Shown here: positions 1-64,000 of the stretch, one piece after another
Numbering within the stretch: position 1 is the stretch's first letter
How the letters are laid out: every line of letters starts with the position of its first letter
From: Gammaproteobacteria bacterium
Lineage (GTDB): Bacteria > Pseudomonadota > Gammaproteobacteria > Ga0077536
Direction: 5' to 3'
Length of the DNA stretch: 64,000 nt
Assembly: GCA_016191285.1 (NCBI GenBank)
Contig: JACPPA010000023.1
Location: forward strand, 1-64,000
Translations under genes and position numbers: made by a program
Notes under the pieces: generated by a model
Databases searched by the model: none
Told to the model about the DNA's origin: nothing
What the model saw: the letters and a program-made list of their open reading frames with translations, nothing else

Positions 1-231
1 GCGGCGCTTAGGTGTTTTAGGCATTGGCAAATCATGCCAGATTTATCCTTACCTCAAATATGCAGCGAACCCTATGAAAATAGGCTTTACAACTTGAGCA
101 TCTACTCATTTTTACCCACACTCAAACCGGAAGAGCCATAATTCATTCACAGACAAAGCAGAATTCGCCCGCGCTCCAGGCGCGATTTTCCGTTGACGAT
201 TTAGGTCGGGATCGGTTGAGGAATATCGCAA
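1..231. other. Left-edge region without a recognised gene
   Basis: No convincing open frame or RNA gene was recognised between the window edge and the stop codon of the recombinase gene. The stretch is comparatively AT-rich at its start. Confidence 0.4.
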
Positions 232-1098
232 TCAGCGACCGAGATGGATAGAAGTAATGGATCGCCGCTCATGGCCGAGGTCGCGGCTGAGGGTGAGGCG
301 GGCCTCGGTGTCGCGAGTCTTTTGTTCGCGGGTGAATGTGTTTGAACCTGGTCCACCCGCGGCCGGCGACGCCCACCCCGTCAGTTCTTGATAGCGCTGC
401 TGCGCATAGGCGTGGCGCAGTCCGTGCAGTTTCGATAACCCAGCACGTCCGGTATGGCCCTCGTAGATGCGCAGCTGTTCCACGTAGTTCCGATTGGCTG
501 GGATCAACGCGCCACGTCCCGTAAGTTTGTGTGCGCGATCGAGCACGCCGCGCTGTGCATTGGTGCGGATCGGGACCTCGCGTGCCTTGCCGCCTTTAGT
601 CCAGGTGTCTTTGAGGACGAGTTTGTCGCCGCGGTCGGCGTAGCTCGGGATAAACTTGATGGCTTCCTCGCGGCGGAGCCCGAAGGCCGCCTGCAGCTCG
701 AGACTCATCCGGACAGAGGCGTCACGGACTTTGTCGAGCGCGCCCGCGTCGACCGTCTTGGCCTTGCTCTCCTCGGTCACGAACTGGCGATGCGGAATGC
801 CGTAATGGTCATTGATGCGCGCGATGACGTTCTGGCGATCCACTTTCATTGCCCACCAACGCAAGGCCGACACCCGGTTCTTAATCGTTGCAATCGCAAG
901 TTCCTCCGTAAGCCAGTGTTGAGTCAAGGCTTCAACATGTTTTGGTTTCAGAGATTGCGCTTCCAGTTGCCGATACCCGAGTTCATGCAGCTGGTTCGCG
1001 ATGAGCGATAGCAGCCACAGCCGTTGCGCCTGAGTCGCATAACTCCCATCCCGATTCTTCAAACAAAGCTGTCTCAGTTGGTAGTTGAGGTCTCGCAT
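232..1098 (-). CDS. Tyrosine recombinase/integrase with His in place of the catalytic Tyr
   Basis: Phage-type integrase of about 288 residues. The N-terminal ~100 residues look like the SAM-like core-binding domain of the integrase_1 family. The catalytic domain follows, with Arg142 (GLRRE), the box HGLRH (His225 and Arg228) and LGH (His276). In this family the protein ends in a motif like ITxxYLGR. Here the end reads ITSIHLGR, so residue 285 is His (codon CAT) where the nucleophilic Tyr (TAT) is expected. The start is placed at MRDLNYQ because family similarity begins there, although the frame stays open for 42 more codons. It may be an inactive integrase remnant of the mobile DNA at the left edge. 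The family call is firm; loss of activity is inferred from the single substitution. Confidence 0.8.
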   Translation of the reverse strand: MRDLNYQLRQLCLKNRDGSYATQAQRLWLLSLIANQLHELGYRQLEAQSLKPKHVEALTQHWLTEELAIATIKNRVSALRWWAMKVDRQNVIARINDHYGIPHRQFVTEESKAKTVDAGALDKVRDASVRMSLELQAAFGLRREEAIKFIPSYADRGDKLVLKDTWTKGGKAREVPIRTNAQRGVLDRAHKLTGRGALIPANRNYVEQLRIYEGHTGRAGLSKLHGLRHAYAQQRYQELTGWASPAAGGPGSNTFTREQKTRDTEARLTLSRDLGHERRSITSIHLGR

Positions 1099-1938
1099 GT
1101 GTTCCAAACATTTCTGGTAAGTGTTAATGATCTCCCAAGAGCCGTAGCCACTTGAGCACGATTGCGCGTGATAGATCGGGGACACGACTCCCCAAGACCT
1201 CAAAATGCCGGTCTCCGGCAGCACGGACTTTCCTCGCAGAAGAAGTCGCCGCGCCAGTCCAACTCCCAGCCCGTTGCGGGCTTCATTGCAGCGTGGTGCG
1301 AAGCACCGAATGACTGTCGGGTTGGAGTTCCACGAACCCTAATGAACACCTTTCAACAGACCAGAGACCCGAGCACGAGGTCGTTGGAAACGTAGTAGCA
1401 GAAACGGAATGAACGACTTACGTTCATCCCAGACAACGACCAGCCTTCTTTCGAAGGCCGCATTTCTCGAAGGTCTTTGAAATGCCTGAGCGCCACGATA
1501 AGCGTCGTGGCCACGCATGAATTCCGTGGAAGAAATTGTAGTGGAAGAAGACTAAACTTCAAGCGAGAAAACGATATTTTTCCCTTTAATATTAAAACGT
1601 TATCGCACGCTACTGGTCATTACCGAACGTTGCCAGACGTTATCAAACAGGTAAAATATTTTTGTCGTTGTTGGCGCTTCATGCCTTGACGACGCTTGAA
1701 TCGTCGGCGACAAGATCGGTGCCTTGGGCTTTGGTGATCGCCGGTAAAACGAACAGGCGATCGGCAAGGGGGAACTGATCCCGCAGAGCGCCGCGCGTGC
1801 ATTTCGCAAAGTTAGAAACGAATCGGCGCGATTTCGCGCCCACATTATTTTTCTGCCGAGCGAAAGGACGATTTCGGACGTCATACTTACGCGCTACTGC
1901 CGATAAACTCGCGAAAGCCGTTGTCGCAGCTCACGTTT

Positions 1939-1978
1939 CCGTCCCCGTCCCTACCGCGTCTGGTAGGGACGGGGACGG
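1939..1978. repeat. Perfect 17-bp inverted repeat (hairpin)
   Basis: The left arm 1939-1955 and the right arm 1962-1978 are exact reverse complements separated by 6 nt. The arms are built from GGGAC/GTCCC steps and are very GC-rich. No T-run follows, so a simple intrinsic terminator is not obvious. A REP-like or transposon-derived hairpin is the likelier reading. Confidence 0.75.
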
Positions 1979-2176
1979 CCTTCGGGGCGGTCAACCACTA
2001 TGCTAAAAAGCTTTCCTTAGTGACGCCCACGTCGCGGGGACACGTCACGTCTGTCAGTAGGCCCCGACACAGATGTAGCGGCCAACATCGCGCTGATTAT
2101 ATTTTTCCATCTGAGATTACAATCGCAGCGCGTGTGACAACGGGCACCGTTGGCGCGTGGGCTGCCCGCCCCGAGA

Positions 2177-2215
2177 GGCCATCGTCACTGCCAACTGCGG
2201 GTAGTGACGATGGCC
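2177..2215. repeat. Inverted repeat with 13-bp perfect outer stem
   Basis: GGCCATCGTCACT at 2177-2189 pairs with AGTGACGATGGCC at 2203-2215. It lies 200 bp from the other hairpin in the same gene-free stretch. No T-run follows it. Confidence 0.6.
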
Positions 2216-2647
2216 GAGAACTGAGATAGCGCAACGGTTTTGAGCACATTTTCAACGTGACAGCCACGTGACGCGTTCTTGAGACCCGCAAAGCGCACCG
2301 AATTTATCCGTGGCCACGACGGTATCGTGGCAAAGAAGCAGGCATCGGTCTGCAAGCTTGCGGCATCGAAAGCTGTTGATCGAACTAGGGTTGGAACCAG
2401 CGACGCGAAACCGTCAGCAATGTGCCAGAGGCGTAACCGATAACCCGCGTATCGCAGAAATCAGGAGGAGGTGACGAGAACCCAGGATAAGGAGTGGTAA
2501 CGGTCCATAGGAACGATCCAGCAGGGAGTCTCCGATGCATCGCCTAATGTAGATTTTCCCTTTTTCCGGCCGCATTGCCCGATCAAGCGCTTGGCAATAA
2601 GATATCGCTATGTCGTTTATTATAGCGTTCCAGAAAAGCGCCTCGTG

Positions 2648-3441
2648 ATGCGGACCTCCAAGCGTGGATTGGACTGGATGGTTGGCCTTAGCTTGATGCT
2701 TTCTCACGCGACCGTCGCATGGGCAGACGCTGCGATCGTCGCCGCCGCCGCCGATCTGAAGTTTGCGCTGGAAGAGATCGTCGCCAAGTTCAAAGAGGAC
2801 GGGAAACGCGATGTAAAACTGGTGTTTGGGTCCTCGGGTAACTTTTATACCCAGATTGAGCAAGGGGCGCCGTTCCAGATGTTCCTGTCGGCGGACGAAG
2901 ACTTGGTGTCCAAGCTTGCGGGCGCTGGTAAAACTTTAGATCGAGGTGATCTTTACGCCATCGGACGTATCGGGATCTTCTGTCCCAAGGGTTCGCCATT
3001 GCGTCCAGATACACAACTTAAGGATCTTGCAGCCGCGCTGACGGATGGTCGCCTCACAAAGTTCGCCATCACAAACCCGGAGCATGCGCCGTACGGCAAG
3101 CGTGCCGTGGAAGCCTTGATGTACGCTGGTCTCTGGGAGCGAATTAAGAACAAGTTGGTGCTTGGCGAGAACGTGGCGCAGACTGCTCAGTTCGCTACCT
3201 CCGGTGGTACCCAGGGCGGCATCATTGCCTATTCACTTGCATTAGCCCCGTCGGTCGCGCGGTTAGGTGACTTTGCATTGATCCCGGAGTCCTAGCACGC
3301 GCCGCTCAAGCAGCGCATGGTGCTGCTCAAAGGTGCCAACGACGCGGCAAAGGACTTCTACCGTTACCTACTGGAACCGTCCGCGCGGGAAGTTATGAAG
3401 TTATGAAGAAGTACGGTTTCGCGCTACCCGATGAGCAGTGA
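2648..3441 (+). pseudogene. modA: Molybdate ABC transporter substrate-binding protein (ModA), broken twice
   Basis: Periplasmic molybdate-binding protein of the ModA family. The start at MRTSKRG gives a signal peptide ending near ATVAWADA. Typical ModA features follow, such as the FGSSGNFYTQI segment and TNPEHAPYGKRAVEAL. The frame hits TAG at 3293-3295, where the family has Trp (PES-W-HAPL). The same frame then continues with recognisable ModA sequence (HAPLKQRMVLLKGA). An 8-bp tandem duplication of GTTATGAA (3392-3399 and 3400-3407) then shifts the frame just before the C-terminal KKYGFALP-like end, which stops at 3439-3441. No modB or modC lies next to it. Two independent lesions make an inactive gene likely. 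Confidence 0.85.
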
Positions 3442-3577
3442 CCCCACAGCGAGCCGCCTAGCGTCGACGGGCAATGGCAACACTGCTGCCTGGCGCGCAG
3501 CATCGAAAAGCTCGGACAAAAAGCTATGCCAATAGCAGAAGGCAGACGCCAATTTGCGTGCTCCCCCGTCGGGCGTC

Positions 3578-4603
3578 TTAGTGATCCAACGCTGTCTGCG
3601 GCACCATAACCCTTAGCACCGGACGCCCATTTACGCTACTCAATGGAAAGTAGATGTAATGAGTTATAGGGTCAACACCGACAACATGCGCATGGGCAGC
3701 AAGCAAGCCTTCTGCAATTTTCTGCACTCTGCGGCCGACCGTGCTGAATACCGAAACGATACCTTCTTCACCTGCCACATAGAGTAACCGCAGCCCAGGA
3801 TCGTAGGCCAGCACGTCGGGCGCTTTCCCGACATCAAATGACGCTGCTACCCGTTTTGTCGTCAGGTCGAAGATTAACAACGTGTGATTTCCTTCGCAGG
3901 CCACGAACGCCATAAGACCAGTCGGTTCGATTAACAGGCCATGGGGCTGGTTAGCCCCTGTTAGATCGTAGCGGGCGATGATCGTGTTGCTATCAGGATT
4001 GATCTCAACCAATTGATTGCGGGTTTGGGCATTGACGAAGATGTGCTTGGAGACCGGATCGTATTGGGAATTGCCAGCGACACTGTCGAGATCAATGGTA
4101 TCCACACGCTGATTGGAGTTTGTATCGATAACGCTCACCGAAGCGCCCAACTTATCGGACACGAAAAGTTTATGCACACTGGGCGCGTAAGCCAGGCCGT
4201 CGGGATAAATCCCCGCCGGAATTCGCTCGACAATGTTTAGTGTCGCCTCGTCGATCACCACCACTTCGTTGGTCTTCGTCGCGGTTGCGAAAGCGCGACC
4301 AAGTTCAGGGACGCTAAGCACACCATGGACGTGGCTGACGCCAGGAATATCACTGATCACGTTCTGAGATTTCGTATCAACTACGGTGATCATACTGTCG
4401 CCAAGGTGGGCCACGAAAAGCAGATGCTTCTGTGGATCGACGCTTTCATAATCGAAACGAGTCGTCGCGCCCGTGAGCGGGATATCGGTCACCCATCGCA
4501 ACTTAGAAAGTCCTGGGGTCGCCGGTTGACCGCCAGCGGCAGTACTGCAAACAAGCGCGGCTGCACTAATTAGTTGGCGAACTACCCCACAGCGCCGCGT
4601 CAC
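3578..4603 (-). CDS. Secreted YVTN-type beta-propeller protein
   Basis: A 341-residue protein with an N-terminal signal sequence (hydrophobic stretch to about residue 25). Repeated blades are of the YncE/40-residue YVTN family, for example VVIDEATLN, VSVIDTNSNQ and LLIFDLTTK at regular spacing. It probably acts in the periplasm as a binding or scaffold propeller; no catalytic motif is visible. It is the last gene of the minus-strand chromate operon. Its GTG start (4601-4603) overlaps the TGA of the upstream ChrB-domain gene in a GTGA junction, which indicates translational coupling. A role in chromate resistance is inferred from context only. Confidence 0.75.
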   Translation of the reverse strand: MTRRCGVVRQLISAAALVCSTAAGGQPATPGLSKLRWVTDIPLTGATTRFDYESVDPQKHLLFVAHLGDSMITVVDTKSQNVISDIPGVSHVHGVLSVPELGRAFATATKTNEVVVIDEATLNIVERIPAGIYPDGLAYAPSVHKLFVSDKLGASVSVIDTNSNQRVDTIDLDSVAGNSQYDPVSKHIFVNAQTRNQLVEINPDSNTIIARYDLTGANQPHGLLIEPTGLMAFVACEGNHTLLIFDLTTKRVAASFDVGKAPDVLAYDPGLRLLYVAGEEGIVSVFSTVGRRVQKIAEGLLAAHAHVVGVDPITHYIYFPLSSVNGRPVLRVMVPQTALDH

Positions 4604-5049
4604 TTAGGCGGCCAGTTGTGCGTCTCTTTCTGGCAATGCCGGCACCAGACGTAGAGTGCGTCATAGATCACCAGGCCATGCTGGAGCATCTGCTGATCGT
4701 CGGCAAAGCCATAGGACAGCCCGAGCGAGATTGCATACAGTCCAGCCGATTGTGGGGCGAGATCAAGTCGCGAGGTATCAGCCCCGCGCACGATGGTCGC
4801 CAGTTGAATCAACGCAGGCTCGTTGAGCTGATACTTGGTCAGAAAGGCATCAAAGCTGCAGAGATCGCCGACATGCGAAAGTTCAACGCCGGGAATGTCA
4901 TAGGGTATCGCGCCGGTTTCGGCTGCCATCTTGATCACATCACCCGCGGGCACGTAGAGAAATGCGGGCTCGGCATCGATAAATCGGGCAATCAGCCACG
5001 GACAGGCGATGCGATCGATCTTCGGTCGTTCACGCGTGATCCACTTCAT
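4600..5049 (-). CDS. Stand-alone ChrB C-terminal-domain protein (chromate resistance)
   Basis: A 149-residue protein consisting almost only of the domain found at the C-terminus of ChrB. The signature RPKIDRIACPWLIARFID is at the start, with VELSHVGDLCSFDAF in the middle. The ATG at 5047-5049 sits in an ATGA overlap with the SOD stop codon, which decides the start; a longer open frame upstream lies within the SOD gene. Stand-alone ChrB domains recur in chromate operons, but their biochemistry is unsettled. Conserved Cys residues in the CPW and DLCSF motifs suggest metal or redox chemistry; this is an inference. A paralogous domain is at 10664-11140. Confidence 0.8.
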   Translation of the reverse strand: MKWITRERPKIDRIACPWLIARFIDAEPAFLYVPAGDVIKMAAETGAIPYDIPGVELSHVGDLCSFDAFLTKYQLNEPALIQLATIVRGADTSRLDLAPQSAGLYAISLGLSYGFADDQQMLQHGLVIYDALYVWCRHCQKETHNWPPK

Positions 5050-5810
5050 GCTGGCAGGTCGAAGGCTTTGAAGCGACGTGCTTGTGCGAGCCGCGCGGCG
5101 ACCACGTTCCACTGGATATTCTCGAAAAAAACATCGACATACTTCGCAGCAGCAGCGCCGAAGTCCATCTGGTAGGCATGCTCATACATGTCCATCACGA
5201 GTAACGGTAGCGTTGCGGCAGGCGCATGCAGGTGATCCCACAGCCAATAGTTCTCGATCTGTCCGAGGTGCAGGTTGTAGCCCAGCACCACCCAGCCCGA
5301 GCCGCCGCCAAGGCCGACGCCTATCCGACGGAATTCAGTTTCCCAGGACTCGAAGTCACCGAACGCATCCCCAATCTGCTTGCGCACTTCACCGTCAGCT
5401 TTCCCATCGCCACCCAGGTTATCGAAATAAAGCTCGTGGAAGATCACCGAGCCGGTGCGCAGTAAATGCTCGCGTTTCAAATCATTGTAAGCAAATGGCG
5501 GCGTGTCCTTGTTCGCGAGCGCGGCCGCGAGCTGTTGTTTCACCGCATTGAGCGTTTTCACCGAGCCGCCGTAATTATTTTCCCAATGCGAGCGGATTAT
5601 TTTTTCAGAGAAGCCGTGCATTTTGGCTGGATCGAAGGGCAATGGCTTCGGCTGGTGTGTCGCGGCAAATGCCGCAGCGACTGGACGAGAAGCAGCAGCC
5701 TCGTGGGAGGCTTCGAGGCTTGCAGCGTCGGTCGTTAATCCAGCGAGCAGCAGTCCCGCGGAACTCGCGGAGGCGGACATCAGGAATTCACGGCGAGAGG
5801 GTTCGGTCAT
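5046..5810 (-). CDS. Fe/Mn superoxide dismutase-like protein of the chromate operon (ChrC type)
   Basis: A 254-residue protein with a twin-arginine signal (SRREFLMSAS, then a hydrophobic stretch), so probably exported folded. The SOD fold begins near residue 55. The four metal ligands are in place: His in RSHWENNYGG, His in VIFHELYF, and Asp and His in LVMDMYEHAY. Canonical second-sphere residues are not conserved: the HYGKHH..Y segment reads HWENNYGGS, the Gln before the second ligand is Ser, and GSGWxWL reads GSGWVVL. SOD genes (chrC) are established members of chromate operons, where they counter radicals made during Cr(VI) reduction. Dismutase activity should not be assumed here. A close paralogue is at 12602-13333. 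Confidence 0.85.
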   Translation of the reverse strand: MTEPSRREFLMSASASSAGLLLAGLTTDAASLEASHEAAASRPVAAAFAATHQPKPLPFDPAKMHGFSEKIIRSHWENNYGGSVKTLNAVKQQLAAALANKDTPPFAYNDLKREHLLRTGSVIFHELYFDNLGGDGKADGEVRKQIGDAFGDFESWETEFRRIGVGLGGGSGWVVLGYNLHLGQIENYWLWDHLHAPAATLPLLVMDMYEHAYQMDFGAAAAKYVDVFFENIQWNVVAARLAQARRFKAFDLPA

Positions 5811-5832
5811 GGAAGATCTCCGGTTAGTGGAA

Positions 5833-7011
5833 TCAGGGCAAGCTCGGGACAGCCGCCCGTAATGGATACGCGATAAGCCCCACGGCAGCCGCGATGAGGA
5901 TCATGATCGGCTCTGGTATTTTCTTGAACTTCCACAGCACGAAGGCCGTGATCAGCGCGAGAAGAAGCGTGATCGGATCTATCACGGAGCGTCGCCCGAG
6001 AACGATCACGGAGCCGGCGATGGTGCCGACGGCAGCAGCGGTGGCGCCGTCGACAAACGCGACAATTGCTGGTCGCTTGCCGTGCTTCTTGAAGTAGGGC
6101 GCCGGAATAATCGTAAACAGATAACAAGGGAGGAAAGTCGCCAAGGCGGCAACGGTCGCGCCGGACAGACCGGCAATGAGGTAGCCAATGAACCCCACCG
6201 TGATCACCACGGGACCAGGGGTGATCATCGCGACCGCGACTGCATCGATGAACTGGTGTTCCGTTAACCAGTGATGCTCAGTGACGACGCCGCCATATAG
6301 GAACGGCACGATCGCGAGTCCGCTGCCGAATACAAACGCCCCGGCCTTAGCGAAGAAGACGCCAATTTGCAGCAGCGTCGGCCAGTCCGACACCGCGAAC
6401 AACGGCGCAAACGCCGCGAATGCGTGAGTCGAACCGTTGCCAAAGGCACGGGTGGGCGGCGCACGCACCAGCCAAACAATGATGCCGGATAAAAAGAATA
6501 CCCAAACGACTTCCTGAGCGCTGATTGCAGTCACTGCCGCGCTGACCAAAAAAAGTGCCCAAAGCAATCGGTCACGGCCAATGTTCTTGGTAGTGAGTTT
6601 GTAGGCACTGAGTGCGATAATGCCGATCACCGCAGCACCGACGCCATAGAAGACCGCCTGCATCCAGCTCAATCCCCCAAAGCGGATATAGAGCCAGCCG
6701 AGACCCAGGACCATCAGAAACGATGGGAGTACGAATGCGAGCCCGACCAAGGTTGCGCCACGATTCCGATAGTGGACAAAGCCAAGATAGATCGCGAGTT
6801 GGGCAGCCAACGGTCCCGGCATCAGCTGCGCCAGGGTCAGCCCTTCTTTATATTCAGCCTCGGAAATCCATTTGCGGTCTTCGACGAGATCGCGATACAT
6901 GTAGCTCACCAGTGCGACCGGGCCGCCGAAACCAATCGACCCAAGCCTGGCGGCATAGCAGACCAATTGCCACAGCGTATAACCTGGTGTCGTAGAAGTG
7001 CTGCTGCTCAT
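5833..7011 (-). CDS. chrA: Chromate transporter ChrA
   Basis: A 392-residue inner-membrane protein of the CHR family, which exports chromate using the proton motive force. It has two homologous halves, each opening with a motif like GFGGPVALVSYM (N-half) and AGAFVFGSGLAIVPFL (C-half), plus PGPLA and TPGPVV motifs typical of the family. About ten hydrophobic segments can be seen. Its ATG overlaps the chrB stop (ATGA, 7008-7011), and the SOD gene follows after 22 bp, so chrB-chrA-SOD-ChrB domain-propeller is one operon. Confidence 0.93.
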   Translation of the reverse strand: MSSSTSTTPGYTLWQLVCYAARLGSIGFGGPVALVSYMYRDLVEDRKWISEAEYKEGLTLAQLMPGPLAAQLAIYLGFVHYRNRGATLVGLAFVLPSFLMVLGLGWLYIRFGGLSWMQAVFYGVGAAVIGIIALSAYKLTTKNIGRDRLLWALFLVSAAVTAISAQEVVWVFFLSGIIVWLVRAPPTRAFGNGSTHAFAAFAPLFAVSDWPTLLQIGVFFAKAGAFVFGSGLAIVPFLYGGVVTEHHWLTEHQFIDAVAVAMITPGPVVITVGFIGYLIAGLSGATVAALATFLPCYLFTIIPAPYFKKHGKRPAIVAFVDGATAAAVGTIAGSVIVLGRRSVIDPITLLLALITAFVLWKFKKIPEPIMILIAAAVGLIAYPLRAAVPSLP

Positions 7012-7970
7012 ACCGCGATTTCCTGACCGTTGAAGTGCGCATGAAGAGAATCCAGGACCTGCCCAAGCTCTTCGAGTAACTGATCGTCGTCGAGCCCGCG
7101 CCGGCGCGCTCCCGCGAGTACGGCTTCAAACCCCGCGGCCTCCGGCACGACAGCGCCTCCGGTGTCGAGTGCACGTACCATCTCACCGAGCCGGACGAGA
7201 CCACGGTCGCCATCTAACGCAAAGCTCGCCATTAACACTTCAAACGTGACGCGTTCGCCGACATGGGTGAACGCTGCCCCATCGAAATCAAATCCGAGTG
7301 CCTGCTTAGGACAGGCGGACGGTTTTTCCAGCCATAGGAACCGTGCTTGCAGATCAATGAACCGACGGATCAACCAGGCACTAGCGACCCGATCGACCCA
7401 CAGTCGCCGTCTTGTCGCCCAGGTTCGCCCCTGATACGCGTCCTTCGCCAGCGTTTGAATATCGTTATTGGCGGCGTGCGGCTCGTCCGGCGACAGAACC
7501 GTGGTTGCGGCGCCGAGAAAGTCCGACCAGGTAGCATCCGTGTGGGACGAGGCGTCGTTTGGAAAATAATCGATGGCACGGATTGTTTCGTATTCCTTAC
7601 GCAGACGGCGCACTAAACGGTTGATTTCACTTGGCGCGAGCCCGGCCAGCGATTTACGGGTGTCGATTACCGATTTCTCAAACGCCACATGGTCTGCGCT
7701 GCGGTCGAACAGACTCCGAAATTGAGCTTCCTGCTCGGCATTTCGGTTTCCCGCGGACATCAAATGGGCTACACCACCGGCGTCGAGGATCGCGGAACAG
7801 AGTTCTCGAAATGCTTCCTCGTGCGCCGGCCTCGCGGGCAACAAATAGACGCCGTCACGAATGACGGCACACCCCAAGGATTTCAGGGCGCGCCAAAACC
7901 GCATCCTCGCAGTGGCGCTTTCCGTTGGGAGCGTGAGGACGAGTACGTACCAGCCAGATCCCATATCCAT
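7008..7970 (-). CDS. chrB: ChrB chromate-responsive regulator
   Basis: About 320 residues. The N-terminal half matches ChrB proteins (GWYVLVLTLPTES, RMRFWRALKSLG, IRDGVYLLP). The C-terminal half is the ChrB domain with the signature DRVASAWLIRRFIDL. This copy lacks the CPW cysteine found in the two stand-alone domains of this window. In studied operons ChrB senses chromate and controls chr transcription. The start is placed at the first Met of MDMGSGWY, or the Met two codons later, because ChrB similarity begins there and the longer frame would run through an AT-rich promoter-like stretch. It is the first gene of the operon. Confidence 0.85.
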   Translation of the reverse strand: MDMGSGWYVLVLTLPTESATARMRFWRALKSLGCAVIRDGVYLLPARPAHEEAFRELCSAILDAGGVAHLMSAGNRNAEQEAQFRSLFDRSADHVAFEKSVIDTRKSLAGLAPSEINRLVRRLRKEYETIRAIDYFPNDASSHTDATWSDFLGAATTVLSPDEPHAANNDIQTLAKDAYQGRTWATRRRLWVDRVASAWLIRRFIDLQARFLWLEKPSACPKQALGFDFDGAAFTHVGERVTFEVLMASFALDGDRGLVRLGEMVRALDTGGAVVPEAAGFEAVLAGARRRGLDDDQLLEELGQVLDSLHAHFNGQEIAV

Positions 7971-8020
7971 GTAGGAATAATTACATAAAAGTAATATAAG
8001 ATACAAAAAGAAATAATTTG
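7971..8020 (-). promoter_or_regulatory. AT-rich promoter region of the chr operon with a dyad
   Basis: A distinctly AT-rich 50 bp lies immediately before chrB. It contains the dyad ATTAC-N6-GTAAT at 7980-7995 and TATATT-like hexamers read on the minus strand. It is a plausible core promoter and ChrB operator, because ChrB regulators act at their own promoters. No transcription start can be fixed from sequence alone. Confidence 0.4.
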
Positions 8021-8114
8021 AGCAAACGTCCAACGGCGTCGGCACCAGGACATATAAACCCTCGACAGGTCCTGAAAAACTGGAACCATCAAAGCCCACG
8101 GGTGACCGATTCCG

Positions 8115-8500
8115 AAACTTGAACCTGCCGGAACCTGGACGTGATAGAAGTTTGTGGAAAGAGCGCGCTTATCTGTCGTGTGCTCGACGACTTCGTACGT
8201 ATGTTCATGCTCATGATGTTCGGTCACGTGCAACCAGACGCCAATGGCCACGAACACGCCTAAGACCAGCAATGGAACGTGATTGGTTCTCCCATGACTA
8301 GCGCTAAAATCGTACCGATATAAAGGCGCAACCGAAAAATAGGCGGTAGTGCGCGCTGTCCCGAGGTGCCTCAGCCCGATCACGAAAAAGACGAGGCTCA
8401 CGCCATAAGCGAAAAATCCCACTACCATCGCGACGCGCACCATGCCGCGCGTCCTTCATGGCCTGACCAACGGAGATCTGATTGAACGTCGCCTGCGTCA
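8115..8500 (-). pseudogene. Remnant of an EamA/DMT-family transporter
   Basis: Minus-strand fragments match the C-terminal part of drug/metabolite transporters with a His-rich tail (GFFAYGVSLVFFVIGL, RHLGTARTTAYFSVAP, then AIGVWLHVTEHHEHEHT). The middle part (IGTILALVMGEPIT) is only readable after a single-base frame change near 8320, and the original frame resumes near 8280, so a compensating indel pair is present. The N-terminal half is missing. The His-rich tail is lost where the chr promoter region begins. The gene is broken or misassembled. Confidence 0.6.
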
Positions 8501-8885
8501 ACGAAGCGACGGGTCAAGGGCATCGAACGGCTTTCGATTACTGCTCGGAGCAGACGGCAATCCGTCAGGTCTCCTTGACGCCGGTTTCACGGGGAGACGT
8601 CCGTTACGCCAGTAGACCCTTACGCAAATGTCGCAGCCATCGATATTCGTCAACCAACGACTGAACCGCAAACGCAATTCAGAAATTTGGGGACCAAGTA
8701 GGCCCCGAGGAAGGGGTTCCGGGCCTAAGTCTGACATATCCGTTGCGTGCCTACGTCGCGGGCAGGCTGGACGTCAGCAGCTTATAATCCCGACTCAAGT
8801 ATGAGCTTCGGTCGAGTCCTGTAGCCTGGTGCCCGTCGAGGGTAAGCAACGCCGCGTGACGCCGACGCCTTGTGTCACGCGATTT
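8501..8885. other. Intergenic region
   Basis: No recognisable gene lies between the transporter remnant and the CBS-domain protein. Small frames here are most likely chance. Confidence 0.4.
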
Positions 8886-10172
8886 ATGTCCTACGGTTCC
8901 GACATCCTCGTCATTATGGCGCTGGTGCTCTTGAATGGCTTCTTTGCCATGGCTGAACTGGCAGTCGTCTCGGCGCGGCCTGCGCGTCTTCGCGCCATGC
9001 GCCAGAAGCGAATTCCAGGCGCGGCGGCGGCCCTCACCCTCAATGAAAATCCTGAGCGCTTCCTCTCCACAGTACAGATCGGGATCACGGTCGTGGGTAT
9101 CTTCGCTGGGGTATTTGGCGGCGAGCAGCTCGCGCCACCCCTGAAGCAGTACCTGAGCAATTTTCAACCATTCGCTTCCTACGCCGACGAGCTTGCGATC
9201 TTCGCCGTGGTCTCCGCCATCACCTATGTGTCGATTGTCATTGGCGAACTGGTACCGAAGCAGTTGGCGATACGCCGCGCCGCGCCCATCGCCGTGGTGG
9301 TCGCGCCGGTGTTGGTGCTGCTCGCCAAAATCATGGCGCCACTGGTGTTCATCTTGCGGACCTCATCGCGACTGGTGCTGATCTTGCTGGGCGCTGCCGG
9401 TGGTCCCCGGCCGCAGATTATCGAAGAGGAGGTGGACGCGTTGATTTCGGAGGGTGTGCGCGAGGGCCAAGTGGCGCCGCAAGAACAGCAAATGATTAGC
9501 GGGGTTATGCGCTTGGCGGATTGGAAGGTGAGAGCAATCAAGACGCCGGGAGTATACGTGCAATGGCTCGATCTCGATGCTGACGCAGAAACGCAGCGCA
9601 GAACGTTGGCCGAGTCGAGTTTCTCGCGGTTGGTAGTCGCGCAGGGCGATTTGTCCCGTCCGCTTGGTATCGTTCAAAAAGAAGAATTGTTACGGCAACT
9701 ACTCAGCGGCCGACCGCTGGATATCCGTGCCGCGCTGCGTGCTCCACTCTATGTCGACGATCACACTTCAACGCTGCGTGTACTTGACCAGTTAAGGCAG
9801 TCGCCGGTGCATATGGCGATCGTGCTCGACGCCGATAAGCACGTCAGCGGTGTCGTCACGACCTTCGATATTTTGAAGGCGATCGTGGGCGGGTTCCAGG
9901 GCGAACCGGAGTCGATACAAGCGGTGCAACGTCATGATGGCTCCTGGCTCATGGACGGGGAAATGCATCTCGACGCAGTGCGCGATATCTTGGGCCGGCC
10001 ACAACTGCGGGCGAATCATGATTACCACACCCTCGCAGGCTTCATGCTGGCTAGCTTCGAACGGGTGCCTACTGTCGGCGAACAACACGACTGGGAAGGC
10101 TTTCGCTTCGAGGTGGTCGACATGGACGGCAGTAAAATCGATAAGGCGCTAGTGAGCAGGTTGGAGAGTTAG
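8886..10172 (+). CDS. CNNM/CorC-like membrane protein (DUF21, CBS pair, CorC_HlyC domain)
   Basis: A 428-residue protein of the so-called hemolysin (TlyC/CorC) family. The N-terminal DUF21 membrane domain (about residues 1-190) opens with ILVIMALVLLNGFFAMAELA and includes STVQIGITVVGIFAG. A CBS-domain pair (~205-330) and a C-terminal CorC_HlyC/transporter-associated domain (~345-425) follow. Relatives are implicated in Mg2+/Co2+ homeostasis, not haemolysis. The start at MSYGSDI is chosen because the membrane domain begins there; no strong ribosome-binding site is visible. It lies between the two chromate operons. Confidence 0.85.
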   Translation: MSYGSDILVIMALVLLNGFFAMAELAVVSARPARLRAMRQKRIPGAAAALTLNENPERFLSTVQIGITVVGIFAGVFGGEQLAPPLKQYLSNFQPFASYADELAIFAVVSAITYVSIVIGELVPKQLAIRRAAPIAVVVAPVLVLLAKIMAPLVFILRTSSRLVLILLGAAGGPRPQIIEEEVDALISEGVREGQVAPQEQQMISGVMRLADWKVRAIKTPGVYVQWLDLDADAETQRRTLAESSFSRLVVAQGDLSRPLGIVQKEELLRQLLSGRPLDIRAALRAPLYVDDHTSTLRVLDQLRQSPVHMAIVLDADKHVSGVVTTFDILKAIVGGFQGEPESIQAVQRHDGSWLMDGEMHLDAVRDILGRPQLRANHDYHTLAGFMLASFERVPTVGEQHDWEGFRFEVVDMDGSKIDKALVSRLES

Positions 10173-10193
10173 GGAGACCTCTGAATGGAAGCG

Positions 10194-10223
10194 TTGACAA
10201 CGCGTACTCGCGGCGCGTTAAAT
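10194..10223 (+). promoter_or_regulatory. Candidate sigma70-type promoter for the second chr operon
   Basis: TTGACA at 10194-10199 is followed after 18 bp by TTAAAT at 10218-10223, about 80 bp before the first gene. The -35 element is a perfect consensus match and the -10 is poor. Confidence 0.4.
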
Positions 10224-10300
10224 TAAACGATGGGGCGTGCGATCACCCCATGAGGCGACCTGCCGAAGCATCGCGTCCTGATCCACTTAGAGGGCGCCGC

Positions 10301-10615
10301 ATGTCTGCGATAGGCACGATCTCCGTCGAAAACCTGCTCCGCTTAGCCGGTACCCCCAAATGTCCGGCCATCGTCGACGTTGAACCCGACGATGATTGCG
10401 CCGACCCTCGAATAGTCCCAACCGCGGTCCGGCGATCCTATGCTAGCGTTGCGGACTGGGCCTCCGAGTTCAAGGGCACGCGCGTCGTTGTCGCGTGCAC
10501 GGACGGCCGCACATACAGCCCGGGCGTTGCCGCATGGTTGCGCCAGACCGGAATAGCGGCGGAAACCATCGACGGCGGGACTAGGCCTGGATTGCCGCGG
10601 GATTTCCCATGCTGA
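10301..10615 (+). CDS. Rhodanese-like domain protein, probable N-terminal half of a rhodanese-ChrB fusion
   Basis: A 104-residue rhodanese-type domain starting MSAIGTISVENLLRL, with VVACTDGR at the usual active-site loop. The nucleophilic Cys lies in VACTDGR. The start is supported by an upstream AGAGGG. In related genomes this domain is fused to the ChrB domain found 48 bp downstream. Here the expected EAW-IAAGFP continuation is only readable in another frame, after a missing base near 10581, and the frame recovers near 10642. The gene thus looks like a fusion split by a compensating indel pair, or two coupled genes. Confidence 0.65.
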   Translation: MSAIGTISVENLLRLAGTPKCPAIVDVEPDDDCADPRIVPTAVRRSYASVADWASEFKGTRVVVACTDGRTYSPGVAAWLRQTGIAAETIDGGTRPGLPRDFPC

Positions 10616-10663
10616 CCGTCCAACAGGCTCCCGGCCCGTTCCCGACAGGGTAAGACGGTCTGG

Positions 10664-11140
10664 GTGACCCGCGCCCGCCCCAAAGTCGATCGCATTGCCT
10701 GCCCATGGTTGATCCGTCGCTTCGTTGATCCGAAGGCGCGCTTCTTGTTTGTCGCGCCCACGGACGTACGAGCTGTGGCGCAACGTTTCGATGCGACCCC
10801 ATTCGATGTCGAGGGCGACGGCATTCTCTGGAGCCATCGCGGCGAACTGTGTACGTTCGACGTTATGGTTCAGGACTTCGGACTCAGCAATTACAAACCA
10901 TTGGCGCGGCTCGCGCGCATCGTGCGCGACGCCGACACGGGTCATCTCGAGAGCGCACCCGAAGCATCGGGATTACTTGCAGCTTCGCTCGGATTGTCAC
11001 GTATGTTTGCCGATGATATCGAACAGCTAGAGGCGGGCATGTTGCTCTATGACGCCTTCTATCGCTGGTGCCGCGACGCGGTCGACGAGGTCCACAACTG
11101 GGCTTCGCATATGCCGCCGAAATCGGCGCGGAGACCATGA
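10664..11140 (+). CDS. ChrB C-terminal-domain protein (second copy)
   Basis: A 158-residue ChrB-type domain with RPKVDRIACPWLIRRFVD and SHRGELCTFDVM, close to the copy at 4600-5049. The frame is open upstream from 10616 and reads RQGKTVWVTRARPK, the linker expected in rhodanese-ChrB fusions; the GTG at 10664 is only the first usable start codon. It overlaps the following chrA gene by ATGA (11137-11140). The role is as for the first copy: chromate resistance, exact chemistry unknown. Confidence 0.75.
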   Translation: MTRARPKVDRIACPWLIRRFVDPKARFLFVAPTDVRAVAQRFDATPFDVEGDGILWSHRGELCTFDVMVQDFGLSNYKPLARLARIVRDADTGHLESAPEASGLLAASLGLSRMFADDIEQLEAGMLLYDAFYRWCRDAVDEVHNWASHMPPKSARRP

Positions 11141-12549
11141 ACGCTAATGTTCGCGCGGCCACGCTGAAACCGGAGACACGGGACGCGCAAAACAGCGTAT
11201 CCCTTGGCGAAGCCTTTTGGGTCTGGTTACGAATCGCCGCCCTCTCGTTTGGCGGACCCGCCGGACAAATCGCCGTCATGCATCGGATCCTCGTCGAAGA
11301 GAAGCGCTGGATTGGCGATCAACGATTTTTGCATGCGCTCAATTACTGCATGCTATTACCCGGTCCGGAAGCCCAACAGCTTGCCACTTACGTGGGTTGG
11401 CTCATGCACCGCACGCGCGGTGGCCTGTTAGCGGGCGGTTTGTTTATCCTGCCAGGCACCCTCTCGATCATGGCCTTGAGCTGGGTTTACGCACTATATG
11501 GCAAGGTCGGAATTGCAGCGGCCTTTTTCTTCGGATTGAAGGCCGCCGTCCTCGCCATCGTGCTCGAGGCAGTCGTGCGTATTAGCCGTCGGGCGCTGAA
11601 GAATCGTGTCATGCTCGCCATCGCTGCGAGCGCGTTCGTCCTCATATGTTTCTTCCGTATACCGTTTCCGGTCATCATCCTCGGGGCCGGTCTGACCGGT
11701 TATCTTGGAGGTAGTGCGGGGCGCTCCGAATTTCAGCTTGGCGGCGGCCATACCGCGACTAAAGGTACATTCATCGCAGATGCTGAAACGTTACTTGGCG
11801 AGGAACCGCCGCATCATGCGCGGCCAAGTCTCAGCCGGTCGGTGCGAGTCATCGCTGTTTGGCTAGGACTCTGGCTGGTGCCGGTCGGGTTGTTATTGAT
11901 TGTTCTTGGGCACGACAACGTCTTCAGCAAGATCGCGACCTTCTTTTCAACGATGGCCGTAGTCACTTTTGGCGGCGCTTACGCGGTGCTCGCCTATGTC
12001 GCCCAACAGGCGGTCGAGTCTTATCATTGGCTGCAACCGCGCGAGATGCTGGACGGCCTCGGGATGGCGGAGACCACGCCTGGGCCGCTCATAATGGTCT
12101 CGCAGTTTGTGGGCTTTATGGGCGCCTATTGTGATCCCGGCACCTTATCACCGTTGCTCGCCGGTACGCTTGGGGGTTTATTGACGACCTGGGTGACCTT
12201 CACGCCGTGCTTTCTTTGGATCTTCCTTGGTGCCCCCTTCATTGAGCGACTACGGGGCAACAAGGCACTTACTGGGGCGCTTTCTGCGATTACCGCGGCA
12301 GTCGTCGGTGTCATTCTGAATCTGGCGATCTGGTTTGCAATCCACACGATCTTCCGCGAGGTCATGCTATTTAGCGCCGGCCCAATTCGAACCGACGTGC
12401 CAGTGCTCGCCAGCGTGGACGGCTGGGCACTCTTACTCTCTGGCGCGGCAATCCTCGCCATGTTCCGGTTCAAGGTGGGCATGATTCCCACGCTGCTTGC
12501 GGCGTCGGGAGCAGGTGTTGCGTTATTCCTGGCCGGATTGAATGGCTGA
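11137..12549 (+). CDS. chrA: Chromate transporter ChrA (second copy, long form)
   Basis: A 470-residue CHR-family transporter. The N-half motif ALSFGGPAGQIAVMHR and C-half motif TFGGAYAVLAYVAQQ are followed by TTPGPLIMVSQFVGF. It is longer than the first ChrA because of a ~70-residue loop between the halves and a longer C-terminus. It starts in an ATGA overlap with the ChrB-domain gene and is followed by the SOD-like gene after 52 bp. The two ChrA proteins differ enough to be separately acquired rather than a recent duplication. Confidence 0.9.
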   Translation: MNANVRAATLKPETRDAQNSVSLGEAFWVWLRIAALSFGGPAGQIAVMHRILVEEKRWIGDQRFLHALNYCMLLPGPEAQQLATYVGWLMHRTRGGLLAGGLFILPGTLSIMALSWVYALYGKVGIAAAFFFGLKAAVLAIVLEAVVRISRRALKNRVMLAIAASAFVLICFFRIPFPVIILGAGLTGYLGGSAGRSEFQLGGGHTATKGTFIADAETLLGEEPPHHARPSLSRSVRVIAVWLGLWLVPVGLLLIVLGHDNVFSKIATFFSTMAVVTFGGAYAVLAYVAQQAVESYHWLQPREMLDGLGMAETTPGPLIMVSQFVGFMGAYCDPGTLSPLLAGTLGGLLTTWVTFTPCFLWIFLGAPFIERLRGNKALTGALSAITAAVVGVILNLAIWFAIHTIFREVMLFSAGPIRTDVPVLASVDGWALLLSGAAILAMFRFKVGMIPTLLAASGAGVALFLAGLNG

Positions 12550-12601
12550 CGAGTACTGGCTTCAAATTTCACCAACGGTCGATCATAGGAGATGTAATAG
12601 C

Positions 12602-13333
12602 ATGGACGACCCCGTGGACCATCAGCGGCGCGATTTGATCGGCGCGGCGGCGACCGTGGCGGTAATGGCCGCGCTACCGACCACCGGCAACGCGGTGTCG
12701 AAAGAAGCTCAATTGAGCGACATCCCTGCGTTCCGAAGTGCAGGGGTGCTTAAGCCACTGCCATTTGATGCCGCGAAGCTCTCCGGAATTTCCGAACGTT
12801 TGATTCGCTCGCATTGGGAGAACAACTACGGCGGAACGGTGAAGGCGCTGGTAACCATCAAACAGCATTTCGCCGATTCGTTGGCCAACCAGGACACACC
12901 GCCATTCGTCTACAACGAACTTAAGCGGGAGCACTTGTTGCGGACCGGTTCAGTGGTTCTGCACGAGCTATATTTCGAGAACTTGGGCGGCGACGGTGAA
13001 GCGGACGCCACGACGCGTCAGCGCCTTGCGGACGAATTCGGCAGCTTCGATACCTGGGAAACGGAATTCCGGCGCATAGGGATCGGTCTTGGCGGCGGAT
13101 CTGGCTGGGTCATGCTCGGGTACAACCTTCACACGGGACGACTGGAGAACTACTGGATGGCCGATCATGCGCACGGTGCGGCGGCTAGCGTGCCGCTACT
13201 GGTCATGGATATGTACGAGCACGCCTACCAAATGGACTATGGCGCTGCTGCCCCTAAGTACATTGACGCGTTCTTTCGCAATATACAGTGGGACCTCGTC
13301 GCGTCGCGATTCAGTCGTTGGCCACGCCGTTAG
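12602..13333 (+). CDS. Fe/Mn superoxide dismutase-like protein (second copy)
   Basis: A 243-residue paralogue of the protein at 5046-5810 with a short twin-arginine-like leader (HQRRDLIGAAA) and a well-placed AGGAG before the start. The metal ligands are retained (IRSHWENNYGG, VVLHELYF, VMDMYEHAY). It shows the same departures from canonical SODs as the first copy: NNYGG for the KHH..Y segment, Ser for the catalytic Gln and GSGWVML. It closes the second chromate operon. Long identical blocks (RSHWENNYGG, LKREHLLRTGSV, ETEFRRIG) show both copies belong to one specialised subfamily. Confidence 0.85.
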   Translation: MDDPVDHQRRDLIGAAATVAVMAALPTTGNAVSKEAQLSDIPAFRSAGVLKPLPFDAAKLSGISERLIRSHWENNYGGTVKALVTIKQHFADSLANQDTPPFVYNELKREHLLRTGSVVLHELYFENLGGDGEADATTRQRLADEFGSFDTWETEFRRIGIGLGGGSGWVMLGYNLHTGRLENYWMADHAHGAAASVPLLVMDMYEHAYQMDYGAAAPKYIDAFFRNIQWDLVASRFSRWPRR

Positions 13334-13379
13334 TGTTATAGTTTCGGGCACTGGTGTTGATTGACGGTTAGGGAGCAAC

Positions 13380-13760
13380 GTGCGTCGAGGGTCGAGAAAA
13401 TTCGTGTCATTGCTGGTGAGCATGATGATGCTCCTGACTCTAGGCTCGCATGTTTTCGACGCGGCGGCATTTACTCATGGACTCAATCATGATCGCCAAG
13501 CGGTCGGAATGTGGAATGGTCGGATTCACTTTCACGAATTTGGCACTAGTCACACCCCCGCACCTGATCCGTTAAGCGAGGCTGAACACAAGCTTTTGCA
13601 TTCGGTAGGCGGCATTGAGCCGTCACTCGTCAGTTCACTAGCGGATAATTTTGGACCACCGCCGGCCGACGTAATGCCCCCACTGCCCCGCTCGTTCTCG
13701 CTCGATATTATCGACCAAGATCCTCCGTTTCGTCCTCCGCAAGCCACCTGCCGCATCTAG
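13380..13760 (+). CDS. CzcI-like small periplasmic protein
   Basis: A 126-residue protein with a GTG start, a hydrophobic signal segment (SLLVSMMMLLTLG), and a His- and Pro-rich mature part (GRIHFHEFGTSHTP; C-terminal PPFRPPQ). It directly precedes the RND efflux genes. Small exported proteins in this position (CzcI) are thought to modulate czc operons. The assignment rests on position and architecture rather than clear sequence identity. Confidence 0.5.
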   Translation: MRRGSRKFVSLLVSMMMLLTLGSHVFDAAAFTHGLNHDRQAVGMWNGRIHFHEFGTSHTPAPDPLSEAEHKLLHSVGGIEPSLVSSLADNFGPPPADVMPPLPRSFSLDIIDQDPPFRPPQATCRI

Positions 13761-13779
13761 CTCTGCGCCGCCCGCAGAG
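13761..13779 (+). terminator. Stem-loop immediately after the czcI-like gene
   Basis: A perfect 7-bp stem CTCTGCG/CGCAGAG with a 5-nt loop starts at the base after the stop codon. No T-run follows, so it may be an attenuating or RNA-stabilising hairpin rather than a full terminator. Confidence 0.35.
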
Positions 13780-13860
13780 TTCACCAAGGTTTACCCCGCG
13801 TCGTCGTAAGCAGACGTGTTCATAACTTATTGCTCCCCGCGGCGCGATAGGAGGTTTTGT

Positions 13861-14982
13861 ATGCGAAGTTTAAGTCGCCGGCTCTCAGTCGGAGCCGGCG
13901 TCGTGAGCCTGATTAATTTCTTATCGTCCGCTGCTTTTGCCGGTGATCAGTTGATCTACTTTAGGGTCCCTACCGAGCAAATTCAGGCACTGGACATCCA
14001 AACTGCACCGCTACAGAGTCAGGCCGATTCGATCAAGCCCAGTTTTCCCGCGCAAGTGGTTATTCCAGCGAGTGCGGAACAAGTCATCAGCTCGCCCGTG
14101 GCTGGCTTGGTCGTGGAATTGTTGGTTCAGCAGAATCAATTCGTCGGCACGGGGGCGGCGTTAGTACGCATCGCCAGCCCGGAACTCGGTCAGTTGCAAT
14201 TGCAGTTGCTACAAGCGACCGCCCGCGCGACGCTCGCGCGGCAAGTGGCGCGGCGCGAACAAGCTTTGTTCGATGAAGGCATCATCCCGCAACGTCGGAT
14301 GTACGAGGCGCAGGCTGGTTTGAAGGAGACCGCAGCCGCACTTAATCAGGCCAAGGCGGCGCTGCGCTTAAGTGGGATGTCGGTCGCGACAATTGAGCAC
14401 ATTGCGGCTTCCGGCAACCCGCAGGACAGCATTACGCTGACCGCGACGCAGGCCGGCATCGTGACCGGAATTGCGGTCAAATCTGGTCAGCAAGTCGAGC
14501 CGGCCACTGCCTTATTGCATGTGATGCAAACCGATACGTTGTGGCTGGAGATCCAGATCCCGGTGACCGAGGGCGCCCATTGGGAGCCCGGAACCGCGCT
14601 CAAAATAGCGGGTAAAGAGGTCGTTGCACGCCTGGTTAGCGTCGGCACGACCGTCGCGGCTGACAGCCAAACCTTGCTGCTACGCGCCGTGATTGAAGGA
14701 AAAACGAACCAGGTGCGTCCGGGGGAGTCAGTCGCAGTCGAACTTTCCGTGGCCGCCATGGAGGACAGTTGGGATGTGCCGCTGCCCGCCATAGCCCATG
14801 ACGGCAACCAGGCTTATGTGTTCGCGCGCACGGCAGAGGGCTTTGCAGCCAAGCCAATCACCGTCGTGGCCAGTGCTGGGCAGCGCGTGCGCGTGCAGGG
14901 CCCGCTCAAGACAGGCGAGCAGATTGCGGTCAGTGGGGTAGTCGCGCTCAAGGGCGCGTGGCTCAATGCGGAGGGCAAATAA
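13861..14982 (+). CDS. czcB: HME-RND periplasmic adaptor subunit (CzcB/CusB family)
   Basis: A 373-residue membrane-fusion protein preceded by a strong AGGAGG. A signal peptide runs to about residue 34. A barrel-sandwich half near residues 60-100 (SPVAGLVVELLVQQNQ), an alpha-helical hairpin at ~105-165, then lipoyl and beta-barrel halves follow. It bridges the inner-membrane pump CzcA and the outer-membrane CzcC. Its stop overlaps the czcA start (TAATG). Metal specificity cannot be read from the sequence. Confidence 0.88.
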   Translation: MRSLSRRLSVGAGVVSLINFLSSAAFAGDQLIYFRVPTEQIQALDIQTAPLQSQADSIKPSFPAQVVIPASAEQVISSPVAGLVVELLVQQNQFVGTGAALVRIASPELGQLQLQLLQATARATLARQVARREQALFDEGIIPQRRMYEAQAGLKETAAALNQAKAALRLSGMSVATIEHIAASGNPQDSITLTATQAGIVTGIAVKSGQQVEPATALLHVMQTDTLWLEIQIPVTEGAHWEPGTALKIAGKEVVARLVSVGTTVAADSQTLLLRAVIEGKTNQVRPGESVAVELSVAAMEDSWDVPLPAIAHDGNQAYVFARTAEGFAAKPITVVASAGQRVRVQGPLKTGEQIAVSGVVALKGAWLNAEGK

Positions 14983-17900
14983 TGCTATCTCGGTTGGTCG
15001 AGTTCTCATTGTCCCAGCGCCTGTTCATCCTGCTGGCGACGCTGATTGTCGGCGGTGCGGGGTGGTACGCCTATCTCGGATTGCCAATCGATGCTTTTCC
15101 CGATGTGTCGAGCACCCAGGTCAAGATTATCATGAAGGCTCCCGGCATGACGCCGGAGGAAGTCGAAAGCCGCATCGCGGTGCCGATCGAAGTGGAGATG
15201 CTCGGCATCCCGAAAACCAAAATCCTGCGTTCGGTCACCAAGTACGGCCTCGTCGATGTGACCATCGACTTCGAGGATGGCACCGACATCTATTGGGCGC
15301 GCCAACAAGTCAGCGAGCGTCTGGGCGGGTTGACGGAGAGCCTGCCCGACGGCATTACCGGCGGTATGGCCCCGATCACGACCCCCTTGGGCGAAATGTT
15401 CATGTTCACCGTTGAAAGTAGTGCAGGGCTGTCGCTGGCCGAGCGGCGCAGCCTACTCGATTGGGTCATTCGACCGGCGTTGCGCACCGTGCCCGGCGTC
15501 GCCGACGTGAATGCGCTGGGGGGGGGTCGTGCGCGCCTTCGAGGTCGTGCCCGATCCGCTCAAAATGGCCGCCAGCGGCGTGACCGTAACGCAGCTCAAG
15601 GAAGCGATCGTCGCCAACAATCGCAACGATGGTGCGGGCCGGCTGGGTGAAGGCGATGAAGTGCTGCTGGTACGCAGCGAAGGCAATATCACCAGCCTGG
15701 ACGATTTGCGGGCGGTCGTGGTGACGACGAAGGACGGGGCGCCGATTCGCGTTGGCAGTCTGGCTGAAGTCAAGATCGGCACCGTGACCCGCTATGGGGT
15801 GGTGACGCAAAGCGGTAAGAGCGAAGCCGTCCAGGGACTGGTGCTGGGATTGGCCGGTGCCAACGCGCAACACGTGGTCGAAGGCGTCCGCAAGAAACTG
15901 GGCGAACTGCAACCGACCCTGCCGCAAGGCGTGCAACTCGACGTGTTCTACGACCGCGCCTCGCTCGTCAGCAAAGCGGTCGGCGCGGTCTCTTCCGCGC
16001 TGCTCGAAGCGACCGTGCTGGTTATCGTGTTGCTGGTGCTGTTTCTCGGTAATCTCCGCGCCGCGCTGACTGTCGCCCTGGTGCTGCCTCTGGCCGCCCT
16101 GATCACCTTCATTCTGATGCGCGGGTTCAGCATGTCAGCGAATCTGATGAGCCTGGGGGGTCTCGCCATCGCGATCGGCATGCTGGTCGATGCCGCGGTG
16201 GTGGTGGTCGAAAACATCGTGCAGCGCCTGGCGACCGATCCCACGGCCGGCAAGCTGCCACGGCTGCATACGATCTCTCGCGCGGTGCGCGAGGTGGCGG
16301 TGCCGGTCACCTCCGGGATATTGATCATCATCACCGTGTTTCTGCCGCTCCTTACCCTACAGGACCTCGAAGGAAAGTTCTTCGTGCCGGTAGCGCTCAC
16401 CATCGTGTTCGCCCTGGCCGGCTCGCTGGTGCTGTCACTGACCGTCATTCCGGTGCTGGCATCGTACTTGTTACACGAGGTCAAGCATGAAGAGCCGTGG
16501 TTGCCCCGCAAGCTGCTGGCGCTCTACGGGCCGGCGCTGGCCTGGAGCTTGCGTCGGCAGCGCATCGTCGCCGCCGTGGCGGTGGCAATGTTGCTCGCGG
16601 CCGGCGCGATCTACACCCAGGTCGGCAAGACCTTTATGCCGACCATGGACGAGGGCGACTTGATCGTCGGCATCGAAAAACTCCCTTCGATCAGTCTCGA
16701 ACAAAGTGCTGCGCTCGATCTGAAAATCCACCGGGCCATAATGAAAGCCATTCCCGAGGTGACCGGCATCGTCGCCCGCGCCGGTTCCGACGAAATCGGC
16801 CTTGACCCGATGGGCCTCAATCAAACCGACACTTATCTACTGTTGAAGCCCCCAGACGAATGGCGCATGAAGAGCAAGGACGCGCTGATGGACGAAGTGC
16901 GCAAGGTGCTCGACCCCATGCCCGGCATTGAGTACAGCTTCACCCAGCCGATCGAAATGCGCGTGTCGGAAATGATCATCGGCGTGCGTGGCGATCTGGC
17001 GGTCAAAATCTTCGGTCCGGACCTCGAGCAGCTCAATGCGTATGCGAACCAGGTCGAAGCGCTGCTCAAGACAATCCGTGGTAGTGAGGACGTGTATACG
17101 GTCCAGAACGACGGCGTGCAGTATTTGCGGGTGGCGGTAGACCGCTTGCAGGCTGGCCGTCTGGGCTTGAGCGTCGCAGAGATCCAGGACGCGCTGCGTA
17201 CGCAGATCGAGGGTCAGCGGGCCGGTATCGTCATCGAGGGTAACCGTCGCACGCCGATCGTAGTGCGTGGCGCTCAATCGGTTCGCGTGTCGCCAGCCGA
17301 GTTTAGCGCCATGCGGATCACGACCCAGGACGGCAGCACAGTACCACTGGCTAGCGTCGCCAAACTGGAACGTGCCGCCGGACCGGTCAAAATCGATCGC
17401 GAGATGGGCAGCCGCTACAGCGTGGTGATTGCCAACGTGGGAGGCCGCGATCTGGTCGGTTTCGTCGAAGAGGCCAAGGCGCTCGCCGCCCAGAAATTGT
17501 CCCTGCTCACCGGCTACCGCATCACCTGGGGCGGACAGTTCGAGAACCAGCAGCGCGCGGCAGCCCGGTTGACGGTGGTCGTGCCGGTCGCGCTCGGGCT
17601 GATCTTCGTGCTGCTGTTTTCGACCTTCGGTTCGGTACGCCAAGCGCTACTTATCTTAAGCAATATCCCGTTTGCGTTGGTCGGCGGCATCGTCGCCTTG
17701 TGGGTGACGGGAGAATATCTGTCAGTGCCAGCGTCGGTGGGTTTCATCGCGCTACTAGGCATCGCCGTGCTGAACGGTGTCGTGCTGGTCAGCTATTTCA
17801 ATCAACTGCGCAGCGAGGGCATGAAGCTAACCGAAGTCGTCATGCAAGGGGCCAAGCGGCGCTTGCGGCCGGTGCTGATGACCGCCTCGATTACGGCCTT

Positions 17901-18069
17901 CGGACTGATCCCGCTGTTATTCGCGACGGGGCCCGGCTCGGAGATCCAACGGCCACTGGCCATCGTGGTCATCGGCGGCTTGATTACCGCCACGGCGCTG
18001 ACCTTGATGCTGCTCCCGATTCTGTATCTGCGCTTCGCATTCCGGCCACGAGAGGTGCCCCATGCCTGA
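14982..18069 (+). pseudogene. czcA: HME-RND heavy-metal efflux pump (CzcA/CusA family) with a poly-G frameshift
   Basis: Proton-driven inner-membrane pump, about 1028 residues once corrected, the normal length. The N-terminal part (FSLSQRLFILLATL, DAFPDVSSTQVKI) and everything after residue ~183 match the family well. A run of nine G at 15518-15526 puts NALGG-VVRAFEV out of frame; eight G would restore it. The transmembrane-4 segment reads AIAIGMLVDAAVVVVEN, closer to the CusA-like HME-4 signature than to the divalent DFGxIVDG type. As read, the first frame ends at 15650 and the second begins near 15527. Either slippage or a homopolymer error is possible. Confidence 0.85.
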
Positions 18070-18364
18070 CCTTTGCTTGACACTGCTGTGTCCACCGGAC
18101 ATCGAGGAAAAGCTGCTCGATGTGCTACTGATGTTGTCGGACACCATAGTATTTACCAGCACACCAACGGCGGCGCATGGCCTGCCCGTCGCCACACTGA
18201 GTGAAGCCGAGCAGGTGATGGGTCGCGCGCGCGCCACCGCGATACAGGTGATCTTTCCCGATGCGGACAAGACGATGGTGCTGGGACAATTAGGTCAGCA
18301 GTTCGCCGGTGCAGGCTTGCGCTACTGGTTGACGGCAGTAGTCGAAGCGGGAGAGCTCGCATGA
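18062..18364 (+). CDS. DUF3240 family protein of metal-efflux operons
   Basis: A 100-residue DUF3240 protein (CLTLLCPPDIEEKLLD, FTSTPTAAHGLP, GLRYWLTAVVEAGEL). It is predicted to be a small cytoplasmic ferredoxin-like/PII-like fold protein. It overlaps the end of czcA by 8 bp and the start of czcC by 4 bp. The family is routinely found next to CzcA/CusA pumps, but its function is unknown; a regulatory or metal-sensing role is inference. Confidence 0.85.
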   Translation: MPDLCLTLLCPPDIEEKLLDVLLMLSDTIVFTSTPTAAHGLPVATLSEAEQVMGRARATAIQVIFPDADKTMVLGQLGQQFAGAGLRYWLTAVVEAGELA

Positions 18365-19599
18365 CGCTTCGCGCACTCCTGATCACGTTGCTGACCATCT
18401 CCGGCGCCGCGCCGGCAGACCAACCGGCGAACCCGTCAGGGCTCCTGCCAACGGCAATCGCGCGCCCACTGCTCGAACAGGACCCGGGTGTTGCCGCTGC
18501 ACGCGCCGGCTTGGAGGTGGCATTGCAAGACGCCGGCCTGCTCGACAAATCGCCCTATGAATGGATCGCTAGCGCCACCACCCAGGAGCGCAAGCTGGAC
18601 CACGGACCGCGTTATGGCGAGTGGAGTCTGGGTATCGAACGAACCTTTCGCCTGCCGCGTAAAGCGGCAGCCGATCGCGGTTTAGGCCAAGCCACCATCG
18701 AGGAGTCCGAAGCCAACTATGGTGAGGCGTTGCACGAAGCGGCCCGCGAATTGCTCACACTTTGGTTGGATTGGCTGACGGCGGAGCGCTCCCGCGAGTT
18801 GGCCACGAGCACGCTTCAAGCTACTAAGGACAGCCTGGCTGCCGTGCACAAGCGGGTTACGGCCGGCGACGCCTCGAAACTGGAAGCGGGCATCGCCGGC
18901 GCTGAACTCGCCACGCAAAGAGGTTTGGAGAACGTCGCGAAGACGCAAGCCTCGGCCGCGTGGGCGCGCCTATCCACGCGCTTTCCGGGTATCACTCGTC
19001 AGAGCCTGGCCCTGCCCAGCCCCTCGCCTATCGGTGACGACGCGGCGCTCCTGCGCGAGCGCATTCTGGCCGAAAGCGACGAACTGAAGATCATGAAAGC
19101 GCAAGTGAAGAAGTCTGAGTTTCGCGCCGCGCGTGCGCACGCCGACCGGATCCCCGACCCAACCATCGGCGTTCATACGGTTTCGGAAAGTGCTGGCCGT
19201 GAACAAATTGCGGGGATTTCGCTCAGTATTCCCATACCGGGGGCCGCACGGGATTTGCGGAGCGCCCGGGCGATCGCTGCGGTTGAGGTCTCGAACCAAG
19301 ACCTCGAACTCAAGAAACGCCAGATCGATACTGAGGTTGCCAGTGCTATCGCCACCGCTCGAGGCGCCTACGAGAGCCTACAAATCGCCAACGACGGAGC
19401 GCGGTCCGTACAGGAGAATACAAACCTTATGCAGCGCGCCTATGCACTTGGCGAAGCGGAGTTGCAAGCCTTGCTGCTGACGCGTCGGCAGGTGACGGCT
19501 GCGCTGGAGAGCACGCTCCAAGCGCAAGTCGCTGCCCTCAAGGCCTACTATGGACTGCTCCTCGATGCACACCTGATCTGGGACTTGGAGCATGATTAA
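18361..19599 (+). CDS. czcC: TolC-family outer-membrane efflux protein (CzcC-like)
   Basis: A 412-residue outer-membrane channel of the OEP family. A signal peptide runs to about residue 20, followed by the two repeated helical hairpins typical of TolC-like proteins (segments near residues 130-180 and 235-345). It should complete the tripartite CzcCBA pump. It overlaps the DUF3240 gene by ATGA and the downstream ATPase gene by 8 bp, so the whole block is one transcription unit. The order B-A-DUF3240-C differs from the textbook C-B-A order. Confidence 0.85.
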   Translation: MTLRALLITLLTISGAAPADQPANPSGLLPTAIARPLLEQDPGVAAARAGLEVALQDAGLLDKSPYEWIASATTQERKLDHGPRYGEWSLGIERTFRLPRKAAADRGLGQATIEESEANYGEALHEAARELLTLWLDWLTAERSRELATSTLQATKDSLAAVHKRVTAGDASKLEAGIAGAELATQRGLENVAKTQASAAWARLSTRFPGITRQSLALPSPSPIGDDAALLRERILAESDELKIMKAQVKKSEFRAARAHADRIPDPTIGVHTVSESAGREQIAGISLSIPIPGAARDLRSARAIAAVEVSNQDLELKKRQIDTEVASAIATARGAYESLQIANDGARSVQENTNLMQRAYALGEAELQALLLTRRQVTAALESTLQAQVAALKAYYGLLLDAHLIWDLEHD

Positions 19600-21487
19600 T
19601 AACACGATCGGGTCGCTGCCTGCGGCAGGTAATACCGATTCACCTCGACTGCTTGCGCTGATGACGCGCGAGCGCTGGATCGAGGTGGCGCGCGTCTTCG
19701 TTACGGGGCTGGTCGCGCTGCTCTATGCGCAAGGCATCGTTGCGGTCCCGGTGCTCTGGTTCGCGGTCGCGGTCGGCCTCTATCCGCTGGTCAAGACGGG
19801 CGTCCTGGACCTCGTCCACGAGCACAAAATCGGGACCGAGATCTTTGTGACGGTCGCCACGCTGGTCGCCGTGTTTGGCGGCGAAACTGTGGCCGGCGCC
19901 GTGCTGATGGTGATCATATTGATCGCCGAGTTTATTGCCGATCTGAACACCGACCGCGCCCGGGCCTCGATCAAGGCTTTGATCGGCTCAGTGCCCCAGG
20001 TGGCGGTGCGGCGCGGCGAAGACGGCGAGAAGACCGTGCCAATAGGCGAATTGAAGGTCGGCGATCTAGTGCTGGTGCGACCCGGCGAAAAGATTCCGGT
20101 CGATGGCCGTGTGGTGCTCGGACAGGGCTCGGTTAACGAGGCACCGATCACGGGTGAGAGCGTGCCCAAGGACAAGAACATCGACGCCGCGGTGTTCGCC
20201 GGCACTGTGGTCGAGTCGGGCGCGCTGGACATTCGTACCGAACGACTGGGTCGCGACACGACGTTTGCACGCATCATCGCGCTGGTCGAGGATGCTGAGG
20301 CCGAGCAAGCACCGGTGCAGAAACTAGCCGACAAGGTGGCAGCGTGGTTGATCCCCGTGGTGTTCCTATTCCTGATCGGCGTCTACTTCGTCACCCGCGA
20401 TGTGCGGACCATCGTCACGTTGATGATCTTCACTTCACCGGCGGAATTAAGCTTGGCCACGCCGTTGGTGATGATTGCAGCCATCGCACGGGCGGCCCGC
20501 AGCGGCATACTGATCAAGGGTGGTATCTATCTCGAAACCCTGGCTAAAGTTACGGTGGTGGTGTTTGACAAGACTGGCACGCTCACCGCGAATCGGCCGC
20601 AGGTTGTGCAAGTCGCGTCGTATAGTCCCTCGTTCGACGACAATGCGTTGCTACGCTTAGCCGCGGCGGCTGATCGGCGTTCGGCACATCCGCTCGCCAA
20701 GGCCGTCGTCGCCGCCGCCAATCAACGCGGCATTACCATCCCCGAGCCGGAATCCTTCGAGCAACTGCAGGGGCGCGGGGTCAAGGCCCGTGTCGAAGGC
20801 CGCATAGCGTTGGTCGGCAATGCCGAGTTGCTCCGGGAAAATGGCGTGGCGTTCGGCGCGACCGTCGAAGACGGCAGCCGAACGCCGATTCATATCGCCG
20901 TGGACGGTGCGTTCGTAGGGGTTATTTTCGTCGCCGACACGATCCGCGCAGGTGCGGTCGAGGCGCTGGCCGAGCTGCGGGCCAACGGCGTTCAACGCTT
21001 GGTGATGTTGACCGGCGACAACCCCGCCACGGCTACGGCGCTCGCCGCCGAACTGGGAATTGACGACGTGCGCGCCAATCTGCTGCCCGCAGATAAGGTC
21101 GCGGCCATCGCCGAACTGCAGCGCCAGGGCCATCGCGTTGCCATGGTAGGTGACGGTATCAACGACGCGCCGGCACTGGCCAAAGCGGACGTCGGCATCG
21201 CGATGGGTGGGGCCGGAACGCAGGCTGCATTGGAAGCAGCCGACATCGCACTAATGACCGACGATCTCGGCAAGATCGCCGCCGCGCGAGCGATTGCCCG
21301 ACGCGCGTATCGGACGGTGCAGGAGAATCTGATCGTCGGCGTCGGCGTTGTGCACGTTCTGGGCATTACGGCGGCACTGCTGGGCTGGATCGGCCCAATC
21401 GAGGCGGCCATTATTCACCTCGGTCCTGATGTGCTGGTGTTCATCAATTCGGTGAAGTTGCTGACAGTGCGCATCAAGGGTGCATAG
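19592..21487 (+). CDS. P1B-type metal-translocating ATPase without the CPC motif
   Basis: A 631-residue P-type ATPase of the heavy-metal class. It has the actuator motif ITGESVP (~residue 190), the phosphorylation motif DKTGTLT (~326), the HP motif SAHPLAKA and GDGINDAPAL (~520). The N-terminus carries no metal-binding CxxC domain. In transmembrane helix 6, where CPC, SPC or TPC is expected, the sequence is TSPAELSLATP (~residue 281), with no cysteine. It is coupled to czcC, suggesting it moves the same metal from cytoplasm to periplasm for the RND pump. Substrate is unknown; divalent cations such as Zn, Cd or Co are the obvious candidates. Confidence 0.85.
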   Translation: MINNTIGSLPAAGNTDSPRLLALMTRERWIEVARVFVTGLVALLYAQGIVAVPVLWFAVAVGLYPLVKTGVLDLVHEHKIGTEIFVTVATLVAVFGGETVAGAVLMVIILIAEFIADLNTDRARASIKALIGSVPQVAVRRGEDGEKTVPIGELKVGDLVLVRPGEKIPVDGRVVLGQGSVNEAPITGESVPKDKNIDAAVFAGTVVESGALDIRTERLGRDTTFARIIALVEDAEAEQAPVQKLADKVAAWLIPVVFLFLIGVYFVTRDVRTIVTLMIFTSPAELSLATPLVMIAAIARAARSGILIKGGIYLETLAKVTVVVFDKTGTLTANRPQVVQVASYSPSFDDNALLRLAAAADRRSAHPLAKAVVAAANQRGITIPEPESFEQLQGRGVKARVEGRIALVGNAELLRENGVAFGATVEDGSRTPIHIAVDGAFVGVIFVADTIRAGAVEALAELRANGVQRLVMLTGDNPATATALAAELGIDDVRANLLPADKVAAIAELQRQGHRVAMVGDGINDAPALAKADVGIAMGGAGTQAALEAADIALMTDDLGKIAAARAIARRAYRTVQENLIVGVGVVHVLGITAALLGWIGPIEAAIIHLGPDVLVFINSVKLLTVRIKGA

Positions 21488-21583
21488 CCGAACCGAACAG
21501 CGGGGCGAGCTGCTTGGTATGTAAGCCTGTACCGTTCGACGCAGCTGTGCCATGCACATCTCACGGAGGCCAACTGGGTTTAC

Positions 21584-21874
21584 ATGCAGATCGTCGAAAA
21601 GTATCGGGAGCACCCTGCTGCTGAAGTCGCGGTGGTGGCCCCTAATAACATCGCTGACGACGACTTGCATGCCAAGATGGATGGCAAGGTCCAGATGGGC
21701 GCGGTGTTCTACGTGCAAAGCGCGATGGATGACTTCGCCACGCTGAACCGAGATCAGATTGGGAAAATCATCATGGAGATTGCGCTGCTCGGGCAAAAGG
21801 GATTGCAGATCAACAATTCTGTGTCCGATACCGGCTTGAGACCAAGAGCGGAGATTATTCCAGGCTTCAGTTAA
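21584..21874 (+). CDS. Unrecognised 96-residue protein, possible gene fragment
   Basis: Not recognised. The composition looks coding (EKYREHPAAEVAVVAPN, IMEIALLGQKGLQIN) and the frame is clean, but the end (RPRAEIIPGFS) looks like a truncation. It lies between the ATPase and a helicase fragment in a stretch of partial genes, so a remnant is likely. Confidence 0.4.
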   Translation: MQIVEKYREHPAAEVAVVAPNNIADDDLHAKMDGKVQMGAVFYVQSAMDDFATLNRDQIGKIIMEIALLGQKGLQINNSVSDTGLRPRAEIIPGFS

Positions 21875-22241
21875 CTTCGATTATGCATGTCGGAATGAAA
21901 TTGTTCGACTCGTGCCCAGAGACAGGGACCGGACTCGACCGCGGGTACGAAAGTAAGAATTGGCCACTAAATCGTGGTGCAGTCGTCGACACGAACGCTA
22001 GGCGGGCATCGAAGGCGAAACCGTGGTAAGAAACGTGGTAACCAAAGTATGCGTTACGGCCGATATCCAGCACTTATATAGCTAACTGAGCGTATTGTGA
22101 ATCCCGCTCTCCCGCCAGAAAATGACACAACGCCCTGAATTGTCCGGACGTTTCCATTTCAGATTCACCATCGACGGCGCTAACGGATCCTTCAGCCAAT
22201 TTCGGATCCATGCATAGGCGACTGCCTTTCAGGTCAGAGCA
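21875..22241. other. Intergenic region
   Basis: No recognisable gene or strong structure was seen between the unrecognised fragment and the helicase fragment. Confidence 0.35.
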
Positions 22242-22652
22242 ATGGTGATCGAGGCCGGCTTGCTAATCGCGCAGCGCTGGGCCGAACGAAAGCGTCGCAT
22301 CCTGGTCATCACGCGGGCAAATCTGTGTAAGCAGTGGCATCAGGAACTGGCGGATAAGTTCTGCCTCGCCGCCACGATTCTTGAAGCCAAGTCGTTCCGA
22401 CAGGCCGTCAAAGGTGGCATGGCAAACCCGTTCGATGCCGCATCTACTGCAGGCTCACATTCAGACCGGATCGTCATCTGCTCGTACCAGTTCGCCGCCG
22501 GTAAGGGGGATGCGGTCAACAGTGTGGCGTGGGATTTGGTGGTGGTCGATGAAGCGCATCGCCTGCGCAACGTATACAAGCCCGACAACAAGACCGCACG
22601 CACATTGCGCGACGCGTTGTCCCACACTAGGCGCAGGCGCGACGGGCAATGA
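22242..22652 (+). pseudogene. SNF2/DEAD-like helicase fragment
   Basis: It resembles the start of the ATPase core of SNF2-type helicases from just inside Walker A (VIEAGLLIAQRWAERKRRILVI, where KTIEAGLL is expected) through motif II (VVVDEAHRLRN). It then ends abruptly after SHTRRRRDG. The GKT part of Walker A and more than half of the protein are missing. It is non-functional as a helicase and probably the remnant of a restriction or phage-defence gene. Confidence 0.75.
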
Positions 22653-22918
22653 CGCTGCGCGACTGGATCACGCAGCTGGACGACTTTTTACACATGACCG
22701 GGCGCGAGGTGCTCGCACATGCCGGCAAGGTAGCAGCCGAGGCGGCGCAGACCAAAACGGAAGGCGAGTTCGCGGTCTATCGGGAGCAGCAGCAACTCGC
22801 GGCGCCCTCGCGCGCAGAACGGGACTTCGAGGCTGCCATCTCGCAGCCCATCAAGCAAATCGAAAAGACGCGCAAGCCGGCCCGGGTGCCGGCGAAGAAG
22901 AAGGGACGAGACACATGA
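22649..22918 (+). pseudogene. C-terminal fragment of a RhuM-family protein
   Basis: An 89-residue frame similar to the C-terminus of RhuM (virulence/toxin-associated) proteins: TLRDWITQLDDFLHMTGREVL, then a Lys/Glu/Gln-rich tail. The N-terminal DNA-binding half is absent. It overlaps the next fragment by ATGA. RhuM genes commonly sit inside restriction-modification and defence islands, which fits the helicase fragments on both sides. Confidence 0.6.
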
Positions 22919-23004
22919 GTCTCGACTACATCGTCCGCTCGGTCACGGGGCGCCTGAGCCTGGGCGAGCCGTTGGAGGTCGGCGCCAACAAGTCAACACA
23001 GTAG
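22915..23004 (+). pseudogene. N-terminal stub of a restriction/helicase-like gene
   Basis: Twenty-nine codons, MSLDYIVRSVTGRLSLGEP and onward, then a stop. This resembles the first residues of large DEAD/DEAH restriction helicases found in the same islands (SLDxxVxxxTGRLSLRPPQ). It starts in an ATGA overlap with the RhuM fragment, so the original gene order survives although all three genes are truncated. Confidence 0.45.
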
Positions 23005-23177
23005 CGCGCTGTTCGTCACGCTATCGCTATGGTATGGAGTCCATGTGGCAAATTTAGCGCCCCTACTTGATGCCGTTCGGAGGATCATATCGGCCTTAAA
23101 ATAAGCGTCGGTGTTAACGCCGTTCGAATGGTATTCGACTCTTTCCGTCACCCTAAATCACGTTTCTTGAAAGTCCC

Positions 23178-23855
23178 ATGACAATCGAAAAATCTTTGAT
23201 TCGAAATTTGCGGCACCAACTTCGCGCCCGTCCGCGGCTGCTTATCGCAGTGCTCGCTGGATTAGCAGCACTAATAATCCTACCGAGCGGGTACAAAGCG
23301 TCTACTCGCGCGCTCATCGGTTGGATTGTTGGCGCGGGACTTTATTTAACCCTGGCGTGGACTATGATCTGGCGGTCATCGATTGACCATATGAAGTGGC
23401 GCGCTCGCGCGCAGGACGATGGCGCACGGGTCATCCTCTTACTGACAGTGGCGGCAGCCATTGCCAGCCTCGCCGCGATTGCGATGGAACTGGGCAACCT
23501 GAAAAGCCTACCGCCCTCTCAGCAAGTGCTGCGCGTGACGTTAGTCGCGGTTACGTTTGCGGCGTCTTGGTTGCTCGTTCATACGGCATTCGCGTTACAT
23601 TACGCCCACGACTATTACCTCACTGTCGCCAAGGAACACCGCGCGCCGCTTGAATTTCTGCGCCAAGACACCCCGGTCTATACGGACTTTTTGTACTTTT
23701 CGATGGTGATTGGTATGACGTCCCAGACGGCGGATGTCGTGATAGCAGCGACCCGCATGCGACGCTGGGTCATGGCGCATGGGATCCTCGCTTTTGTGTT
23801 TAATACCACGCTGCTGGCGCTAACGATTAATATTGTCGCTGGACTGCTCAGCTAA
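23178..23855 (+). CDS. DUF1345 family integral membrane protein
   Basis: A 225-residue inner-membrane protein with about five hydrophobic segments, matching DUF1345 (for example LIGWIVGAGLYLTLAW, LLVHTAFALHYAHDYY, and TDFLYFSMVIGMTSQTADV). Function unknown. It is apparently intact although flanked by gene fragments on both sides. Confidence 0.85.
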   Translation: MTIEKSLIRNLRHQLRARPRLLIAVLAGLAALIILPSGYKASTRALIGWIVGAGLYLTLAWTMIWRSSIDHMKWRARAQDDGARVILLLTVAAAIASLAAIAMELGNLKSLPPSQQVLRVTLVAVTFAASWLLVHTAFALHYAHDYYLTVAKEHRAPLEFLRQDTPVYTDFLYFSMVIGMTSQTADVVIAATRMRRWVMAHGILAFVFNTTLLALTINIVAGLLS

Positions 23856-23984
23856 CAGACACCTGCACCACTACGACTTCTCCAAATTTCTCCGAGAAAA
23901 TCCGCGTGATCCTCGGCCTCAAGGATTGCACCTGGGGCTCGGTCGAAATCCCCGCGACTAAGCCAATGCCGGACACCCCTTTGC

Positions 23985-24079
23985 TGGAGGATGGCGTTGC
24001 GGTCTTTGCGACCCTTGCCTTGTTCAACGCGGATCACCATGCGCTGACAGTCGATGTCGGTGACTTTAGACCGAAACAC
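23985..24079 (-). pseudogene. Tyrosine-recombinase fragment
   Basis: Only a short block is recognisable on the minus strand: KVTDIDCQRMVIRVEQGKGRKDR. It matches the segment around the catalytic Lys beta-hairpin of IS91-associated/XerC-like integrases. Neither the Arg box upstream nor the HxxR...Y end downstream is present, so it is a short relic of an integrase gene. Confidence 0.6.
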
Positions 24080-24194
24080 TTGTCAGCGCGCCACGCACGG
24101 CTTAGCGTGCCGTTGGAAGTGACGCATCGGCGCTTGCCAGGCTCGGCGTCGGTGTGGAACGCCGCTCGGATCGCAAGACTGACGGAGGTGGAAT

Positions 24195-25415
24195 GTGACG
24201 ACGGGGAATTCGAAAGAGACCAACGAACGTTGGCTCGCACGTCTGCTGGGCGGCGACTTTCTGCTATGGTCGCCAAATATTCAGGCCGAAGGCTTTTTGC
24301 ACTGGGATCGGATCTTCGCCACGCGTACTGTGCGGCGCGGCGCGCGCGTGCACGTCCTCCCGTCCAGTGGCCGCGTGCTCGATGTGCGTTTTCAGGATCA
24401 AGGGCGCGATTGCAATACCGATGATCTGATGCGCGACGAGCATCTGAGTGGGCTTTTGGTCCTGCAGCATGGCAAGGTGCTGCTCGAACGCTACGCGCTT
24501 GGGCTTACGCCCGCGCACCGCTGGCAATCCTCGTCGATGGTCAAGTCCATTGCCTCGACCTTGATCGGCGCGGCGCTGCATGACGGTCTGATCGCGAGCC
24601 TCGACGATCCGATGATCAAATATCTGCCGGATTTCGCCGGCACCGCCTACGAAGGCGTAAGCGTCAAACACCTGCTCACCATGACCTCCGGCATTAACTG
24701 GACCGAGGACTACGAAGACCTGCTGGCCGATGTCGCGGAGCGTTACATCAAACCAATCGCCGAGCGCCGGCACGGTTACATCGTTGCCTATCTCAAAACC
24801 TTGCAGCGCATCGAGCCACCCGGCACGCAGTTCTATTACAACACCGGCGATACCTTCCTGCTGAGCCTGATCCTGTCACGGGTCACGGGCAAGACCGTCG
24901 CCGATTACTGCGCCGAGAAGATCTGGGGCCCGGCCGGCATGGAGCTGGACGGCTATTTCATGCTCGAATCCGACGACGGCGACGAGGTGACTGGCAGTTG
25001 CTGCGGCGCTTCGCTGCGCGACTACGGGCGATTTGGTCAGCTGATGTTGAGCGACGGCGTCACGCCGGATGGCGTCCGCATCTTGCCACGAGGCTGGACG
25101 GCCGAAGCCACCGCGCCGTCCGCCCCGAATTTCCACAAGGACATAGGCAGTCGACCGCGCCTCGATACCTCGGCCTTCACCGGCTACGGTTATCTATGGT
25201 GGGTACATCACCCCGGCACCTTCATGGCGCTCGGTGCCTATGGCCAGTGGATCCACGTCGAGCCCGCTCAGGGGCTGGTGTTCGTGATGGTCGGGGCCAT
25301 GCCGCGTGAGGTGTTCATGCGGCCCGATGAGCCGGCCAGCAAAGAGAAGGGCTCGCAGCACGGCGGACCGCGGCGCTTTGCCTTTATTCAGGCGGTATGC
25401 AGGGAATTGGGCTAG
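24195..25415 (+). CDS. Serine hydrolase of the beta-lactamase/transpeptidase-like family
   Basis: A 406-residue class C-type serine hydrolase. The nucleophile box SSMVKS (SxxK, ~residue 113) is followed by YNTGD (YxN-type, ~residue 214); a later WWVHHPG may supply the third box. No signal peptide is visible, so it is probably cytoplasmic. Similar enzymes include esterases and 6-aminohexanoate-dimer hydrolases; the substrate here is unknown. A GTG start is assumed. No operon partners are apparent. Confidence 0.75.
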   Translation: MTTGNSKETNERWLARLLGGDFLLWSPNIQAEGFLHWDRIFATRTVRRGARVHVLPSSGRVLDVRFQDQGRDCNTDDLMRDEHLSGLLVLQHGKVLLERYALGLTPAHRWQSSSMVKSIASTLIGAALHDGLIASLDDPMIKYLPDFAGTAYEGVSVKHLLTMTSGINWTEDYEDLLADVAERYIKPIAERRHGYIVAYLKTLQRIEPPGTQFYYNTGDTFLLSLILSRVTGKTVADYCAEKIWGPAGMELDGYFMLESDDGDEVTGSCCGASLRDYGRFGQLMLSDGVTPDGVRILPRGWTAEATAPSAPNFHKDIGSRPRLDTSAFTGYGYLWWVHHPGTFMALGAYGQWIHVEPAQGLVFVMVGAMPREVFMRPDEPASKEKGSQHGGPRRFAFIQAVCRELG

Positions 25416-25579
25416 GACGGCTGCCAGCCACGGTTATCGAAACCGTAATTTGAACAGTAGTGTGTGGCAAGGCGCGGTGACGGGCGGACAGTCGGGCGTC
25501 GGTGTTGGGTATTGATGCTGACTGACAATTGACCGGTCTGCTGATTCGGATGTGACCACTGCCCGACTTTAAACCACGC

Positions 25580-25746
25580 GAACTAAATAGAAGAGCATAA
25601 ATAGCGACCAGATCGCGGCGATGGGTCGGATCATCAGCAATGCATGGCCGTCGTCCCGGCGAACGCCGGGACCCAGTCGAATAAATAATTGTCCTGGATT
25701 CCTCCCGGCGAAAGCCGGGATCACGCCGGAATGACGCGGTTAAAGC
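25580..25746. repeat. 167-bp dispersed repeat, copy 1
   Basis: The segment from GAACTAAATAGAAG to GCGGTTAAAGC recurs at 63488-63654 with roughly 85% identity by eye. It carries two internal hairpins, CCCGGCGAACGCCGGG and CCCGGCGAAAGCCGGG. Both copies share non-palindromic flanks, so this is a defined element rather than chance REP similarity. Confidence 0.75.
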
Positions 25747-25897
25747 CCAGCCAGCCCCTGCAGGGTGGACGGTATTTCCGCTTCACTATTTAGTTTGCGT
25801 CTGCGAGCATGCCGCAGACGCACTGATTGAGCTGCTCGCCCGTGATGATTCAATCCCATCGGCACTTCGACGAGGGGCCGATTTAGCAGCGCTCGAA

Positions 25898-26086
25898 TTG
25901 TCGAGGGTCACGAGGAATCTGTGCGCCGCTAAAGAAAACCCCGAGTTCAATCGAGTTCGGGTCGCGGCCACCTGCCTTGCAGGCCTCTTTGAGCCCTTTG
26001 ATACCGCCTTCGACATCGTGGATTGCGCACTTCTTCTCGATTCCAACCGTAGCCGATATTGTCGCTTGAGCTACTTGGTCGAATAG
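25898..26086 (+). CDS. Unrecognised short protein, probably 5'-truncated
   Basis: An open frame with coding-like composition runs from about 25780 to the TAG at 26084-26086 (ADALIELLARDD, ENPEFNRVRVAATCLAGLF). The only ATG in frame is at 25898, but the coding-like sequence begins earlier, so the gene has probably lost its start. Family not recognised. It lies just upstream of the large secreted protein. Confidence 0.3.
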   Translation: MSRVTRNLCAAKENPEFNRVRVAATCLAGLFEPFDTAFDIVDCALLLDSNRSRYCRLSYLVE

Positions 26087-26121
26087 GCGTAGGCTTCGTT
26101 CCTAATTCCTGGGAGGGAAGT

Positions 26122-29100
26122 ATGCGCAACGCTCGCCTCGCCTCGCTCGCCTGTGTGTTGTCGCTCGTCCTTGGAACGTTCGGGGCGGGCGGCGCATGGG
26201 CGGACACACCAACCACTCTCGTCTCGTCGGGCGCCTTCCTCGTCTCCTACAGCAACGACCTCTTTTCCGATCCCGCCACGTTCTGGTACACGATCCCAAC
26301 CTGCACATCGTTCCCTGGGCCGCAGCCCGGAGAGGAACTGCTGCCGGCCGTGCTCACGCGCGGGACCACCTACGCCGCAACGCCGCGCGAGCTGTTGCGT
26401 GTAAATCCGGTGCGCCCGGTCGCCGTGTGTAATCCCTACAAACTGGCCTCGAACATCGCCGTCGACGGGGCCTCCCTCTATTTCGTGGACAACCAGGGGC
26501 CGAGCGGGCACTGGGCGTTACAGCGCCGCTCGCGCACGGCCAATGCCGGCGAGGCGTCGACCTTGCTCGTCGATCTCGGCACGACGCTCGACAGCGCCGA
26601 GGTGAACGCGGAGTACCCCACCGTGCTCTTCGTCATTCTGCACCGAGCGGGCAACTTCGACGGCATCAGCGAATACCTGAAAAGCAATGGCGGACTGCTG
26701 GCCGCCAATTTCGAGTTCGGGGCCCCGGGTGCGATCCGCAACCTGCAGTACGACGGGAAGTTCCTGTACTGGATCAACGGCCAGGCCCTCCGTGCAAATG
26801 ACACCACGAACGGCAGCGTCAAGACAATCACCAGCGGCAATATCTCGACGTACTTCGCCGAGGGCTTCAATGCGGGCCAGTGCAGTCCCGCTGGCTGCGA
26901 GCCAGACGGCGCTACGGTGGACTATGCAGTGGGTAACCAGATACTGTTAACCGACGGTGTGAGCGGAGGTGGTGCACTCTTCACGCGCTATACGAGCCCG
27001 GTCGCGAACGCGACGATCACGGCCATCACGCGAGACAACTTCAACACCTTCTACTTCTTCGAGCGGCGGCCGGCAGTGCCGGGCGGGGTCTTCGATCGGG
27101 AAGACCGGCTGTATCGCCTCGGCTCGCAGCTCTCGCTCATCTTCGGCCCCGTCAACAACGGCGGACCGGGCTTCGACTCGCTCACCACCGATTTCTCGTT
27201 CCTTTACTTCCATGATCGTGCCGCAGGCAAGCTGCTCCGGCTTCCCAACTCCGCTTCGGCGATCCCTACTTATGACCTGCGCGCCACCGGCGTCGAGGTG
27301 ACGCAGGGGATCCAGAATCCGAACAACGACGTGTCGCTCTACGCTGGCCGGCGCACGTTCGTGCGGCTCTACGCGAAGTCATTCGGCGCGACCGATGCAC
27401 CCAATGTCACGGCGTCGCTCGACGTCTTCGGTGCCAACGCATTTTTGGGTCGTCTCGAGCCCGTGAATGCCGGCGGGAAGCTGCTCACGGTGAAACGAAC
27501 CCCGAAGCGAGTTAACATCGATGACTCGTTCCTCTTCGAACTCCCGCTGGCCTGGACACGGTCCGCGAACCTGCAGGTGTTAGGAACAGTCAATCCGCTC
27601 GCGGGTGTCGTGGAGAATAACTTCAATGATAACGGTGTGGCGGGCCCGCTGATGCCGGTATCGGACTCACCGCGCCTGAACCTCGGGATCATCGACTTCC
27701 GCTACCTGAACGGTAACACCCTCGTGACGGGTGGCCCGCTCGAGAACTTCCAAAGCGTCGACTACATGAATCGGATCTACCCGCTCGGCCTGCCGGGCGG
27801 TGGCATCATCGATCCCGGCGACGGTCTCCACTTCTTCATCGACCCGGTGTGGGACGACGCGATGAAAACCCACGTGGATCAGAGCGACAAAGACTGCGCG
27901 TCGCTGCTGGTTATAAACCCCAATGGCACGATCAAGAGCGACAACCGCAACATGTGCGCGGGCAACTACGCCCTCGCGACCATTCGCTCCATGCGCGCGG
28001 CGGGGGATCTGCCGAAGCAGTACTACTACTACGGCGCCATTGCCAACGACGGGACCCTGGCCAACACACGCGGCTTTACACCAGGCGGGGAGACGATCTC
28101 CGTGGGGCCGAGGCTCGATTTCAACGGCACACCCCAACAGAACTACATGTCGCATGAGATCGGTCACGCCCTCGGTCGTGGGCATCCGGCGAGCGGCGGC
28201 AACCCGGTTTGCCCTGGACAAACGGCGGACGACGCCGGCTTCCCGAACCCGCAGGGACGAATTGGGAATTCATCGAGTGCGGCCACCGACGAGACTGCGG
28301 ACATGGGCTTCGATCCGGGACAGGCGGGCAACGCCAACCAGCCGCAGGTGCTGCGGCTCGCCTCGGTGACCGGCGATGTCATGAGTTACTGCTCGCCGTA
28401 TTGGATCAGTAGCTACACCTCCAGCCGGATCTGGACGCAGCTCAGTTTCTTCCCGCTGGCCGCCGCGCGGTCGCGCGCCGCGGCCGCCGCGCTTCCCGGC
28501 GACTGGCTCCTCGCCTTCGGTGACTTCTCGGTGGCAACGCAGTCCGGGAACTTCGGTTCGGTACGCCGCCTCGACGCCGTGGCTGAAGTGCCGTCGCTCG
28601 TGCCAGGCGGCTACGCGCTCGAACTGCGAAACGCGGGCGGTAGCCTTCTCGCGAGCCACGCCTTCACGCCCACCGTGTCGAACGAGGGCGCGCCGGAACA
28701 ACGCAGTTTCGGGCTCGTGGTGCCGTTCATGGCGGGCACGCGCTCGCTCCGTATCGTAGACACCGCCACCGCGAAGGTGATCGCGACGCGCGCGGTGAGT
28801 GTGAATGCGCCCGCAGTGTCGAACGTGGCGCTCGTGAACCCGCCAAACCCGCTCCACGGGGTGGTGCGGCTAGCGTGGAACGCCACCGACGCAGACGGGG
28901 ATCCGCTCCGCTACGACGTGCTTTATAGCCGCAACGGCGGCGCGACCTGGAGCCCGGTGCGGCGTTCGCTGGCTGTGACAAGTCTCGATTTCGACACGGA
29001 CGAGCTCGGCGGCGGCACGGGCCTCCTGCGCGTCGAGGCAAACGACGGCGCGCAGAGCGGGCGCGCCGACAGCGATCCGTTCAACGTGCCGCCGAAGCAG

Positions 29101-30006
29101 CCGCGCGTGCGCATTCAAACACCCGCCGCGGAAATCCATATCCAGTGGGGTCAACTCGTGAACTTCGTCGGGCAGGCGGACGATCCGCAAGCGCAGGCGC
29201 TTCCCGAGACGGCATTCGTCTGGTCGAGCCCTTTCCGTACGTTCGGCACCGGCCGCGCGATTACGGTCACCGATCTCGAGGTGGGGAGCTATAACGTCAC
29301 GCTCACGGTGACGAACACCGCCAACCTCGCGGCGAGCGCTGTCGTCCCGGTCGTAGTCGGCGATCGGGTCGCGTATCCGGGGCCGCGGCTCTCGGCAACG
29401 CCGTCCCCGATCACGTGGACGGTGCCCGCGAGCGGTGCCGGCATCCAGAACGCAACCTTGCAGGTCTCGAACGTCGGGGGACTCGGCAGCCTGCCGTTCA
29501 CCGCGACTGTGTCTCCAGGCTGGCTGCAGGTCAACGGTGGGCCGGGTGCGTCGGCTCAGGCGCCTGCCTCGCTTGCGATCACCGCCGATCCGTCGAGCCT
29601 CCCGGCCGGCCAGACGTCCGTGGGACAGGTCGTGCTGACGCACACGGGCGACCCCACCGACACGATTACGATCCCGGTCACCCTCGTGAAGGGCAACGCC
29701 TTCCTTGGCGTTCCGCCACCAGACACCGACGGTGACGGCGTTCCCGATGCCGCCGACAATTGCATCCTGGTCGCCAACCCCGATCAACGCGACACGGATC
29801 ACGATGGCTTTGGCAATCTCTGTGATGGCGATTTCAACAATAGCGGCTTTGTAAATGTCGCCGATCTCGCGATCTTCAAATCGCGATTCGGGACCGGCGA
29901 TCCGGACGCCGACCTGAATGGCAGCGGCTTTGTGAATGTTGCGGACCTCGCCATCTTCAAGAGGCTGTTCGGCAAGGCGCCGGGGCCGTCGGCGTTGAGG
30001 CCTTGA
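26122..30006 (+). CDS. Large secreted metalloprotease-like protein with dockerin-type repeats
   Basis: A 1294-residue secreted protein preceded by GGGAGGG; its signal peptide ends near GGAWADT. Residues ~30-400 have a repetitive propeller-like look (LYFVDNQG, FLYWINGQ, LYRLGSQ). A zinc-protease motif HEIGHALGRGH with a preceding Ser lies near residue 676 (HExxHxxGxxH). Downstream are a fibronectin-III-like (~900-985), a PKD-like (~1000-1075) and a BACON-like (~1090-1195) domain. A Ca-binding thrombospondin-3 motif (DTDGDGVPDAADNC) then precedes two dockerin-type repeats, each with NGSGFVNVADLAIFK or a close variant (~1240-1285). The protease motif and repeats are seen directly; cell-surface or complex attachment through the dockerin is inference. 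Confidence 0.85.
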   Translation: MRNARLASLACVLSLVLGTFGAGGAWADTPTTLVSSGAFLVSYSNDLFSDPATFWYTIPTCTSFPGPQPGEELLPAVLTRGTTYAATPRELLRVNPVRPVAVCNPYKLASNIAVDGASLYFVDNQGPSGHWALQRRSRTANAGEASTLLVDLGTTLDSAEVNAEYPTVLFVILHRAGNFDGISEYLKSNGGLLAANFEFGAPGAIRNLQYDGKFLYWINGQALRANDTTNGSVKTITSGNISTYFAEGFNAGQCSPAGCEPDGATVDYAVGNQILLTDGVSGGGALFTRYTSPVANATITAITRDNFNTFYFFERRPAVPGGVFDREDRLYRLGSQLSLIFGPVNNGGPGFDSLTTDFSFLYFHDRAAGKLLRLPNSASAIPTYDLRATGVEVTQGIQNPNNDVSLYAGRRTFVRLYAKSFGATDAPNVTASLDVFGANAFLGRLEPVNAGGKLLTVKRTPKRVNIDDSFLFELPLAWTRSANLQVLGTVNPLAGVVENNFNDNGVAGPLMPVSDSPRLNLGIIDFRYLNGNTLVTGGPLENFQSVDYMNRIYPLGLPGGGIIDPGDGLHFFIDPVWDDAMKTHVDQSDKDCASLLVINPNGTIKSDNRNMCAGNYALATIRSMRAAGDLPKQYYYYGAIANDGTLANTRGFTPGGETISVGPRLDFNGTPQQNYMSHEIGHALGRGHPASGGNPVCPGQTADDAGFPNPQGRIGNSSSAATDETADMGFDPGQAGNANQPQVLRLASVTGDVMSYCSPYWISSYTSSRIWTQLSFFPLAAARSRAAAAALPGDWLLAFGDFSVATQSGNFGSVRRLDAVAEVPSLVPGGYALELRNAGGSLLASHAFTPTVSNEGAPEQRSFGLVVPFMAGTRSLRIVDTATAKVIATRAVSVNAPAVSNVALVNPPNPLHGVVRLAWNATDADGDPLRYDVLYSRNGGATWSPVRRSLAVTSLDFDTDELGGGTGLLRVEANDGAQSGRADSDPFNVPPKQPRVRIQTPAAEIHIQWGQLVNFVGQADDPQAQALPETAFVWSSPFRTFGTGRAITVTDLEVGSYNVTLTVTNTANLAASAVVPVVVGDRVAYPGPRLSATPSPITWTVPASGAGIQNATLQVSNVGGLGSLPFTATVSPGWLQVNGGPGASAQAPASLAITADPSSLPAGQTSVGQVVLTHTGDPTDTITIPVTLVKGNAFLGVPPPDTDGDGVPDAADNCILVANPDQRDTDHDGFGNLCDGDFNNSGFVNVADLAIFKSRFGTGDPDADLNGSGFVNVADLAIFKRLFGKAPGPSALRP

Positions 30007-30017
30007 GGGTTGCCTGA

Positions 30018-30299
30018 CGAGTATATGCCTATGTTGATAACAATCCGCTAAGTTTCGTCGACCCAGACGGTTTAGCGAAGAAATCATCGACGACTGTCTG
30101 TATTGTCCCAGGTTGCGGTGCGAGACATGGCGGAGTGAGGGGACCGTACTGCCCCGACTGTTACACTAAGTCACTTGATCCAAATGGCGGTATACCACCC
30201 TACGTACCGATTCCACCGATTCCTATCCTTCCAGATCCTCTTGTTCCAGACAAAGATAGTTCGCTCGGCCCCTCAAAAGGAAAACAGTGCAGCGGATAA
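30018..30299 (+). pseudogene. Rhs-protein tip remnant (end of Rhs core plus short C-terminal toxin region)
   Basis: A frame of 93 codons starts directly after an in-frame TGA. It opens with RVYAYVDNNPLSFVDPDGL, the conserved end of the Rhs repeat core that marks where variable toxin tips begin. About 70 variable residues follow: a Cys-rich part (VCIVPGCGARH, then GPYCPDCY) that could bind zinc, and a Pro-rich end. No start codon or Rhs core precedes it; the dockerin gene stops 12 bp upstream. The stop is one base before the next gene. It is probably a displaced tip cassette left with its immunity gene. Confidence 0.75.
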
Positions 30300-30300
30300 C

Positions 30301-30966
30301 ATGCATGTTGTTATGTCAGAGAAACCGCACTTGCGCTTCGTGATTGAGATTTATGATCCGGAAACCGAGTGCATCGCCGATCAAGTAGACATCGAAACCA
30401 ACAGCGTTCACGAGCTATCCGATATTCTCGGGCTCCCATCTATGCAAGTGCACGAGACGTACGAATTAGATAAGACCGATCTTGAAAAGATAGGAGAGCA
30501 CTTCAATCTAGCAATTAGTTTGAACGCCGAGAGAGCTGTATTACGTTATCGCTTTGATTTCGACGATCTACCCTACCGAATCCATGGTAACCGCGAGCTT
30601 GCTCTCATGTTGGCGGGGAAGAAGCCGCTAGCTGTGTTTGTGGGTGACTACCATACCGATCTCGATCTGGAAGAAATACCAGAAGAGAAGCTTTTTGATC
30701 CGTACGTTGCATCCGGCCGTTTTACAAAAAGAGAGTACGTGGAGTTGCCGACGGACAAATCGGAATTCAAAACACGCAGAATTCTTTACGCCAGACCTAC
30801 GGAAGCGTGGCGCATGAATGCCTACCTTCTAATGATACAAACGGCGCGCAAAGTTGGATGGAATGAAGGATTCGAAAGAATGGAAGGCGCACTTTTAGGA
30901 TATGAGGAATGGCAAAACGATGCGCACATTCAATCGACTAGGTGCGGGAAACAGCGCCAGGCTTAA
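30301..30966 (+). CDS. Probable immunity protein paired with the Rhs tip
   Basis: About 221 residues starting MHVVMSEKPHLRF (another Met lies four codons on). The N-terminal part (FVIEIYDPETECIADQVDI) resembles DUF7683-type proteins. The C-terminal part (PLAVFVGDYHTD, GWNEGFERMEGALLGYEEW) looks like a second domain. No signal peptide, so cytoplasmic. It sits one base after the Rhs tip frame, the usual place of an immunity gene, and is visibly more AT-rich than its neighbours, as such cassettes often are. An in-frame extension upstream to 30175 overlaps the tip and is unlikely to be used. The immunity function is inferred from position. Confidence 0.6.
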   Translation: MHVVMSEKPHLRFVIEIYDPETECIADQVDIETNSVHELSDILGLPSMQVHETYELDKTDLEKIGEHFNLAISLNAERAVLRYRFDFDDLPYRIHGNRELALMLAGKKPLAVFVGDYHTDLDLEEIPEEKLFDPYVASGRFTKREYVELPTDKSEFKTRRILYARPTEAWRMNAYLLMIQTARKVGWNEGFERMEGALLGYEEWQNDAHIQSTRCGKQRQA

Positions 30967-31240
30967 TTGTTGAAGCCGCTGCCGCGGCGCTTAGCGATCG
31001 ACGCGCGCGACTTTGCAATCTTTTTTAGCTGCTGATGTAGACGACCTAGACGCACGCTGACGTGCTGATCGTGGTCTGCCGCCCGTCACGCCGCTTGCAA
31101 CATCTTCGGATAGACGCGGTCCTCAGCCGGCAAGCGGCGCGCCGGGCTTAAGTTGCTGGCGCGTGACGTTCTATCATCTTCGTTGCGCGTCGTCTTGAGT
31201 CGGAGCGCCGAGCGCGCGGCGCACGGCGCAATTTTATTAG

Positions 31241-31277
31241 CCAGGGCACTTCATGGTTACACCACCAAGTGCCCTGG
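31241..31277. repeat. 11-bp perfect inverted repeat
   Basis: CCAGGGCACTT at 31241-31251 and AAGTGCCCTGG at 31267-31277 are exact reverse complements around a 15-nt spacer. It could be a recombinase arm site, a hairpin of an origin, or an RNA stem. It lies 85 bp before the larger palindrome. Confidence 0.6.
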
Positions 31278-31361
31278 CCTCGCCCCCCACCTGCCCCCAT
31301 AGGCCACCCCACGCAATCTGCGATTGCGCGGGGACCCCGGCAGGGGCCTTGAACAGCGGGC

Positions 31362-31473
31362 AATAAACATAACGTGGGATTATGCGCAGGAGCCCGGCGG
31401 CACGTCGGCTGCGCCGCGCGCCGCCGGTCTCCTGTGCGGCCTGGCGGCCCGCATAATCAACGTTATGTGTAAA
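31362..31473. repeat. Long interrupted palindrome with two dif-like (Xer-type) sites in inverted orientation
   Basis: The right arm 31446-31473 reads as an 11-bp XerC-like half (GGCCCGCATAA), a 6-bp centre (TCAACG) and an XerD-like half (TTATGTGTAAA). The core GCATAA-N6-TTATGT is identical to that of the E. coli dif site. The left arm 31362-31390, read on the minus strand, is CCTGCGCATAA, a 7-bp centre, then TTATGTTTATT. Between them lies a second stem: 31387-31401 pairs with 31420-31434 in 14 of 15 positions. The folded top strand would resemble an integron attC site as well. An XerC/D-like recombinase is encoded 4.2 kb downstream. Confidence 0.6.
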
Positions 31474-31743
31474 TGCCCGCGCTGTGTGGCGCGTGCCGCG
31501 CCACGTTTTGTTGTATCCCCCGCCCACCCCGCCGTCCGCGGCGCACGGCTCGCAGTCGCTGCGCTCCTGGCTCGTTCCCGTGCTCGCGGCCCGCGCCCGT
31601 CCGCCCCCAAGGGGGCTCCCCGCAGAAAAAGCGGCTAAAGAGCAAACTTTCGACCACGCACCCGGCAACCGACCGCGTCTAACGCGCCAGGTTCGACGTA
31701 ACGCGGGTGATCCTTAGCGGGGGTACCCCCTAAATTACTTCGT

Positions 31744-32289
31744 TCAGTCGTCATCGATGACGAAACCGATGCCGCGGCGTTTAGTGGTCGGCGGGATCAT
31801 GAGCTGTCGAATGGCCTCGAACACCGTTTTGAACTGGGCGTCGTACTTGGCTTCGAGCGCCGCAAATTTACGCGCGAGATCCTGATGTGAAGTGAGCGCT
31901 TCCCGCAAGCGCACGAAGGCGCGCATGATCTCGATGTTGACGGCGATCGCGCGTGGGCTGCGTAGGATGGAGGACAACATCGCCACCCCTTGCTCGGTGA
32001 AAGCGTAAGGCACATACCGCCGACCACCGTGGGCGCCACTTGAGATCACAGATTGTGATCTCAAGATCTGCAAGCGCTCGTTCTCCGCGGTGGTGAGCTG
32101 AAACATAAAATCTTCGGGGAAGCGTTCCAGGTTGCGTTTGAGTGCTTGCACCAGCGTTCTCGTCTCGACGTCGTAGAGCGCTGCCAAGTCGGCATCGAGC
32201 ATCACCTTTTGTCCACGGAGCAGCAGGATGCGGCGCTCGATAGGCGGCACTGTTGGGATCGTCTTCGTTGCGAGCTTCTTGTTGACCAC
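31744..32289 (-). CDS. ORF6N domain-containing protein
   Basis: A 181-residue protein. The ORF6N DNA-binding domain occupies residues ~18-105, with the hallmarks [32 protein letters not shown] and [25 protein letters not shown] helical C-terminus follows. The family is typical of phages and integrative elements and is thought to act in regulation. The gene ends the minus-strand arm of the element, 16 bp downstream of the XRE gene, probably in the same transcript. Confidence 0.9.
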
Positions 32290-32305
32290 GCGCGAGTTCT
32301 CTTTT

Positions 32306-32746
32306 TTAGCGGCTGGCCTGTTGCAGGACGGTATCGAGCATCTCCATCACGAAGCGTTGTTTAGGGCGCGGCAGTTGGCTGATCCGCTCCATCTGTTGTT
32401 GGAGCTTGGGCGCCGGTCCGCGCTTGGTGGGTCGGGGGGTGTCTGCGCACAACGCCTCGACCGTGGTGGCCAGCGCGATGGCCAGCGTGGGCAGCATGGC
32501 GACGGCGACACGGAGGCGACCGACTTCGTAGTGTGCGAGCGTCTGCTGCGAGATCCCGAGGATATTGGCGAGCTGCTGCTGCGTGAGATCGTGCTCTTTG
32601 CGTAAGCGGGCGATGCGCTGCCCGAGCTCTTTTTGGACGGAGGCTGACTGATGGCACGCATTCCCGAGCGCGAGGTCGAACGGCTGAAAAGTGAGGTGTC
32701 GTTGGCGCGCTTGGTCGAGTCGCACGGCGTGGTGCTGACTCGCCAC
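32306..32746 (-). CDS. XRE-family helix-turn-helix regulator
   Basis: The HTH ([33 protein letters not shown]) lies at residues ~42-75 of the 146-residue frame, followed by a helical tail. The family normally begins just before SVQKELG, but no ATG, GTG or TTG is available there. The start is therefore uncertain: the ATG at 32746 or the GTG at 32725. Either choice overlaps the 5' end of the divergent primase gene by 75-96 bp. It probably represses the element's own genes from the shared region; this is inference. Confidence 0.75.
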
Positions 32747-35701
32747 GGTGTGGACTGGTTAGGGTTGTGCCCGTTCCATGACGACCATGAGCCCTCGTTA
32801 GTCATCAGTCCGAAGAAAAACCTGTGGCATTGCCTCGGCGCGTGCCAGAGCGGCGGCTCGGTGATTGATTGGGTGATGCGGCTGGAGGGCGTGTCGTTCC
32901 GGCACGCGGTTGAACTGTTGCGCGAAGGCATTCCCCCTTTAGCTGCTGAAACGGCGAGCCCGCCGCGCGTGGTGAAGCAATCGACGGTGCCGAAGCTGCC
33001 GGCGCCGGTGATCCCGGACGCGGACGATCACGCGTTATTAAACCAGGTCATCGATTATTACCACGCGACGTTGAAGCAAAGTCCGGAGGCGTTGGCCTAC
33101 CTACAGAAACGCGGCCTCGCGCATCCCGAGGTCATTGACCACTTCAAGCTTGGCTTCGCGAATCGGACCTTGGGCTTGCGGTTGCCGGAGAAGAATCGCA
33201 AGGCGGGCGCCGAGATCAGAACGCGTTTAGAAAAACTCGGGGTGTTACGGGAGTCGGGGCACGAGCACTTCAACGGCTCGCTGGTGATCCCAGTCATCAA
33301 TGCACAAGGGCAAGTGACCGAAGTCTACGGCCGCAAGATCACGGACGGCTTGCGCGCGGGCACCCCGGACCACCTGTATCTGCCAGGACCGCATCGCGGC
33401 GTCTGGAATGAACCGGCGCTCGCCGAACATCAAGAAATCATCCTGTGTGAGACGCTGCTTGATGCGCTGACGTTTTGGTGCGCGGGCTATCGAAATGTCA
33501 CGGCGAGCTACGGCATCGAGGGTTTTACCGCTGAGCACCTGGCGGCGTTTAAGCACCGCGGCACTGAACGAGTATTGATTGCCTACGACCGCGATGCGGC
33601 CGGTGAGCGGGCGGCCGAGAAATTAGCGCAGCAGTTGCGGGGCGAAGGCCTCGACTGCTACCGGATCCTCTTCCCCAAAGGCCTGGACGCCAACGAGTAC
33701 GCGCTGAAAATCACCCCGGCGGCGAAGTCGTTAGGTCTGGTGATCCGTAAAGCGCAGTGGTTGGGCCAGGGGGAGGCGCCGACAAGAACGATACCGCTCG
33801 CTGACGCGCCGCCGGGCACGGTCCCGACCGCCGCGGCGACTAAAGAAGAAACCTCGGCGGCGAGCGTGTTGCCTGCGGCGCCGGTGCCCTGCACCGCACT
33901 GCCGGCCTCGCCGTTACCGGCGCTGGCCGCACCTGATATTGAGGCGCAGGTCCGCGAGGAGGAAATCGTGATGGTGTTGAGCGATCGCCGCTATCGCATC
34001 CGCGGGCTGGCCAAGAACCTCGCCTTCGATGTGCTGTTGAAGGTCAACGTGCTGATCGATTGCGGGGATGCCTTCCACGTCGATACGCTCGATCTGTATA
34101 GCGTGCGGGCACGTAATGGTTTTATTACGCAGGCGGCGCGCGAACTCCACGTTACCGAAGACGTGATCCGTCACGACTTGGGAAAAGTGCTGCGAAAACT
34201 GGAAGCACTGCAAGAGCAGCAGATCGCGCAGACACTGCCACCGACCGCGCAACCCGCGATGCCGGCTGAGGAACAACAGGAAGCAATGGCGCTGCTCACC
34301 GACCCGCACCTCCTAGATCGATTACTGGCCGACTTCGCGCGCTGCGGGGTGGTCGGCGAGGAGAGTAATAAACTCATCGGCTATTTAGCCGCGACGTCCC
34401 GCAAACTTGAAGCGCCGCTGGCGGTGCTCGTGCAGTCGAGTTCGGCGGCCGGCAAAAGCGCCCTGATGGCCGCGGTGCTCGCCTTTATGCCTGACGAGGA
34501 CAAGGTGCAGTACTCGGCGATGACCGGGCAGAGTCTGTTCTATATGGGCACCATCGACTTGAAGCACAAAATCCTGGCGCTGGCCGAAGAAGCCGGCGCC
34601 GCGCGCGCGAGCTATGCGCTGAAACTTTTGCAGAGCGAAGGGACCTTAAGCATCGCTTCCACCGGCAAAGACCCGGCGACCGGCAAACTCGTGACGCAGG
34701 AGTACCGGGTCGAAGGTCCGGTGATGATCTTCTCGACTAGTACCGCGCTCGATCATGACGAGGAGTTACTCAATCGCTGCTTGACGCTCGGGGTCGATGA
34801 ATCGCGCGCGCAGACGCGCGCGATCTTGACCGTGCAGCGCCAGCAACGCACGCTCGACGGCCTGTTCGCCAGGCGCCAAAAAGAACGGCTGCTCGCCGTT
34901 CATCAAAACGCGCAGCGCTTATTGCGACCGCTTGCGATCCGCAACCCTTACACCGAGGCGCTGACCTTCCCGGACGAACGGACGCGACTCAGGCGCGATC
35001 ACGAAAAATACCTGACGCTGATCGATACGCTCGCGCTGCTGCATCAACACCAGCGTGAGATCAAAAGCGCTGAGCAAGATGGCGCGCGCATCGAGTATGT
35101 CGAGGTCACGGTGGCGGACATCGAGATTGCGAACGCCCTCGCGCATGAAGCGCTCGGCCGCTCGCTCGATGAACTCTCGCCGCAGACTCGGCGACTGCTG
35201 GAGTTGGTGTCGAGCATGGTCGAGCAGCAATGCCTGGCGCAAGCCATCACGCGCACCGATTATCGCTTTAGCCGCCGCGACGTGCGCGAGTATGCGGGCT
35301 AGTCGGACTTCCAGGTCAAGAGGCACATGCATCAGCTCGAAGCACTGGAATACGTGCTCGTGCATCGCGGCGGGCGCGGTCAGAGTTTTGTGTACGAGCT
35401 GCTCTACGACGGCCAAGGCCAGGATGGCCAACCGTTCGTGATGGGACTGGTCGATGTGCAGACCTTGCAACGTGACTACGATGGCAAGAAGGAGCATCAA
35501 AAACCAAACTTGGAGCAGCCAAATAGCCTGCAAGTAGCACACATGGAGCATGAGGGTAGCGCGCCGAAAACAGCGCCAAACACGCTAAATACAGGCTCTT
35601 CCCGAGAACCACCGAAAAATAACGGCAAACTCGCGTCGCTGGACGAAGCGGCGTTAGTGGCATCGTACCCGCAAGCCCCCTTAGCTATCGGTCTGCAATA
35701 G
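32651..35701 (+). pseudogene. CHC2/Toprim DNA primase of an integrative element, interrupted by an amber codon
   Basis: A 1016-residue reading frame with one internal TAG at 35300-35302. The N-terminal CHC2 zinc finger (LCPFHDDHEPSL, HCLGACQSGGS, residues ~38-75) and a Toprim domain (IILCETLLDAL to LIAYDRDAAGERAAE, ~265-325) define it as a primase. The part beyond residue ~590 (AVLVQSSSAAGKSAL) has a Walker A-like P-loop, suggesting a fused ATPase. After the stop the same frame continues with plausible sequence (SDFQVKRHMHQLEALEYVL, to 35701). A Trp (TGG) is the simplest ancestral codon at the stop. The 883-residue product keeps the primase and ATPase parts and may still work. Confidence 0.8.
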
Positions 35702-35704
35702 TTC

Positions 35705-36799
35705 ATGCCGAGGAAGGGCCAGCGCCTCAAACACCGCAAGACCGCGTGGCCGAAGCCGCCGGGGCCGTGGCCTCGAGAGCGCACCGATCCGTTGGGGCAT
35801 TTACCGCTCACCGCCTATATGAATGCGCACTTCGACTGGATGCAAGTCACGGGATACTCGCAGGACACCGTGCGCGCGCGCCGCACCGCACTGCGGCGGT
35901 TTATTGCCTGGTGCGAGGCGCGCGCGCTGCGCGATCCGAGGGACCTTACCAAGCCGATCCTGGAGCGCTATCAGCGGCATCTGTTCTACTACCGCAAGGC
36001 CGACGGCCAGCCCATGACCTTAGGCACGCAGTGCGGGTGCCTCGCACCCTTGAAGACGTTCTTCAAGTGGCTCGCGAAAGAGAATCACATCCTGTACAAC
36101 CCGGCTTCCGAACTCACGTTGCCGAAATTACCGAAACATCTGCCACGGGTGATCTTGTCGGTCCAGGAGGTCGAGGCGATCTTGCGCGAAGCCGAGCCCA
36201 CGGATCCCCCCGCCTTGCGTGATCGCGCGATGCTGGAAACGCTGTACTCGACGGCATTGCGGCGCATGGAGTTACCAGGTCTCACGCTCTACGATGTGGA
36301 CCTCACGCGCCGGCTGGTGATGGTGCGCGAGGGCAAAGGCAAACGCGATCGGGTGGTGCCGATCGGCGCACGGGCCGCGGCCTGGGTTGATAAATACTTG
36401 CAAGAAGCGCGGCCGCAGTTGCTGATCGGGGATGCGGAGGCCTTGTTCCTGACCGACTATGGCGCGCCGGTGACACCGGAGTACGTGGCCGAGCGGGTGC
36501 GCCGTTATATGCACTTCGCCGGCATCCATAAACCCGGCGCCTGTCATCTGTTCCGCCACGCCTGCGCTACGCACATGCTGGAGAACGGTGCCGACACGCG
36601 CTTCATCCAGGCGCTGTTGGGGCATGCCGACTTAAACACCACGCAGATTTACACCCGCGTCTCGATCGACAAGCTCCGCGAAATCCACGATGCCACGCAT
36701 CCGGCGAAACTGCCGCGAACCGCACCGCCGCCAACTTTAGCCGCGGCCGCGCTCGAAGCCGAGGATGCACTCGACGATGAAGCGGACCTAGCAACCTAA
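35705..36799 (+). CDS. XerC/D-like tyrosine recombinase
   Basis: A 364-residue recombinase with an N-terminal core-binding domain (~residues 35-135) and a complete catalytic domain. The Arg is in YSTALRRMEL, the Lys hairpin in REGKGKRDRVV, HLFRH carries the His/Arg, LLGHAD the second His, and TQIYTRV the nucleophilic Tyr. It starts 3 bp after the primase frame, so the two are probably co-transcribed. It is expected to integrate or resolve the element. The dif-like palindrome at 31362-31473 is an attractive target. Unlike the recombinase at the left edge, all catalytic residues are present. Confidence 0.9.
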   Translation: MPRKGQRLKHRKTAWPKPPGPWPRERTDPLGHLPLTAYMNAHFDWMQVTGYSQDTVRARRTALRRFIAWCEARALRDPRDLTKPILERYQRHLFYYRKADGQPMTLGTQCGCLAPLKTFFKWLAKENHILYNPASELTLPKLPKHLPRVILSVQEVEAILREAEPTDPPALRDRAMLETLYSTALRRMELPGLTLYDVDLTRRLVMVREGKGKRDRVVPIGARAAAWVDKYLQEARPQLLIGDAEALFLTDYGAPVTPEYVAERVRRYMHFAGIHKPGACHLFRHACATHMLENGADTRFIQALLGHADLNTTQIYTRVSIDKLREIHDATHPAKLPRTAPPPTLAAAALEAEDALDDEADLAT

Positions 36800-36822
36800 G
36801 GCGGCGCGTTGAGGCGCACCTC

Positions 36823-37020
36823 ATGCAGCAAGAACCCCGCGTCGAGCTCACCGTCCTGCTGACCGAGACCGAAGCCTGGGCGTTCGCCCAATTCCTCAAA
36901 CGCGTCGGCGACAGTGACTACCGACGCTGCGCCGCGAGCGACGCCGAGGCGCAGCACATGCGGGACGCCGGCGAACACGTGCGCCGCGCGCTAGCCGAGC
37001 ACGGCTACGCCCCGCGGTAG
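36823..37020 (+). CDS. DUF7706-type small protein
   Basis: A 65-residue charged protein (VELTVLLTETEAWAFAQFLKR, ending EHGYAPR). Small proteins of this look commonly follow recombinase and primase genes in such elements and are catalogued as DUF7706. Function unknown. It starts 23 bp after the recombinase gene and is probably the last gene of its transcript. Confidence 0.65.
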   Translation: MQQEPRVELTVLLTETEAWAFAQFLKRVGDSDYRRCAASDAEAQHMRDAGEHVRRALAEHGYAPR

Positions 37021-37475
37021 CTCGCACCTCGCGCTTAGGACCAGCTCCCGCCGATCCTCTTTAGCTGCACGCGGCTAAGGTGAATTACTGCCTTGACCAC
37101 CCACCCCGGTTAAGCCGAAACTCGCGTCTAGGCCAAAAACCTTCTTCGCCAGGAGCCGTGTCTTCATCCTTCAGACCTTAGCCGCTGAATCGCCTCGAGA
37201 AAACAGCTTCGCTTACGATGAACTCGCGACGGGGCCAACTGTATGGCGCTTACTTGGCGCGATTCGATGCATCGCCCCGTGTGCTCCGACACGGGGTCCG
37301 GTGAAAAAATAAATTCGTTATTCGGCTAGATTCCAGCCTTCCACGCCCTACGAAAACACGTCAATTCGTCGTTCACGAGCGGATTTGGGTGGGGGCGTAT
37401 TAGCGCTGACGGTGACCGTCGGTGCCTCCGGTGCCTCCGGTGCCAAGACTCCATCGAACAATCCCTCCGCGCACT
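37021..37475. other. Intergenic region with one hairpin
   Basis: No convincing gene. It contains a perfect 8-bp stem-loop (CCCCGTGT/ACACGGGG) at 37275-37296, followed by an A-rich rather than T-rich stretch. No second copy of the dif-like core was noticed here. Confidence 0.4.
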
Positions 37476-38123
37476 TCAACCTGGCGCCGCTGATCCTCTG
37501 CTCGAGCGGGGGTGGCGCGCAGCACCCAACAAGCCAAGCATCCCTATTCCGAGCAGCCATCCGGCAGCGGGCAGCGGAACGGTTTGCAGCGGTAGGATCT
37601 GTGCCGTTGCGCCGGTATAAGTTACTGGGATCGGAACCTGAGTATTGGCAACAAAGTACCCATCCCATTTTATGCTATCGGCGAGCGATATTAGGGTGCT
37701 GCTCCCAGGCGCACCGCTGGCGGTGAAGGTCAATGTACCGATGACGGTATCGGTGGCGATTGAAAGACCGCTGAATTTGATAAATACGATCGAAAGCAGA
37801 CTGGGCGTTTGAACATCGAACGGACCGGTTGGCGTTCCAGGTGGTGGATTTGGTGTTTGTTTCGCGTCAAAATCCGTGTCACGCGAGGCGAGAGCGGGAC
37901 TGAAGGCAAAGCCCGCCAGTGTCAGTACGTTGGAATCCCATGAGTAATCGGTTCCCCCGCCAAGCACCGATTGGTTGCCGAAATTGGCGACGATATCGAA
38001 GGTCACCTGACCGCCCGAGACGACGAGCCTGCTGGCCGGCGCAAGATTAATGGAAGCTGCGTGGACAGTGGACACTCCCAGCGTGAGCGCGATCGCGACA
38101 GCGAAACTATTTAAACGATTCAT
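37476..38123 (-). CDS. Secreted cohesin-like domain protein with a VPLPA-CTERM sorting tail
   Basis: A 215-residue protein with a signal peptide (ends near STVHAAS). The single beta-rich domain is cohesin-like (VSGGQVTFDIVANFGN, TDYSWDSNVLTLAGF, IGTLTFTASGAPGSSTLI). The C-terminal tail is VPLPAAGWLLGIGMLGLLG followed by Arg-containing residues, a VPLPA-CTERM signal recognised by exosortase-type enzymes in many Gram-negatives. It is preceded by GAGGG. The predicted product is a surface- or matrix-anchored cohesin. A protein with dockerin repeats is encoded at 26122-30006; no exosortase gene is in the window. Confidence 0.75.
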   Translation of the reverse strand: MNRLNSFAVAIALTLGVSTVHAASINLAPASRLVVSGGQVTFDIVANFGNQSVLGGGTDYSWDSNVLTLAGFAFSPALASRDTDFDAKQTPNPPPGTPTGPFDVQTPSLLSIVFIKFSGLSIATDTVIGTLTFTASGAPGSSTLISLADSIKWDGYFVANTQVPIPVTYTGATAQILPLQTVPLPAAGWLLGIGMLGLLGAARHPRSSRGSAAPG

Positions 38124-38413
38124 TTGGTCATCCCTCAGATAATTTTTTTATCGACTAAAAACGTCGACTCCGGCTGCCTTAAACGGACGAAAATGCAGTG
38201 AGACGTTCAAAAATCCAGTCTTCTTCACCGGCGCTTGCTGGTTCGCCGACAGACCAATGCCCCGCGCCCCACAACACTCCTGGTGAAGGATAGCGAGGTG
38301 AGCATAATGAATTGTGTGACGAATGCACGAAGTTCTGTCGCAAAATGACGAAAAGTGCCGAAAATTACGGTTGATTAACTGCTCAATCTTTGGTCGCCGC
38401 CGGAATCCTCAAG

Positions 38414-39172
38414 TCAATGCCCCCGTGTTGCCGCGCGTTGTGGAAAAATAAAAATGCAGGCCACAATAAACACGAGAAGGACCGCCGAGGCTGTGAAGCG
38501 GCTGAGTGCCAGCCCGCCGGCATCGACAGGCTTGTCAAGAAAGTCACCGACCACCGCACCCAGCGGCCGCGTGAGAATAAAAGCCGCCCAGAAGAGCAGG
38601 GTGCGAGAAATCGCCGTCCAGTAATACGCTCCAACCACCAGTGCCAACAGCGCACTAAACACTATCGCCGCTCCAACATAGCCAAAACCGGCTGTATCCG
38701 CAGTCCAATCGCCGAGCGCGGTACCCAAGGTCTGGGAGAACATGATGGTGACCCAATAAAACATTTCCGCCGTTGGCGAAGTAACGGTTTCAACCGATAC
38801 CGAACCGAGGGCGCGATGCCACATGAATAAAGACCCCAACAGAAGGGCGAACAGCAGCGACGTACCACCCGCATAGCCGATCCCGAGAGACCGATCGGCG
38901 AAGTCGGCTAACGTCGTCCCCACCGTCGTGGTGGCGATAATCGTTATCCAATACAACAGGGGTTGGAATTGTTTCGCGGCGATCTGTGCGATGACCATCC
39001 CGACAAAGATGGCTGCAAAAATTCCGGTGCCAACGAGGTAGCCTAAATTCATCGACATCGAAACCGCATCGCCGCCGGTTTCTCCAAGCGTGGTGGCGGC
39101 GATCTTGACGATCCAGAAGATCAGCGTGACCGCGGGAACCTTGCTAAGATGCTGTTGTGTAGTAGTCTTCAC
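38414..39172 (-). CDS. COG4705-type integral membrane protein with four internal repeats
   Basis: A 252-residue membrane protein made of four tandem two-helix repeats. Each starts with a motif like FWIVKIAATTLGETGGD (also YWITIIATTTVGTTLAD, YWVTIMFSQTLGTALGD and FWAAFILTRPLGAVVGD). About eight transmembrane segments. The family is known only as a conserved membrane protein of unknown function. The start is a GTG and no clear Shine-Dalgarno sequence is visible. Confidence 0.8.
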   Translation of the reverse strand: MKTTTQQHLSKVPAVTLIFWIVKIAATTLGETGGDAVSMSMNLGYLVGTGIFAAIFVGMVIAQIAAKQFQPLLYWITIIATTTVGTTLADFADRSLGIGYAGGTSLLFALLLGSLFMWHRALGSVSVETVTSPTAEMFYWVTIMFSQTLGTALGDWTADTAGFGYVGAAIVFSALLALVVGAYYWTAISRTLLFWAAFILTRPLGAVVGDFLDKPVDAGGLALSRFTASAVLLVFIVACIFIFPQRAATRGH

Positions 39173-39191
39173 TTGATGATCTTTAGGAGGG

Positions 39192-39705
39192 CTAGTCCCC
39201 AGCGATGCCGTTCGCCGAGCACAAGAAGACCCATAGGATTAAGAAACAATTACGGATCAGCGTTTCACCGGGATGCTCGCACACGGTGTTCGAAACATCC
39301 ACGGCTTGATCCATCCGTGTGATGCACCAGATAAAAACGCCAGAATACCGTTACGTGATGCATGGTAACGTGATACACGTAGTCAAGCAGATCGAGCACC
39401 ACGAACATCAGACCGTACTTGATCAACGGATGCTCAGCATTAGGTAAGAGAAAAACGAGTCCCCAGTGCCAGTGTGTTGCCCATCTTGCTACGCACCCGC
39501 AGAGCAGCATCATCGCCACTTGAATCGGCAGCGCTGACACAATGAAGAGCGAGTTGAGCGCGGTATGTCGCCATTTGGCGGTGGTCGATTGCGACACTGC
39601 TACAGTCTCGGTCAGCCACAACGACGTGATGATCAAGGCGAACCAAGTCGTCTGGGTCGACGTCTGGTGCGCGAATAGACAGTGGGCAATGCGATTCAAG
39701 ATCAT
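39192..39705 (-). pseudogene. Sterol desaturase/fatty-acid hydroxylase family gene, frameshifted and truncated
   Basis: The N-terminal half is clear: transmembrane segments and the first His boxes (HVTMHHVTVFWRF, LVHHTD) of the integral-membrane di-iron family. A 4-bp tandem duplication (GGATGGAT on the minus strand, 39309-39316) then shifts the frame. Removing one copy restores HHTDQAVDVSNTV and REHPGETLIRN-like sequence. Even then the frame stops at 39192, well before the remaining His boxes of the family. The gene is therefore dead by two measures. The start at MILNRIAH is by similarity. Confidence 0.7.
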
Positions 39706-39943
39706 GCTTGCTCGGCTGCTCCGAGTCATCGCGGTCATAGCCATAGCTTCGTGACGCGTAATAGCCGCGACTGTAGACGCGGGCTTGCGGATAGGCGGGA
39801 TAGCCGTATTCGACCGGCGGCCGCTGGAAAGAATACATACTTCTTCCCAGCCGCCTTATGATGGCCGAAGCGAAGCAATTGTCAGCCTTGTTTGTAGTTC
39901 AGCAATTCACGCTCCAGAATGAAACTTCGCGCGGAGGTCGGCG

Positions 39944-42340
<2,397 letters not shown>

Positions 42341-42465
42341 GCGCCATTCGAACCATGCGTCTATTGCGACCCGAGGACAACGGCTTACTTTCGCGACCGC
42401 GTCCGACTTCGCGCGGGTTGCTTCATCCTTAGGTATGCGCGTCAAGCAACGATTCCGATCGGTTT

Positions 42466-43794
42466 CTAGTCGAGAGGTTGAATTCTGGCCAGGCAGGCGC
42501 GCACGCGCGCCGTGAGTTGCGGGATTGAAAACGGCTTGGTCACATAGTCCGTTACGCCGGCTTCGAAGCCGGCGCGGGTGCTCGGCTCGTCGGTCATGGC
42601 CGTCAGCATCAGTACCGGCAGGCGCTCGGTCTCGGGCTTAGCGCGAAGCGCCTTCATGACCGCCAATCCATCCATGTCGATCATCTTGTAATCCAGCACC
42701 AAGAGATCCGGCAGTTGCGCCGCAATGATCCGCAGCGCCTCCGCGCCGCTCGCCGCCTTGCTGACCGTGTACTGTTCTTCCTCGAGCGCACGCGCGACAA
42801 GGGCCAGCGTGTCCGGCTGATCGTCGACTATCAGGATGTGGAAGCGGTGCCACACGACGCTGGACCGGCCAGGGTCCGCTGCCACAAACGGCTTCAGGGT
42901 AGGGCGTGGTTCAAGAACAAATTCGCAGCCTTCGTAGGCGCAAAAGACATTGACTTCCGTTCCTTGTTGCGATGCCAGCGTGCGGGCCTTCCGTTCAATG
43001 TCGGCGACGAAATCGTCGTTGTGGCCCGGGTCATGGTGCGTAAGTGCGACTCGGCGCACGCCCGCCGCGGCGGCAATTTTCACCACATAGTCGTAGGTGC
43101 TGTGGCCCCAGGTCTTTTTTGTGCGGTACTCCTCAGGCGTGTACTGGGCGTCGTGGATCACGAGATCGGCGTCGGCCATGAACCTGGCGTGCCGGCGGTC
43201 TCCGTCATGGAGGATCGACTCTATGCGGCCCGGCTCGGCACCCGCGCGCCACAGTTCATCCGAGAACGGCTCATGGTCGACCAAGTACACCACGGCCACG
43301 TCGTCGGCTTCGACACGGAAACCCAACGTCACAGCCGGATGATTGAGATATTGCGTGGCGACCCGAGCCCCGCCGATGTCGTGGATCCCCTCACTCAAGT
43401 CATGGTAGGTGATGGCGGCCGGCAACTGGTTCAACTCGATGGGAAAGTAGGGGAACTCCATCTGACCGGCCAGCACTTCATGCAGCGAACCGCGGCTGCC
43501 TTTCGGGCCATAGATCGCGGCCGAATTTCCTTTGACAAAGGCCGGACTAAAGAACGGAAAGCCTTGTATGTGATCCCAATGCGTATGCCCCAGCAGAATG
43601 TTCACACTGATTGCACCCTTGCCTTGGGCCATCAATTTGGCCGCTAGCGGGTGCGCGCCAGTGCCACAGTCAAAAATCAGAAGGTCACCGCTGGCGGTGC
43701 AGAGCTCGACACACGACGTATTGCCGCCAAAGTGGTTGGTGCCCGGCCCGGGGGTGGCGATCGACCCGCGCGTTCCCCAGAAACGTACTTTCAT
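42466..43794 (-). CDS. Metallo-beta-lactamase-fold hydrolase fused to a response-regulator receiver
   Basis: A 442-residue protein. The N-terminal MBL fold (~1-300) has the metal motif HTHWDH at residues 70-75, further His residues near LNHPAV and ALTHHDPGH, and Asp in LVDHEP, so the active site looks intact. The C-terminal receiver (~318-440) starts ILIVDDQPD, with the phospho-Asp in LLVLDYKM and Lys in VTKPF. It is a receiver-controlled hydrolase of unknown substrate (cyclic nucleotides and phosphodiesters are typical of MBL relatives). It is convergent with the hybrid kinase gene, 125 bp apart. Confidence 0.88.
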   Translation of the reverse strand: MKVRFWGTRGSIATPGPGTNHFGGNTSCVELCTASGDLLIFDCGTGAHPLAAKLMAQGKGAISVNILLGHTHWDHIQGFPFFSPAFVKGNSAAIYGPKGSRGSLHEVLAGQMEFPYFPIELNQLPAAITYHDLSEGIHDIGGARVATQYLNHPAVTLGFRVEADDVAVVYLVDHEPFSDELWRAGAEPGRIESILHDGDRRHARFMADADLVIHDAQYTPEEYRTKKTWGHSTYDYVVKIAAAAGVRRVALTHHDPGHNDDFVADIERKARTLASQQGTEVNVFCAYEGCEFVLEPRPTLKPFVAADPGRSSVVWHRFHILIVDDQPDTLALVARALEEEQYTVSKAASGAEALRIIAAQLPDLLVLDYKMIDMDGLAVMKALRAKPETERLPVLMLTAMTDEPSTRAGFEAGVTDYVTKPFSIPQLTARVRACLARIQPLD

Positions 43795-44248
43795 GATTCG
43801 GTTGCTCCCGGTGCGCGGTGTCGGCGTAGGGGAAGGATAACCGCCCTTTCTCGCGTTATCGAGCGTCGCTGGTAGTGAATTCCGGGCGTCACCGCCGTAG
43901 CGGTGCTCAGCATTGGCAGCGCACCCGCCGCCGACTTCAGATCAGGGGAGCGGCGGAATAAATCACTCCACCCACTACGGCTGGCATCTGGCAGGCCATT
44001 GACCAGAAGACCGCCTTGGACAAGGACCTCGAAAGTGGCGCGTTGGATCAAGTGCATCGTCACGCTTTCGTCATTCACCGAGGAGCGCATGACGTTGACC
44101 CCGGCAGTCATTCCCAAAGCCGCCTAACGGTTAACAAAAATGGAGCGATTCGTTTGACACCGCCGAGCGCGTGATGGAAGGCGCAAGTAGATCACAGAAC
44201 GGAAAACCAGCTCGCGACCATAGGTGTTCCATGCGGTGGCGCGGGAAC
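43795..44248. other. Intergenic region
   Basis: No recognised gene. A minus-strand frame (43791-44117) is open but matches nothing known to me and overlaps the MBL-REC start; it is left unannotated. Confidence 0.35.
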
Positions 44249-44662
44249 TCACCGTCCGAAGTAGAAATACGGCCCGTGAGTGGGGGCGTAATAACGGCTG
44301 CCGTTTGGGTCGTAGTAGCCGTGATAGTCGCCGTGTTCGTCGTCCAGGTCACGGTGCAGTTCGTTGTGTTGCCGGTTCAACTGGTTGTCTTGCCACGCGT
44401 GCTCTCGGTCGATTTGCCGGTGCAAAAGCCAGTCGTCCCTGCGCGACATGTTGGGGTTGTCGTAATGCGCCCCGCGGTGCTCGTCGCTGAGTTCGTCGTG
44501 CACGTCATCGTGGCGGTTTTCCAAACCCCAGTGATCTTGGCTGTGTTCCCAACCGAGCCGATCATGCTCGTCGTCATGCTCATCATCGTGAGCCAAGGCC
44601 TGTCCCGCGATGCCTATCGACAGGGCCGCCGACACCAACAGTGTGCGCAGATAATTGGGCAT
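44249..44662 (-). CDS. Exported His/Asp-rich protein
   Basis: A 137-residue protein starting MPNYLRTLLVSAA, with a signal peptide ending at QALAHD. The mature part is extremely rich in His, Asp, Glu and Tyr (HDDEHDDEHDRLGWEH; ends GPYFYFGR). It is probably a periplasmic or secreted acidic protein; a metal-buffering role fits the composition but is not shown. The start is set by the signal peptide; the open frame extends 11 codons further. Confidence 0.6.
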   Translation of the reverse strand: MPNYLRTLLVSAALSIGIAGQALAHDDEHDDEHDRLGWEHSQDHWGLENRHDDVHDELSDEHRGAHYDNPNMSRRDDWLLHRQIDREHAWQDNQLNRQHNELHRDLDDEHGDYHGYYDPNGSRYYAPTHGPYFYFGR

Positions 44663-45144
44663 CAATCGTTCCCTACTTCGCTGGTCTGTGGACATTCCCT
44701 GTTCAACCGGGTGCGAGCACCCTATTCACGCCTCGAACATTAATCGATATCGACTGAATTAGCGCTGAACTCGCGCGCGAACAATTGGTGCAAGAACACC
44801 CAAGAGAGCGCGCCACAGCGGCCGGGCATGAATTGTGCCCTACGGCATCAGGTACCACGCGATGTTCTCCCTCGGGGTAGCGCTCATCGCGCCCATTTTT
44901 GCCGACGTTTTCCGAATGCAATTCCGCGACCCTCGAGTCATCCCGCCCGCCAGATTATTTATTCGTCGTTGATCACGCTTGCTGATCTGTTTCAGGATCG
45001 ATCGGCGATCACGAGCAGTCGCAAATCGGCGCGTGGATCGTCACGGAATTTCGCATCGATCCGTCCACGACGCATCGCCATGAGCAGCGCTTTATTGCGC
45101 CGGGAAGCGGGCGTTTAACAATCCTTCAGCAATAGTCGTGGCGC
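44663..45144. other. Intergenic region
   Basis: Nothing recognisable beyond short chance frames between the His/Asp-rich protein and the cupin gene. Confidence 0.35.
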
Positions 45145-45618
45145 TCAGCCTTTCAACTTACCGCTGACGAAGTCCTCGATGGTGGCGGTGACCAGCACCG
45201 CACCGCTGCTGTCCAGCACATCGAAGAGCTTGCCATCCACGGCTTGCACGCTGAAGAACACCACCGCGCCTTGCGACCCGCCGTATTCCATGTGGACGTC
45301 ACCACCCGGGTTGCGTGCGAAATGGCCGGGCTGGCGGATCTTGTGGATAGTTTCAGTGGGAGTGGTCTCGATGACGTGATGCTCGCCTTCTAACACCAGC
45401 AGGGTGGCGGCGCCGAGGTGACGGTGATAATGGCAGTAGGCATTCGGTTCCCACTTACTGAGGAAATCGATGCGGCCGATCTCGGGCTGCACGCCGAGCA
45501 CCGCCACCCAGTAATCGATGGGATAGTCGAAGCGGGGCGTGCCGAGAATACGCTGCCATTCGATGGCGTCGGTTTTGTAACCGGACGCGAACGTGGCGGG
45601 GGAAGTTGCGACGTTCAT
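45145..45618 (-). CDS. Cupin-domain protein
   Basis: A 157-residue single-cupin protein. Motif 1 supplies His ligands in CHYHRHLGAATLLVLEGEHH, and a second set lies near GGDVHMEYGG. It resembles ChrR-like or dihydroxyacetophenone-dioxygenase-type cupins that bind a divalent metal. Substrate unknown. No signal peptide. It is monocistronic as far as can be seen. Confidence 0.75.
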   Translation of the reverse strand: MNVATSPATFASGYKTDAIEWQRILGTPRFDYPIDYWVAVLGVQPEIGRIDFLSKWEPNAYCHYHRHLGAATLLVLEGEHHVIETTPTETIHKIRQPGHFARNPGGDVHMEYGGSQGAVVFFSVQAVDGKLFDVLDSSGAVLVTATIEDFVSGKLKG

Positions 45619-45987
45619 GCGATTTACCTCTTGCTGGTGGGGCTGTGATGGGATTGTCCACTACCCCGCATGAGCTATGCAATCCGAGTTCTGACTGGTG
45701 ACCGTTAGACCGCCCCAGCACGGGGTATGCGAGTAGTCAGCTGTTGATCAGGCTATTGGTACAACTCGGGGAACCGTCGATGGCACTGGCGATCCCCTGC
45801 AGCGAATTGAAAATCTCAGTTTCCTGGCCCGACGTCAGTGAAAACCAAAACGGTATTGAGTACTGAGCTTGTAAAGGAACTCCAGCGGAAAATTCGCCAG
45901 TCGCGAATGGCGCTTACAAAAGCTGAAATGCCGGGAAAGATGCGCAATCTTGGCCCTTCGTCATGCCGGCGCACGAGGCCGTGTAAG

Positions 45988-46232
45988 AACGCGATGGAGT
46001 TGTCGAACTGGTGTTGGGTGTACCGAGCGCGGCGCGGTTCTCACGCCGTCATCCCGGAATTCGCGCAACGAATATCCGGGATCCAGTCAGAGCAGGCGTC
46101 CGCGCACAGCGCGGACAGTATTTCTTCACTGGATTCCGGCGGTCGCCGGCATGACGGGTGCAGGGTTGTACGCTACGACGACAACTCCTATCGAGTTGTT
46201 ACACGGCCTCGTTCGCCGGAATCCAGTCAAAT
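45988..46232. repeat. Copy a of the ~200-bp dispersed repeat (46-61 kb family)
   Basis: It runs from CGATGGAGTTGTCGAACTGG through the CGTCATCCCGGAATTCGCG palindrome, GGGATCCAGTCAGA, a TCCGCGC..GCGCGGACA hairpin, CACTGGATTCCGG and CGCTACGACGACAACTC. Related copies lie at 55060, 56583, 58541, 60511 and 60732. Open frames that cross it (for example 45838-46374) are repeat artefacts. Confidence 0.75.
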
Positions 46233-46466
46233 AATGGATTCATTTTTCACTGGACATCGATGCGAATGTGTTGGAATCCACTCGCGGCGGCGCTGGATGC
46301 TTGACCTTTACTCCCTGCGGCCTTGGCGAAGCCCGAAGCCGATCCGCTATCGGCGAAACCAGAGTCGATGCTAGGCTTCGCGCCGAAGTTAAAGCCAGGT
46401 CCGTCGATAGCCGGCATGTACCCAGTGTCGAAACCCGCCGCACGCGGCGACGAGAAAGGAGCAACC

Positions 46467-46949
46467 ATGGAAGCCATCGAAATTCTGTTGGCGATCGAGG
46501 AGATTAAAAAGCTCAAGGCGAGCTATTTTCAACGGTTGGATTTCAAGGATTGGGCGGGATTGGCAGACCTCTTCACCGCCGACGCCAGCATTGACTATAG
46601 CGGACACGCGCGGGACTTGATCGAGCAACACGGGCGCAACGAGATCAAGCCTGCCCCTGAGGAGTGGGTATTCATTGGCGGGAAAGCCGCAGTGAATTTC
46701 CTCAGTCCGCTGCTCGCGGACGTAATCTCCGTTCATCATGGACACGACCCTCAGGTGACGGTGACAAGCCCTGCCTCGGCGATCGGATTTTGGTCGCTCT
46801 ATGACCGCTTGGAATTCAAGGACGAGGTCTATCACGGCTATGGCCATTACCAGGAGGCGTATCGGTTGGTAGACGGCCGGTGGCTGATCAGCGGCCTCGT
46901 ACTGACCAGGCATCGCAGCGTGTTGGCGCTGAAGCCGGCAGCCCGTTAA
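46467..46949 (+). CDS. SnoaL-like/NTF2-fold protein
   Basis: A 160-residue protein of the SnoaL_4-like polyketide cyclase/dehydratase superfamily: IEEIKKLKASYFQRLDFKDW, then LFTADASIDYSG, and YRLVDGRWLISGLVLTR. The start MEAIEILLAIEE follows a good AGGAG; the upstream open frame is low-complexity. Members are varied small-molecule enzymes or binding proteins, so no specific reaction is assigned. Confidence 0.75.
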   Translation: MEAIEILLAIEEIKKLKASYFQRLDFKDWAGLADLFTADASIDYSGHARDLIEQHGRNEIKPAPEEWVFIGGKAAVNFLSPLLADVISVHHGHDPQVTVTSPASAIGFWSLYDRLEFKDEVYHGYGHYQEAYRLVDGRWLISGLVLTRHRSVLALKPAAR

Positions 46950-46981
46950 GGAGATAAATAGAATTCAGCTCGTCAATTTTT

Positions 46982-49660
46982 TCAAATCCACTTTCGTCGC
47001 AACAGCCACATCTTCATCCCCTGTGTAAGCAGGGCGTAGCACACCAACGTCAGCGCCAGGAGCGGCCAGTAGCGCTGCGGTAGCGCGGAAAAGCCTAAGG
47101 TGCGACCGACCGGCGATATCGCAATCCCGACGCCGAGCGCCATGACGACGACGGTCATCACGATCACCGGCCACGAAGCACGGCTTTGCAGGAACGGAAT
47201 TTTGTTGGTACGAATAACATGAATGATGAGTGTTTGCGTCAACAGGCTCTCAACAAACCAGCCGGTCTGGAACACGCTCGCGCTATGGGCCGCGGCGGCC
47301 GGTGTCGCTATATCCCAGCAGTTAAAGACGTACAGCATGATGAAATAGGTCGTGTAATCGAAGATCGACGAGCACGGACCGATGAAGACGACGAAGCGCG
47401 TGAGTTCCTTGATGTCCCATTGGCGCGGGGCGGCGATTCGTTCGGGATCGACGGCGTCGGTCGGGATGGCAGTTTGGCCGATGTCGTAGAGCAGATTGTT
47501 GGTCAGGATCTGCACCGGCAGCATCGGTAGGAACGGGACGAAAACGCTGGCCCCCAGCACGCTGAACATATTGCCAAAGTTGCTGGATGCGCCCATGCGC
47601 ACGTACTTGATGATGTTTGAGAAGACTTTGCGCCCTTCAAGCACGCCTTCGTCCAGCACGAGTAGTGACTTCTCCAGCAAAATCATGTCGGCGGACTCTT
47701 TGGCGATGTCGACGGCGCTGTCCACGCTGATCCCCACATCCGCGGCATGGAGTGCGGGAGCGTCGTTGATGCCGTCGCCCATGAAGCCGACGGTGTGATT
47801 GCGAGATTGCAGCGCCCTGATGATCCGTTCCTTGTGGGCGGGCGAGACACGCGCGAACAGCGTTACCCGCTCGGCGGCGGCGGCGAGCTCAGCATCGTTT
47901 AATTTTTCGACCTCATCGCCCAGCAACACGAACTCGGTGGAAAGTCCGACCTCGTGGCAAATCTTCCGCGCCACCAGATCGTTATCTCCCGTCACCACCT
48001 TTATCGAAACGCCGTGCCCTTGCAAATCCTTAATCGCCGCAGTGGCCGTTTCTTTCGGCGGATCGAGGAACGCCACATAACCTTGCAAAATCAAACCGGA
48101 TTCATCGCTCTTGCCGTAAGGGGTCACGTCGCCAGCGACTGCGCCGCGCGGTGTGACGTCTTTGATGGCAATGGCCAACACACGGAAACCGTCGGCGCTC
48201 AACCGCTCGTATTCCCGTTTTAGATTTTCGATGTGTTCGTGATCCATCGGCAGCCGCGTGCCGTCCAACTCGAAATTCGCGCACTTGGGGAAGATTGCCT
48301 CCGGAGCGCCCTTGGCAATGAGGCGGTCCTTACCCTCGGGCGTACGCACCACCACCGACATAATGCGGCGCTGAAAATCGAAGGGGATCTCGTCAATCTT
48401 GGCGTAGTCGGGGAGATTGGCGTGCGCGTGAGTCTCGGTGTGCGCGAGCACCGCGCGATCGAGGACATTTTTAAGGCCCGTTTGAAAGTGGCTGTTGAGG
48501 TACGCCAGCGTGAGCACGCCGTCGTCCTCACGCAGCATGACATTGCAGTGGCGCTCTAGAATGACCTGATCCATCGTCAACGTACCGGTCTTATCGGTAC
48601 ACAGCACGTCCATCGCGCCCAGGTTCTGGATCGCGTTCAGGCGCTTGACGATAACCTTTCTGCGTCCCATCGCCACCGCGCCTTTGGACAAACACACGGT
48701 CACGATCATCGGCAACATTTCCGGGGTAAGGCCCACGGCCACCGCGATCGCGAAGAAGAAGGCTTGCCCCCAACTGCCCTTGGTCAGGCCGTTGATGACA
48801 AAGACCAACGGCACCATCACTAGCATGAAACGGAGCATGAGCCACGTGAAATCGGCGATGCCGCGCTCAAAGGCGGTCTCACTCGGTGGTTCCTGGATGG
48901 CCTCGGCCATGCCACCCAAGTACGTGTCCTTGCCGGTGGCGACAACCACCGCGCTGGCCGCGCCACTCTCCACACTGGTTCCCAGAAACGCGATGCTCGT
49001 GAGCGCGAGTGGCGCGGTGGAAGCGCCGGCGGCTTGTTGCTCGACCTCGGACTTCTCGACCGGGAAGCTTTCACCGGTGAGCGAGCCCTGGATGACGAAA
49101 AGATCCTTGGCTTGGACGATCCGCACATCGCCTGGGATCATGTTACCCGCGGCTAGTTGCACCACGTCGCCGGGGACGAGCCCGGCGATGGCGATCTCGG
49201 TCGATACGCCGTCGCGGACGACGGTCGCAGTCACCGAAATCAGGGCCTTCAGCTTGGCCGCAGCGTGGCTGGCCTTCGACTCCTGAAACAATTTCAAGCC
49301 GACGCTCAAGGCGATCATGCACACCATCATCGCGCCGGCCCGAAAATCGCGGGTCGCGAACGAAATCGTCGCGAGCACGGCGAGCAGAATCACTAACGGG
49401 TTGAGCACCGCGCGCCACAGCAGCGTCACGAGTCCCGGTTGTTGATCTTTCGCCAGCACATTAGGACCGTGCTGCGCCAGCCGTTTTGCTGCTTCGACGG
49501 CGGTCAGTCCCGCGTGGCGAGTGTTGAGCCGCGCGTAGACGTCCGTGGCAGCGAGCGCTGCCGACTCCACCAACACGGGTGACACTTGAATCGACGGATC
49601 TTTGTGCCGGTTGGCAACGAGCGCGCGCTTGGGCAGGACGGTGGATGGGATGTTAGTCAT
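46982..49660 (-). CDS. mgtA: Magnesium-translocating P-type ATPase MgtA
   Basis: An 892-residue P3B-type ATPase importing Mg2+. The N-terminal cation-ATPase domain, TGES actuator motif (LTGESFPVEK), phosphorylation motif DKTGTLT (~356), GDGINDAPAL hinge and the C-terminal transmembrane helices are all present. Length and architecture match MgtA. It is a single gene. The ~180 bp upstream to the next small gene could hold the Mg-sensing leader typical of mgtA, but no specific element was recognised. Confidence 0.9.
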   Translation of the reverse strand: MTNIPSTVLPKRALVANRHKDPSIQVSPVLVESAALAATDVYARLNTRHAGLTAVEAAKRLAQHGPNVLAKDQQPGLVTLLWRAVLNPLVILLAVLATISFATRDFRAGAMMVCMIALSVGLKLFQESKASHAAAKLKALISVTATVVRDGVSTEIAIAGLVPGDVVQLAAGNMIPGDVRIVQAKDLFVIQGSLTGESFPVEKSEVEQQAAGASTAPLALTSIAFLGTSVESGAASAVVVATGKDTYLGGMAEAIQEPPSETAFERGIADFTWLMLRFMLVMVPLVFVINGLTKGSWGQAFFFAIAVAVGLTPEMLPMIVTVCLSKGAVAMGRRKVIVKRLNAIQNLGAMDVLCTDKTGTLTMDQVILERHCNVMLREDDGVLTLAYLNSHFQTGLKNVLDRAVLAHTETHAHANLPDYAKIDEIPFDFQRRIMSVVVRTPEGKDRLIAKGAPEAIFPKCANFELDGTRLPMDHEHIENLKREYERLSADGFRVLAIAIKDVTPRGAVAGDVTPYGKSDESGLILQGYVAFLDPPKETATAAIKDLQGHGVSIKVVTGDNDLVARKICHEVGLSTEFVLLGDEVEKLNDAELAAAAERVTLFARVSPAHKERIIRALQSRNHTVGFMGDGINDAPALHAADVGISVDSAVDIAKESADMILLEKSLLVLDEGVLEGRKVFSNIIKYVRMGASSNFGNMFSVLGASVFVPFLPMLPVQILTNNLLYDIGQTAIPTDAVDPERIAAPRQWDIKELTRFVVFIGPCSSIFDYTTYFIMLYVFNCWDIATPAAAAHSASVFQTGWFVESLLTQTLIIHVIRTNKIPFLQSRASWPVIVMTVVVMALGVGIAISPVGRTLGFSALPQRYWPLLALTLVCYALLTQGMKMWLLRRKWI

Positions 49661-49838
49661 GGCGCGTCTTGGTTTCGAAATTACCGCTCAAGACGATGTT
49701 CTATAGGCCGCTGGCGACGCACCCTCGCTGCGCCACCCAACTATGCCGCCTAAACGAAGCGACTTAACACTAGGCGGAACGCCGATTACCGCTATATGAC
49801 TGTTATTCGGCTTAATAATAGAAGGCGATTCAGATAAC

Positions 49839-49985
49839 TTAGATCCGTCTACCTTGAATGACCCTGACCAGGATCACGACAATCGCAATGACTAAAAGTA
49901 TGTGAATGAATCCGCCCATGGTGTAGGACGACACGAGCCCCAGGGCCCAGAAAATCAGCAAGACGATCGCAATGGTTTCGAGCAT
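49839..49985 (-). CDS. Small lmo0937-family membrane protein
   Basis: A 48-residue protein, MLETIAIVLLIFWALGLVSS onward, ending RVIQGRRI, with two transmembrane helices. It matches the lmo0937/DUF5670 family of tiny membrane proteins, which is widespread in stress gene clusters. The start is preceded by GGAGAGTTGAAA. Function unknown. Confidence 0.75.
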   Translation of the reverse strand: MLETIAIVLLIFWALGLVSSYTMGGFIHILLVIAIVVILVRVIQGRRI

Positions 49986-50249
49986 TTTCAACTCTCCGAT
50001 GGGTGGCTGGCGCCACGCTGCTTAGCCCGAGATTGCACGCATCGGGCGGATTAACTCTGTGCGGTAGCACACGCACGATTAATTATTTCGGAGCCGTTGC
50101 TCCCGCGCTTGGCTGTGCTTCGGAAATCGCCCACTGGTAATCCACCTGAGTGTATGTGTGCGCTATCATGCATAGGAAGTACGACACTGAACTATACTTC
50201 ACTCACCGGGGAGGCCATCGCCCTGCACCTTTAATAAAGGGGCCCTACA

Positions 50250-50984
50250 ATGCCCGAGATGTCCTCACCGCAGGAAAATCACCTCCTGGCGGCCTTACCT
50301 GCGGACGTTCAGCTCCGCTTATTCCCGCTGCTCGAACAAGTGGTCATGCCGCTCGGCGAGGTTTTGTATGAATCCGGGGACGCCTTGCGTCACGTCTATT
50401 TTCCGACCGATTCGATTGTGTCGTTACTCTATGTGATGGAAAGCGGTGCGTCGGCGGAAATCTCGGTTGTCGGCAACGAAGGTCTGATCGGCGTCGCTTT
50501 GTTCATGGGCGGTGAAAGCACGCCGAGCCGCGCGATCGTACAGAGTGCCGGTTACGCCTACCGGCTGCTGGGACAGAAACTTAAGGATGAGTTCAATCGG
50601 CATGGCGAGATGCTGTTATTGTTACTTCGCTACACGCAATCTCTGATCACGCAAATGGCCCAGACCGCCGTCTGCAATCGGCACCACTCGATCGACCAGC
50701 AGCTGTGCCGCTGGCTCTTGCTTTCATTGGATCGTTTGCCGAGCAACCGCCTGACCATGACGCAGGAACTCATTGCCAACATGCTTGGCGTGCGGCGTGA
50801 AGGCGTCACCGATGCCGCCGGTAAACTGCAACGACTCGGCGTGATCGAATACAACCGTGGTCATATCACCGTGCTCGATCGAGCGAAACTCGAAACGCTG
50901 TGTTGCGAATGTTATGCCGTGGTCAAGAAAGAGACCGATCGCCTGCTGCCTTATCTTCCTCCAGTGCGGCACAAGATCGCATGA
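50250..50984 (+). CDS. Crp/Fnr-family transcription regulator
   Basis: A 244-residue regulator. The cNMP-binding-type domain (~25-130) contains LYESGDALRHVYFP, GASAEISVVGNEGLIG and LFMGGESTPSRAIVQ. A helix-turn-helix domain (~155-225) contains TQELIANMLGVRREGVTDAAGKLQ. It has no Fnr-type N-terminal cysteines. Similar proteins near envelope and stress genes control c-di-GMP or oxidative responses; the target here is unknown. Confidence 0.85.
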   Translation: MPEMSSPQENHLLAALPADVQLRLFPLLEQVVMPLGEVLYESGDALRHVYFPTDSIVSLLYVMESGASAEISVVGNEGLIGVALFMGGESTPSRAIVQSAGYAYRLLGQKLKDEFNRHGEMLLLLLRYTQSLITQMAQTAVCNRHHSIDQQLCRWLLLSLDRLPSNRLTMTQELIANMLGVRREGVTDAAGKLQRLGVIEYNRGHITVLDRAKLETLCCECYAVVKKETDRLLPYLPPVRHKIA

Positions 50985-51045
50985 TGGAACGATCGACGTC
51001 CTGCTCTCAGATAATCGCCAGATTTAACGTCGCGTAGCCGCACAC

Positions 51046-51113
51046 CGTGGGAGCCGCTTTAGCGGCGAATCTTCATCGCGAAACCTATTCGCGGCTACAG
51101 CCGCTCCTACCAC
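51046..51113. repeat. REP-like palindromic repeat flanked by direct repeats
   Basis: GTGGGAGCCGCTTTAGCGGCGAA and the inverse arm TTCGCGGCTACAGCCGCTCC form a REP-type pair. A related copy is at 61858-61928. The element is flanked by near-identical 15-mers GATTTA(A/G)CGTCGCGT at 51021-51035 and 51137-51151. Confidence 0.65.
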
Positions 51114-51340
51114 AGCGATGCGCCGATTAATCCCAAGATTTAGCGTCGCGTCTCCCGCGAACGGCATTCACAAACGCCTTGGGATTGGATGATCGGCATT
51201 TCCGCTTCGCTATTTGTTTTACGTCGTTGTATGTGTGCTTGCGAACGGACGGGCGCTCGAAGAAAGGGAATGATGACGCTCCTAATCTAGCGCCTGAATC
51301 GCCGGGCGCGAGAATATTTGAATAAACCCGGAGAACACCC

Positions 51341-51805
51341 ATGAAACTTGGCGGCCATCAAATCACTAATTCAAACGGACGTCTCCTTGCGACGGCTCTA
51401 GTCGCCACGCTCGCGTTCGCCCCGGGCGTAGTGCTAGCGGTAGACAAAGATGCGCATGAGGACCGCGCCGAACTGCGGGTCAAAGATCTGCACACCAAAC
51501 TCAAGATCACATCGACCCAGGAAGTACAATGGGCCAAGGTCAGCGGGGTGATGCGCGATAACGCAAAAATGATGGATGCCCTTACTCAGGCGCGCATCGA
51601 TCATGAGAAAGGCATGAACGCCGTCGACGATCTCAAATCTTACGGCGAGATTACCGATGCCCAGGCGGACGGCATCAAGAAATTAACGCCGGTGTTCGCC
51701 GATCTTTACGCCAGCATGTCGGACACGCAAAAGAAGACCGCGGATATCTTGTTCCGCCGCGGTCCTCACGACCATCATGGCGGCAAAACATCGACTATTA
51801 AGTGA
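51341..51805 (+). CDS. Spy/CpxP-like periplasmic protein
   Basis: A 154-residue protein with a signal peptide (ends near VVLAVDK) and an all-helical mature part: LHTKLKITSTQEVQWAKVSG, then MSDTQKKTADILFRR. It has an LTxxQ-like repeat pattern and a His-rich end (GPHDHHGG). Spy/CpxP proteins are envelope-stress chaperones or sensors. GGAGA precedes the ATG. The next exported protein gene follows after 82 bp. Confidence 0.7.
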   Translation: MKLGGHQITNSNGRLLATALVATLAFAPGVVLAVDKDAHEDRAELRVKDLHTKLKITSTQEVQWAKVSGVMRDNAKMMDALTQARIDHEKGMNAVDDLKSYGEITDAQADGIKKLTPVFADLYASMSDTQKKTADILFRRGPHDHHGGKTSTIK

Positions 51806-51887
51806 TGTCGGGTACGGCGGTGCCGGGCTCGGGCCTGGCCCGCACACGGTTTGTAATCGCAACTCATCCCAACAAGGGAAGGTCACA

Positions 51888-52313
51888 ATGAAATCCTCTC
51901 TGCCACAGGCTAGATTCTTCAAGTCAACCGGCTGCAAGGTCGTGATAACGCTTGCGTTTGCTTCGATAATCAGTGGTTCGTTCATCATGTCGGCGTCCGC
52001 TCAAGACGACAACGGCGAGGGGTCGCATCAGGACCGCAACTCCGACAATGGCGATGAGTCGCGTCACGACCGCAACTTTAGCGGTGGTGGGTGGCGCCAC
52101 GACCGCTACTTCAGCGAGCACCACGGCGGCGAACAACATCTTGGACATCGCCGGGGCGAGTGGCGTGGCGATCGCGAAGGCTATGGGTATCGATCTGAAT
52201 ATCGGCAGCCGTACCATTATTCGCAACCCGTCTACGTCCCGCCGCCGATGCATTACGAGCCGCGGCAATCGCCGGGCATTAGTTTATTTTTCCCGCTTGA
52301 TCTACGGCGGTAG
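51888..52313 (+). CDS. Exported Gly/His/Arg-rich protein
   Basis: A 141-residue protein with a signal segment (ends MSASAQDDN). The mature part is dominated by Asp, Arg, His, Gly and Tyr (DRNSDNGDESRHDRN, GYGYRSEYRQPYHYSQP). No domain recognised. It is probably extracytoplasmic. GGGAAGG precedes the start. It is downstream of the Spy-like gene on the same strand. Confidence 0.6.
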   Translation: MKSSLPQARFFKSTGCKVVITLAFASIISGSFIMSASAQDDNGEGSHQDRNSDNGDESRHDRNFSGGGWRHDRYFSEHHGGEQHLGHRRGEWRGDREGYGYRSEYRQPYHYSQPVYVPPPMHYEPRQSPGISLFFPLDLRR

Positions 52314-52482
52314 GCTATACCGCGTGCGCTACCCCCAGACTGACGATTGGCCGGTGGCAGCCACGCCTTCAATAGTGATGCGCCCCCACGGCTGAAATCT
52401 ATAATGCACCATGCTTGGCAGCGTACAGCGCGGCTGGATGCAGCTGAGATAATGGCCGACTGATTAAAAGGCAGGAAGAAAC

Positions 52483-54123
52483 GTGCCCACCTTCGGGACT
52501 ACGGCAATTTGCAGTCGTGCCCAGTGCGCAATGACAGCCCGTTTTGCGCTCGTGCTCGCCGCGATCGTACTTGGCGGCTGTGCGGGATTGCCGCCCGGCG
52601 CCGAATTCCCCAAGGTCGCATCGGTGGCGCTCGCTCACCCGGAAGAAACTCGCTACGGCAGACAGTTTGCGCGGGCCGCGCGCGCGCACGGCGGGTATTC
52701 AGGGTTTCGCCTCATCACGGTCGGCGTCGAGGGGTTCCTGGCGCGAGTACAAATGATCGACGCGGCCGAACGCACCCTGGATCTTCAATACTATATTTTT
52801 CGCGGCGACGAAACCGGCCGATTGCTGACTGCGGCGTTGTTGCGTGCGGCGGATCGCGGGGTGCGCGTGCGCCTGCTGATCGACGACGCGGATACCGTCA
52901 CCGGCGATGAGCAGATCATGGCGTTGGACGGCCATCGCGCCATTGAAATCCGCGTCTTCAATCCCTTTGCGTACCGTGGACATGGCGACTTGCAACGAAC
53001 CGTCGAGTTTTTATTCAACGCTTCACGACTCGACTATCGCATGCATAATAAACTGCTGGTCGTCGACAACGCACTCGCGCTCGTCGGCGGGCGCAATATC
53101 GGCAATGAATACTTTCAGATGGATCCAGAAGCCCAACTCGCGGACGACGACGTTTTTGCCGCCGGCCCAATCGCCAAACAGCTCTCCACGACGTTCGACG
53201 AATATTGGAACAGTGGGTTCGCCATCCCTGCCGAAGCGTTGGGACGCAACACGCAAGCGGACACCGCGTTAGCGAATCACCGTGAGCGCGAGCGTCCCGG
53301 ACAGCAATTAAAGACCTTGCAGACCGACGGTATCGACTACGTCAAACGCATTGCGACCGGCGAGCCCTATGCGGGCATGATCTCCGGTCGTTTGCCACTG
53401 GTGTGGGCGCACGCGCGAGTAATCAGCGATAGTCCCGACAAGAAGCACGTGGAAAGTGGCGCATTGGCTGGCCGGCTGATGACCGAGTCAGTGGGCCATA
53501 CGGCTCACGCCGTGCAGTCCGAGTTGTTGATGGTAACTCCGTTTTTCATCCCAGCCGACGAAGAACTGCAGTTGTTGAAGGACTTGCGTGAACGCAACGT
53601 ACGGGTGCGTATACTGACTAACTCGCTTGAGTCGACACCAGAACTTTCGGCGCAATCCGGCTATCTACACTATCGCGTGCCGCTGCTGGAGGAGGGCGTG
53701 GAGCTTTATGAGATCCGTTCACTGCTGGGCAATGCGCGGGGCAGTGGTCAGACGGCGCTGCTCTCGCGCTACGGCAACTATGCGTTACATGCGAAATTGT
53801 TTGTCTTCGACCGCCAGAAGCTGTTTATTGGTTCGATGAACTTCGATCAGCGATCGAAGCGTCTCAACACCGAGGTCGGTTTGATTATCGATAGCCCAGA
53901 ACTCGCGCAGCAAACCGCGCTTCGCTTCGACGCGATGGTGCAGCTGGAAAATTCCTATGCCTTGGCTTTGCGTTCGTCGGGTCCCGGCGTCGCGCCACAA
54001 TTGGTGTGGAAGACGAAGGAGAATGGCAGTCCGGTTGAATACACCGTGGAGCCCGCGCGGAGCGACTGGCAAAGACTGAAACTCAAACTCTTATCGCTGT
54101 TGCCGATTGCGGCAGAGCTATGA
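52483..54123 (+). CDS. Phospholipase D/cardiolipin-synthase-family lipoprotein
   Basis: A 546-residue PLD-superfamily protein with two HKD motifs, HNKLLVVDNALALVGGRN (~186) and HAKLFVFDRQKLFIGSMN (~436). The lipobox VLGGC near residue 30 predicts an outer-membrane lipoprotein. The GTG start is favoured by a near AGGAAG; an internal ATG at 52531 is the alternative. Its stop overlaps the DUF5329 gene (ATGA). Relatives act as periplasmic or surface phosphodiesterases, or cardiolipin-synthase-like proteins; the substrate is not known. Confidence 0.85.
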   Translation: MPTFGTTAICSRAQCAMTARFALVLAAIVLGGCAGLPPGAEFPKVASVALAHPEETRYGRQFARAARAHGGYSGFRLITVGVEGFLARVQMIDAAERTLDLQYYIFRGDETGRLLTAALLRAADRGVRVRLLIDDADTVTGDEQIMALDGHRAIEIRVFNPFAYRGHGDLQRTVEFLFNASRLDYRMHNKLLVVDNALALVGGRNIGNEYFQMDPEAQLADDDVFAAGPIAKQLSTTFDEYWNSGFAIPAEALGRNTQADTALANHRERERPGQQLKTLQTDGIDYVKRIATGEPYAGMISGRLPLVWAHARVISDSPDKKHVESGALAGRLMTESVGHTAHAVQSELLMVTPFFIPADEELQLLKDLRERNVRVRILTNSLESTPELSAQSGYLHYRVPLLEEGVELYEIRSLLGNARGSGQTALLSRYGNYALHAKLFVFDRQKLFIGSMNFDQRSKRLNTEVGLIIDSPELAQQTALRFDAMVQLENSYALALRSSGPGVAPQLVWKTKENGSPVEYTVEPARSDWQRLKLKLLSLLPIAAEL

Positions 54124-54563
54124 ACAACGGCTGGCTAAAGCTATTGGGTGTGCTAATCCTCGGCCTGGCGCTAGCGCCGATGGCGCACGCTGCGCCGTCG
54201 GCGGCGGTTGAGACCGAGATCAAATACCTGATCGGGTTCATCGAGACTTCAGGCTGCGAGTTCTATCGCAACGGCAACTGGTATGACTCTCTGCGCGCGG
54301 CCGATCACCTGCGCTACAAATATAAGATGCTGGCGGCAAGCGATCGAATCAGTACGACGGAAGACTTTATCGAGAAGGCGGCTACTAAAAGCAGCCTGAG
54401 CGGTGAACCGTATGAGGTGAGATGTAGCGGCCGTGAACCGATCACAAGTACGCAATGGCTGTATGAGTCGCTGGCGCATTATCGCGTACCTCACGTAGCC
54501 GCAGATTACGCACCACGCGTAATGCGTGGTGCGCTAAACCGGAAGATTAGTCGTCGGCTTTGA
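54120..54563 (+). CDS. DUF5329 family periplasmic protein
   Basis: A 147-residue protein. A signal peptide (ends PMAHAAPS) is followed by the DUF5329 domain: ETEIKYLIGFIETSGCEFYRNGNWYDS and AADHLRYKYKMLAA. It is translationally coupled to the PLD gene. Function unknown; coupling suggests a shared envelope role. Its last 17 bp overlap the convergent BON gene. Confidence 0.85.
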   Translation: MNNGWLKLLGVLILGLALAPMAHAAPSAAVETEIKYLIGFIETSGCEFYRNGNWYDSLRAADHLRYKYKMLAASDRISTTEDFIEKAATKSSLSGEPYEVRCSGREPITSTQWLYESLAHYRVPHVAADYAPRVMRGALNRKISRRL

Positions 54564-54876
54564 TGACGATATGGCTATCGACCGACTTCACGTGTTCGGT
54601 TTGACGCGCAATCGCCACGGCTTGATCGGCGGCCGCCTGGGTTCGCGCGGTGCCAGTCATCGACACGACGCCATTCTTGTCCGTATCGATATGAATATTG
54701 CCTAAGCTGTTGAGATGTTCCGCGGCAAGCTTAGCCTTTATTTTCGTCGTGATCGCCGAATCCTTCACGAATTCTTTCGGTTGCGAACGGTCCGCGTCCC
54801 CGTCGGCGGCAGCCGCTACCACCGGCCCGATTAACGTGCCGACAACCAAACAGGTCATTACAAATTTCGTCTTCAT
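54547..54876 (-). CDS. BON-domain periplasmic protein
   Basis: A 109-residue protein with a signal peptide (ends PVVAAAADG) and one BON domain (SAITTKIKAKLAAEHLN, then DKNGVVSMTGTARTQAAADQAV). It is OsmY-like but with a single domain. BON proteins stabilise the envelope or bind phospholipid. The C-terminus overlaps the DUF5329 gene on the other strand. Confidence 0.85.
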   Translation of the reverse strand: MKTKFVMTCLVVGTLIGPVVAAAADGDADRSQPKEFVKDSAITTKIKAKLAAEHLNSLGNIHIDTDKNGVVSMTGTARTQAAADQAVAIARQTEHVKSVDSHIVIKADD

Positions 54877-55059
54877 AATCTGTCCTTATTTCAAAGCATC
54901 TTGGATGATTCCATCTGGTTAATTATGTGCGGCTTGCCCCGGCCTATTCTGTTCGGCAACACACATAGGGCGTGACAGAGTGTCGATCCACGTGATTGGT
55001 CTAAATCGACGAGTGAAATAAAGACAACTTCATGGATTCCGGCGTACCAAGCCGGGTAA

Positions 55060-55403
55060 AACTCGATGGAGTTGTCGAACTGGTGTTGGGTGTGCCGAGC
55101 GCGGCGCTGCTCTCACGCCGTCATCCCGGAATTCGCGTAGCGAACATCCGGGATCCAGTCAGGATAGGTGTCCGCGCACGGCGCGGATCGACTTTTTTCC
55201 TGGATTCCGGCGTGCGCCGGAATGACGTGTGCAGAGTCGGACGCTACGACGACAAATCCTGTCTCACGCCGTCATCCCGGAATTCGCGTAGCGAATATCC
55301 GGGATCCAGTCAGATCAGTGTCCGCGCACGGCGCGGACAGTATTTCTTCACTGGATTCCGGCGTGCGCCGGAATGACGGTGGGGCTTGTTCGCCGGAATG
55401 ACG
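55060..55403. repeat. Copies b of the ~200-bp dispersed repeat (tandem 1.5 units)
   Basis: Same family as at 45988. Here a complete unit (55060-55262) is followed by a second, 5'-shortened unit. The ACTCGATGGAGTTGTCG edge, the CCGGAATTCGCGTAGCGAA palindrome, the GCGCACGGCGCGGA hairpin and the CTACGACGACAA edge are all present. Confidence 0.75.
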
Positions 55404-55502
55404 ACAAGTAAAGTCTGGCTCACTTCGAGTGAGCCGGTATCTCAGGTTCGTTTTAGCTGATTCAGCGATCAATCGGCAGTGCGTCGCCGCGCACCGCGGC
55501 AA

Positions 55503-55775
55503 TTATTTCCCTTGCGCGGTCACGGCTTGTATTTCTGCAATTACGCGGCCGTCAGCATTGATAAACACACGATAGCGGTGACCGCCGTCGCATGCCGCGA
55601 GATAATCGTTACTAGCCTGTTGCTTGACGCTGACAACCCTGCCACAAGGCAGGCCCTGCAGCGCGATTACGGCGCTCAAATCTTTGGCAACCGGAATATC
55701 GACGGCGAGCGACTGTCCCGCGGTTAACGCTAGCAGTGAAATAATTAGGATCGAACTCGGACCATGGGTCGTCAC
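55503..55775 (-). CDS. Small exported protein of unknown function
   Basis: A 90-residue protein with a signal peptide (ISLLALTAGQSLAVDI) and a short mature part with two Cys (LPCGRVV, LAACDGGHRYRVF) that could pair. No family recognised. It is coupled by ATGA (55772-55775) to the upstream Pro-rich lipoprotein gene. Confidence 0.6.
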   Translation of the reverse strand: MTTHGPSSILIISLLALTAGQSLAVDIPVAKDLSAVIALQGLPCGRVVSVKQQASNDYLAACDGGHRYRVFINADGRVIAEIQAVTAQGK

Positions 55776-56524
55776 AGCATCACTCCCGCCATCAGATTAT
55801 TTTCTAAAAACTTTTTCCCATCCGCCAGAATGTTCCAGATCGCTTCGCGCGACGCCACGATGGCCTGGGCCAAGGGTGGATCGCTGTCCTGCAGGAGCGA
55901 TAGTACCTTCATCAATAGTAGATCGTACGGTTGCCGCAGCGTGGCCAGCGTGGTGTTCATTCGTCCTTGGTGGAAAGCGCGGAATTTATTCAGCAGCTCA
56001 TCCACTTGGTTCTTCAGCGCAAGCTTGGTGAACACGCCTATCCCGTCGGTTTCGCGCAGTCGTGTTTCCAGCGATGCCAAGTTAAGGGTCGGTGCTGGGG
56101 GTGGCAGTGGCACCGCCGCCAGCGTCGCCGCCTTTGGTGTTGGAATCTGCACCGATGGCGGAGCATCGGCTATCGCTTTGGTGGGCGGAGGATGCGATTG
56201 CGCTGAAGGGTTCGCCGCGCTCGGCGGTGTTAAACGCCGCGCGGGCGTGACGAGTTGAATCGATTCGACCGGCGCGGCGGCCTGGGACGGTTTGGGAGCT
56301 ACCGAGCGACGCGGTTCCGTGTTCGTTTGCGGTGGCGCTACTGCGCTGCGCTCCATCGCGACCGTAGGCGACGGTGTCGCACTTGGTGTAGCGGGCGCCA
56401 CCTGTCCCGCGGTGCGCCCCGGCGCCGACGAAGAGTTTTGCTCCATTAGGGGAGCGCAGGCGGTGACGGCATACGAGAGGATCCCGAGGAGACATCCTGT
56501 CTTTCTAACTGAACGCACATTCAT
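55772..56524 (-). CDS. Proline-rich lipoprotein
   Basis: A 250-residue predicted lipoprotein (lipobox AVTAC near residue 23) with a long Pro/Ala/Ser-rich stretch (~35-140). A helical C-terminal domain follows (LNLASLETRLRETDGIGVFTK, then LALKNQVDELLNKFRAF, and REAIWNILADGKKFLEN). The linker-plus-helical layout suggests a periplasm-spanning or peptidoglycan-associated factor. No known family was identified. Confidence 0.6.
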   Translation of the reverse strand: MNVRSVRKTGCLLGILSYAVTACAPLMEQNSSSAPGRTAGQVAPATPSATPSPTVAMERSAVAPPQTNTEPRRSVAPKPSQAAAPVESIQLVTPARRLTPPSAANPSAQSHPPPTKAIADAPPSVQIPTPKAATLAAVPLPPPAPTLNLASLETRLRETDGIGVFTKLALKNQVDELLNKFRAFHQGRMNTTLATLRQPYDLLLMKVLSLLQDSDPPLAQAIVASREAIWNILADGKKFLENNLMAGVML

Positions 56525-56582
56525 CGATCCTCACTTAAAGCCATCTGGCTGCGGTTCGTCATTGCTATATTTCCCTTAGGAG

Positions 56583-56835
56583 TTGTCGTCGTAGCGTTCG
56601 ACCCTGCACCCGTCATTCCGGCGACCGCCGGAATCAAAAGGGCCTTCGAGCAACCTCACCACCGTCATTCCGGCGCACGCCGGAATCCAGTGAAGATAAT
56701 GCTGTCCGCGCCATGCGCGGACACTGATCCGACTGGATCCCGGATATTCGCTGCGCGAATTCCGGGATGACGGCGTGAGAGCAGCGCCGCGCTCGGGACA
56801 CCCAACACCAACTCGACAACTCCATCGAGTTTTTA
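56583..56835. repeat. Copy c of the ~200-bp dispersed repeat, inverted orientation
   Basis: Reverse orientation relative to the copies at 45988 and 55060, running from TTGTCGTCGTAGCG to GACAACTCCATCGAGT, with an extra CGTCATTCCGGCG hairpin at 56611. The matching outer edges in opposite orientation support a defined mobile unit. Confidence 0.75.
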
Positions 56836-56860
56836 CTCGGCAGTATTAATGCTCATCTAT

Positions 56861-57448
56861 TTAGTGCATTTTTGCGTCGCCGACGCAGGCATCCTTCGCC
56901 GCTCCCGCGAGTGCATCGCACTTCTCGAGCGCAACCTTGGTATTCGCGTCGTGCTTCTCAGCGTTCGCTTCGTCGCGAGCGTCCGTTTGTTTCGTCGCCG
57001 CCTCATTGCGCGTATCGGCCGTCACACGATCGACCTTGGCATCCGCCGTGCCTTGCACCAAGGCAGCTTTACCTTCCTTTACACACACGTCTTTTGGATT
57101 GCCCGCTAGGTCGTCACATTTTTCAATCGCGACGTCGTATCTTGCTTCGGCGCGCGCGACACGCGCGGCTTCGCGCGTCTTGGGTGTGTTGTCATACGCG
57201 GCTTCGGCCTCAGCCTTGGCGACGTTAGCTTTACCTTTCGCCTCCGCGACGCAGATATCCTCGGCGTTTCCGCTCCGCGACGAGCACGCGTTCTTTTCGA
57301 TCTTGTACTCTGTATCAGCGTTCGTCTTTGCCATTTTGTAGCTTTCCTGTGACATCGACGTGGTATGCGGTGAATACGATTCTGCCCAGCTGGCGCTAGC
57401 AATACCCAACCCAGCGGTGGCACACAGCACTGTTATCAGTTTTGACAT
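56861..57448 (-). CDS. Exported protein with three Cys-pair repeats
   Basis: A 195-residue protein with a signal peptide (ends ASASWAES). The mature part is Ala/Lys/Asp-rich and contains three repeats: KNACSSRSGNAEDICVAEAK, EKCDDLAGNPKDVCVKEGK and EKCDALAGAAKDACVGDAK, spaced by coiled-coil-like helices. Each repeat has a Cys pair 12-13 residues apart that could form a disulfide. Similar proteins occur in Burkholderiales without known function. The start MSKLITVL is chosen for the signal peptide. Confidence 0.7.
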   Translation of the reverse strand: MSKLITVLCATAGLGIASASWAESYSPHTTSMSQESYKMAKTNADTEYKIEKNACSSRSGNAEDICVAEAKGKANVAKAEAEAAYDNTPKTREAARVARAEARYDVAIEKCDDLAGNPKDVCVKEGKAALVQGTADAKVDRVTADTRNEAATKQTDARDEANAEKHDANTKVALEKCDALAGAAKDACVGDAKMH

Positions 57449-57661
57449 GTAATTTCCTTTCGGTTCTAGAGTGGGCTTGGCGACCACGACTGCAATTTTC
57501 ACGACGCGAAGACTCCAGTGTATCGATTCCCGATGGTTGGACTGTTTAGCGCCAAGAGTGGATCTTCAAGCGCACTTGGAAAGATATGCGCATTTGGCAG
57601 GGATATCCGTTCGCTAGCGTACGCAGAGTAAAGAGCGATCTGACGCCAGAAAATCCCGATG

Positions 57662-58105
57662 TCAGGGCTTCAGTTGTCCGCGTATTTCGCCACCTGGATT
57701 GGCCGCGGTGCGGACATTTACGAAGAGATTTCCCGCTTCGAAGCTTGCCGCCTGCGCGTCGGTAAGTTTCGCGCCGGCGGGAACCGCGTAGGTGTCGCCG
57801 GTCTTCAGGAGCCGAATGACCACCGGTCCGTCCTTGCCAGCGACCGCTTCGTGGATGTGCGCTGCGGTTCCGGCGATCCCGGTGGTGGTCACGCTGCCGC
57901 TCACCGCGTGGTCGCCGCTGACGCTGATTGTCCCAGCGCCGAGCCCCGCGCTTTTGACTGCTGGCACTTCCTGCGCGCCGTCCAAGGTCACTTTGATGGC
58001 GGTCGCGGCGGCGATGCTCGAATACGAAATGGAAGTTGCAATTGCAAAGCACGTCGCCACGCCCAGCGGCACGCGCGCGGATTTGCCTAGCTTGTCGAAA
58101 AACAT
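57662..58105 (-). CDS. CHRD-domain exported protein
   Basis: A 147-residue protein with a signal peptide (to about residue 34) and one CHRD domain: VTLDGAQEVPAVKSAGLGAG, then AAHIHEAVAGKDGPVVI, and NLFVNVRTAANPGGEIRGQL. CHRD domains are all-beta modules found in secreted bacterial proteins. The start MFFDKLG follows a GAGG; the frame extends upstream. Confidence 0.85.
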   Translation of the reverse strand: MFFDKLGKSARVPLGVATCFAIATSISYSSIAAATAIKVTLDGAQEVPAVKSAGLGAGTISVSGDHAVSGSVTTTGIAGTAAHIHEAVAGKDGPVVIRLLKTGDTYAVPAGAKLTDAQAASFEAGNLFVNVRTAANPGGEIRGQLKP

Positions 58106-58296
58106 AAGAAGGCCTCGCATTTTAAATAGGAGCGATGAGCGCACGCGCAGCCGACGCTGCAAGATTGGGAATCGACCCCTCGAGCAGACATCGGCACTCG
58201 TGATCGGATCATTACCGAACGGCCGACGATTCCTCGAGCCATGTTGACCGATGAAAACGCAATCGCATTACCGCGACCGCCGCACGGGAGCACTCC

Positions 58297-58455
58297 TTAC
58301 AAGCGCCCCATCACCACCAACATGACCAAGACAACGAGCACCAGGCTCAATCCGCCACTTGGCCCATAGCCCCAGCTCTTGCTGTGGGGCCAGGTCGGCA
58401 ATGCGCCGACCAACATCAGGATCAGAACGACCATCAGTATGGTTGCTAGGCTCAT
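58297..58455 (-). CDS. DUF3309 family small membrane protein
   Basis: A 52-residue protein, MSLATILMVVLILMLVGALP, then PTWPHSKSWGYGPSGGLSL, the DUF3309 signature, with two transmembrane helices. GAGGAGAAATCC gives a strong ribosome-binding site. Function unknown; the family is common in stress-gene neighbourhoods. Confidence 0.85.
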   Translation of the reverse strand: MSLATILMVVLILMLVGALPTWPHSKSWGYGPSGGLSLVLVVLVMLVVMGRL

Positions 58456-58540
58456 GGATTTCTCCTCTATGTCGTGAGTGAATCGATCTAGATAGCAAAG
58501 CGGAAATACCGTCCACCCTAGAGGGGCTGGGCCGTAACCG

Positions 58541-58650
58541 CGTCATTCCGGCGCACGCCGGAATCCAGTGGAGAAATACTGTCCGCGCCATACGCGGACA
58601 CTGATCTGACTGGATCCCGGAGTTTCGCTACGCGAATTCCGGGATGACGG
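58541..58650. repeat. Copy d of the dispersed repeat (core only)
   Basis: A 110-bp core: CGTCATTCCGGCGCACGCCG, a TCCGCGC..GCGGACA hairpin, then CTGGATCCCGG and CGCGAATTCCGGGATGACGG, without the outer ACTCGATGGAG edge. Confidence 0.7.
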
Positions 58651-58711
58651 CGGTGCATTCCTGCTGATCCGACCCATCGCCGCAACCTGGTCGCTATTTA
58701 TGCTCTTCCAT

Positions 58712-58957
58712 TTAGTTCGTTGGCGCAGGCGGCGCAGGCGGCGTCACGATCACGGTGGTGGTGTCGCTCGACTTACCGGTGGTGCCGGTATCGCCTTTGC
58801 TACCGTCCATTCCCTGGTCGCCCTGATTTCCCTGTTTGCCGGTGGCGCCAGGCGGACCCGCGGGTCCGGGCGCGCCGCCGACATTGACGGTCGGTTTGTC
58901 ACATGCGGTGAAGCTCAGCACGGCGAGCAGAACCGGAATCAGCGTCAAATATTTCAT
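58712..58957 (-). CDS. Collagen-like lipoprotein
   Basis: An 81-residue lipoprotein (lipobox SFTAC near residue 19) with about eleven Gly-X-Y triplets (GAPGPAGPPGATGKQGNQGD, then QGMDGSKGDTGTTG) and a Pro-rich end. Short bacterial collagen-like repeats form trimers; surface or periplasmic display is likely. Known as a family trait; no partner is visible. Confidence 0.75.
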   Translation of the reverse strand: MKYLTLIPVLLAVLSFTACDKPTVNVGGAPGPAGPPGATGKQGNQGDQGMDGSKGDTGTTGKSSDTTTVIVTPPAPPAPTN

Positions 58958-59168
58958 GGGGAGTCCTTTGAAGGTGGTAAGTGTCGCGTGGCCGTGGGCG
59001 AACTAAGCGCACCTGCTCGGTGGCGACTGACACGCGAACAGAGTGGGCGCATGCCATGCGAAGTTCGGTGCGCTGTCGAACATAGAGGTAAATTTTCATT
59101 GCGCTCAACCCAATTAAAATGATGATGGGGATTGGGATGCCGAGAAAGTATGGGAGCATTGAACGCAT
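58899..59168 (-). CDS. Possible small hydrophobic protein
   Basis: The frame MRSMLPYFLGIPIPIIILIG opens with a strong hydrophobic segment typical of tiny membrane proteins, but the remaining ~60 residues look non-coding and overlap the collagen-like gene. If real, the functional product may be only the first part, or the tail may be frameshifted. Weak call. Confidence 0.25.
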   Translation of the reverse strand: MRSMLPYFLGIPIPIIILIGLSAMKIYLYVRQRTELRMACAHSVRVSVATEQVRLVRPRPRDTYHLQRTPHEIFDADSGSARRAELHRM

Positions 59169-59372
59169 GAGTGCCTCCGGGTCGAAGTTTTCCGATCCGC
59201 GGTCAGTTGATTCTTGCGTGCGTTTACGCACAGACCGCCCTTAAGTATCGCGCGCAACATTCGTCTCCGGCTTTGGAAAAACGCGCTCGGAACGCGGAAC
59301 GCACGCAGTGTTCGCCACGGCGGACAATCCGGCTACCGAACTCTCTACCCCAGCACTCATGAGGAATCAGGC

Positions 59373-59744
59373 ATGCACACCGAATCAACCATCTCAGAAT
59401 TAGGCAAGAACGGACAAGGCGTCGGCTCGACACCATCAGCATTCGCGACCGCCGAGGGCGCGTTGTCGCGCGAATTTCATAATTTCGTCGCCGATATCGA
59501 GGATCTGATCAAAGCGACAACCTCGCTCACTGGCGAAGATCTCGCGCGGGCTAAGGCGAAACTAAGTGCACGCGTCGCCGCCGCAAAAGAATCGGTCGAA
59601 GCGATGAGTAGCGCGATCACCGAACGAGCGACCAGGACTGCCGCCGTAACCAACACCTATGTTCACGATCAACCCTGGCAATCGATTGGCGCCGGCGCGG
59701 TGGTTGGATTTCTGCTTGGTTTGGTGCTCGCGCGCCGCACCTAA
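59373..59744 (+). CDS. yqjD: YqjD/ElaB (DUF883) ribosome-associated membrane protein
   Basis: A 123-residue DUF883 protein. A helical, Ala/Lys-rich body (FVADIEDLIKATTSLTGEDL, then RAKAKLSARVAAAKESVE) leads to a C-terminal transmembrane helix with the GAGAVVGFLLGLVLARR ending typical of YqjD. In E. coli, YqjD tethers stationary-phase ribosomes to the membrane. First of the yqjD-yqjE-yqjK-like set, 17 bp before the next gene. Confidence 0.85.
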   Translation: MHTESTISELGKNGQGVGSTPSAFATAEGALSREFHNFVADIEDLIKATTSLTGEDLARAKAKLSARVAAAKESVEAMSSAITERATRTAAVTNTYVHDQPWQSIGAGAVVGFLLGLVLARRT

Positions 59745-59761
59745 GCGCTGCCGTCAAGGCC

Positions 59762-60178
59762 ATGAAACTACCTTTGGCGACGACGACCGAATCGAACGGC
59801 CTCAACCCGCTCGACGCGGTGCGCATTCTGCACACAGCGGGCGGCGCTCTGTTCGATCAGGCGCGGCTACACGGACAACTCGCGCGGATTGAGTGGGAGG
59901 AGGCGAAGAATCATTGGCTTAAAATGCTAGCGGCCGTGTTGTTCGGATTCATTTGTCTGCTGTGCTGCCTGCTGTTCGCAGGCGAACTGGTGCTGGTGGT
60001 GGCCTGGGACACGCCGTATCGAATACCCGCGATCTTGGGTCTGGTGCTTTTATTTGGGATGGGTTCAGCGGTCGCGTGGCGACGCTTTCAAGTCTGGTCG
60101 GCATCGGGCGGTAGTTTTTTCGCAACCTCGCGTGAAGAACTCGCTGCGGATGTGGCTCTGCTGAAATCGAATCTATGA
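59762..60178 (+). CDS. yqjE: YqjE-like phage-holin-family membrane protein
   Basis: A 138-residue protein. N-terminal amphipathic part (DAVRILHTAGGALFDQARLH), then two transmembrane helices (~60-115) as in the holin_3_6/YqjE family. It overlaps the next gene by ATGA. Co-occurrence with YqjD is conserved in proteobacteria; the precise function is unknown. Confidence 0.8.
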   Translation: MKLPLATTTESNGLNPLDAVRILHTAGGALFDQARLHGQLARIEWEEAKNHWLKMLAAVLFGFICLLCCLLFAGELVLVVAWDTPYRIPAILGLVLLFGMGSAVAWRRFQVWSASGGSFFATSREELAADVALLKSNL

Positions 60179-60489
60179 CAGACAACGGCGAAGTAGCACT
60201 GTCCGCGCAACGTCTGTTGCTACGCGGACAGCTCCATGCACAGCGTCAGCGGATCGCGGAACAACTCGCGCCGACCACCGCCGAAGCGCGCGGCCGGTAT
60301 CCACGCAGCGTGACGATGCGCCTGCTAAATCGTCGGCCGGTGGCGCTGCTGGCGCGGTCAGTTGCGCTGGTGGCGGGTGCCCGTCTCGCGGGCTCAGTCA
60401 CCGGGATCCTGGTTCTCGTTAATTTGCTGCGCTCCGCGATCGCGGTAAAGGCACGGAAGCCGGCCGCCTCGCCCCACTCGAAATCTTAA
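60175..60489 (+). CDS. YqjK-like small protein
   Basis: A 104-residue protein following yqjD and yqjE (SAQRLLLRGQLHAQRQRIAE; a hydrophobic segment ALVAGARLAGSVTGILVLV near residues 65-85). It has the position and general look of YqjK but weak sequence likeness. Coupled by ATGA to yqjE. Confidence 0.55.
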   Translation: MTDNGEVALSAQRLLLRGQLHAQRQRIAEQLAPTTAEARGRYPRSVTMRLLNRRPVALLARSVALVAGARLAGSVTGILVLVNLLRSAIAVKARKPAASPHSKS

Positions 60490-60510
60490 GCCGCGACAAT
60501 GACGCCCCAC

Positions 60511-60680
60511 CGTCATTCCGGCGCACGCCGGAATCCAGTGAAGATGATGCTGTCCGCGCCGTGCGCGGACACCTGGTCTGACTGGATCCCGGATATTCGC
60601 TGCGCGAATTCCGGGATGACGGCGTGAGAGCAGCGCCGCGCTCGGTACCCCCAACACCAACTCGACAACTCCATCGAGTG
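60511..60680. repeat. Copy e of the dispersed repeat
   Basis: Near-complete unit from CGTCATTCCGGCGCACGCCG to CAACTCCATCGAGTGGTT, in the same orientation as copy c. It lies just after the yqj operon. Confidence 0.75.
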
Positions 60681-60731
60681 GTTACCCAGCCTGGAACGCC
60701 GGAAGCCAAAGAGCCTCAGAGCAACCCCCAC

Positions 60732-60900
60732 CGTCATTCCGGCGAATGCCGGAATCCAGTGAGAAATACTGTCCGCGCAATGCGCGGACACCTAATCCGA
60801 CTGGAGCCCGGATAACCGCTACGCGAATTCCGGATGACGGCGTGAGCACAGCGCCGCGCTCGCTACCCCCAACACCAGCGCGACAACTCGATCGAGTTTT
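60732..60900. repeat. Copy f of the dispersed repeat
   Basis: It starts at CGTCATTCCGGCGAATGCC and ends at CTCGATCGAGTTTT, only ~50 bp from copy e and in the same orientation. Its sequence has diverged slightly (CCCGGATAACCGC for CCCGGATATTCGC). Confidence 0.75.
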
Positions 60901-60995
60901 TACACGTCCTCTTTCGCTGGAATGACGAAGGGCTAAGACTGCACATCTTTCGCGGCATTTCTGCTTAAGCAAGGGCTATTCGTAGCAGGTGTAAG

Positions 60996-61439
60996 TTATG
61001 CTTGCGGCCCCTCGGAATACGGTTTAGTGCCGTAGTAAGAATGGATGTCCTTCACCCACGACGCGTCTGCCATGTTGGGCCATTGGTCCTTGTCGAATCC
61101 GGGTGCGTCCTTGAGGCGATCTTTCTCGACGTTGAGCACGAAGCGCTTATTTTTGGTGTCGAGCACCAAGGCGTTCCACGGCACCGCGAAAAGCTTTTCG
61201 CCCATCCCGAGAAATCCGCCAAAGGACAACACGGCGTAGCCAACCCGGCCGCTACGCATGTCCAACATAATTTCCTTGATGTCGCCCAGGTCTTCGTCCT
61301 TGGTGTTGTAGACGTCGTTTCCGACCAGCGTGTCGGCACCCATGATTTCAGGTCCGGGTCCGCGTCGTACATCAGGTCCCGGCCCGCCGGTCGTGACGCT
61401 CTTGTACATGCCAAAGGGATCGCGCTCTTCGTAATTCAT
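60996..61439 (-). CDS. PRC-barrel domain protein
   Basis: A 147-residue soluble protein. The PRC-barrel (~33-110) has GNDVYNTKDEDLGDIKEIML, then RVGYAVLSFGGFLGMGEKLF and AVPWNALVLD. A short helical tail follows. PRC-barrel proteins of this type are common in stress clusters and may bind RNA or membranes. The CsbD gene lies 35 bp upstream on the same strand. Confidence 0.85.
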   Translation of the reverse strand: MNYEERDPFGMYKSVTTGGPGPDVRRGPGPEIMGADTLVGNDVYNTKDEDLGDIKEIMLDMRSGRVGYAVLSFGGFLGMGEKLFAVPWNALVLDTKNKRFVLNVEKDRLKDAPGFDKDQWPNMADASWVKDIHSYYGTKPYSEGPQA

Positions 61440-61474
61440 GTTTACCTCCTGTCAATAATGATTCAAAAAAAAGC

Positions 61475-61651
61475 TTACTTGCCTTTCTTGATCTCATTCT
61501 TGAGATCGCCATAACTCGCTTGAACTTTGCCGACCGCTTTTTCGACGGTGCCCTTGTTTTCTAGCGGTTTATTGCCGATGACTTTCCCAGTAACTTCCTT
61601 AACCTTACCTTCCGCCTCTTTAAGGCGACCTTTGACTTGATCTTTATTCAT
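61475..61651 (-). CDS. CsbD-family stress protein
   Basis: A 58-residue Lys-rich protein: MNKDQVKGRLKEAEGKVKEV, then TGKVIGNKPLENKGTVEKA, the CsbD signature. It is a general-stress-response marker of unknown mechanism. GGAGAAAACC precedes the ATG. Probably co-transcribed with the PRC-barrel gene. Confidence 0.9.
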   Translation of the reverse strand: MNKDQVKGRLKEAEGKVKEVTGKVIGNKPLENKGTVEKAVGKVQASYGDLKNEIKKGK

Positions 61652-61974
61652 GGTTTTCTCCTGACAAATAATTTCGGTAATCGAGCGGGGCGTCGTCCTG
61701 AAGTTCCGGGCGAGCGCTTTTACAAGAGTGTGCGAAAACCTAGTTACAGTCGGTGCGACAGCGCACTCAGCAGTTGTTCTATAAGAACAGGTATGAATGC
61801 GTGGCGATGCTATTGGTGTACGAATCTGCGATGAACTTGCGCAATTAGACGGGTAATTATTGTGCGAGCGGCTTTAGCCGCGAATTGGCCCCTACGAAGA
61901 TTCGAAGCTCAAAGCGGCTCCCACAAAGCGCCGCCAGTCGATGGCGAATTAATCAGATTCGGCACGAGACAGTA
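61652..61974. other. Intergenic region with a REP-like element
   Basis: No gene recognised. It contains a REP-like repeat at about 61858-61928 (GCGGCTTTAGCCGCGAA ... AAAGCGGCTCCCACAAAGCG) related to the one at 51046. Confidence 0.5.
61858..61928. repeat. REP-like repeat, second copy
   Basis: GTGCGAGCGGCTTTAGCCGCG and the inverse arm AAGCGGCTCCCACAAAGCG are related to 51046-51113, although the sequence between the arms is unrelated. Confidence 0.55.
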
Positions 61975-63141
61975 TTACTCACCCAATAATTCGGCCACCG
62001 GTCGGAGTTGTTCGACGTGGTCGGACACCACTTTAATGACGACGATGATCGGAATGCTGAGCAGCATGCCCCAGGCTCCCCACAGCCAGCCAAAGAATAG
62101 CAAGGCAATGAATACCGCCGTGGGATTCATTTTTGCACTTCTTCCGGTCATCCACGTCGTAATCAGGAGTCCGACGGCGAGCGCGATCGCGAGCGACATA
62201 CCGGACACTAGCAGCACCATCGAAAGCGACTCGAATTGCGCGTAAGCCGCCATTCCAACGGCGCCCGCCGTCAGGGCCGATCCCAAGTACGGGATCACAT
62301 GCAGCAATCCCGCGGCGGCAGCCCACGCGCCTGCGTTTTCCAAGCCAATCCAACGAAAAGCGATCCACGTAAGTAGCCCCACCAGGGCGTTGGTCGTTAC
62401 CAGAATAAACAAGTAACGCTGAATGGAATCGTTAATTTCATCCAGCATCTGCACCGTGATCTTTTTCTTCGACAGCGATGGCCCGGTCAAGCGCACAAGC
62501 TTACGCTTGAACGTATTGCCGGACAGTAGCAGAAAGAACACCAGGAATAGCACCATTGTCGCTTGACCGATAAAGCCCGCCGCGCCGACGGAACCAGCCA
62601 ACAAAAAATTACCGAACTTGAACGATGGTTGCTCCATGACCACCCGGGTTGAAGACGATTTGGCGGCGACGGTTCTCGTTACCCGGTTTGTGGCATTTTC
62701 GATCTCATTCGTCGCTGCCTGCATTTTCTGCAAGGTGCTTTGTTCTCCGCTCGACCGCGTGCTGGTGATCCCCATGGAGAATTTGCTTATCGAGGCGGGT
62801 AACGTTTTGATGATCGTCTCGACCTGTCCACGCAAGGCGTAACCGCCAAGCGCCAGCATCGACAACACGCTGAGCATGACGATACTCGCGCCGAGCGGCC
62901 GCGGAACGCGTAGACGCTCCAGCCACATCACCGGTCGGTTCAGGGTGTATGCCAGAAAAATCCCCAGCAGAAGTGAAATGAAAAATGCTTGTGCCCACTC
63001 CAGGGCGAAGACCAAGGCGACGGTGGAAAGGATCGTCAGCGCGACGCCCTGTGCGTCGACAGTCGCGCGAACGATGGCAACCGGGGTGTCGGCCGATGCG
63101 CCTACGTGCGGCTCGTCCGAACCGGGTTCAGCGTTCATCAC
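61975..63141 (-). CDS. AI-2E family transporter
   Basis: A 388-residue membrane protein of the AI-2 exporter/PerM superfamily with about eight transmembrane helices. The family-typical ALEWAQAFFISLLLGIFLAY opens it, GTPLASL-type loops are replaced by VIPYLGSALTAGAVGMAAY, and the end is LWGAWGMLLSIPIIVVIKVV. The transported solute is not known for most members, and signal export is not implied. Confidence 0.85.
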   Translation of the reverse strand: MMNAEPGSDEPHVGASADTPVAIVRATVDAQGVALTILSTVALVFALEWAQAFFISLLLGIFLAYTLNRPVMWLERLRVPRPLGASIVMLSVLSMLALGGYALRGQVETIIKTLPASISKFSMGITSTRSSGEQSTLQKMQAATNEIENATNRVTRTVAAKSSSTRVVMEQPSFKFGNFLLAGSVGAAGFIGQATMVLFLVFFLLLSGNTFKRKLVRLTGPSLSKKKITVQMLDEINDSIQRYLFILVTTNALVGLLTWIAFRWIGLENAGAWAAAAGLLHVIPYLGSALTAGAVGMAAYAQFESLSMVLLVSGMSLAIALAVGLLITTWMTGRSAKMNPTAVFIALLFFGWLWGAWGMLLSIPIIVVIKVVSDHVEQLRPVAELLGE

Positions 63142-63176
63142 AGACCGATCTTGTAACGCCGTACTTAGACCCGCGA

Positions 63177-63353
63177 TTAAGAATTCCTCGTCTCTCTTGG
63201 CGCCGCGCGCGAAGGCATTCGCCCCGCTGCTTTCGGCGCGCGCAACTTATCCTGTTCGTCACGCGCTAGGGTCTTGTGATTAGGTCGCACAGGCTCGTTA
63301 TCGTCGGCGGTCTTTTTGTGAGCCGCGGTGGGAACGTGGGTGTCGTTTGACAT
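63177..63353 (-). CDS. Small basic hypothetical protein
   Basis: A 58-residue hydrophilic frame (MSNDTHVPTAAHKKTADDNE onward), with a stop 36 bp before the AI-2E gene. No family recognised. Its clean start and tight spacing on the same strand favour a real gene. Confidence 0.4.
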   Translation of the reverse strand: MSNDTHVPTAAHKKTADDNEPVRPNHKTLARDEQDKLRAPKAAGRMPSRAAPRETRNS

Positions 63354-63487
63354 AATGTGATCCTTTGCTAAGTCAAAGCGATTGTCGAATCAGGGGCCAT
63401 GGCATTCAGTATCACTGCCGTACGCTCACACCGTACTTTTATAGTCATCGCGTCTCTGTACGGTGGCGTACCGACGCTCGCTGTCGC

Positions 63488-63654
63488 GAGCTAAATAGAA
63501 GCGCATAAATAGCGACCAGGTCGGGGCGATGGGCCGGATCAGCCGGAAGGCCCGGCCGTCGTCCCGGCGAACGCCGGGACCCAGTCGAATAACCTACTGT
63601 CCTGGATTCCTCCCGGCGCTGGCCGGGACCACGCCGGAATGACGCGGTCAAAGC
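63488..63654. repeat. 167-bp dispersed repeat, copy 2
   Basis: Counterpart of 25580-25746, from GAGCTAAATAGAAGCGCAT to GCGGTCAAAGC. The last 7 bp overlap the stop and final codons of the HAD gene. Confidence 0.75.
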
Positions 63655-64000
63655 GCCGTAATGGGCCGTGGCGCCGCACCCGCGGGGCCGCACAACGCGC
63701 GGATGTCACCACCGACTAGATCGCCAATGCGTTCGATGTGGTAGTCGGCGGCTGGATAGGCAGCAACGTTGGCCGGGTCAAGCGCGTAGTGGCCCTGGCG
63801 CGGAAACACGGTGGTCAACCGAGCCTGCATGACGTTTTTCATGGCGGTGAGCACGCGCAGTTTGTCGTCGACCATCACGTAATGCCGCGCCGGGTAGTGG
63901 CGCTGTACAGTGTCGAGCATCAGTTCCTTGTGGATGTAGATGAGCACGCGGCCAGAGACGGCGTCCCACAGGCCTGAGCGCTGCACCTTGCGCGGCTGAA
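63648..64000 (-). CDS. HAD-family hydrolase, C-terminal part (runs past the window edge)
   Basis: The frame enters from beyond the right edge (…QPRKVQRSGLWDAVSGRVL) and ends at 63648. The C-terminal HAD core shows Lys in IYIHKELMLD and the acidic motif YVMVDDKLRVL, where the two Asp bind Mg2+. The catalytic DxD lies outside the window. The substrate cannot be assigned. The stop codon lies within the dispersed repeat. Confidence 0.75.
   Translation of the reverse strand, partial: QPRKVQRSGLWDAVSGRVLIYIHKELMLDTVQRHYPARHYVMVDDKLRVLTAMKNVMQARLTTVFPRQGHYALDPANVAAYPAADYHIERIGDLVGGDIRALCGPAGAAPRPITAL

What the first reader, a model, noticed from the sequence alone, without database searches (positions are those of the whole stretch)
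31362..31473. Inverted pair of dif-like recombination sites beside an XerC/D-like recombinase module
Seen: two sites with GCATAA and TTATGT half-site cores face each other across an extra 15-bp stem, in gene-free DNA 270 bp from an ORF6N/XRE/primase/recombinase module. The right site has the dif spacing (6-bp centre) and the left a 7-bp centre. Known: XerC/D act on dif-like sites, and elements of the GGI and IMEX type exploit them. Inference: this is the attachment or resolution site of the element, or a site recombined as folded single-stranded DNA like an integron attC, since the two halves pair as a hairpin.
Basis: partly seen in the sequence, partly recalled or inferred. Interest (0 to 1): 0.7.

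Follow-up and report, generated by a model that had tools for sequence, protein, structure and literature searches.

The report
Hairpin site in toxin-swapping mobile element
The palindrome is a conserved hairpin that resembles a chromosome-dimer resolution site and is carried by a widespread mobile element that inserts into rhs toxin genes and gives them a new toxin end; it is part of that element but not the point where the element joins the chromosome.

Summary
Observation confirmed. Window 31359-31478 holds two inverted dif-like sites (6- and 7-bp centres) that pair as a hairpin.

The hairpin belongs to a 7.2-kb integrative element (about 30021-37240): orphan rhs tip with immunity gene, ORF6N, XRE, primase, XerD-like recombinase. 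Relatives occur across Proteobacteria and a few other phyla, mostly between rhs toxin tips. They end in a shared motif directly abutting rhs-core codons, and the codon position follows recombinase clade. In E. coli, an occupied rhs locus and two natural unoccupied alleles show insertion at a 15-bp repeat: the gene gains a new toxin tip and the old tip moves downstream. So rhs core is the attachment site; the hairpin lies inside the element.

The hairpin is found in about half of the relatives. Its outer boxes (ACATAA/TTATGT) are nearly fixed, its inner boxes covary, and the bottom strand folds better in 30 of 34, as in integron attC. I favour a folded Xer-type site used on the circular or single-stranded form; this is inferred, and complete elements without it exist. 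The window copy is damaged (broken primase, shifted hairpin).

The parts
30021..37240 (+). Whole integrative element as I delimit it: rhs-core junction at 30021 to right end at 37240
   Evidence: tip start matches other junctions; right end aligns with the right ends of L034 and L047, L047 stopping exactly at AACT 37240
30021..30299 (+). Orphan rhs tip: rhs-core fragment VYAYVDNNPLSFVDPDGL followed by a short C-terminal region, 92 codons
   Evidence: translation
30301..30966 (+). Probable immunity gene (DUF7683; listed ORF 30175-30966)
   Evidence: Pfam PF24731 E 9.8e-7; position behind the tip; ATG at 30301
31359..31478 (+). Hairpin site (covariance-model match, 58 bits)
31367..31373 (+). Left outer box ACATAAC (XerD-arm-like)
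   Evidence: invariant core ACATA in 32 aligned sites
31379..31386 (+). Left inner box ATTATGCG (XerC-arm-like on the - strand)
   Evidence: pairs with 31450-31457; in other elements the sequence changes but pairing is kept
31384..31437 (+). Central stem (arms 31384-31404 and 31417-31437)
   Evidence: variable in length and sequence between relatives
31450..31457 (+). Right inner box CGCATAAT
31462..31468 (+). Right outer box GTTATGT (XerD-arm-like)
31744..32289 (-). ORF6N-domain gene
   Evidence: Pfam PF10543 E 1.9e-31
32306..32746 (-). XRE-type helix-turn-helix regulator
   Evidence: Pfam HTH_3; RstR-like below cut-off
32651..35302 (+). DnaG-type primase with P-loop region, ended by an in-frame TAG; the frame stays open to 35701
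   Evidence: Pfam CHC2 zinc finger and Toprim; homologue L027 runs through to 1018 aa
35705..36799 (+). Xer-type tyrosine recombinase, 364 aa
   Evidence: Pfam Phage_integrase; NCBIfam NF002331 above cut-off, integron integrase TIGR02249 below; closest solved structure XerD 1a0p
37091..37240 (+). Conserved right end of the element
   Evidence: alignment with L034 and L047; family motif

Best explanation
The palindrome is an internal, structure-conserved Xer-type hairpin of an integrative element that inserts into the conserved core of rhs (and apparently cdiA-type) toxin genes and swaps their toxin end. Shown by sequence: element anatomy, site of insertion, association of hairpin and recombinase, conservation of pairing. 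Inferred: the element excises as a circle through its own XerD-like recombinase acting at the rhs-core junction, and the hairpin is recognised in folded form (bottom strand, or an extruded cruciform) by that recombinase and/or host XerCD. There it would serve an auxiliary recombination or processing step on the circular or single-stranded form, such as multimer resolution or capture of single-stranded copies, and not ordinary integration. I put the element identity at about 0.9 and the role given to the hairpin at about 0.4; the score below is for the whole statement.
For: Hairpin and recombinase go together: all hits in 15 host genomes lie beside the recombinase or its remnant, and in E. coli each query hits 55 of 5,426 genomes. 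L034 has the recombinase and two hairpins but no detectable primase. Outer boxes are near invariant while other stem positions covary: 55 double-changed cells against 15.5 in shuffles. The bottom strand folds better in 30 of 34. Element borders: right-end motif abutting rhs codons; border class follows recombinase clade with the minimum 5 changes, shuffled mean 17.2; natural unoccupied alleles and a 15-bp repeat in E. coli; circular records that contain the whole element and the hairpin.
Against: No binding, cleavage or recombination was tested. Several complete, tandemly repeated elements have no recognisable hairpin (L053, L057, L063), so it is not essential to integration. Sites for the alignment were chosen by pairing and outer box, which inflates covariation. 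No recombination breakpoints were seen at the hairpin. The circular records may be collapsed tandem arrays. Hairpin type is partly independent of recombinase clade. Three hits lie away from this recombinase.
Confidence: 0.45

Rival explanations
1. It is the element's attachment site: the element integrates and excises by recombination at this palindrome.
For: Inverted dif-like sites beside an Xer-type recombinase, the anatomy of CTXphi attP.
Against: Element borders are in rhs-core codons in tandem arrays and in the E. coli occupied/unoccupied comparison; the hairpin lies inside each unit.
Confidence: 0.05
2. It is a replication origin or priming site for the element's own primase, which copies the excised circle.
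For: Primase gene in nearly all complete elements; hairpin in non-coding DNA that holds further hairpins; circular records without another obvious initiator gene.
Against: L034 has two hairpins without a detectable primase; several elements with a primase have no recognisable hairpin; the outer boxes resemble XerD arms.
Confidence: 0.2
3. It is a double-stranded host XerCD site (dif/cer type) that resolves multimers of the circle.
For: Window-type hairpins have both XerC-like and XerD-like arms with 6-7 bp centres.
Against: In most hairpins of the other type the inner arm is not dif-like and only pairing is kept; tandem arrays with two identical hairpins persist in genomes.
Confidence: 0.15
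4. It is an RNA structure or transcription terminator behind the recombinase gene.
For: Usually 10-800 bp downstream of the recombinase in the same orientation; very stable hairpin.
Against: Conserved sequence sits in the outer boxes, with no T-run at the window site; inverted in L089; beside ORF6N in the window and L051; no Rfam match.
Confidence: 0.13

Closest known systems
CTXphi attP(+) folded site (CTXphi-type IMEX)
   Same: Two inverted dif-like sites that fold into a hairpin of about 100-150 bp; attP1 and attP2 are separated by 90 nt (PMC5357621).
   Different: Here the element carries its own recombinase, its borders are in rhs core and not at dif or at the hairpin, and the outer XerD-like boxes are the conserved ones, whereas CTXphi keeps the XerC side.
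Integron attC site (for example the Vibrio cholerae repeat)
   Same: Imperfect palindrome with conserved outer boxes, conserved pairing, variable centre, bottom strand folding better (attC features from PMC3053210).
   Different: Outer box ACATAAC/GTTATGT differs by one position from RYYYAAC/GTTRRRY; the recombinase is not IntI; no cassette borders at the hairpin.
Rhs C-terminal displacement (Jackson et al. 2009, PMC2935791)
   Same: Old tips pushed downstream of the rhs gene by an incoming circle that carries a new tip.
   Different: [quoted passage not shown] here a recombinase travels with the tip and sets the site.
Rhs-associated integrases of bee gut bacteria (PMC5727410)
   Same: Integrase genes recurrently next to Rhs genes, suspected to move toxins.
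   Different: Only noted there; no element borders, site or hairpin described. Whether it is the same recombinase family was not tested.
XerC/D genes beside polyimmunity loci (Zhang et al. 2012, PMC3482391)
   Same: Xer-type recombinases next to toxin immunity genes.
   Different: Mentioned in one sentence as a possible cause of accumulation; no site or element defined.

Membership tests
Integron attC | Outer core sites RYYYAAC and GTTRRRY | tested here: not met
   ACATAAC and GTTATGT differ from the consensus at one position in nearly all sites; several read AAT or CTATGT
Integron attC | Pairing conserved while sequence varies, bottom strand folding better | tested here: met
   with the stated selection bias
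Integron attC | Recombined by an IntI integrase with its specific insert | tested here: not met
   TIGR02249 125.7 bits, cut-off 265; IntI structure 2a3v matched over 58 residues only, XerD 1a0p nearly full length
Integron attC | Marks cassette borders | tested here: not met
   borders lie in rhs core
CTXphi-type attP(+) | Two inverted dif-like sites forming a hairpin | tested here: met
CTXphi-type attP(+) | Element inserted at host dif by host XerCD | tested here: not met
   inserted at rhs core; own recombinase; the host dif candidate is on another contig
CTXphi-type attP(+) | Single-stranded genome folds and is recombined | not testable with these tools
   only folding energy could be computed
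dif/cer-type XerCD site | XerC and XerD arms around a 6-8 bp centre | tested here: met
   for the window copy; not for most hairpins of the other type
dif/cer-type XerCD site | Both arms conserved in sequence across the family | tested here: not met
   the inner arm is conserved only in window-type hairpins; elsewhere only the pairing is kept
Tyrosine-recombinase integrative element | Recombinase, defined ends, direct repeats, unoccupied allele | tested here: met
Tyrosine-recombinase integrative element | Excised circle | tested here: inconclusive
   two circular records that could be collapsed tandem arrays

The most novel reading that the evidence does not exclude
A Xer-type recombinase lacking the integron-specific insert works with a folded, attC-like hairpin, so that single-stranded site-specific recombination arose outside integrons and CTXphi-like phages, inside an element family that drives toxin-tip exchange in rhs and cdiA genes.
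Probability: 0.3. Interest if true: 0.88.

Novelty: new variant of a known kind. Interest (0 to 1): 0.78.

Why it matters
Rhs and CdiA proteins change their toxin ends quickly, and the published model for rhs is homologous recombination with circular intermediates of unknown origin (PMC2935791). A recombinase-bearing element that inserts at the rhs core, carries its own tip and immunity gene, and has natural unoccupied alleles in E. coli makes that question directly testable in a laboratory species. The hairpin adds a second question: whether a folded Xer-type site is used by an element that is neither integron nor filamentous phage.

Tried and rejected
No similar DNA in plasmid or phage collections for the 241-bp window query, since the hairpin diverges fast outside its boxes. 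No Rfam match at the hairpin. Most weak blastn hits in distant genomes were short G+C-rich chance matches; only those in C37, G013 and G018 were real. A CTXphi-like reading with element ends at the hairpin was rejected on border evidence. Breakpoints at the hairpin between related right arms: no consistent signal. Viral contigs gave only distant recombinases, so it is not a typical phage element. Paper searches found no description of the element; only open-licence papers are held, so this is not proof of novelty. Comparison with host dif sites did not explain the two hairpin types. Two pfam calls were rejected for wrong frames.

Full report
1. Observation. The sequence shows two dif-like sites facing each other: GCATAA-TCAACG-TTATGT (31451-31468, +) and GCATAA-TCCCACG-TTATGT (31385-31367, -), joined by a further stem. 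The strand folds at z -6.3, and an equally good arm pair arose in 1 of 300 Markov windows. The genome's own dif candidate, ACTTCGCATAA-TGTGTA-TTATGTCAAAT, is on another contig.

2. First relatives. A second copy at 95% identity lies in G000 contig 37, and two genomes of the same family have diverged copies. Of 36 genomes in the family, the recombinase at E 1e-60 or better is in G000, G013 and G018, the same genomes that hold real copies of the palindrome.

3. The element. A scan with the recombinase alignment gave 72 loci from Beta-, Gamma- and Alphaproteobacteria, Geobacteraceae, Gemmatimonas, Krumholzibacteriia and others. The usual order is rhs tip, (ORF6N), XRE, primase, recombinase, hairpin, right end, next rhs tip. 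In four loci (L036, L080, L083, L104) whole units of 6.5-8.5 kb are repeated in tandem at 99.5-99.9% identity with borders in rhs-core sequence; several others also carry the module twice. Downstream borders share a right-end motif (about GCGTCTAGGGAAAA...TACGACG...GTCGGGGCGAACT) directly abutting rhs codons. The codon position falls into classes (YAYV, YNYF, GGINxY, DxETN, SDPIG, PGQY) that I assigned before building the recombinase tree. On that tree the classes need 5 changes, the minimum possible; shuffles need 17.2 on average and never as few. So the recombinase, and not general homology, appears to set the site.

4. Occupied and unoccupied alleles. A query of recombinase plus hairpin is in 55 of 5,426 complete E. 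coli genomes. In strain SCU-113 two copies sit behind the rhs gene between ansP and pptA. Strains Ec-U9-1 and A34 have the same locus without the element: the rhs core runs straight into the tip that in SCU-113 lies behind the elements, with the same immunity protein WP_023155668.1. The sequence repeated at both borders and between the copies is GACCCGATAGGGCTG, 15 bp, short for homologous recombination. I compared natural alleles and did not join flanks. Two circular records, 11,289 bp in Lonsdalea populi and 8,758 bp labelled Shigella flexneri, consist of such an element with recombinase and hairpin. They suggest an excised circle but could be collapsed tandem arrays. In a Pseudomonas aeruginosa plasmid a pair of modules follows a two-partner-secretion (CdiA-type) gene, so the target is probably wider than rhs.

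5. The hairpin across the family. It was found in about half of 73 loci, usually 10-800 bp after the recombinase in the same orientation; in L089 it is inverted, and in the window and L051 it lies beside ORF6N instead. In 32 aligned sites the outer box ACATA/TATGT is invariant or nearly so, while further stem positions and the inner box change on both sides together: 55 such cells against 15.5 in shuffles, and the register is sharp. Caveat: sites were picked by pairing and by the outer box, which inflates both measures; but shuffled sequence gave no hits in the first scan, and copies found later by the model (C37, L051, L089, the E. coli copies, the circular records) fit. The bottom strand is more stable in 30 of 34, the polarity known for attC; related sequences are not independent, so the count overstates the support. 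Hairpin type does not follow the recombinase tree cleanly (L075 is nested among the other type), so the hairpin is partly modular.

6. Exclusiveness. In 15 host genomes all hairpin hits lay beside a recombinase or its remnant. In E. coli the hairpin is in 55 genomes; I did not check one by one that they are the same 55 as. Of 274 class-level genomes nine had hits. Three hits had no such recombinase near: G250 (67 bp from a P4-type integrase gene), G161 (contig end, near a phoR-like gene) and G233 (weak, perfect palindrome).

7. Mechanism. Shown: element, target, tip exchange, association and structural conservation. Inferred: excision as a circle by the element's recombinase at the rhs-core junction, and recognition of the hairpin in folded form. 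The outer boxes look like XerD arms and the recombinase is XerD-like, so binding by it or by host XerD is plausible but untested. A primase origin is the main rival; L034, with two hairpins and no detected primase, counts against it. Complete elements without a recognisable hairpin show that integration does not require it, hence the auxiliary role proposed.

8. State of the window copy. The primase has an in-frame TAG, no intact rhs core precedes the orphan tip (a dockerin/TSP3 gene ends at 30006, just before it), and no clear rhs tip follows the right end at 37240. The C37 copy keeps the hairpin, ORF6N and XRE and only a recombinase fragment. Both are relics or near-relics; the better preserved forms are elsewhere.

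9. Known or new. Tip displacement is known and was attributed to homologous recombination (PMC2935791). XerC/D genes near polyimmunity loci (PMC3482391) and integrases near Rhs (PMC5727410) have been noted. I found no paper describing this element, its site or its hairpin in the open-licence library. I rate it a new variant of a known kind.

Noticed in passing
window 35300-35302: In-frame TAG in the primase gene; the same frame stays open to 35701 and relatives read through this point.
   Followed up: partly
window 10227-10303 (+): Strong match to the chrB-a RNA family of Rfam.
   Followed up: no
window 26059-30006 (+): Large protein (1315 aa) with PKD, TSP3 and dockerin-like domains ends just before the orphan rhs tip; in the C37 copy a similar protein runs on in frame into an rhs core and tip.
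   Followed up: partly
L025 about 8160-8080 (- strand): A tRNA-like sequence resembling tRNA-Sec lies close to the end of the C37 remnant; read by eye only.
   Followed up: no
L025 8845-8909 and window 30977-31041: A 65-bp sequence at 94% identity, similar to the end of the ORF6N gene, lies left of the window hairpin and right of the C37 remnant; it may mark the rearrangement that moved the hairpin.
   Followed up: partly
L172 9156-9243: Isolated hairpin of the window type, 67 bp from a P4-type integrase gene and near a helicase gene, with no Xer-type module in 18 kb.
   Followed up: partly
L156 4595-15782: On a Pseudomonas aeruginosa plasmid the same module, partly duplicated, follows a TpsA2/CdiA-type gene, and no hairpin match was found there.
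   Followed up: partly
L027 6750-7180 and L028 4200-4630: HicB/HicA-like toxin-antitoxin pair between hairpin and right end; the E. coli and Lonsdalea elements carry SymE-type toxin genes instead.
   Followed up: no
L083 6150-6265, L073 7300-7405: Further conserved hairpins in the right arm of the element (around TGCGGTGCAAG...CTTGCACCGCA and CCGTCAAGGCC).
   Followed up: no
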